From contig JAGXBI010000005.1 of NCBI GenBank assembly GCA_018971155.1, positions 1 to 34,120 of the forward strand: DNA of 34,120 bases. Reading direction: 5' to 3'. A program made the position numbers and the translations under genes. The DNA comes from Burkholderiales bacterium (GTDB taxonomy: Bacteria > Pseudomonadota > Gammaproteobacteria > Burkholderiales > Burkholderiaceae). The notes beneath the pieces were generated by a model. That model was not told the DNA's origin. It worked only from the letters and a program-made list of their open reading frames with translations, and searched no databases. Below are positions 1 through 34,120 of the stretch, one piece after another; positions within the stretch are counted from its first letter, which is position 1, and the number at the start of each line of letters is the position of its first letter.

Positions 1-2
1 AC

Positions 3-1253
3 TCAGGCCTGATCGAGCTCGAAAGCTTTGTGCAGGGCGCGCACGGCCAGTTCCATGTATTTCTCGTCGATCAGCACCGAGATCTTGATTTCGGAGGTCG
101 AAATCATCTGGATGTTGATGCCCTCTTCGGAGAGCGTGCGGAAAGCCGTGCTGGCGATGCCGACGTGCGAGCGCATGCCGACGCCGACCACCGAGACTTT
201 CGAGACTTTCGGATCGCCGACGATCTCGGCGGCCCCCACGTGCGCCTGCACGCTGGTCTTGAGGATCTCCATCGCGCGCTGGTATTCGCCGCGGCCCACC
301 GTGAACGTGAAGTCGGTCTTGCCCTCCACGCTCTGGTTCTGGATGATCATGTCGACGTCGATATTGGCGTCGGCGATCGGCCCCAGGATCTGGTAGGCGA
401 TGCCCGGCCTGTCCGGCACACCCCGGACGGTGATCTTGCCTTCGTCGCGCTGAAACGCGATGCCCGAGATGACTGCCTTTTCCATCGTTTCGTCTTCCTC
501 AAAAGTAATCAGAGTGCCGGAGCGCATTTCCTGCTCGAGCGGGCACAGCGGGTCGGTCAGGCTCGACAGCACGCGGGTCTTCACCTGGTATTTGCCGGCA
601 AACTCCACCGAACGGATCTGCAGCACCTTGGAACCCAGGCTCGCCATCTCGAGCATTTCCTCGAAGGTGATCTTGTCGAGCCGGCGGGCATCGTCGACCA
701 CGCGCGGATCGGTCGTGTAGACGCCATCCACGTCGGTGTAGATCAGGCATTCGTCGGCCCCTAGCGCGGCGGCCATGGCCACCGCCGAGGTGTCGGAGCC
801 ACCACGCCCGAGCGTTGTGATGTGGCCGTTCGGATCGACCCCCTGGAAACCGGTGATCACGACGACCTTGCCTTCGTCCAGATCCTTCAGCACGCGCTCG
901 CTGTCGATTTCGCTGATGCGCGCCTTGGTAAACGCGCTGTCGGTCTTGACCGCCACTTGCCAGCCCGCGTAGCTCACCGCATCGAGCCCTTCGGCCTTGA
1001 GCGCGAGCGCCAGCAACCCGACGCTGACCTGCTCACCGGTCGAGGCGATCATATCGAGCTCGCGCGGGTCGGGGTGCGCGGAAATTTCCTTGGCCAGACC
1101 GAGCAGCCGGTTGGTCTCGCCGGACATCGCGGATGGCACCACCACCATGCGATGACCGGCCTTGTGCCACTTGGCGACGCGCTTGGCGACGTTCTTGATC
1201 CGCTCGACCGAGCCCATCGAAGTGCCGCCATATTTGTGTACGATCAGAGCCAT
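3..1253 (-). CDS. lysC: Aspartate kinase
   Basis: Protein from MALIVHKYGGTSMGSVERIKNVAKRV; KYGGTS aspartokinase motif and C-terminal ACT-like repeats. The track ORF extends to 1526, but the conserved start is at 1253. Confidence 0.97.
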   Translation of the reverse strand: MALIVHKYGGTSMGSVERIKNVAKRVAKWHKAGHRMVVVPSAMSGETNRLLGLAKEISAHPDPRELDMIASTGEQVSVGLLALALKAEGLDAVSYAGWQVAVKTDSAFTKARISEIDSERVLKDLDEGKVVVITGFQGVDPNGHITTLGRGGSDTSAVAMAAALGADECLIYTDVDGVYTTDPRVVDDARRLDKITFEEMLEMASLGSKVLQIRSVEFAGKYQVKTRVLSSLTDPLCPLEQEMRSGTLITFEEDETMEKAVISGIAFQRDEGKITVRGVPDRPGIAYQILGPIADANIDVDMIIQNQSVEGKTDFTFTVGRGEYQRAMEILKTSVQAHVGAAEIVGDPKVSKVSVVGVGMRSHVGIASTAFRTLSEEGINIQMISTSEIKISVLIDEKYMELAVRALHKAFELDQA

Positions 1254-1310
1254 ATCATCACTAAAACATTGATTGCAGAAAATTGGGATTCGACGCAGAT
1301 GGCGCAACGC

Positions 1311-1354
1311 TTTTGGCAACGCACTCGGCCGGCTTTGGCAACGCACCCGGCCGG
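1311..1354. repeat. Two-copy 22-bp imperfect tandem repeat in the lysC upstream region
   Basis: ttttggcaacgcactcggccgg followed directly by ctttggcaacgcacccggccgg (2 differences). Confidence 0.85.
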
Positions 1355-1452
1355 CGGGCCGCAAACTCGAGCAGGGATAGGCGCCCCAGTCAGCGCAACT
1401 GGTTATTATCGCATGATTTGCGGCGCCGCTTGACTGCCGCGGGGCCGCCGCG

Positions 1453-2940
1453 TCACTCGCCCAAGCCATGCCACGCAAGGCGCCACCATGCGCCGGAGTG
1501 TGCCTCGAGTTGTCCGGACGAATCACGCAGAAGGCGTTGATCGACGCCCAGCCGCGGCACGAACAAAATCCGCTCCCCCAGCCAGACGACCGGCACGGCC
1601 CGTTGCCAGGCCGGCACGCCTTCGACCTGAAACAGATTTTTCAGTGTCTTGCTCGGCTGGCGCGGATGTCGCTTGAGCCGCTCGCCGCCGCTTCTTGGCT
1701 CGGCCCGCAACGGCGCCGAGCGCAGCAGGCTCTCGGGTACGTCAGTAGCGGCATCGACGGCGCCGCCGGCCGGCACGGGCGAAAAGACCAGCGTGCCGCG
1801 CCAATCCGGCAAGCGCCACTCGCGCTGCCCATGCCAGCGCAGCGTCGCCGTGGCGTCGAGCTCGCGCGCCGGCGGCGGCGCCGCATCGTCCCAATACAGG
1901 CAGTGGCGATAAAGGCGCATCACGCGAGCGTCGTGCGGCAGTGCGACCTGCGCCGCGTCGTCGGTGCGACGCAGTTGCCGCTGCCAGTCCGCCAGGCGCG
2001 ATTCGCTGGCCGGGCGCAATCCCTGCGCACGTACCCAATACCGCAACAGATTGGTCAGGCGAGCCTCGCCCAGACGCAGCAGCACGCGGTGATCGAGTCC
2101 CGGGCCGTCGGGCCACCCGGCGGCCTGCAGATCTTGCGCTGCGAGCTCGTCGAGCAATGCTTGCGCCTGGTGCGCGTGCCGGGCAAAGCGCGCCAGCGTC
2201 TGACGGTACGCCGGGGCGTGCCTGGCCAGGGCGGGCATCACGTCGTGGCGCAAAGCGTTGCGCAAAAATCGCGAATCCTGATTCGAGTCATCCTCGACCC
2301 AATCCAGGCCCCACTGCGCAGCATAGGCATCGATTGCCGCACGCGGGACGTGCAGCAAGGGCCGCAGCAATGTCACGCCGGCCAGACGGCCGGGCCGATC
2401 GATCTCGGGCATGCCCGCCACCCCCGGCAGGCCAGTGCCGCGCAGCAATTGCAGCAATATCGTCTCGGCCTGATCGTCCGCGTGATGGGCGGTCATCAGG
2501 CAAGTCGCGCCATGCTGCCGGCACAGCTCGCGCAACGCTGCGTAGCGCGCCTGGCGCGCCGCCGCCTCGATGCCCTGCCCGGCCCGCTCGGCAAGCCGAA
2601 CGCGACGCGCGTCGAAAGGCACTTGCAGGGCCGCCGCACGCTCGGCGCAAAACCGTTGCCAGTTGTCGGCCTGACGGCTCAAACCGTGGTGGATGTGCAA
2701 AGCGATCAGCTCGACGCCGATCTCGCCGGCGAGTCGCGCCGTCGCGTCGAGCAGCACGACCGAATCACGCCCGCCGCTCAGTGCAATGGCGACTAGCGGA
2801 ATGCTGCCTGGGATAAGGGGGGGAGATGAAATGCAAGACGCCAGCCAGTCGGCCAGCGCCTGCCGAACCGCCGCCGAGACATCGGCAACGGCGTGATCGG
2901 CGCCGGTACTATTTGGCGCCGGTTTCCTTGAATTTGCCAT
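1453..2940 (-). CDS. tilS: tRNA(Ile)-lysidine synthase
   Basis: PP-loop motif [36 protein letters not shown]. The exact start is uncertain because the ORF overlaps the end of accA. Confidence 0.93.
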
Positions 2941-3877
2941 AGCTCAGCAGCCGCTCGTGCCGGCGCGCCAGCAACTCGCGCGGACTCATGCCATGGAACT
3001 GCCGCAGCGTATCGGCCAGGGCGCGCTTGAGCATGCCCGACATGCCGAGCGGATCGCGATGGGCGCCGCCCAGAGGCTCGTTGACGATCTTGTCGATCAG
3101 GCCCAGCGCCTTCAGGCGGTGCGCCGTCAGCCCCAGCGCCTCGGCGGCCTCCGGCGCCTTGGCCGCGCTTTTCCAGAGAATCGACGCGCAGCCCTCGGGG
3201 GAGATCACCGAATACGTGGCGAATTGCAGCATCAGCACGCTGTCGGCCACGGCCACCGCCAGCGCGCCGCCCGAGCCACCCTCGCCGATGATGGTGGTGA
3301 TGATCGGCGTCTTGAGCTCGGCCATCACATACAGGTTGTAGCCGATGGCCTCGGATTGCCCACGCTCTTCGGCGTCGATGCCCGGATAGGCGCCCGGCGT
3401 GTCGACGAAGGTGAAGATCGGCAGATTGAATTTCTCGGCCAGCCGCATCAGTCGCAATGCCTTGCGATACCCTTCGGGCCGCGGCATGCCGAAATTGCGC
3501 AGCGCGCGCTCCTTGGTGTCGCGCCCTTTCTGATGACCGATCACCATGCAGGCCTGGCCGTTGAAGCGCGCCATGCCGCCGACGATGGCCTGATCGTCGG
3601 CGAAGTGACGATCACCGTGCAATTCGTGGAAATCTGTGAAGATGTTGCGCACATAATCGAGCGTATAGGGCCGCTGCGGGTGGCGCGCGATTTGCGAAAC
3701 CTGCCATGGGGTCAGGTTGGCGTAAATGTCCTTGGTCAGTTGCTGGCTTTTTTTCGAGAGCCGGTCGATCTCTTCGGAAATGTCAACTGCCGAGTCGTCC
3801 TGCACGAAACGCAATTCTTCGATCTTTGCGTCAAGCTCGGCGATCGGTTGTTCAAAATCCAAAAAGGTTGTTTTCAT
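2909..3877 (-). CDS. accA: Acetyl-CoA carboxylase carboxyltransferase subunit alpha
   Basis: [23 protein letters not shown]..., [24 protein letters not shown]..., [10 protein letters not shown] motifs. Confidence 0.98.
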
Positions 3878-3971
3878 CGAGTAACCCCGGAAAATTCGGC
3901 AGCGTATTGTAACTCTTGCAAGACGATCCGGCCCGATCGGGCACAGATATATCTAGTCGCTGCAAATACCA

Positions 3972-4778
3972 TCAATATTCGACCGGCAGCGGATCGAGAC
4001 TGCGCCACATATACCACGTCGCCACAGACCGCCACGGTTCCCAGTTGGCGGCGACCTCGCGCGCTTCGCTGCGCGTCACGGGTTCGCCGCTGAAATAGTT
4101 TGTGCTGATCGCGTTGATCAAACCGATATCGTCGAGCGGCAGCACATTGGGCCGCAGCAGGTTGAACATCAGGAACATCTCCGCCGTCCAGCGGCCGATG
4201 CCGCGAATCTGCGTCAGTTCCGCGATCACGCTCTCGTCGTCCATTTCGGACCATGAGCTCACATGCAACGCGCCGGATTTGAAATGCCCGGCCAGGTCAT
4301 GAATGTATTCGGCCTTGCGCTTGGACAGCCCGCATGCCGCCAGCGCCTCGTGGCCCGCCTTGAGGAATTGCGCGGGCGTGAGCCGCGGACAGGTCGCCTC
4401 GACGCGGTCCCAAACGGATTGCGCCGCCTTCACGGAAATCTGCTGGCCGACGATCGAGCGCGCCAGCGTCACGAACGGATCGCCCCGCCCGAGCAGATGC
4501 GCCGGCCCGAACTGCGGGATCAGTTTTTTCAGGATGCGATCGCGCTTGACCAGATCACTGCAGGCTTTATCCCAGTATTCCGGACGGCCCGTTCCGGATG
4601 TATAGACGGGTACCGCGCCGGTTACCACGACCGGCGCCGCCTTGGGCGTGTCAATCTGGGTGGTTTTGCCTGTTTTGACGACGACCTGCGTGGTTTTCGC
4701 AGCTTTTGCAGGCGTGGCGGGCGCTTTTAGCGCAGCGCTCTTACCGCGCGCAGTCGTGGTGGTTTTGCGAGTTGCCAT
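3972..4778 (-). CDS. DNA-3-methyladenine glycosylase (HhH-GPD family, AlkA-like) with Ala/Thr/Lys-rich N-terminal extension
   Basis: LARSIVGQQISVKAA...IRGIGRWTAEMFLMF...LPLDDIGLINAI, typical HhH-GPD glycosylase core. Confidence 0.92.
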   Translation of the reverse strand: MATRKTTTTARGKSAALKAPATPAKAAKTTQVVVKTGKTTQIDTPKAAPVVVTGAVPVYTSGTGRPEYWDKACSDLVKRDRILKKLIPQFGPAHLLGRGDPFVTLARSIVGQQISVKAAQSVWDRVEATCPRLTPAQFLKAGHEALAACGLSKRKAEYIHDLAGHFKSGALHVSSWSEMDDESVIAELTQIRGIGRWTAEMFLMFNLLRPNVLPLDDIGLINAISTNYFSGEPVTRSEAREVAANWEPWRSVATWYMWRSLDPLPVEY

Positions 4779-4788
4779 CGATGTTCTC

Positions 4789-6195
4789 TTAACCCCGCCG
4801 CCATTCGGTCAGGCCGCCCGGCCGATCTTCCAGGACAATGCCCTCGGCCAGCAATTCGGCGCGAATCCGATCGGCCTCGGCGAAATTCCTTGCCTGCTTG
4901 GCTGCCGCGCGCGCGGCGATGCGTGCCTCGATGCCGGCATTGGCCGACGCCTGCGAGCCTGCATCGCGGCCAACTGCGGGCAGCCCCTGCAGGAACGCTT
5001 GCGGCTCGCGCCCGAGCAATCCCAGCGTCGCGGCAAGTCCCTTGAGTTGCCGCGCCAGCTCGGCGGATTGAGTCCTGTTGATGCCGTTGACCAGTTCGAA
5101 CAGCACCGAGACCGCCAGCGCGGTGTTGAAATCGTCGTTCATCGCCGCGCGAAAACGCTGCGCGTGATCTTCTTCCCAGTCGAGCGGCGCGGCATCCGGC
5201 GCCACATCCTTGAGCGCCGTATAGAGCCGCGTGAGCGCGCCACGGGCGTCCTCGAGATGCGTGTCGCTGTAATTCAGCGGACTGCGGTAATGCGTGCGCA
5301 AAATGAAGAAACGAACGACTTCGGCATCGAACTTCTCGAGCACTTCGCGGATGGTGAAGAAGTTGCCGAGCGACTTCGACATCTTCTCGTTGTCGACTCG
5401 CACGAAGCCATTGTGCATCCAGTAGTTGACGAAAGGCTTGCCGCTCGCCCCTTCGCTCTGGGCAATTTCATTTTCGTGGTGTGGAAATTGCAGGTCGGCG
5501 CCGCCACCGTGGATGTCGAAATGCTCGCCCAGCAGCTGGCAGCTCATCGCCGAGCATTCGATGTGCCACCCGGGACGGCCGGCGCCCCACGGCGAAGCCC
5601 ACTTCGATTCGTCGGGCTCCTGCGGTTTGGCGCGCTTCCACAGCACGAAGTCGAGCGGATCGCGCTTGGCCTCGTTGGCGGCGACGCGCTCGCCGGCGCG
5701 CAAATCCTCGAGAGATTTGCCCGACAGCTTGCCGTAGCCGACGAACTTCCGTACTGCGTAATTGACGTCGCCGTCGTCGGCCTGGTAGGCGTAACCGTTG
5801 CGCTCGAGCCGGCCGATCATGTCGAGCATCTGCGGCACGAAGCGCGTGGCGCGCGGCTCATGATCGGGGCGCTGCACGCCGAGTGCGTCGGCATCCTCGT
5901 GCATGTAGCGAATGAAACGCTCGGTCAGCGCACCGATGGTTTCGCCGTTTTCGGTCGCGCGCTTGATGATCTTGTCGTCGATGTCGGTGATGTTGCGCAC
6001 ATAGGTCACGCGATAGCCGATGGTGCGCAGCCAACGCTGCACCATGTCGAACACCACCATGACGCGCGCGTGACCGACATGGCAATAGTCGTACACGGTC
6101 ATGCCGCACACGTACATGCGCACCTCGCCCGGCGTCAGCGATACAAATGGCTGCTTATCCCGCGCCAGCGAGTTGTAAATCCGGAGTGAATCCAT
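4789..6195 (-). CDS. cysS: Cysteinyl-tRNA synthetase
   Basis: [53 protein letters not shown] motif. Conserved start at 6195, inside the longer ORF to 6321. Confidence 0.97.
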
Positions 6196-6395
6196 AGAAA
6201 CGATGCGTGGCCGCCTGCCGATTTTCCCGCCATGCCAGCCGAGGAAAACGCCCGCTGGTCCAAGGGTACAGCGAGGCGGCAATAGAAGCACGTCCGCACG
6301 GCCGAGGAGGATCCCCAGCACGCGTGAGCGTTTTGTTAGAATGCGGCCGAGTATAGCACCACTTATATGCCCCTTTGCACCCTCCGGCCGCCACT

Positions 6396-7004
6396 ATGAC
6401 CTTTCGTTTCCGGTTTCTCCCGCGCCCTGTCCTGGCTGCCTTGACGGCCGCGCTCATCATGAGCGGCGTCGCGCAAGCGCAGTTGCTCTCACCCCAGCAG
6501 GAGGCCGGTGCCGCTATCGGCAAATTGGTCGATAGCCATCAATACCAGGCGGCGCTGCCGCGCATCGATGCCTATCTGAAAAAGTATCCGCGCGATGCGC
6601 AAATGCGCTTCACGCGCGGGCGCGTGCTGACCGAACTCGGTCAACGCGAGCAGGCCATCGCGGCATTCAAGGCACTGACACAGGATTTCCCGGAGCTGCC
6701 CGAGCCTTACAACAACCTGGCCGCGCTGTATGCGCAGGAGGGGCACTTCGAACGAGCCCGCGCGGCGCTCGAGATGGCGATTCGCACCAACCCGAATTTC
6801 GCCGTCGCCTACGCGAACCTGGGCGATGTCTATGCCAAACTGGCCAGTCAAGCCTATGCGCGCGCCAATCAGCTCGCCCCCAGCGCCAACGTCAACGCCA
6901 AAATCCAGGCGCTCGATCATATGCTGCAGAGCCAGGCGATCGCGCCGGTCGCCCCCGCGCCAGCGAGCGCGGCCCCGGCCGCCAGCGGTCGCGCGAGCCC
7001 CTGA
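6396..7004 (+). CDS. Exported TPR-repeat protein
   Basis: Signal-peptide-like N-terminus ([29 protein letters not shown]) followed by TPR-like helices ([45 protein letters not shown]). Confidence 0.85.
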
Positions 7005-7063
7005 TGCGGCGGCGCCTTGCCACCGCAATGCCCTTACCGTCGTTATTTTCGGGAACGAAATCC

Positions 7064-7675
7064 ATGTCAAATCGCTTTTTCCTCTGGCGCGCCGCAGCAT
7101 GCGGCGCAACTGCCCTGACCTTGCTGGGCGCCGCGCCCGCGCATGCCCAGGACAAGAACCAGCCGGCACCGACGAGCCATCCGGTCGTGCAGTTCAAGAC
7201 CAGCGACGGCGATTTCAAGGTCGAATTGTTTCCGGAAAAAGCCCCCAAGACAGTCGCCAATTTTCTTCAATACGTCAAAAGCGGTTTTTATAACGGCACG
7301 ATCTTCCACCGCGTCATCAACGGCTTCATGATCCAGGGCGGCGGCTACACGCCCGACTATCAGGAGAAGCCGACTCGCGCGCCCATTGCGCTCGAGAGCC
7401 GCAATGGCCTGAAAAACACCACGGGTACCATCGCCATGGCCCGCACCAGCGACCCGAACTCCGCCACCTCGCAATTTTTCATCAATGTGGCGGATAATGC
7501 GTCACTGGATTATCCGCAACCGGACGGTTACGGGTATGCGGTGTTCGGCAAGGTCATCGCCGGCATGGACACGGTCGAGCGCGTCAAAGCGGTGCCGACC
7601 ACCACCCGCGGCCCCTATGCCAATACGCCGGTCACTCCCGTCGTGATCAAATCCGCCGCCGTGGTTCAACCCTGA
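7064..7675 (+). CDS. ppiA: Periplasmic peptidyl-prolyl cis-trans isomerase (cyclophilin type)
   Basis: Signal peptide ([29 protein letters not shown]) and cyclophilin core [19 protein letters not shown]. Confidence 0.93.
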
Positions 7676-7719
7676 ACCGGAACCTGGCATCATCTCCACT
7701 TTTTTGCAAAGGAAACATC

Positions 7720-8214
7720 ATGGTCGAGCTGCACACCAACTTCGGCGTCATTCGTCTCGAACTGGACTCCGACAAGGCGCCGAAAACCGTCGAGAATTTT
7801 TTGAACTACGTGCGTAAGGGCCATTACGACAACACGATTTTCCATCGCGTCATCGATGGCTTCATGATTCAGGGCGGCGGCTTCGAGCCGGGCATGAAAC
7901 AGAAGGAGTCCGACGCGCCGATCGAAAACGAGGCAAACAACGGCCTGCAAAACGATCGCGGCACGATCGCAATGGCTCGTACCAACGACCCGCACTCGGC
8001 CACGGCGCAGTTCTTCATCAACGTGAAGGACAACGAGTTCCTCAACTTCAAGGCGCCCAACTCGAGCGGCTGGGGTTACTGCGTGTTCGGCAAAGTGATC
8101 GAGGGGCTCGATGTGGTCGACCAGATCAAGGCCGTCAAGACCGGCTCGCGCGGTTTCCACCAGGACGTCCCGACCGACGATGTGATCATCGAAAAAGCCG
8201 TGATCGTCGCATAA
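7720..8214 (+). CDS. ppiB: Cytoplasmic peptidyl-prolyl cis-trans isomerase B
   Basis: [31 protein letters not shown]...[21 protein letters not shown], no signal peptide. Confidence 0.96.
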
Positions 8215-8225
8215 CTCGCGCTCGT

Positions 8226-9056
8226 ATGCCGTTCGAGATTGCGCGGTTGCCCGCCTCGTTTCATTTGCGCGGGCCCGCGCTTTTTATTTCCGACCTGCAC
8301 CTGAGTCCGGCGCTGCCGCGCACAGTAGCCGCGTTCGACGCCCTGTTGCAGGGCCCGGCGCGAGCAGCGGGAGAGTTGTTCATTCTGGGTGACTTCTTCG
8401 AATATTGGGTCGGCGACGACATGCTCGATACCGACCCGGACGACCCAGCCTCGTTCGGCGCCTTCGCGCGCGATATTGCCGCCCGGCTCGCGGCCCTGGG
8501 CGCGACTGGTGTTCCCATCTACATCATGCCTGGCAACCGCGACTTCCTGCTCGGGCAGCGATTTGCCCGCAGCGCCCGCGCCACGCTGCTGCACGATCCG
8601 TGTATCGTCGAACGTTTTGGACAACGCATCGTGCTCACGCACGGCGATATGTTGTGCCGCGACGATGCGGCCTATATGCGTTATCGCCGTGTCGTGCGCT
8701 CGCCCCGGCTGCAGCGGCTATTCCTGGCATTGCCGCTGCGGTTTCGCATGGCTGTGGCCGAACGGCTGCGCGCGCGCAGCGCCGGCGCCCAGCAGCGCAA
8801 AATCTATGACGACGTCGATCATGCGGCAGCACGCGAACTGTTCTCTTGCGCCGAGGCCCCTACGCTGATCCACGGCCACACCCACCGCCCCGCGTGTCAC
8901 GAAGACCGCGACGCCCGGGGGCGGTCCACGCATCGCTGGGTGCTCACCGACTGGGAATGCGATCATGGCCAGCCGCGGGCCGGCTATCTCCAATGGGACG
9001 CGGACGGCTTGCGCGCCGTGCCATATTCGGCCCCAGTCGAGCCTGCAGCGCGCTGA
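8226..9056 (+). CDS. lpxH: UDP-2,3-diacylglucosamine diphosphatase
   Basis: Calcineurin-like motifs FISDLHLSP, LGDFFEYWVGDD, MPGNRDFLLG, LTHGDMLC, HGHTHRP. Confidence 0.94.
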   Translation: MPFEIARLPASFHLRGPALFISDLHLSPALPRTVAAFDALLQGPARAAGELFILGDFFEYWVGDDMLDTDPDDPASFGAFARDIAARLAALGATGVPIYIMPGNRDFLLGQRFARSARATLLHDPCIVERFGQRIVLTHGDMLCRDDAAYMRYRRVVRSPRLQRLFLALPLRFRMAVAERLRARSAGAQQRKIYDDVDHAAARELFSCAEAPTLIHGHTHRPACHEDRDARGRSTHRWVLTDWECDHGQPRAGYLQWDADGLRAVPYSAPVEPAAR

Positions 9057-9118
9057 GATTCATTGGCGGGCGACCTCGGCGCCGATGGCGCGAGCCTGTG
9101 CCTCGCGCAAATGGCGGG

Positions 9119-9898
9119 CTAGTTGTCCTGAATGCCTTCGCCGAGCTTGCGCAGCTCGCTGGTGTCCACCTTGCAGCGCTGCAGCACCTCCAGATGCGCG
9201 CCGAGCCGGTCGAGCGCGGCCAGTATCGCCTCGATTTTCTGCGAGTGATCGGCTGCATTTTCGATCAGGCCGTGAATGGCCAGCGACACCGGATCATCCG
9301 CATTCGGCGTGATGCCGTACGCGGAGAACTCGGGTTTGGCGGCTTCGCCGTCGGGCTTTTCGCGTGGCCGGTCTGGCGAGATGACGCGCGCCGGGTTGCC
9401 CACCGCGGTGGCCCCGGCCGGCACCGGCTTGACCACCACCGCATTGGAGCCGATCTTCGCGCCCTCGCCCACCGTAAAGCCACCCAGCACTTGCGCGCCC
9501 GCACCGACGATGACACCCCGCTCGAGCGTCGGGTGGCGCTTGGCGCCACGCGTGAGCGATGTACCGCCCAGCGTCACTCCCTGGTAAATCGTGCAGTCGT
9601 CGCCGATGATCGCTGTCTCGCCGATGACCACCCCCATGCCGTGGTCGATGAACACGCGTCGGCCGATGGTCGCGCCGGGGTGAATCTCGATGCCGGTCAG
9701 AAAACGGCCGAATTGCGACAGAAAGCGCCCCAGCCACCTGAAGCCGAGTTGCCAGCATCCGTGCGCCATCCGATGCCAGAGCACCGCGTGCAGCCCCGGA
9801 TAGCAGGTCAGAACTTCCCAGTTGCTGCGCGCAGCGGGGTCTTTTTGCCGAATCGCGGCAATGTCTTCGCGAATATGGGATAGCGTTTCAGATGGCAT
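9119..9898 (-). CDS. cysE: Serine O-acetyltransferase
   Basis: Hexapeptide-repeat acyltransferase: [43 protein letters not shown]. Start likely at 9898 ([12 protein letters not shown]); upstream ATG at 9949 is possible. Confidence 0.95.
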
Positions 9899-10181
9899 GG
9901 CCCTGATATCGATCTCGAATGCGTGTTGGGAAAAGACAGAAGACAGCACGCGGCGACATACAACGGCGCATCGCGTGCACGGCGAGCGTTACGCGCGCGT
10001 ACAGGACACGTAGTACGGCAGGCACGCGCAACAACGTTGACGCAGACGGTTCATAGGCGACGAGTCGATTTTGCGGAGGGGCGCCGACGAGCGCCTCGAC
10101 CGGGCAATTCTGGACTTATGATTTCGGATTGTATGAGTTTTTGCGAATCCCTGCTGAGCCCCGGGTTGCCTGCGCAATACG

Positions 10182-10982
10182 CTACTTGCGAGGCTGCCGC
10201 TGCAGGATATGCTTGGCGATGCCGCGCAAAATATTGACTTCTTCATGCTCCAGGCCGCTGCGCGCGAACAGGCGGCGCAGCCGCGTCATCAATCGCTTCG
10301 GGTTGGCCGGATCGAGAAAATCGAGCGCCACCAGGGCCGACTCCAAATGCGCGAACATTCCTTCGATTTCATCACGGCTGGCCAGCAACTCCCCGGGCGG
10401 CGGCTCGTGCCCGGACAGCGACGGTTGCTCGGCCAGGCATGCCAGGCGCGCCTCATAGGCGATCACCTGCACTGCCTGCGACAGATTCAGCGATGCATAC
10501 GCCGGATTGGCCGGGATATGCACCAGGGCGTTGCAGAGTTCGACAGCCTCGTTGGACAACCCAGCCCGCTCGCTGCCGAAGACGAAAGCGATCTGTTGGC
10601 CGCGAACCGCATGCCGGCATGCCAGGGCCGCCGACTCGCGCGGCACCGCCGATGGCGGTCCATATTCGCGGGTGCGCGCGGACAGTGCCACGGCCCAATT
10701 GACGCCGGTCAGCGCCGCCGGCAGATCCGGCTCGATGCGCGTGGCGGCCAGGACGTCGTCGGCGCCGCTGGCCAGCGCAATCGCCTCCGGGTGCTGCAGG
10801 ACGTCGCTGCCCAGGCGCGGAGCGGCCAGCACCAATTGGCCGAATCCCATGGTCTTGATGGCCCGCGCGGCCGCACCGACATTACCGGGGTGACTGGTTT
10901 CCATCAGCACGAAACGGAATTGATGAAACAGCGCATCGCGCCGTGCCGCTTCGTCGGGGGGTATTGCCATCGCAAATCTCAC
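10182..10982 (-). CDS. trmJ: tRNA (cytidine/uridine-2'-O-)-methyltransferase (SPOUT family)
   Basis: FVLMETSHPGNVGAAARAIKTMGF...FVFGSERAGLSNEAVELCNALVHIPANPAYASLNLSQAVQV. Confidence 0.93.
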   Translation of the reverse strand: MRFAMAIPPDEAARRDALFHQFRFVLMETSHPGNVGAAARAIKTMGFGQLVLAAPRLGSDVLQHPEAIALASGADDVLAATRIEPDLPAALTGVNWAVALSARTREYGPPSAVPRESAALACRHAVRGQQIAFVFGSERAGLSNEAVELCNALVHIPANPAYASLNLSQAVQVIAYEARLACLAEQPSLSGHEPPPGELLASRDEIEGMFAHLESALVALDFLDPANPKRLMTRLRRLFARSGLEHEEVNILRGIAKHILQRQPRK

Positions 10983-11053
10983 TCAAATGTGCCGAAACCG
11001 GCGGCCGGAGCGCACAACTGCACGACAGTTGGCACGACACCCGACTCCTCGGC

Positions 11054-11215
11054 TAAAATAGCGTTCTTTCGCCGTCGAAGCACCCGTTGATATGAGTGCT
11101 TCGCGTGATGCCTGCAGGGCATCGCCACGGCAACGCTCTTATCCAAAATTCATCACGCAATCGTCGCGCGGTTGTCGGGCAGCGTCCCGGCGGTCCGGCA
11201 CACAAAGGATTATTC
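11054..11215 (+). promoter_or_regulatory. suhB promoter and structured leader with candidate boxA
   Basis: -10-like TAAAAT (11054-11059); hairpins cgaagcac/gtgcttcg (11076-11083/11096-11103) and gatgcc-tgcag-ggcatc (11107-11123); CGCTCTTA (11134-11141), identical to the lambda nut boxA core; alternative pairing gcgtgatg/catcacgc (11103-11110/11151-11158). Confidence 0.5.
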
Positions 11216-12016
11216 ATGCATCCCATGCTCAACATCGCGGTCAAGGCTGCTCGCCGCGCTGGCCAGGTCATCAATCGCGCTTCGCTGGATATCGACCTGG
11301 TCCGGGTCAGCAAGAAGCAGCATAACGATTTCGTGACGGAAGTGGACAAGGCCGCCGAACAAGCCATTATCGAAACCCTGCTGACCGCCTATCCGGAGCA
11401 CGCGATTCTAGCAGAGGAGTCGGGCGCTTCCGGGCAGGACTCCGAGTTTCAGTGGATCATCGATCCGCTCGATGGCACGACCAATTTCATTCACGGCTTC
11501 CCCTATTACTGCGTGTCGATCGCGTTGGCGCACAAAGGCGTCATCAGCCAGGCGGTCATTTACGATCCGACCCGCAACGATCTGTACACCGCTTCGCGCG
11601 GGCGCGGCGCATTTCTCAACGACCGCCGACTGCGCGTGTCGCGCCGCGACAAACTGGCCGACAGCCTGATCGGCACCGGCTTTCCGTTCCGCGATCTGCA
11701 AGGCATCGATAACTACCTCAAGATGTTCGGCACGATGACCGAACACTGTGCAGGCATCCGCCGCCCGGGCGCTGCCGCGCTCGATCTGGCCAGCGTTGCC
11801 GCCGGACGACTCGACGGTTTCTTCGAACAGGGGCTCAGTCCGTGGGATATGGCGGCCGGCAGCCTGCTCATCACCGAGGCCGGCGGTCTGGTCGGCAACT
11901 ATGTCGGCGACAGCAACTTCCTGCATCATGGGGAGATTCTGGCGGGCAATCCGAAGGTCTTCGCGCAAATGGTCAAATTGCTGGAAGGCTATTCCAGCGT
12001 CAAACCGTCGGCCTGA
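11216..12016 (+). CDS. suhB: Inositol monophosphatase family protein SuhB
   Basis: [25 protein letters not shown]...ILAEESG...[17 protein letters not shown]...[17 protein letters not shown]. Confidence 0.96.
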
Positions 12017-12052
12017 AACGATGGCGCGCGGCTGGCAAGCCGGCGATCCTTG

Positions 12053-12091
12053 AAAAAAAAGCCGGTGACTGTCATGCAGCACCGGCTTTTT
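12053..12091. terminator. Bidirectional intrinsic terminator between convergent suhB and gltX
   Basis: aaaaaaaa-GCCGGTG-actgtcatgcag-CACCGGC-ttttt; stem 12061-12067/12080-12086. Confidence 0.9.
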
Positions 12092-12108
12092 CCTTGCCGT
12101 GGGGACGC

Positions 12109-13497
12109 TTAGCCGCCCAGTCGGCTCAGCACCGTCTGTCGTCCCAGCAGCGCCAGCACCGCATCGATCGACGGCGTGTGCGTCTGTCCCACGGTCAGCA
12201 GGCGCACCGGCATTGCCAGTTGGGGCATCTTCAGGCCATGCCGCGCCAGCACGGCCTTGAACGCTGCGCCGATCGCTTCCTTGCTCCACTCGACGTCGCC
12301 CAGCGCGGCGGCCAGATCGGCCAGCGCCGGCTTGACCTGCTCGCTCAGGTGCTGGGCCAGTGCTTCAGGCGCCGGCTGCGGCACCCGGTAGAACATCGCG
12401 GCGTTCTCGGCGATTTCCTTGACGGTATTGGCACGATCCTTGAGCAGGCCGACTACGCCGGCCAGCGCCGGTCCGCCGTCGGTCGACAATCCCTGCTGGG
12501 CGAGAAACGGCTGCGTCAGGCCCGCCAGCCGGTCATTGTCGGCCTGTTTGATGTAGTGGTTGTTCAACCACGCCAACTTTTCGGGGTTGTGCTGCGCCGG
12601 CGACTTGCCCAGATGCTCGAGGTCGAACCATGCGACAAACTGCTCGCGCGAAAAAATCTCCGCATCGCCATGTGCCCAACCCAATCGGGCGAGATAGTTC
12701 AATACCGCTTCGGGCAAATAGCCTTCGTCGCGGTATTGCATCACGCCCATCGCGCCATTGCGCTTGGACATTTTTTCGCCCTGGTCATTGAGCACCGTGG
12801 GCAAATGCGCGTAGACCGGGGGTTCCTTGCCCAGCGCCCGGAAAATATTGATCTGGCGCGGCGTGTTGTTGACGTGGTCGTCACCGCGAATCACGTGCGT
12901 AATGGCCATGTCCATGTCGTCGACCACTACGCAGAAATTGTAGGTCGGCGTGCCGTCGGGCCGCGCGATCACCAGGTCGTCCAGTTCCTCGTTGGAGATT
13001 TCGATGCGGCCCTTCACGGCGTCGTCCCAGACGACCGACCCGCTCAGCGGATTCCTGAACCGCAGCACCGGCGCGACACCCGGCGGCGGACTCGGCAGCA
13101 TCTTGCCGGGCTCGGGCCGCCACCGGCCGTCGTAGCGCGGCTTTTCTCCCTTGGCCCGCTGTTCGTCTCGCAGGGCGTCGAGTTCTTCGGGCGTCATGTA
13201 GCACTGATACACGTGCCCGGCCGCCAGCAACTGCTGCAGCACTTCACCGTAGCGCTCCATGCGCTGCATTTGATAGAACGGCCCTTCGTCGAAATCCAGC
13301 TCGAGCCACGCCATGCCGTCCAGGATCGCCTGCACCGCGGCCGGCGTCGAACGCTCCAGGTCGGTGTCTTCGATGCGCAGAATGAAGTCGCCATGATTGT
13401 GGCGCGCGAACGCCCATGGATACAGTGCGGAACGGATATTGCCCAAATGGATGAAGCCGGTCGGGCTGGGGGCGAAACGTGTACGGATTTTGCTCAT
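12109..13497 (-). CDS. gltX: Glutamyl-tRNA synthetase
   Basis: [39 protein letters not shown]. Conserved start at 13497. Confidence 0.98.
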
Positions 13498-13527
13498 GAT
13501 AGGCCTGAAGAATTGCGGCGAGCCAAA

Positions 13528-13555
13528 CAAAAAGCCCGCGATTGGCGCGCAGGCT
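13528..13555 (-). terminator. Intrinsic terminator/attenuator-like hairpin in the gltX leader
   Basis: Minus strand AGCCTGCG-CGCCAAT-CGCGGGCT-TTTTGTTT: 8-bp stem with one G-U, followed by a U tract, about 30 nt before the gltX ATG. Confidence 0.7.
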
Positions 13556-13565
13556 GATTGTCGGG

Positions 13566-13583
13566 GGCCGCTTCGAAGCGGCC
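13566..13583. repeat. Perfect 18-bp palindrome in the gltX leader
   Basis: ggccgcttcgaagcggcc. Confidence 0.95.
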
Positions 13584-13591
13584 TGGGGACT

Positions 13592-13618
13592 CAAGCCGCC
13601 ATTATACAACCGGGCTTG
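13592..13618. promoter_or_regulatory. Inverted repeat around a TATAAT box between gltX and the AraC-family gene
   Basis: caagcc-gccattatacaaccg-ggcttg; minus-strand TATAAT at 13601-13606 inside the repeat. Confidence 0.5.
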
Positions 13619-13675
13619 TGCCGCGGATCGGGCATATACTTGGACATCCCGTTACCAGCGGACCACACGCGTCCT

Positions 13676-14440
13676 ATGTCCCATTCACCGAGCCCGGTCG
13701 CTCCTGCGGCCGTACTGGAAGTGCGGCACTACGAACCGCTCCAGAGCAGCGATCTGCACGAGCACCACCAGGTCGTCATCGGCCTGGCCGGTCGCATGGA
13801 AATCGCGCTGCCCGGCAGCGCCGGCGAAATCACCGCGCGGCGTGGCTGCGTGATTCCGGCCTGCGTGCGGCACGATTATCGGGGCGAGCGGTACAACCGC
13901 CAGCTTGTGCTGGATTTGCCGGTGTCGCGACACACCGATGGTCCATTGTTCGACGACGCGAGATTTTTCACGCTGGATCGCGACCTGGTGCATCTGGCGC
14001 ATTTCATCGCGGAAAACACGCAACGCCATCCGCAACGCCAGGCGCTGCGCCTGCGCGGCTGCCATTTGCTGCTCGATGCGCTGAACGAACGCCTGAGCCC
14101 GCAACGCACCGACGCCCGGCGCCTGGACATCGCGAGGATCGACCAGTTCATGCGCAGCCGCCTCGATGAGCCGCTGACCACCGCCCAACTGGCCGGGCTC
14201 GCGGGCCTGAGTGCGCGCCGCTTTCACGATTGCTTCGTGGCGGCTGCCGGCACCACGCCGTACCGCTATCTGCTGCGCCTGCGGCTGGAGCGCGCCGCGA
14301 CGCTGCTGCGCCAGAACACCCTGCCGCTGAGCGACATTGCGCTGGCGGTCGGCTTCAACGATCAGAGCGCGTTGACGCACGCGTTTCGCGCGGCGTACGG
14401 CATGCCGCCCGCGCAGTGGCGCAAACAGGCCATGGCGTAG
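13676..14440 (+). CDS. AraC-family transcriptional regulator
   Basis: C-terminal double HTH: IDQFMRSRLDEPLTTAQLAGLAGLSARRFHDCFVAAAGTTPYRYLLRLRLERAATLL...SDIALAVGFNDQSALTHAFRAAYGMPPAQWR. Likely start MSHSPSPVAPAAV. Confidence 0.92.
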   Translation: MSHSPSPVAPAAVLEVRHYEPLQSSDLHEHHQVVIGLAGRMEIALPGSAGEITARRGCVIPACVRHDYRGERYNRQLVLDLPVSRHTDGPLFDDARFFTLDRDLVHLAHFIAENTQRHPQRQALRLRGCHLLLDALNERLSPQRTDARRLDIARIDQFMRSRLDEPLTTAQLAGLAGLSARRFHDCFVAAAGTTPYRYLLRLRLERAATLLRQNTLPLSDIALAVGFNDQSALTHAFRAAYGMPPAQWRKQAMA

Positions 14441-14486
14441 CGCGAGCGGCGTACTGGCCCAAAAATTCGCCAGGAGCCGCCCCGCC

Positions 14487-15554
14487 TCACGCCACGATGT
14501 CGGCCAGCGCGTCGCAGAGCGCGTCGCATTCCTGGTCGGTGCCGACCGAGATGCGCAAGAATTGCGCGATACGCGGCTTGGCAAAGTGCCGCACCACGAT
14601 GTGCCGCGCCCGCAGGGCGGCGGCCAGCGTCGCGGCGTCGTGCGCCGGGTGGTGCGCGAAGACGAAGTTGGCAGCCGACGGCAACACGTCGAACCCCAGC
14701 GCGCTCAAGTGAAGCGTCAACGCATCGCGGCTCGCCATGACGGCCCGGCGGGTACGCTCGAAATGATCCCGGTCTTCGAAAGCGGCAACCGCACCGACCT
14801 GAGCCAGCCGGTCCAGCGGGTAGGAGTTGAAGCTGTTCTTGACCCGCTCCAGGCCCGCGATCAAATCGGCATGACCCAGCGCGAAGCCGACGCGCAATCC
14901 GGCCAGCGAGCGCGATTTGGAGAGCGTCTGGACCACCAGCAGATTGGGATACCGGTCGATCAGGGTCACGGCCGAGATGCCGCCGAAGTCGATGTAGGCC
15001 TCATCGACGACGACAACGGAGTCCGGATTGCCGCGCAGGATCGCTTCGACCTCCTGCAATGGCATCAGGCAACCTGTCGGCGCATTGGGATTGGGGAAGA
15101 TGATGCCGCCGTTCGGGCGCATGTAGTCGGCTGCCCGGATCGTGTATCGGTCGGTCAGCGGCACGCTCTCGTAGGCGATCTCGTACAGGCCGCAATAGAC
15201 CGGGTAGAAGCTGTACGTGATGTCGGGAAACAGAATCGGTCGGTCGTGCTTGAGCAGCGCCTGAAATACCAGTGCCAGCACTTCGTCGGACCCATTGCCC
15301 ACGAATACCTGCGCAGCGCTCAGTCCGTGATAGGCGGCAATGGTCGCCCTCAGGCGCGCGGCGTCCGGGTCGGGGTAGCGCCGCAGGCCGTCGCCGTCGT
15401 CGCCCAGCGCGTCGCGCACGGCCTGCAGCACGCGTGGCGACGGCCCATAGGGATTCTCGTTGGTATTGAGCTTGATCAGTCGTTCAAGCTGCGGTTGCTC
15501 GCCCGGCACGTAGGGTGTCAGGCGTGCAATACCGGGACTCCAGTAGCGGCTCAT
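14487..15554 (-). CDS. hisC: Histidinol-phosphate aminotransferase
   Basis: [75 protein letters not shown]-lysine region. Confidence 0.95.
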
Positions 15555-15572
15555 GGCAGTGGCGATCGTTGG

Positions 15573-16760
15573 TCAGATATCCAGTCCGCGTGCCAGATCG
15601 GCACGGATGTCGGCAGCGTTTTCCAGCCCCACCGCGAGGCGAATCAGCCCCTCGGTAATACCCGCCGCGGCTCGTGCTTCTGGCGTAATGCGGCCATGGG
15701 TGGTGCTCGCGGGGTGGGTAATGGTGGTACGGGTGTCGCCCAGGTTACCCGTGATCGAGCAGATTTTCGTGTGATCGATCACGCGCCAGGCGTTGGCGCG
15801 CTGCTGTTCCGGGGTGTCGCCTTTGACCTCGAAGGCGACGATCGCCCCACCACTGCTTTGCTGGCGCATCGCCAGCGCGTGTTGCGGATGCGACGGCAGG
15901 CCGGGATAGTAGACACGGGCGATGCCGGGGTGCGCCTCGAGCCATCGGGCAATCTCCAGCGCATTGGCCGATTGCTGCACCATACGCAGCTTGAGCGTCT
16001 CCATGCCCTTGAGCAACACCCAGGCATTGAAGGCCGACAGGGTCGGCCCGGCGCTGCGCACGAAGGGAAATATTTTCCCCATGATGTACTCGCGGGTGCC
16101 GACCACCGCGCCGCCCAGCACACGCCCCTGGCCATCGAGGTACTTGGTCGCCGAATGCACGACCACGTCGGCGCCGAGCTTGATGGGCAGTTGCAGGGCC
16201 GGCGAACAGAAGCAGTTGTCGACCACGAACAGGGCTCCGGCCTGCTTTGCGATGCTGCCGATGGCGGCGATATCGGCAACCTCGGTCAGCGGGTTGGACG
16301 GCGTTTCCAGGAAGAACATCTTGGTGTCGGGTTCGATTGCCGCGCGCCACGCGTCGAGGTCGCTCGGATCGACGAAAGTCGTTCGGATACCAAATCGACT
16401 GAAGATCGCACTGAACATTTGCAGCGTCGAGCCGAAAATGCTTTGCGAGCTGACCAGATGATCGCCCGCGCTGAGCGTGCTCATGACCACCGACATGATC
16501 GCGCTCATGCCAGAGGCCGTTGCCATGCAGGCTTCGGCACCTTCGAGGGCCGCGAGCCGGTCCTGGAACATCGACACGGTCGGATTGGTGAAACGGGAGT
16601 AGACGAAACCCTCCTCCGATTTGGCAAAACGCTCGGCAGCCTCGGCCGCGCTCTTGAAGCAAAAACTGGAGGTCAGGAAAAGCGCTTCCGAATGCTCGTT
16701 GAAGTTGGTGCGCTCGGTGCCGGCGCGCACCGCCAGCGTATCGAAATCGAAGGCGTCCAT
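15573..16760 (-). CDS. metZ: O-succinylhomoserine sulfhydrylase
   Basis: MDAFDFDTLAVRAGTERTNFNEHSEALFLTSSFCF; Cys/Met PLP family motif VVHSATKYLDGQGRVLGG. Confidence 0.93.
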   Translation of the reverse strand: MDAFDFDTLAVRAGTERTNFNEHSEALFLTSSFCFKSAAEAAERFAKSEEGFVYSRFTNPTVSMFQDRLAALEGAEACMATASGMSAIMSVVMSTLSAGDHLVSSQSIFGSTLQMFSAIFSRFGIRTTFVDPSDLDAWRAAIEPDTKMFFLETPSNPLTEVADIAAIGSIAKQAGALFVVDNCFCSPALQLPIKLGADVVVHSATKYLDGQGRVLGGAVVGTREYIMGKIFPFVRSAGPTLSAFNAWVLLKGMETLKLRMVQQSANALEIARWLEAHPGIARVYYPGLPSHPQHALAMRQQSSGGAIVAFEVKGDTPEQQRANAWRVIDHTKICSITGNLGDTRTTITHPASTTHGRITPEARAAAGITEGLIRLAVGLENAADIRADLARGLDI

Positions 16761-16777
16761 GGAGGTATCCCTTATCA

Positions 16778-16815
16778 ATAAAAAAGCCCGTTTCGCTGGT
16801 CAGCAAAACGGGCTT
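16778..16815 (-). terminator. Intrinsic terminator just upstream of the metZ RBS (attenuator-like)
   Basis: Minus strand AAGCCCGTTT-tGCTGaccAGCg-AAACGGGCTT-TTTTA; 10-bp outer stem 16784-16793/16806-16815. Confidence 0.85.
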
Positions 16816-16832
16816 GAAATTCCATCTATCTA

Positions 16833-16896
16833 GGCCTCGCTTTAGCTGTTTCGAGGCTGGTTGCCCCGCGTCCGCAAGCTGAAATCAAATCGACGC
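16833..16896 (-). ncRNA. Candidate SAM-II-type (SAM_alpha) riboswitch aptamer upstream of metZ
   Basis: Minus RNA GCGUC-GAUUUGAUUUCAGCUUGCG-GACGC-GGGGCAACCAGCCUCG-AAACAGCUAAAG-CGAGGC. Perfect 5-bp P1 closing a 19-nt loop with AUUUG...CUUGC, then AAACA..GCUAAA downstream, resembling the remembered SAM-II consensus. Extended -10-like TGgTACACT at 16903-16911. Confidence 0.6.
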
Positions 16897-16931
16897 TCAT
16901 GCAGTGTACCACCCTGTGCCGCAACCCGCCA

Positions 16932-18461
16932 TCAGAGGCTCAGATGAGTGGCGCCCTCATCGTCCGTGCCGCCGTCAGTGCCGTCGCGGTCGCGTTGCGC
17001 GCGCGGCGACAGGCGCGCCTGCTCGAGCCGGTCGAGGTAGGCCGGGGTGACGTCGCCGGTGATGTAGTTGCCGTCGAAGCAGGATGCGTCGAAGTTGCTC
17101 AGCGCCGGATTGATGTCCATCACGGCCCGTTTCATGTCTTCGACGTCCTGGTATACCAGGGCGTCGGCGCCAATGATGCGCGCCACCTCTTCATCCGTGC
17201 GGTCGTGTGCAACCAGCTCGCTGCTGGTCGGCATATCGATGCCGTAGACGTTCGGGAATTTGACCGGCGGCGCGGCGGAGGCAAAGATCACCTTGCGGGC
17301 TCCGGCGTCGCGCGCCATCTGGACGATTTCCTGGCTGGTCGTGCCGCGCACGATCGAGTCGTCGACGATCAGCACGCATTTGTCCTTGAATTCGACGCGC
17401 ATCGCATTGAGCTTCTGGCGCACCGATTTCTTGCGTACCGCCTGGCCCGGCATGATGAAGGTGCGTCCCACGTAGCGGTTCTTGAAGAAACCCTCGCGAT
17501 AGTTGACGTTGAGCTGCTTGGCGACCTGCATGGCGGCGGGCCGGCTCGAGTCGGGAATCGGCATCACCACGTCGATCTCGTCGATCGGCAGGGTCCGCTT
17601 GATTTTTTCGGCAAGGTAGTCCCCCATGCGCAGCCGGGCGTCGTAGACCGGAACCCCGTCCAGGCACGAATCCGGCCGGGCCAGATAAACCAGCTCGAAA
17701 ATGCAGGGATTCAGGCTCGGTGCGTCGGCGCATTGCTGCGTATGCAGATTGCCATCGAGGTCGATGATGACGGCTTCGCCCGGTGCGACATCGCGCACGA
17801 AGGTGAACCCCATGCCCTCGAGCGCCACCGATTCGGAGGCAACCATCCACTCGGTACCGTTCGGGCCTTCGTGGCGGCCAAAGCACAGCGGCCGGATGCC
17901 GAAGGGGTCGCGGCATGCCAACAGGCCGAAGCCGGCAATCAGCGCGACGATCGCATAGGAGCCGCGCACGCGGCGGTGCATGCCCGAGACCGCCCGGAAC
18001 AGCCCTTCGCGCGACAGCGAGATATCGGTGCTGGCGGTTTGCAGTTCGTGCGCCAGCACGTTGAGCAGCACTTCCGAGTCGGAACTGGTGTTGATGTGGC
18101 GCCGGTCGACGCGGAACATCTCGTCCCGGAGCTGCTCCCAGTTGGTCAGGTTGCCGTTGTGCGCCATGATGATGCCGTACGGCGCGCTGACATAGAACGG
18201 CTGTGCCTCTTCGGCGCTGCTGGCCGATCCGGCCGTCGGGTAACGCACCTGCCCGATGCCGATGTTGCCTGGCAGGCTGCGCATGTTGCGCGTGCGAAAT
18301 ACGTCGCGCACCATGCCGTTGCCCTTGTGCATATGAAACGAGTTGCCGTTCGCGGTCGCGATACCGGCGGCGTCCTGTCCACGATGCTGCAACAACAGCA
18401 GGCTATCGTAAATGAACTGATTGACAGGCGATTTGGAAACTACCCCTACGATGCCGCACAT
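16932..18461 (-). CDS. purF: Amidophosphoribosyltransferase
   Basis: N-terminal MCGIVGVV (Ntn Cys nucleophile), VLIVDDSIVRGTTSQEIVQMARDAGA PRPP motif. Confidence 0.98.
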   Translation of the reverse strand: MCGIVGVVSKSPVNQFIYDSLLLLQHRGQDAAGIATANGNSFHMHKGNGMVRDVFRTRNMRSLPGNIGIGQVRYPTAGSASSAEEAQPFYVSAPYGIIMAHNGNLTNWEQLRDEMFRVDRRHINTSSDSEVLLNVLAHELQTASTDISLSREGLFRAVSGMHRRVRGSYAIVALIAGFGLLACRDPFGIRPLCFGRHEGPNGTEWMVASESVALEGMGFTFVRDVAPGEAVIIDLDGNLHTQQCADAPSLNPCIFELVYLARPDSCLDGVPVYDARLRMGDYLAEKIKRTLPIDEIDVVMPIPDSSRPAAMQVAKQLNVNYREGFFKNRYVGRTFIMPGQAVRKKSVRQKLNAMRVEFKDKCVLIVDDSIVRGTTSQEIVQMARDAGARKVIFASAAPPVKFPNVYGIDMPTSSELVAHDRTDEEVARIIGADALVYQDVEDMKRAVMDINPALSNFDASCFDGNYITGDVTPAYLDRLEQARLSPRAQRDRDGTDGGTDDEGATHLSL

Positions 18462-18493
18462 GGCATGAGTCCTTCAAAAAAACATCGAAATCT

Positions 18494-19036
18494 TCAGGTG
18501 GCGCCGCCCGATACGCGCTCACTCGGCACGTATTGCGCGACGGCGTCCGGCAGGAACGGCCTGAGCGCCTGCAACCCCTGCTCGACATAGGGCCGCAGCA
18601 GCGATTGTTGCCAGAACGGTTGCCGCGGCGCATCGGTCAAGCGGGCGGCGCACACCAGAATCATCAGGATCACAACGCCGCGCACAACGCCGAACAACAT
18701 GCCCAGGCCACGATCGGCGGGCCGCAGGCCGGAAATCTCAGCCAGCTTGCCCAGCAGGGTATTGACGATACCGGCCAGAAACACTACCGCCACGAACACC
18801 AGCACGAACGCCAGCAAACCTTGAGTTACCTCGCGCCCGGGCAGATCGCCGGGCAGCCAGCGGGCAATCGTGGGGGCCAGGGCCCGCGCCACGAAAAATG
18901 CCACCACCCAGCCGATCAGGGCGAATACTTCGCGCAGGAATCCACGCCACATCCCCAGCAGCATCGACCCGGCCACGATCACCAGCGCGAGATAATCGAC
19001 ACTGGTCAGAATGGCACCATGAGTCGCGCCGACCAA
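18494..19036 (-). CDS. cvpA: CvpA family membrane protein
   Basis: VDYLALVIVAGSMLLGMWRGFLREVFALIGWVVAFFVAR; position upstream of purF. Confidence 0.9.
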   Translation of the reverse strand: MVGATHGAILTSVDYLALVIVAGSMLLGMWRGFLREVFALIGWVVAFFVARALAPTIARWLPGDLPGREVTQGLLAFVLVFVAVVFLAGIVNTLLGKLAEISGLRPADRGLGMLFGVVRGVVILMILVCAARLTDAPRQPFWQQSLLRPYVEQGLQALRPFLPDAVAQYVPSERVSGGAT

Positions 19037-19037
19037 C

Positions 19038-19805
19038 TCAGGAGACCTCGGCTATCTGTGCCTGCAGGCCGATGCGGCGCACCTGGCGCGCCGCATCCTC
19101 GGCACTGGCTTTGTCCTTGAACGGCCCGGCCCGCAACAGGAAAAGCGTGCGGCCATTGATCTTGCGCTGTTCGACGTAGCTCGGCACTTTGGCGGCTTTC
19201 AGTTTGCTCAGCCAGTTCATGGCGCGCTGGTGATCGGCAAACGCGCCGATGCGAATGACGAAATGGCCGGCCTTGTCTGCGGCGGGCGTGGTGGTCGTAG
19301 CGGCCGGCGCGGGCTTGCTCGCCTGCGGCTCGGCTTGCGCCGGCGCCGGTTTGTCCGTCACGACCGGCGCCACGGTGCGCGGCGCCGCACTGGGCGCCGC
19401 CCTGTCGGCTTTGTCGGACGGCGTGGCGGCCGGCGGATTGGCTGGCGAGCCTGATTTGGCGGCGTCCGGCACGACGCTCTCGCCCTTGTCCAGGCTTTGC
19501 TGCGCCGGCGCGACCGACACCGGGGGCATGGCCTGGTTCTGATTCGGAATTTCGATCGCGATGTCGCCGGTCGCTGGCTTCGGCTTGGAGTCGAGCACCA
19601 TCGGCAGCACGATGACGGCCGCCAGCACAAGCGCCAGCGCGCCCACCAGGCGGCGCCGCGCACGCTGCTTTTCGGGCAACAAGGGGTCGACCTGCGGGTG
19701 CGCGCTATATTCGCCCGCTGCCGCGGTGCGCGGCGTGCGGGCGCGGCTGCCGCGCTTGGGAGTCACAGATTCGACTTCTTTTTTGCGGAAGGAGAACAAT
19801 CCCAT
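19038..19805 (-). CDS. SPOR-domain protein (DedD-like)
   Basis: N-terminal TM segment, Ala/Pro-rich linker, C-terminal SPOR domain FVIRIGAFADHQRAMNWLSKLKAAKVPSYVEQRKINGRTLFLLRAGPFKDKASAE. Confidence 0.9.
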   Translation of the reverse strand: MGLFSFRKKEVESVTPKRGSRARTPRTAAAGEYSAHPQVDPLLPEKQRARRRLVGALALVLAAVIVLPMVLDSKPKPATGDIAIEIPNQNQAMPPVSVAPAQQSLDKGESVVPDAAKSGSPANPPAATPSDKADRAAPSAAPRTVAPVVTDKPAPAQAEPQASKPAPAATTTTPAADKAGHFVIRIGAFADHQRAMNWLSKLKAAKVPSYVEQRKINGRTLFLLRAGPFKDKASAEDAARQVRRIGLQAQIAEVS

Positions 19806-19875
19806 GGCGAGGCTCAGGTCGTGGCGGGAAAACCGGCGTTAGCCGTCATGCGCCCAATTCCAGTGTGTCGGTCAT

Positions 19876-21174
19876 TCAATGGCGCTCCAACTTGCGTTGG
19901 GCAATTACGCCAGCAACGGTATAGAACGATCCGAAAACCACGATTCTATCATTGTCGCGAGCCACTTTTCGTGCCTCGAGATAAGCCTGCCCGGGCGAAG
20001 CGAAGCGCTGCACCGAATGATCGGCATCCGCACGGAAACCGGCCGCCAGCAGCTTTTGCTCCAATACCTCGGGCGTGGCCGCGCGCGTCGTCGGAAGCGC
20101 ACTCAGATACCAGTGATCGACCTTGTCCACCAGATGTTTGAGGATGCCGTCGATATCCTTGTCCTGCATGGCCCCGAATACCACGTGCGTGTAGGGGAAG
20201 TAACCCATGCTGTCGAGATTTTGCCCCAGCACGGCGGCGGCATGCGGGTTGTGGGCAACATCGAGCACGACCGCCGGCTGGCCCGGCAACACCTGGAAGC
20301 GTCCTGGCAACTCGGCGGCCGCCAGGCCGCGCCGCATGTCCTGCGCGCTGACCGGCAGACGCTCCCGCATCGCCTCCAGGGCAGCCAGCGCCGCGGACGC
20401 GTTCAGCAACTGATTGGCGCCGCGCAGGGCCGGATAGGCAAGCGCCGCCCGGCGCAGGCTGCGCCCGGCATAACTCCACTGCTGCTTGTCACCCTGGTAA
20501 TTGAAATCGCGGCCGAACAGCCAGAGGTCGGCGTCGATCTCCTGCGCATGGTCGATCAGCGATTGCGGCGGCACGGGATCGCTGCAGATCGCTGGCCGGC
20601 CAGTGCGGAAGATGCCGGCCTTCTCGAAGCCGATTTTTTCCCGGGTGTCCCCCAGATAACTGGCGTGATCGATGTCGATGCTGGTGACAATGGCGCAGTC
20701 CGTGTCGATGATATTGACCGCATCGAGTCGCCCGCCTAGCCCGACCTCCAGGATTACGGCGTCAAGGCCGCTGGTGGCGAACAGATGCATGATCGCCAGC
20801 GTGGTGAACTCGAAATAGGTCAGCGACACCGGCTCGGCGAAGCTGCATCGAGCCGACTCGACTGCTTCGAAATGCGGCAGCAACTGTTCGTCGCTGGCAA
20901 TCTCGCCATTGATGCGTGCCCGCTCGTTGAACGCCAGCAAGTGCGGCGACGTATGGCAGCCGACCTTGTAACCGGCAGCCAGCAGCATCGCTTCGAGCAG
21001 CGTGCAGGTCGAGCCCTTGCCGTTGGTGCCGCCCACGGTGAACACCGGGCAGGCGAAGGTCAGCCCCAAGGCCTGCTTGACCTTGCCGATACGGGCGAGA
21101 CCCATGTCGATGCCCACCGGATGGGCGGTTTCCAGATATTCAAGCCAGGGGGAAAGCGTTGGAAAAGTCGGCAT
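19876..21174 (-). CDS. folC: Bifunctional folylpolyglutamate synthase/dihydrofolate synthase
   Basis: FTVGGTNGKGSTCTLLEAMLLAAGYKVGCHTSPHLLAFNERARING; Mur ligase fold. Confidence 0.96.
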   Translation of the reverse strand: MPTFPTLSPWLEYLETAHPVGIDMGLARIGKVKQALGLTFACPVFTVGGTNGKGSTCTLLEAMLLAAGYKVGCHTSPHLLAFNERARINGEIASDEQLLPHFEAVESARCSFAEPVSLTYFEFTTLAIMHLFATSGLDAVILEVGLGGRLDAVNIIDTDCAIVTSIDIDHASYLGDTREKIGFEKAGIFRTGRPAICSDPVPPQSLIDHAQEIDADLWLFGRDFNYQGDKQQWSYAGRSLRRAALAYPALRGANQLLNASAALAALEAMRERLPVSAQDMRRGLAAAELPGRFQVLPGQPAVVLDVAHNPHAAAVLGQNLDSMGYFPYTHVVFGAMQDKDIDGILKHLVDKVDHWYLSALPTTRAATPEVLEQKLLAAGFRADADHSVQRFASPGQAYLEARKVARDNDRIVVFGSFYTVAGVIAQRKLERH

Positions 21175-21247
21175 GGGACAGGCAAAAAAACAAAGCGCGG
21201 ACGCCGCCGCGCTGAAGGCTGAATCTTACGCTGGATTCGAACTGCGT

Positions 21248-22123
21248 TCAGGCCACCGCATCGGCGGGTTGGCGCTCCATCAGGGCGATCAGCCGGGCGA
21301 TTTCCTCACGCAACTTGCGTCGGTCGACGATCATGTCGATCGCGCCCTTTTGCAGCAGGAATTCGGCGCGCTGAAATCCTTCCGGCAACGTTTCCCGCAC
21401 GGTCTGCTCGATCACGCGCGGGCCGGCAAATCCGACCAGCGCCCTGGGTTCGGCAATCACGACGTCACCCAAAAAAGCGAAGCTGGCCGACACGCCGCCC
21501 ATGGTCGGGTCGGTGAGCACGGAAATGAAGGGCAACTTCGCCTCCGACAGCTTGGTCAGCATGGCGGTGGTCTTGGCCATCTGCATCAGGGAAAGCAGGC
21601 TCTCCTGCATGCGCGCGCCGCCGGACGCGGTAATGCAAATGAACGGCACGCCCTGCTCGATGGCATTTTGCGCACCGCGCGTGAAGCGCTCGCCCACCAC
21701 CGAACCCATCGAGCCGCCCATGAAGCCGAATTCGAAGCAGGCAACGACCACCGGCAGCGTATGGATGGCGCCGCCCATGACCACCATGGCATCGGTCTCG
21801 CCGGTGTCTTCCATGGCTTCCTTGATGCGCTCCGGATATTTGCGGCTATCCTTGAATTTCAGCGCGTCGACCGGCACGATTTCCTGGCCGATCTCGTAGC
21901 GGCCTTCGGGATCGAGCAGGCTGTCCAGGCGCTCGCGCGCATTGATGCGCATATGGTGGTCGCATTTGGGGCAAACGTGCAGGTTTGCCTCGACATCATT
22001 GCGATACAGCACGGCCTCGCACGACGGGCACTTGACCCACAAGCCTTCGGGAATGCTCTTGTTGCGTTGGGCCGGATCGGTCTGCTTGATCTTCGGCGGC
22101 AACAGTTTATCGAGCCAACTCAT
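21248..22123 (-). CDS. accD: Acetyl-CoA carboxylase carboxyltransferase subunit beta
   Basis: [40 protein letters not shown]...CPKCDHH zinc-ribbon; carboxyltransferase core. Confidence 0.98.
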
Positions 22124-22139
22124 CGTTTCTCCTTGGCCG

Positions 22140-22976
22140 TTATTTACGGGTTGCCGGCGTTTCATCCAGTGCAACGCGAATCCCGGCAATGAATTCAGCC
22201 AGCGATTTTACCGCTTTCGCGGCACTTTGGTCGTCCTGATCGCGCGTAGCGTCTTCAAGCAGCTGAATGATGCGGCTGCCGATCACCACGGCGTCGGCCA
22301 CTTGCCCGATCGCGGCGGCCGTCTGGGCATCGCGGATGCCAAAGCCGACGCCGACCGGCACGTTGACGTGCCGCTTGATTTGCGGAATCTTGCCGGCCAC
22401 GCTGTCGAGGTCAAGGTGCGCGGCGCCGGTCACCCCCTTGAGCGACACGTAGTAGACGTAGCCGCTGGCCAGTTTGGCGACTGCCGCGATCCGCTTGTCG
22501 GTCGAGGTCGGCGCGAGCAGGAAAATCGGGTCGAGCTCGTGCGCGCGCATCTGTGCGGCGAACTCACCACTCTCCTCGGGCGGGTAATCGACGACCAGCA
22601 CGCCGTCGACCCCGGCTGCCTGGGCGCGCTGCGCGAACGCCGCGAGTCCCATGCGCTCGATCGGGTTGGCATACCCCATCAGCACGACCGGTGTATGGGT
22701 ATTCTTGCGTCGGAACGCCGCCACGTTATCGAGCACCTGCGCCAGGCTGACACCCTTGGCCAAGGCACGCTCCGAGGCGCGTTGAATCACCGGCCCGTCG
22801 GCCATCGGATCGGAAAATGGCACGCCGAGTTCGATCACGTCGGCGCCGTTGTCGGCCAGTGCGTGCATCAGGTCGACGGTCCACGCCGGTTCGGGGTCGC
22901 CGGCCGTCATGAAGGGGATCAGCCCTTTTTTACCCTGCGCTTGCAGTGCCTGAAAAGTCGCTTGTATGCGGGACAT
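22140..22976 (-). CDS. trpA: Tryptophan synthase alpha chain
   Basis: [65 protein letters not shown]. Confidence 0.98.
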
Positions 22977-23790
22977 GGTTTTCCAGTTGTTGAATGCGTT
23001 GATGAGCGAGCGCGCAGTATTGCGGATTGATTTCGTAACCGATGAAGCGGCGCCCGTGACGCGCGCACGCGACCGCCGTGGTGCCGCTGCCCATGAAGGG
23101 GTCAAGCACCAGCCCGTCCGGGGGACAGGTGGCCAGCACCATGCGCTCGATGATGTCGAGCGGTTTTTGGGTCGGATGATCCACCCGCTCCAGATCCTGC
23201 CGGTGCAGGCGCGAAACCGACCACAGGTCTTTTGGGTTGTAGCCGAGTTCGAGCCACTTGCTGCCCTCGAAGATGCGCCGGCTGCGCGCCTTCTTGGTCA
23301 CCGGGTCGTAAGGAATACGCACCGCATCGAGATTGAAATAATAGTCCTTCGAGACTGCGAAAAACCCGATGTTGTCGTGCACCGAACTGAAGCGGCGCGT
23401 GGTGCCTCCCATGCTCGGAACGCGCCGGTCCCAGATGATTTCGTTGACCATCAGCATGCGCCGCTTGAGAAACACGAACAGCTCGGGCGCGTACTGCCAG
23501 GTGCAGAAAATGTAAAGAGAACCGGACGCCTTGAGCTTGGGAATCGCGAGGTCGAGCCAGCCATACGTCCAGGCGAGAAAATCGTCGCCCGAACGCATGT
23601 CCGAATCGTTGCCGTAATCCTTGCCGAGACCGTAGGGCGGATCGGCCAGGATCAGGTCGACCGAACCATCGGCGACCTCCGCGGCGCTGGCAAGAAAATC
23701 GGCGTGGCGAATCGACACCGACGCACCGATGAGCGGCGGCTCGGCAGACTTCGCCGGCTCGCTGGCGAGACTATCGGTGGCGCGCGTCAT
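22930..23790 (-). CDS. Site-specific DNA methyltransferase (beta-class amino-methyltransferase)
   Basis: Catalytic [19 protein letters not shown] near the N-terminus and SAM-binding [26 protein letters not shown] near the C-terminus (beta-class order); HPTQKP. Confidence 0.93.
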
Positions 23791-23830
23791 GGCGTGTCGG
23801 TTCTCACGGTCGTCACGGGGCGCGGCCGCA

Positions 23831-25039
23831 CTATGGCGTTTCCTTGCCCGCGACGGCCATCACCGTATGCATGTCCTTATCGCCGCGCCCGGACAGATTG
23901 ACCAGCAGCGACTTGTCCTTGGGCAGCGTCGGCGCCAGCTTGCAGGCGTAGGCCAGCGCGTGGCTCGACTCCAGCGCGGGGATGATGCCCTCGATGCGAC
24001 AGCAATCGTGAAACGCCTGCAGCGCCTCGGTGTCGGTGACCGCGACATATTCCGCGCGGTGGCTGTCCTTGAGCCAGGCATGCTCAGGGCCCACACCAGG
24101 GTAGTCCAGTCCGGCCGAGATCGAATGCGTCTCCAGGATCTGGCCGTTGGCGTCTTGCAGCAAGTAGGTGCGATTGCCGTGCAGCACGCCCGGCGTGCCG
24201 CCCACCAGTGCTGCCGCATGGTGGCTGGTGGCAATGCCCTCGCCCGCAGCCTCCACACCGATCAGCTTGACGTTGGCATGATCCAGATAGGGATAGAAGA
24301 TCCCCATCGCATTGGAGCCGCCGCCGACGCAGGCAAGCACGTAATCGGGCTGGCGGCCTGTCAGTTCGGGCATCTGCAGTTTGCACTCCTGGCCGATGAC
24401 GCTTTGGAAATCACGTACCAGCATCGGATAGGGATGCGGCCCGGCCACCGTGCCGATGATGTAGAACGTGTTCTCGACATTCGTCACCCAGTCGCGCATT
24501 GCTTCGTTGAGCGCGTCCTTGAGGGTTTTCGAGCCGGATTCGACCGGCACCACCCGCGCACCCAGCAATTGCATGCGGTAGACGTTGGCGGCCTGCCGCT
24601 TGACGTCTTCCGAGCCCATGTAGACGACGCATTCCATGCCGAAGCGCGCCGCGATGGTGGCAGTCGCCACGCCATGCTGCCCGGCGCCGGTCTCGGCGAT
24701 CACGCGCGGCTTGCCCATGCGGCGCGCAAGCAGCGCCTGGCCAATGACGTTATTGATCTTGTGCGCACCCGTGTGATTGAGATCTTCCCGCTTGAGGTAG
24801 ATCTGCGCGCCGCCGAGCTCCTGACTCCAGCGCTTGGCATGATAGACGGGGGACGGGCGACCGACGTAGTGCTTCAGTTCGTAATGGAATTCTTCCTGGA
24901 ATGCCGGATCATGCTGGCATTTCTGATAGGCATCGCGCAATTCGTCGAGCGCGTGAATCAGCGTTTCCGAGACGAAAACGCCGCCATATGGGCCGAAATG
25001 GCCTCGAGCATCGGGGAAATCGTACATAGTGTCACTCAC
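23831..25039 (-). CDS. trpB: Tryptophan synthase beta chain
   Basis: [23 protein letters not shown]...[24 protein letters not shown]...[10 protein letters not shown]. Confidence 0.98.
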
Positions 25040-25077
25040 CGCAAGGGGGCCGCCGGCAGTGCCGCCAACGGCTTTGA

Positions 25078-25734
25078 TTATCGGGCGTCCGCAGCGCGAA
25101 CCGCGCGCACGAAAGCCGCCATACGGGCGTGATCTTTCACGCCACGCGCGGACTCCACGCCGCTGGAGACATCCACGGCGTAGGGCCGCACACGCGCAAT
25201 GGCGTCAGCGACATTGTGCGCGTTCAAGCCACCACTTAAAACGGCCCGACGCGCGAGTTCTTTTGGAATAAGTGACCAATCGAAGACCTTCCCCCCGCCG
25301 CCGTATCCTTCGACCAGGGCATCGAGCAAAATGCCCTGCGCGGCAGCGTAATCATCGGCAGATTGTAGCAAATCCGCGGCACTTTTCGTGTCGGGGCCAA
25401 CCCGCAACGCGCGCAGCCACGGACGGCCGCCCGCAGCCTGGGCTCCCGCGATGCATTGCTCGGCCGATTCGTCGCCGTGAAACTGCAGCAGGTCCAGCGG
25501 TACCCGCGCGACGGTGCGGCTTATTTCATCCGGCGTAGCGTTGACGAACAGCCCGACGACCGTGACGAATGGCGGCACCCGGCTCGCCAGCGAGGCGGCC
25601 TGCTCGATCGAGACGTGACGCGGGCTCGGCGGAAAAAAAACCAGGCCGATCGCATCAACACCCAGCGCCACGGCATAGTCGATATCCGCCGGCCGGGAAA
25701 GGCCGCAAATTTTGATGCGAGTACGTGTTGTCAT
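25078..25734 (-). CDS. trpF: Phosphoribosylanthranilate isomerase
   Basis: [41 protein letters not shown]; start at 25734 gives an ATGA overlap with the truA stop. Confidence 0.96.
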
Positions 25735-26528
25735 GTTGGCCACGGCATGGAATAGGGCCAGGCCGACCAGTTGGGCGGCGGCAGTCGAAATTTGTCAGGA
25801 TAGCCGACCTGGGCCAGATACAGCCCGTCCGGCATGAACGTCGGCGCCGCGCGACGGCGGTCGCCGCTCGCCAGCACCTCGGCCATCCAGCCCGGCGGCT
25901 GGCGGCCCTTGCCGATGCTGACCAGGCACCCCATCAAATTGCGCACCATATGGTGCAGGAATGCGTTGGCCCGGAAGCGGAATCCGTAAAAATTCCCTTG
26001 CTGGCCGATGTCGATTGCATACATGTGCTTGACGGGCGTCTTGGCCTGGCATTCCGATGAACGGAACGCAGAAAAGTCATGCTCGCCGATCAGGCATTCC
26101 ACCGCCGCCCGCATCGCCGCAACATCGAGCGGAGTGTGCAACCATCCACACTTGCCTTCCAGCAATGGCGCGCGCACCGGATGGACATAGAGCATATAAA
26201 AATAGGTGCGCTCGAAAGCGGCGAAGCGCGCGTGGAATTCCTCCGACACCGGGGTGGCCCACTGAATCGCAACCGTTTTCGGCAAAAATGCGTTGACCCC
26301 GCGGACCCAGGCGTAGTCGGATCTGGCCAGCGGTGTGTCGAAGTGCACCACCTGGCCCAGCGCATGCACCCCTGCATCGGTTCGTCCGGCGACATGGGTT
26401 TGCACCGGCATACCGGCAAACGCGGCCAAGGCCCGCTCGAGTGCATCCTGCACGGTGTTACCGTGCGGTTGGGCCTGCCAGCCGGAAAAGGCCAAACCGT
26501 CGTACTGTATTCCAAGCGCAATTCGCAT
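25731..26528 (-). CDS. truA: tRNA pseudouridine(38-40) synthase
   Basis: [34 protein letters not shown]...[19 protein letters not shown]. Confidence 0.97.
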
Positions 26529-26569
26529 AGGGCGCCACGGCGTCGCGCCGCGCGGGTTTCATTGGATCA

Positions 26570-26601
26570 AAAGAAAAGGCGCCAACGACAATCGGGCGCC
26601 C
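26570..26601 (-). terminator. Intrinsic terminator downstream of the fimV-like gene
   Basis: Minus strand GGCGCC-cgattgtcgtt-GGCGCC-TTTTCTTTT; arms at 26578-26583/26595-26600. Confidence 0.75.
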
Positions 26602-26627
26602 AAAGCTACGGTCAATCGGTACGCGTA

Positions 26628-28733
26628 TTATCCCAGCGTGGCCATCCGCTTGCGCGCCTCGGCCTGGGCAGCCGCGTCGCCGTCCCTGAGCACCTCTTCG
26701 AGCAGTTCGCGCGCACCGGCCTTGTCGCCGATCGCCACGTAGGCGTTAGCCAGCTCAAGCTTGGTTTGAATCGTGTCGGCCAGCGGCGCATGCGCCGGAC
26801 CCGCCTGCGCCGTATCGGCCTCGCTCGCTCCTTTCAGGTCGAGGTCGAAACCCGACAGATCGAAAGACAACGGCTTGAGCGACGGGGCCTCGTCGCGTTC
26901 CGGCACTGCAAAAGGCGTCGCCGGCTCATCGCGCAATGCTTGCGCGTCGTCCGGAGAAACCGGTGACGACGCAGCCCCGGCAGCCTCGCCGGCAGGCGCC
27001 ATCGTGAAATTCACCGTTCCCCACGGGGCTTCATCGGGACTGACGATCGGCTTGTCCGTGTGCGCTTCGGTACGTACCGATTCGTCAGCATGACCCGGCA
27101 GCGACAGATCGATATCGCCAACCAGCTGCGCCACCCCATTGACCGGCATGCTCGACGGCGTCGGTCTCGGCGCTTTTTCGGTTTCCGCCACCAGCCGCTC
27201 CAGCGCGGCCTCGGCGCTGAGCGCCCCGGCTGCCAGCGCGACATTTTTTTCGCTGGATACCTTTTCCATGCGCTGCGTTATTCGTTCATTCATCGTCTTG
27301 TGTGCATCGCCATTGGCAACCGCATCCGCATGTGCGGCGTGGCTGTCGTCGCCGCCCGCATCGTACGGGCCTTCCTGGCCGACCGGCGCTTGTGGTTGCG
27401 CACGGCGGCGCGTCATGAACCAGAGGATGGCCAGCAGCAGCACCAGTAGGGCCGCACCGGGCCATAGATAAGGATTGCGCTTGAGCGCGTCCCACGACAA
27501 CGCAGGCGCCCCCTTCTTTTCGCCGGCAGCGACAACCGACGCCGGCGCTTGCGAAGCGGCCGCCGGCACCGCCGTCGACTGGGATGCTGCGGGCTGCGAA
27601 GCCACTGCGGTGCTGGCTGCCGCGACACCAGCGGCAGGGGCCGAAGCGCCCGACTGCGCGGCGGCCTGCTCCCCCGCCTGCTTCTTTTTCAGGGCCAGCA
27701 GCTTTTGAAGTTCACCGACGTTCTTCTCCAGCGCCTGGACCCGCCCCTTCGCTTCGTCGATCGCCTTTTCGCGGGCAATGCGATCTTCTGGCGTGTTGCC
27801 GGCCTTGGGGCCCTGCTCGGGACGGGACAGGGTCAGCTCATCGCCGGGAGCAGTAGGTGCTGTGGCCGGGGCCTGCTTTTCGATTGTGCCGCCCGCGCTA
27901 CGGCCGGCGGCTTGAGTGTGTTGCTTGGCCGCGCTTTCGGCCAGACGCGCGCGGTAGGCCTGGAACTGGGCGCGGCTCTCGGCCACAAAGCGGCTTGCCG
28001 CCTGCGGCGACACGGCCTGCACCGTACCATCCGAAGGCAGCTGCAATGCGGCGCCGGCCTTGAGGAGGTTTGAGTTGCCGCCGATGAAGGCGCCACGGTT
28101 GGCGTTATAGAGGGCGGCCATCATTTGTGCCGACGTCACGCCCGGCACTTCGCTGGCAAATTTGGCAGCCAAGTCCGATAACGTATCGCCGCGCTCGACG
28201 ACATAACGCTTGCCGGCCTGCCCTGTGGATGCGGCAGAGGACGGAGCGCCCTGGGTCGTCGCCCCCGCCCCGGACGGCGCCGTCGACGGAGCGACGATCG
28301 TGGCGCCGCGTCCCCGAGTCTGCTCGGCAGACTGATTGATCAGCAGCGTGTAGGGGCTCGTTTGCCGCCCCGAACGCCAATCGAGCACAATCACGAGATC
28401 CAGAAACGGGCTCGCGACCGGCTGGCTGGTGCTGACATGAATCACATAATGGCCCGGCCCGGCTTTGGTCAGGCCGAGTTTCAGGTCAGTGAGGGCGGAG
28501 GCGTAGTTCACGCCGGTAAGGTTGAAAACCTCCCGCGGCGCCAGGCTGACGCTCAATCCGTTCGCTTCGACCGGTGTCACGTCGGTGACCTGGATATCGG
28601 CCTGCAACGGTTGGCCGGCACCGGAACGGACGGTCTGGTTGCCCAGCGTCATCGCGTTCGCGCTCAGCAGGCCGGCGCCCCACAGGAGTGCGGCCAGGGC
28701 CGTCATGCGCAATGCATCGAGTTGTTTGACCAT
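26628..28733 (-). CDS. fimV: FimV-like LysM-domain inner-membrane hub protein
   Basis: N-terminal FimV domain, LysM segment YVVERGDTLSDLAAKFASEVPGVTSAQMMAALYNANRGAFIGGNSNLLKAGAALQLP, TM helix, C-terminal KLELANAYVAIGDKAGARELLEEVLRDG. Likely start MVKQLDALR. Confidence 0.9.
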   Translation of the reverse strand: MVKQLDALRMTALAALLWGAGLLSANAMTLGNQTVRSGAGQPLQADIQVTDVTPVEANGLSVSLAPREVFNLTGVNYASALTDLKLGLTKAGPGHYVIHVSTSQPVASPFLDLVIVLDWRSGRQTSPYTLLINQSAEQTRGRGATIVAPSTAPSGAGATTQGAPSSAASTGQAGKRYVVERGDTLSDLAAKFASEVPGVTSAQMMAALYNANRGAFIGGNSNLLKAGAALQLPSDGTVQAVSPQAASRFVAESRAQFQAYRARLAESAAKQHTQAAGRSAGGTIEKQAPATAPTAPGDELTLSRPEQGPKAGNTPEDRIAREKAIDEAKGRVQALEKNVGELQKLLALKKKQAGEQAAAQSGASAPAAGVAAASTAVASQPAASQSTAVPAAASQAPASVVAAGEKKGAPALSWDALKRNPYLWPGAALLVLLLAILWFMTRRRAQPQAPVGQEGPYDAGGDDSHAAHADAVANGDAHKTMNERITQRMEKVSSEKNVALAAGALSAEAALERLVAETEKAPRPTPSSMPVNGVAQLVGDIDLSLPGHADESVRTEAHTDKPIVSPDEAPWGTVNFTMAPAGEAAGAASSPVSPDDAQALRDEPATPFAVPERDEAPSLKPLSFDLSGFDLDLKGASEADTAQAGPAHAPLADTIQTKLELANAYVAIGDKAGARELLEEVLRDGDAAAQAEARKRMATLG

Positions 28734-28843
28734 CTTGCTATTTCGCACCTGTGCCCCTTTGTGTTCTGTTGCGCTGCTCCAGTTCAAACACCCGGTTCGG
28801 CTCCCCCCGTGGCCTCACCGTGCACCGCCGCACAGGGCTCGCG

Positions 28844-29971
28844 TCAAGCGTCGAGCAGAATGCGCAAGGTCCGGCGCAGTGGCTCGGCCGCTCCCCACAA
28901 GAGTTGATCGCCGACCGTGAAAGCCGACAGATATTGATCGCCCATCGCCATCTTGCGCAACCGCCCCACCGGAATCGCCAGGGTGCCGGTCACCGCCGCA
29001 GGTGTCAAATCGGTCATGCTTGCCTCACGCGTGTTGGGCACGACCTTGACCCAGTCATTGGCCTGCCCGATGATGTCGCTGAGTTCGTCCAGCGGCACGT
29101 CCTTGCGCAACTTGATGGTGAGCGCCTGGCTATGGCAGCGCATCGCGCCGATACGCACGCACAGCCCGTCGACCGGAATCGCCGCCACGCTGAAGCCTTC
29201 GCCGCGACCGAGAATCTTGTTGGTCTCGGCACCGCCCTTCCATTCTTCGCGCGAGACGCCGTTGCCAAGATCCTTGTCGATCCAGGGAATCAGGTTGCCG
29301 CCCAAGGGCACGCCAAACTGCCGCGTTTCAGCGTCCGTCAATGCATGCTGCTTGGCCAGCACTTTGCGGTCGATCTCGAGAATCGCCGAGGCGGGATCAT
29401 CGAGCAAGGTCTTGACTTCGCCATGCAGGCTGCCGAACTGGGTCAACAGTTCCCGCATGTGTTGCGCGCCGCCACCGGACGCTGCCTGATAGGTCATGGA
29501 GGTCATCCACTCGACCAAATCGTGCTGGAACAGACCGCCCAGGCCCATCAGCATGCAGCTGACGGTGCAGTTGCCGCCGATGTAATTCTTTACACCGCTG
29601 CCCAGTGCCGTCTTGATGACGTCGAGATTGACTGGATCGAGCACAATCACGGCATCATTTTTCATGCGCAACGTCGATGCAGCGTCGATCCAGAATCCGT
29701 TCCAGCCTGCAGCTCGCAGCTTCGGGAAAATGTCGGTGGTGTAGTCACCGCCCTGGCAGGTGATGATGACGTCGCATTTTTTGAGTTCGTCGACGTTATT
29801 GGCGTCTTTGAGCACCGCTTCGTTTTTCGCTTGCGCAGGCGCTTTGCCCCCTGCGTTGCTGGTGCTGAAGAACACCGGCTCGATCAAGGAAAAATCGTTT
29901 TCCTGCTGCATCCGCTGCATCAGGACCGACCCGACCATGCCACGCCAACCTACCAGTCCAACGGTTTTCAT
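28844..29971 (-). CDS. asd: Aspartate-semialdehyde dehydrogenase
   Basis: [27 protein letters not shown]...[18 protein letters not shown] (active-site Cys). Confidence 0.98.
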
Positions 29972-29988
29972 CTTTCACTCTCTCAATT

Positions 29989-30030
29989 GAATCTGCGGCA
30001 GCACCATCGTGGTGTCGCCGCAGACGATTC
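29989..30030. other. Long imperfect stem-loop between leuB and asd
   Basis: GAATC-TGCGGC-ag-CACCA-tcg-TGGTG-tc-GCCGCA-gac-GATTC; no U tract on the minus strand. Confidence 0.8.
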
Positions 30031-30031
30031 A

Positions 30032-31105
30032 TCACGCTCGCAGCGCAGCTACCACCGCCTCGCCCATCTCACGCGTGCCCACCTTGGTGGCGCCTTGCTG
30101 CCAGATATCGGGCGTGCGCAGACCCTGGGCAAGCACTCGCTTGACGGCGCTTTCGATGCGCTCGGCCTGTTCCGTCCTGCCGAACGTGTAGCGCAGCATC
30201 ATCGCAGCCGACAGGATCGTCGCCAGCGGATTGGCGACTCCTTTGCCGGCGATATCGGGCGCGGATCCGTGAGACGGTTCATACAAGCCCTTGTTATTCG
30301 CGTCGAGCGAGGCCGACGGGAGCATCCCGATGGATCCCGTCAGCATCGCCGCCTCATCGGAAAGAATATCGCCAAACATGTTGCCGGTGACGATCACGTC
30401 GAAATTCTTCGGCGCTTTCACGAGTTGCATCGCGGCATTGTCGACATACATGTGCGACAGCTCCACGTCGGCGTATTCCTTGGCCACGTCGAGCATCACT
30501 TCCTTCCAGAGCTGCGACGTCTCCAGCACATTGGCCTTGTCGACCGAGCACAGCCGCTTGTCGCGCTTGCGCGCGGCCTGAAATGCCACATGGGCGATAC
30601 GGCGCACTTCCGGCTCGCTGTAGCGCATCGTGTCGAAACCCTCTCGGCTACCGGCAAAAAGACCGTCTGGCGCGCTGCGAATACCGCGTGGCTGGCCAAA
30701 ATAGATGTCTCCGTTCAGTTCACGGATGATCAGGATATTGAGGCCGGCGACGATTTCCGGCTTCAGGCTGGACGCGCTGGCCAATTCGTCGTAAAGGATT
30801 GCCGGGCGGAAATTGGCAAACAGTTGCAGATGCTTGCGCAAGCCGAGAATGGCCTGCTCGGGACGCAGCTCGCGCGCCAGGGTGTCGTACTTCCAATCGC
30901 CCACCGCGCCGAACAGGATCGCGTCGGCGGACTGGGCCAGCGCCAGGGTTGCATCCGGCAACGGATGTCCGTGCGCTTCGTAGCCGGCTCCGCCGACCGG
31001 CGCCTGCTCCAGTTCGAGTTTTTCGTCCAGCGCGTTGAGCACTTTCACGGCTTCGGCGACAATCTCCGGCCCAATGCCATCACCCGGCAATACTGCGATT
31101 TTCAT
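30032..31105 (-). CDS. leuB: 3-isopropylmalate dehydrogenase
   Basis: [23 protein letters not shown]...[34 protein letters not shown]. Confidence 0.98.
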
Positions 31106-31130
31106 TGCGTATTCCTTATTTCGGTTCGAA

Positions 31131-31781
31131 TTAGCCCGGCAGACGGTGGTTCAGCCATGGCTGGGTCGCCAAACGCCGTGCCTCGAATTCCTTGATTTTA
31201 TCGGCATGCTGCAGGGTCAGTCCGATATCGTCGAAGCCATTGAGCAGGCAATGCTTGCGGAACGGCTCAACGTTGAAAGCGAACTCGCGCCCGTCGGGTG
31301 CGATCACCATTTGCTTCTGCAGATCGATGGTCAGCTTGTAGCCCACGAATGCGACCGTTTCGTTGAAGAGGTGATCGACTTGCGACTCCGACAGAACGAT
31401 CGGCAGCAGGCCGTTCTTGAAGCAGTTATTGAAAAAAATGTCCGCGAAGCTCGGGGCGATGATCGCGCGAAAGCCGTACTGCTGAAGTGCCCAGGGGGCA
31501 TGCTCACGCGAACTGCCGCAGCCGAAATTCTTGCGCGCTAGCAGCACGCTGGCGCCTTGATAGCGCGACTGATTGAGTACGAAATCCGGGTTGAGCGGGC
31601 GGCGCGCGCAATCCTGACCCGGCTGCCCTACGTCAAGGTAGCGCCATTCATCGAACAGGTTTTGACCAAAGCCGGTGCGCTTGATCGATTTCAGAAATTG
31701 CTTGGGAATGATCGCGTCAGTATCGACGTTCTCTCGGTCAAGCGGGGCAACGAGGCCGCTGTGGACGACAAATTTTTCCAT
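31131..31781 (-). CDS. leuD: 3-isopropylmalate dehydratase small subunit
   Basis: [39 protein letters not shown]...[15 protein letters not shown]. Confidence 0.97.
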
Positions 31782-31849
31782 GTTCAATTCACCTGCGACG
31801 GAAACATAAAGGCGATCCGTTCTGGGCGGACAGCCACAAAGCGTTTGAC

Positions 31850-31978
31850 TTACTTCTGAGCCGCGTTTTCAATGGCGTGCCCGGCCGCCGCTGTATCTTT
31901 ACCGATACCAGCCACCGTGTTGCACCCCGTCAGCATCACGCTCACCAACGCTACCGCCAGCAAAAAAAACTTTTTCAT
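31850..31978 (-). CDS. Entericidin A/B-family small lipoprotein (42 aa)
   Basis: Manual translation: [42 protein letters not shown]; lipobox LTGC and [13 protein letters not shown] entericidin-like motif. Below the size cutoff of the supplied ORF track. Confidence 0.9.
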
Positions 31979-32031
31979 GATTTCTCCTTATACGCTAGAC
32001 GCCGCCAAACGCGACGTCGAGCGGCACCGAA

Positions 32032-33441
32032 TCAAACCAGGCGGCGAATATCGACGAAATGCCCTTCGATGGCCGCTGCGGCAGCCATCGCGGGGCTCAC
32101 CAAATGCGTGCGCCCTCCCGCTCCCTGACGCCCCTCGAAGTTCCGGTTCGACGTCGAGGCACAACGCTCGCCCGGCTCGAGACGGTCAGCGTTCATGGCC
32201 AGACACATCGAGCATCCCGCCTCGCGCCACTCGAAGCCCGCCGCCTTGAAGATCTGGTCGAGCCCCTCGTGCTCGGCCTGCTCCTTGACGAGCCCCGAGC
32301 CAGGCACGACCAAGGCAAGGCGCACGTTCGCCGCAACACGCTTGCCGAGCTTCTTCACGACCCAGGCAGCGGCCCGGATGTCTTCAATGCGGGAGTTGGT
32401 GCACGAGCCGATAAAAACCTTGTCGATCGCTACATGTTGCAGCGGCGTATTCGGTTCGAGCCCCATGTACGTCAGGGCACGCTCCATCGCGCTGCGTTTG
32501 ACGGCGTCTTTCTCGCGCTCGGGATCGGGCACACGATCCTCGATGCTGACGACCATCTCGGGAGAGGTGCCCCAGGTCACTTGCGGGCGAATCTGGGCGG
32601 CATCGATTTCGACGACATGGTCGAAATGTGCTCCCGGATCGGAATGCAGCGTACGCCAGTAGGCTTGCGCCTGCTCGAATTCCGGCCCCTGCGGCGCAAA
32701 CGGCCGTCCCTTCACGTAGGATACGGTCGTGTCGTCGACGGCGACCAGTCCTGCGCGTGCCCCCGCCTCGATGGCCATATTGCAGACGGTCATGCGACCT
32801 TCCATCGACAGCGCGCGAATCGCCGAGCCGGCGAATTCGATGGTGTATCCGGTGCCGCCGGCAGTACCGATGCGGCCGATGACCGCCAGCACGATATCCT
32901 TGGCTGAACAGCCTCGCGGCAATTGTCCCTCGACCTTGACCAGCATGTTCCTGCTCTTCTTCATCAGCAAGGTTTGCGTCGCCAGGACATGTTCGACTTC
33001 GGAAGTTCCGATGCCAAAGGCCAGGGCGCCGAACGCGCCGTGAGTCGACGTATGGGAATCGCCGCACACGACCGTCATGCCGGGCAACGTGGCGCCCTGC
33101 TCCGGCCCGATGACATGGACGATGCCCTGACGCAGATCGTTCATCTTGAACTGCGTGATGCCATAGTCGTCGCAATTGTGATCGAGCGTCTCGACCTGCA
33201 GCCGGGAGATCGGGTCGGCAATACCATCGGAACGATCGGTGGTGGGAACGTTATGATCCGACACCGCCAGATTCGCACTGATGCGCCAGACCGGCCGGCC
33301 AGCCAGCTTCAGTCCTTCGAAAGCCTGCGGACTGGTGACCTCGTGCAGCAATTGACGGTCGATATAAAGCAAGGCGGTGCCATCCTCTTCGGTATGGACC
33401 ACATGAGCATCCCACAATTTGTCGTACAGCGTCTTAGCCAT
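32032..33441 (-). CDS. leuC: 3-isopropylmalate dehydratase large subunit
   Basis: [61 protein letters not shown] Fe-S ligand motif. Confidence 0.98.
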
Positions 33442-33511
33442 GATTGCAGAGCCGGGCAAAATCGTTTTATGAACTTTTCATTATGCCATAGCGCAAAAGC
33501 GGCTGCGTCCT

Positions 33512-33561
33512 AAAAAAAACCCCGGCACCAACGCGCATTCGCGCCGGCCACCGGGGGTTTG
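33512..33561 (-). terminator. Intrinsic terminator downstream of gltA
   Basis: Minus strand AAACCCCCGGTGG...CCGGGGTTTTTTTT; outer arms 33517-33523/33554-33560 plus inner cgcg-catt-cgcg. Confidence 0.85.
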
Positions 33562-33604
33562 GAGCGTTCTGGCGGGGCCGTGACGGGCCACGCCGAAGAG
33601 CCGA

Positions 33605-34120
33605 TCAGCGCTTGTCGATCGCGGGTACGTCGCGCTTGGTCGCGCCGACGAACAATTGACGCGGACGACCGATCTTCTGGTCCGTCTCCGAGATCATCTC
33701 GTTCCACTGCGCGATCCAGCCCACCGTGCGGGCCATCGCAAAAATGCAGGTGAACATCGAGGTCGGAATACCCAGCGCGCGCTGCACGATACCCGAGTAG
33801 AAATCGACGTTCGGGTACAGCTTGCGCGACACGAAGTATTCGTCCTCGAGGGCAATTTTCTCGAGCTGCATGGCGAGCTTGAACAACGGGTCGTCGTGCA
33901 GGCCGAGTTCTTCGAGCACTTCGTGGCAGGTCTCGCGCATCAACTTGGCACGCGGATCGTAATTCTTGTAGACACGGTGGCCAAAGCCCATCAGTTTGAC
34001 GCCCGAATTCTTGTCCTTGACCTGCTTGATGAACTCGGGGATTTTGTCGGGTGACCCGATCTGTTCGAGCATGTTCAGAGCGGCCTCGTTCGCACCGCCG
34101 TGAGCCGGCCCCCACAAGCA
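33605..34120 (-). CDS. gltA: Citrate synthase, C-terminal part (truncated by the window edge)
   Basis: [20 protein letters not shown]...[14 protein letters not shown]...[38 protein letters not shown]. Confidence 0.98.

Follow-up and report, generated by a model that had tools for sequence, protein, structure and literature searches.

Is suhB in the Burkholderiaceae subject to feedback by the Nus factors through a boxA in its own leader, as is the case in E. coli and Salmonella, where the gene is autoregulated through such a site (Baniulyte et al. 2017, PMC5725501)? The question is raised by a 34,120-nt stretch of DNA (the window) from a Pandoraea-like genome, whose SuhB is 98% identical to the SuhB of a Pandoraea sp. 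MAG. The suhB coding sequence, an open reading frame of 266 aa, occupies positions 11216..12016 of the + strand. The nearest solved chains to its product are those of 'Nus factor SuhB' (9j90, 8wdq) and of E. coli SuhB (6ib7, 6tqn and 2qfl), and among these 6ib7 and 6tqn show the E. coli protein within an rRNA transcription complex. The gene is divergent from trmJ (10182..10982, - strand; an open reading frame taken as an RNA methyltransferase on basis of its translation and synteny) and convergent with gltX, and the divergent trmJ-suhB order is also annotated in E. coli. The same genome encodes nusB and a NusA with two C-terminal repeats, the region that contacts SuhB in E. coli (PMC6614801). 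An in-frame GTG at 11096 was considered as an upstream start of suhB and was rejected, because the relatives align at MHPMLN, the spacers differ freely in length and 11216 has a Shine-Dalgarno sequence before it. Between the convergent suhB and gltX, at 12047-12100, the inverted repeat GCCGGTG...CACCGGC is flanked by A and T runs and probably forms a bidirectional terminator.

The leader starts from a -10 box TAAAAT at 11054..11059 (+), recognized in the sequence, with a predicted transcription start at about 11066-11067 and hence a 5' UTR of about 150 nt up to the ATG at 11216. A consensus promoter scan missed this box, because there is no good -35 at 16-18 nt. The 8-mer CGCTCTTA at 11134-11141 lies within the predicted UTR, 3' of two hairpins, and the positions that an earlier note on this DNA had given for the TAAAAT box, the 8-mer and the leader were all confirmed. 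The boxA variant as we delimit it, GCTCTTATCCAAAATT, covers 11135..11150 (+) with the core GCTCTTATCCAA at 11135-11146, of which GYUCUU on the transcribed strand forms the first part (11135-11140). The Shine-Dalgarno sequence AAAGGA (11204..11209, +) follows 57 nt past the boxA core, and both the MFE and the centroid fold place a hairpin in the spacer between them (11173..11200, +). The boxA to Shine-Dalgarno spacers of the compared species are weakly more stable than their shuffles when taken singly (p 0.26 for the window) and slightly so overall; conserved structure in them is weak and they have no common shape. A C-rich, G-poor stretch (15 C and 5 G) at 11120..11159 (+) spans boxA and is a possible loading site for Rho; by C/G ratio, the 40-nt segments that begin at 11122 and 11130, which overlap, are among the highest 0.3% and 1% of the window. 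The window has no match to an Rfam family. A second boxA-like sequence, GTTCTTTC, lies at 11063-11070, directly 3' of the -10 box and at or before the predicted start. It is not kept in other Pandoraea, which have GTTTTCG there, and is therefore probably not functional.

The 8-mer is short, and the first alternative to be considered is that it arose by chance in a long leader that happens to hold ordinary GC-rich hairpins. In fact, CGCTCTTA is present twice in the window versus 0.53 expected, which corresponds to about 0.001 expected per 150-nt leader on one strand, and the folding energy of the whole UTR is unexceptional (z -1.37). The other exact copy, at 4736-4743, is devoid of further signs of a boxA and is probably a chance occurrence. 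For the copy before suhB, however, such an origin is refuted by conservation and can practically be dismissed. Of 80 Burkholderiaceae suhB loci, 79 have GYTCTT upstream of the gene, and the last locus, that of the reduced endosymbiont Ca. Pandoraea novymonadis, has a one-base variant (ACTCTTCACCAATTTT) at the corresponding place, so that the conservation in related leaders that the earlier note had put forward as a check is borne out. The consensus of the element is GYTCTTNNNCAATTYG. It takes the form CGCTCTTGCTCAATTTG near -100 in Pandoraea, CGTTCTTATTCAATTCG near -160 in Paraburkholderia, and forms such as CGCTCTTCTTCAATTCG at about -88 to -138 in Caballeronia; a genus with a small genome (g12) has the same boxA sequence at -28, and CGCTCTTGTCCAATTTG and similar sequences are found at -63 to -104 in a second family. 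In a sample of genera from across the Burkholderiaceae, 22 of which have suhB, 14 show GYTCTTNNN forms, 2 have GYTCAT near the start codon, 1 is unclear and 5 have no clear element. The distance between boxA and the ATG ranges from 28 to 185 nt (63-185 nt in most genera), and in Paraburkholderia boxA lies up to about 140 nt from the Shine-Dalgarno sequence. A sequence that is retained at varying distances from the gene is what is expected of a selected RNA tag, rather than of shared ancestry alone.

The extent of the conserved unit was established by a boxA-anchored comparison, which was used in place of a MAFFT alignment of the Pandoraea leaders that anchored on CATCGC and thereby misplaced the boxA of the window. 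Among 21 representatives the information content averaged 1.36 bits over 16 positions, versus 0.21 and 0.14 bits in the flanks, and columns 13-16, which had no part in the choice of the sites, reached 1.0-1.3 bits versus 0.14 downstream. The GYTCTTNNNCAATTYG 16-mer pattern is specific as well. It has 77 matches in 60 Burkholderiaceae genomes (~256 Mb), divided into 20 in suhB leaders, 12 identical in sequence to the pre-23S boxA and 45 elsewhere. On the density of the latter, about 0.001 match would be expected in the 200 nt before 55 suhB genes, where 20 were seen. The 17 other matches that were examined are scattered and have no shared context, one of them being a likely rRNA-spacer boxA. 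On the fetched stretches of the window genome no boxA element was found near nusB or nusA. A clear suhB boxA is absent from genera g113, g115, g119 and g122 (loci L235, L242, L245, L246, L252, L232, L237 and L243); in the genera that lack it, another Nus gene may carry the element.

The conserved sequence bears a close relation to the boxA of the ribosomal RNA operons. The rrn sequences were taken from Pandoraea congeners, the 16S gene being absent from the MAG of the window, and read GATCTTTAAAAATT before 16S and GTTCTTTAACAATTTG before 23S. The suhB element equals the pre-23S boxA except at positions 7-9, the Pandoraea suhB form being GCTCTTGCTCAATTTG. These three positions are UAA in the rRNA boxA and vary in the suhB leaders of the Burkholderiaceae; position 7, an A in the window, is not conserved, and genus g116 keeps T7 (GCTCTTTGTCAATTCG). 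The window sequence GCTCTTATCCA does not conform to GYTCTTTAANA, a consensus that is gammaproteobacterial (PMC5725501). The resemblance to the boxA of phage lambda that had been pointed out earlier is real for the 8-mer in the window; the unit that is conserved, GYTCTTNNNCAATTYG, is closer to the local rRNA boxA. Inspection by eye of 11151-11215 and of the boxA to Shine-Dalgarno spacers in the compared leaders revealed no boxC (GUGUGGGC), an element that is present in the rrn leaders of Pandoraea. Sequences faintly like boxC follow boxA in genera g14 and g128 (GTTGTGTTGT) and g111 (GTTGTGCTGT; loci L244, L248 and L251).

A second association with the rrn leader became apparent from the folds. 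The hairpins that had been described as two consecutive ones before boxA are indeed there, the first exactly at 11076-11103 and the second at 11105-11125, slightly longer than the 11107-11123 originally given; what had been overlooked is a third stem that encloses both. Together they are predicted to form a boxB-like 5'-terminal helical domain with a three-way junction (11071..11131, +), whose closing stem (11071-11075/11127-11131) ends exactly 3 nt, the linker AAC (11132..11134, +), before the G of boxA at 11135. The domain in the window has a folding energy of -33.6 kcal/mol versus a shuffle mean of -20.6 and is more stable than 100 of 100 dinucleotide shuffles, and closure of a helix before boxA has a p of 0.03 for the window alone. 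Among relatives, for which the segments from the predicted transcription start to boxA were folded, 20 of the 28 representatives have a helix that closes exactly 3 nt 5' of boxA, as against 1.8 on average and no more than 5 in any of 100 rounds of shuffling, and the mean closing-pair probability is 0.87 versus 0.42 (Wilcoxon p ~1e-6, the related species being not fully independent). Where it does so, the helix opens about 3-10 nt past the predicted start, spans 17-94 nt and ends immediately 5' of boxA. The genera have unrelated helix sequences (the window GCCGU/ACGGC, Paraburkholderia GCGCCCGG/CCGGGCGC), and the architecture is kept across them despite this turnover. The boxA itself was less paired than the whole UTR in 15 of the 16 leaders tested. 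The same spacing is found in the E. coli rrn leader, where the boxB helix GCCGCU...AGCGGC is followed by ACU (3 nt) and then by GCUCUUU, a gap that depends on the folded segment, as shorter and intermediate segments give 1 to 5 nt. The gap is likewise 3 nt in the folds of three Pandoraea rrn leaders, in the case of L085 only when a longer segment is used. The likeness to the rrn leader that had been suspected from the order of hairpin and boxA thus extends to their exact distance.

These folds also bear on whether the conserved sequence acts as RNA. Since it is located in a divergent intergenic region, it might be a DNA site that binds a regulator or forms part of the trmJ promoter. We consider this very improbable. 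The element lies 37-115 nt downstream of the -10 box on the suhB strand (among the 29 folded representatives TAAAAT, TAGAAT or TACAAT), it is kept in register by an RNA helix that ends 3 nt away and that maintains its pairing through changes of sequence, and it matches the rRNA boxA; moreover, the opposite strand of the related loci, read by eye, has no convincing -10 and -35 boxes.

Whether helix and boxA work together is a more delicate matter. The helix could merely guard the 5' end of the mRNA from decay and leave the Nus regulation to boxA alone, a sub-variant of the feedback model and compatible with it. The helix does start close to the predicted 5' end, at a distance of 3-10 nt, and E. 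coli and the other betaproteobacterial families have a boxA and no room for such a helix. However, protection of a 5' end does not need an exact 3-nt spacing (20/28), which moreover equals that of rrn, and we therefore regard a separation of functions as rather unlikely. A further reading, which we regard as somewhat less likely than not, is that an rRNA-style module of boxB helix, 3 nt and boxA in the mRNA leader makes suhB of the Burkholderiaceae compete directly with the rRNA operons for one and the same Nus assembly, and that the boxB helix has a selected function at a fixed spacing to boxA.

The presence of a boxA before suhB is not confined to the Burkholderiaceae. Across 30 other families of the order, represented by 61 suhB leaders, the scores of an rRNA-boxA matrix exceed those of shuffles and of the opposite strand (for the last 60 nt, p 0.0006 by sequence and 0.006 by family; similar for 100 and 150 nt). 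The best matches, among them GTTCTTTACCAA, GCTCTTTGAAGG, GTTCCTTAA and GCTCATTAAC, lie 15-45 nt before the ATG, and GYTC(T/C/A)TTAA is often found at about this distance from suhB in the other betaproteobacterial families. Several of these have GYTCCTTAA or GYTCATTAA (L158, L160, L169, L196, L213, L220 and L221), which suggests that a change at position 5 is tolerated in their boxA. The E. coli suhB boxA, GTTCTTTAACAT, is similarly placed, at -28. This distribution suggests that the start-proximal boxA is ancestral and that the Burkholderiaceae shifted it upstream.

Taken together, we consider it probable that suhB is under feedback by the Nus complex via an rRNA-like module of boxB helix and boxA. 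The suhB transcript would start about 150 nt before the gene, and its first ~65 nt would fold into a closed helix, leaving a boxA-type site single-stranded and exposed three nt past it. NusB and NusE (S10), joined by NusA, NusG and SuhB, would assemble on helix and boxA in the same way as on the rRNA leader, and the assembled complex would travel along with RNA polymerase. With free Nus complex in abundance, the loop between boxA and polymerase would block the loading of ribosomes on suhB and Rho would cut the untranslated RNA short; when the complex is occupied by rRNA synthesis, suhB would be released. We infer the binding of NusB/E, the negative sign, the translational block and the involvement of Rho by analogy to E. 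coli, where the Nus complex, once on boxA, represses the translation of suhB, the RNA is thereby exposed to Rho and the full complex is needed (PMC5725501). SuhB production would then probably be tied to the amount of rRNA transcription machinery as in E. coli, be it with another layout.

Negative feedback is our best guess as to the sign, and the rrn-like geometry makes positive antitermination its main rival. According to the latter, the Nus/SuhB complex would shield the polymerase from Rho within the long untranslated leader; SuhB would then favour its own expression or just offset the polarity of the leader, and control would be positive or neutral. The helix-3 nt-boxA arrangement is indeed that of the rrn leader and not that of E. 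coli suhB, and the leader, a long one, is rich in C around boxA. However, the + strand of the leader holds no intrinsic terminator, boxC was not noticed, and the sole suhB boxA with measured regulation, that of E. coli, represses (PMC5725501); we therefore deem antitermination improbable, be it less so than a chance or DNA-level origin. Certain points speak against the feedback model as well. The lack of conservation at positions 7-9 implies that the affinity for NusB/E could be low. In addition, there are the boxC not seen by eye, the five of 22 genera with no clear element, a transcription start that is predicted, and the long distance between boxA and the Shine-Dalgarno sequence. As to the last, repression of E. 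coli suhB survives when boxA is moved away from the ribosome site by insertions of up to 100 nt (PMC5725501), so that adjacency is not essential and the 57 nt in the window are no obstacle to negative feedback.

The analysis extends the case for Nus-factor feedback on suhB from the Gammaproteobacteria to the Betaproteobacteria with evidence from conservation; a search of part of the literature revealed no published betaproteobacterial suhB leader or boxA. The layout of helix, 3 nt, diverged boxA and long spacer is missed by a search for GYTCTTTAANA within 50 nt of the start codon, and the gammaproteobacterial study covered precisely that motif within 50 bp of starts in Gammaproteobacteria only (PMC5725501). 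Since the 3-nt spacing stays fixed through the turnover of the helix sequence, a small reporter would be enough for a direct test of the rrn boxB, whose role is unclear.

How does the leader compare with the known systems? To lambda nut it is linked by the identical 8-mer CGCTCTTA, and the lambda boxA likewise departs from UAA. In nutR and nutL, however, boxA comes first, followed by boxB, and the phage N protein takes part, whereas in the window the helix precedes boxA, there is no N and the gene is chromosomal suhB. Some Paraburkholderia/Burkholderia-type leaders (L024, L060, L226 and L238) have in addition a small hairpin (e.g. UCCG-UCGG-CGGA) a few nt 3' of boxA, which recalls the lambda order and is not shared by Pandoraea. 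The proposal of an E. coli-type suhB leader stands as far as a conserved boxA in the predicted UTR is concerned, and the C-rich, G-poor stretch covers this boxA as rut does in E. coli; the layout differs, since E. coli suhB has no upstream helix, about 20 nt between its -10 box and boxA, and a boxA 6 nt from the Shine-Dalgarno sequence versus 57 nt in the window. With the rrn leader, the suhB leaders share the helix that closes 3 nt before boxA and the sequence GYUCUU...CAAUUYG, although their element lies in an mRNA leader instead of before 16S and is without UAA at positions 7-9. The suhB leader of the Burkholderiaceae is thus closer to the rrn element than to the suhB leader of E. coli.

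Follow-up and report, generated by a model that had tools for sequence, protein, structure and literature searches.

A very probable SAM-II class riboswitch with an extra hairpin before metZ in a Burkholderiaceae bacterium, and its predicted control of transcription termination

How can metZ be expressed when an intrinsic terminator stands directly in front of it? The question is raised by the gap between purF and metZ on the minus strand of a 34,120-nt stretch of DNA from a Burkholderiaceae bacterium (contig JAGXBI010000005.1; the whole stretch is called the window). The metZ gene (15573-16760, minus strand, ATG at 16760) encodes an O-succinylhomoserine sulfhydrylase of 395 amino acids, recognized by the NCBIfam profiles NF006003 (727 bits, cut-off 522) and TIGR01325 (581 bits, cut-off 510). 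The upstream open reading frame (16932-18461, minus strand) is read as purF, encoding amidophosphoribosyltransferase, from its own sequence and the published purF-metZ order (PMC3521395). From purF to metZ, the minus strand presents an extended -10-like promoter element, a stem P1 with its loop, a hairpin GGGGC-AACCA-GCCUC, the stretch GAAACAGCUAAAGCGAGGCC and the terminator. The last of these (16778-16815, minus strand), found by terminator scan and folding, consists of a hairpin at 16815-16784 with a 14-bp stem, seven G-C pairs and a 4-nt loop, followed by a U tract that runs on to about 16778. Only 19 nt separate the end of the U tract from the metZ ATG, which is preceded by the Shine-Dalgarno-like AAGGGA (16768-16773, minus strand); an earlier note on this DNA had argued that metZ has no room here for a promoter of its own, and this distance bears it out. 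The same note had placed all the pieces it described correctly on the minus strand, but gave the terminator stem as 10 bp and overlooked the extra hairpin GGGGC/GCCUC (16867-16853), the main oddity of the region.

From a structural perspective, the leader is very probably a SAM-II class element (SAM_alpha, RF00521) carrying an additional hairpin, and hence a predicted SAM-sensing RNA switch. The 5' part of the core (16868-16896, minus strand), delimited by a covariance model match and by covariation of P1, comprises the strands GCGUC (16896-16892) and GACGC (16872-16868), which enclose the 19-nt loop GAUUUGAUUUCAGCUUGCG with its GAUUU and CUUGC motifs. The inserted hairpin, recognized by folding against shuffled sequences, occupies 16853-16867 (minus strand) at the start of L3, that is, at the junction between P1 and the A-rich linker. 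The 3' part (16833-16852, minus strand), defined by alignment and by P2 pair counts, contains the GAAACA linker, GCUAAA and the P2 3' strand GCGAGGCC, with GAAACAGCUAAAG at 16852-16840.

The standard models do not recognize this element. Scanned against Rfam at gathering cut-offs, the window as a whole gave no match, and RF00521, the model on which the earlier note had proposed to test its reading, reached 13.3 bits on the metZ leader against a cut-off of 36, with no significant match and coverage of model positions 11-41 of 79 only; weak matches elsewhere in the same genome scored 21.4 bits and below. The low score is explained by the hairpin, which follows the P1 3' strand, precedes the conserved AAACAGCUAAA and so splits the two halves of the core; the cut-off itself is the threshold of one model and not a structural feature. 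A second Rfam family, SAM-II long loops (RF01726), a separately modelled SAM-II variant reported from Bacteroidetes and marine sequences (Weinberg 2010, PMC2864571), yielded nothing in this genome with the limit relaxed to E 10.

A covariance model, R1, was made from 29 uninserted SAM-II elements that come from other families of the Burkholderiales and several of which RF00521 scores above its cut-off; it contains no sequence from the window's own family. R1 finds the element at full length (16897-16835, minus strand) with 33.1 bits, an E-value of 2.1e-7 and a 9-nt insertion, the runner-up within the window scoring 10.7 bits; genome-wide the E-value is 2.2e-5, all these E-values being rough because the calibration was short. 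On 38 other loci the model recovered the expected elements and nothing convincing where none was present, and at E <= 0.001 it matched in 120 of 150 Burkholderiaceae genomes. Moreover, a pattern search for the core gave a single occurrence in the 3.6-Mb genome, and hits in 37/120 and 112/249 genomes of two sets, in both of which a reversed control pattern gave 0.

The closeness to canonical SAM-II is best seen against one relative (L094) that reaches 45.2 bits with RF00521. Its sequence, GCGCC-GAUUUGAUAUCAGCUUGCG-GGCGC-GUUAAAAAUACC-GCUAAAGCGAGG, differs from that of the window, GCGUC-GAUUUGAUUUCAGCUUGCG-GACGC-[GGGGCAACCAGCCUC]GAAACA-GCUAAAGCGAGG, in one P1 pair that has changed in a compensatory way, a single base of L1 and the linker; GCUAAAGCGAGG is common to both. 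GAUUU, CUUGC and GCUAAA, taken as conserved SAM-II elements from RF00521-positive relatives, are unchanged in the window and invariant in the alignment (A3). P1 covaries, its fifth pair being C-G in nine sequences and U-A in five and its outer pair AU, UG, CG, UA or GU. The P2 pseudoknot, which would be formed by L1 with the strand around and after GCUAAA, is supported in part: two inner pairs are invariant and one outer pair covaries (UA/UG/CG/AU), and 79-83% of the cells of helix 2 in the relatives are paired and 17-21% unpaired; these relatives are not phylogenetically independent of one another. P1, the GAUUU/CUUGC loop, GCUAAA, the putative P2 strands, a promoter-like element near P1, a terminator between aptamer and gene and a methionine gene downstream are shared with SAM-II; the differences lie in the shorter A-rich linker of the window element and in the hairpin with which its L3 begins. 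On the grounds of homology, structural features and gene context the element is classed as a SAM-II riboswitch, with SAM as its presumed ligand.

The additional hairpin is a recurrent feature. Each of the 42 distinct inserts of relatives folds into a hairpin here. Its first base lies 0-2 nt behind P1 and its last 5-10 nt ahead of GCUAAA, and the mean z relative to shuffled sequences is -3.15; the insert of the window has a folding energy of -7.8 kcal/mol (z -3.75). The stems vary in sequence: GGGGC/GCCUC in the window, GACC/GGUC and GGCUUG/CAAGCC in two relatives (L137, L138). Burkholderiaceae metZ copies have a short tail behind the hairpin, GAAACA or near it; the metX copies of the same family, like some relatives outside it (L154-L157), retain the ordinary tail (AACAAAUACG and similar). 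In a search of largely open-access literature no description of this insert was found and, as far as that literature shows, the inserted hairpin is new. It shows why the standard SAM-II model misses the Burkholderiaceae. In Cupriavidus basilensis-type metZ leaders (L045, L063, L071, L079) the L3 inserts measure 69-76 nt, a much enlarged form of the same hairpin with a predicted branched fold.

Could such a change in L3 have altered what the RNA binds? With the linker cut to GAAACA and the hairpin in place of most of the canonical A-rich run, one might think of a SAM-II-derived RNA that now binds SAH or another methionine-cycle compound, the hairpin being part of a new pocket. We regard this as very improbable, given that GAUUU, CUUGC and GCUAAA are unchanged, that the intermediates L154-L157 combine the hairpin with a normal A-rich tail and that the targets are those of the canonical copies. 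A further proposal, which we put forward as a rather doubtful possibility, is that the Burkholderiaceae have evolved a distinct SAM-II subclass in which the hairpin, by replacing most of the A-rich L3, alters affinity, folding speed or ligand discrimination in a way that suits kinetic control of termination. If this were true, a genome with one copy at metX and another at metZ would sense a single pool through two sensors of different tuning. A hairpin tolerated within L3 also makes it possible to test directly how large a part of the SAM-II fold binding depends on.

The association of SAM-II with termination in beta-proteobacteria, which the earlier note had thought notable, has been on record since 2005-2007. 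In fact, the founding alignment (Corbino 2005) includes Bordetella and reports many terminators (PMC1273637), and a SAM-II element before metZ of the alpha-proteobacterium Sinorhizobium meliloti has been predicted to undergo SAM-induced intrinsic termination, yielding a short RNA, RZ (Scheuer 2022, PMC9373788); because of these precedents the architecture is not new. The S. meliloti switch resembles that of the window in gene and predicted mode of action but has no reported inserted hairpin. In our sample of 249 Burkholderiales genomes, RF00521 had matches at E <= 0.01 in 120 and exceeded its cut-off in 47 of these; it matched none of 14 control genomes and none of the sampled members of the window's own family. 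The 128 downstream proteins, named by NCBIfam, fall mainly into MetZ and MetX clusters, with MetK and MetH as single cases; the earlier note had called metZ a typical SAM-II target.

Two further records very likely describe the same RNA. The metXZ element of beta-proteobacteria (Leyn 2014) was proposed as a new kind of RNA element belonging to metX and metZ, with a pseudoknot, a downstream terminator and an unknown ligand (PMC4239095). Genes, taxa, the P1-like and pseudoknot pairings of conserved regions and the terminator all correspond to the present case, and no link to SAM-II was drawn; from the genes, taxa and pairings described, this orphan element is very probably the SAM-II variant seen here. 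The second record is Bp2_Cand287 (Khoo 2012), detected by RT-PCR (PMC3521395) and modelled in Rfam as a small RNA, Bp2_287 (RF02424). It concerns the same bases in Burkholderia and in the window, upstream of metZ and metX, and differs in being assigned to the opposite strand: RF02424 matches the plus strand of the window at 16781-16919 with 60.1 bits, below its gathering cut-off of 70, and scores 109.6 bits antisense to metZ in a Paraburkholderia relative. Since the model lies opposite to metZ in both cases, it represents the reverse complement of the aptamer. The probable identity of metXZ with SAM-II and the reading of RF02424 as a riboswitch on the opposite strand are both new as far as the searched literature shows, and they join three separate records, namely SAM-II, the orphan metXZ element and an antisense small RNA family.

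Taken at face value, RF02424 would imply a trans-acting small RNA transcribed from the plus strand, for which the 60.1-bit match and the RT-PCR detection (PMC3521395) speak. The conserved bases, however, form a SAM-II core in the sense of metZ, and this is also the direction of the promoter-like element, of the U tract and of the covarying P1; read in this direction, elements that share the core score above the RF00521 cut-off, and the discoverers themselves suggested a cis-acting methionine element (PMC3521395); a plus-strand regulator is therefore extremely improbable. Two published short transcripts of Burkholderia listed as Bp2_287 equivalents, BTH_s31 (143 nt, PMC4035088) and RIT77 (135 nt, PMC10987360), fit the predicted terminated leader of B. 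cenocepacia (138 nt). They would then probably be terminated riboswitch leaders that report the SAM level, and not trans-acting regulators.

The metZ leader is very probably a SAM-II class riboswitch that carries an additional hairpin in L3 and turns transcription off by SAM-induced intrinsic termination. The homology, the conserved P1, the inserted hairpin, the terminator and the competing duplex are results of computation, and SAM as ligand, the switching and the start site are inferred. Transcription would begin near P1. The -10-like element TGGTACACT (16903-16911, minus strand), identified by sequence, contains the hexamer TACACT (16908-16903, within TGgTACACT), which starts 12 nt before P1, and among 134 relatives there are 105 whose best -10-like hexamer likewise starts at a distance of 12-15 nt from P1, where shuffled sequences would give about 22; it is this conserved position that suggests the start site, a promoter scan of the window having found no consensus sigma-70 -35/-10 pair. 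When SAM is scarce, CAGC-U-AAAGCG-A-GGC (16848-16834, minus strand), inside the 3' part of the core, would pair with GCCCGUUUUGCUG (16813-16801), the 5' arm of the terminator, so that CAGCUAAAGCGAGGC of the P2 3' strand would be engaged over 13 bp and the polymerase would read through into metZ. When SAM is abundant, it would occupy the pocket of P1, L1 and GCUAAA, and the P2 pseudoknot would capture GCUAAAGCGA; with the P2 3' strand thus held, the terminator could form, and transcription would stop about 117 nt after the start of P1. Because the antiterminator strand is the P2 3' strand itself, SAM binding and antitermination would be mutually exclusive, and high SAM would therefore mean terminator formed and metZ off.

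Folding of successively longer transcripts, with energy models that ignore the pseudoknot, gives the antiterminator a probability of about 1 until the 3' arm of the terminator has been made, after which the terminator wins. At -17.4 kcal/mol the duplex is more stable than those with shuffled terminator arms (z -3.4, p 0.01); this p value is not independent, since the test was chosen after the window's own fold had been seen. The count over 75 relatives is the better test: 21 reach p <= 0.05, against about four expected, with patterns such as GCUAAAGCG/CGUUUUAGC. By the same duplex test no antiterminator was found in most Cupriavidus copies and several others, and the arrangement is not general. 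An alternative antiterminator, formed by the P1 5' strand and L1 with the terminator, is clear in some lineages (Burkholderia and the L098 type). On average it is not (mean z -0.36), nor does it reach significance in close relatives of the window element (z -0.8 to -1.4), and for the window the P2-strand antiterminator was therefore preferred. On sequence evidence, then, the earlier note's central claim of a SAM-II-type aptamer plus terminator before metZ is supported by homology, covariation, gene context and the computed antiterminator.

SAM-II switches that hide a Shine-Dalgarno sequence do exist, and the aptamer might act mainly on translation of metZ, the hairpin being the terminator of the upstream operon only. 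In the full-length fold of the window the P2 strand does pair with bases just ahead of the start codon, and a beta-proteobacterial relative (L104, see below) has its start codon directly after P2. In the window, however, the terminator stands between P2 and the Shine-Dalgarno sequence, which are about 65 nt apart, the short gap between U tract and ATG could not hold a second promoter, and the complementarity between P2 strand and terminator arm exceeds that of shuffles; control by translation is thus improbable here, and termination remains the preferred reading for metZ.

The genome of the window holds a second copy, found by R1 directly before metX (G000:C368:8576-8657, minus strand; L179 and L181), so that both steps from homoserine to homocysteine carry the element. 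This copy has GCUAAAGAGGUU, the metX start follows some 75 nt downstream, and a terminator with a U tract is not evident; it resembles the S. meliloti metA case with a distant Shine-Dalgarno sequence (PMC9373788). The core pattern was not found at several metZ genes of Paraburkholderia, Caballeronia and Cupriavidus (L008, L009, L039-L042, L046-L048, L054, L057 and others), and within the Burkholderiaceae repeated loss or relocation of the metZ copy is possible. In L104 (minus strand), GCUAAAGAGGUCUGCAUG contains a Shine-Dalgarno-like sequence that belongs to the P2 3' strand and is directly followed by a start codon, so beta-proteobacteria also have SAM-II elements of translational appearance. 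Finally, one locus (L102) carries a SAM-II element before metK (1501-1573) and, about 1.3 kb downstream, a SAH riboswitch (RF01057, 61 bits, 2916-2994).
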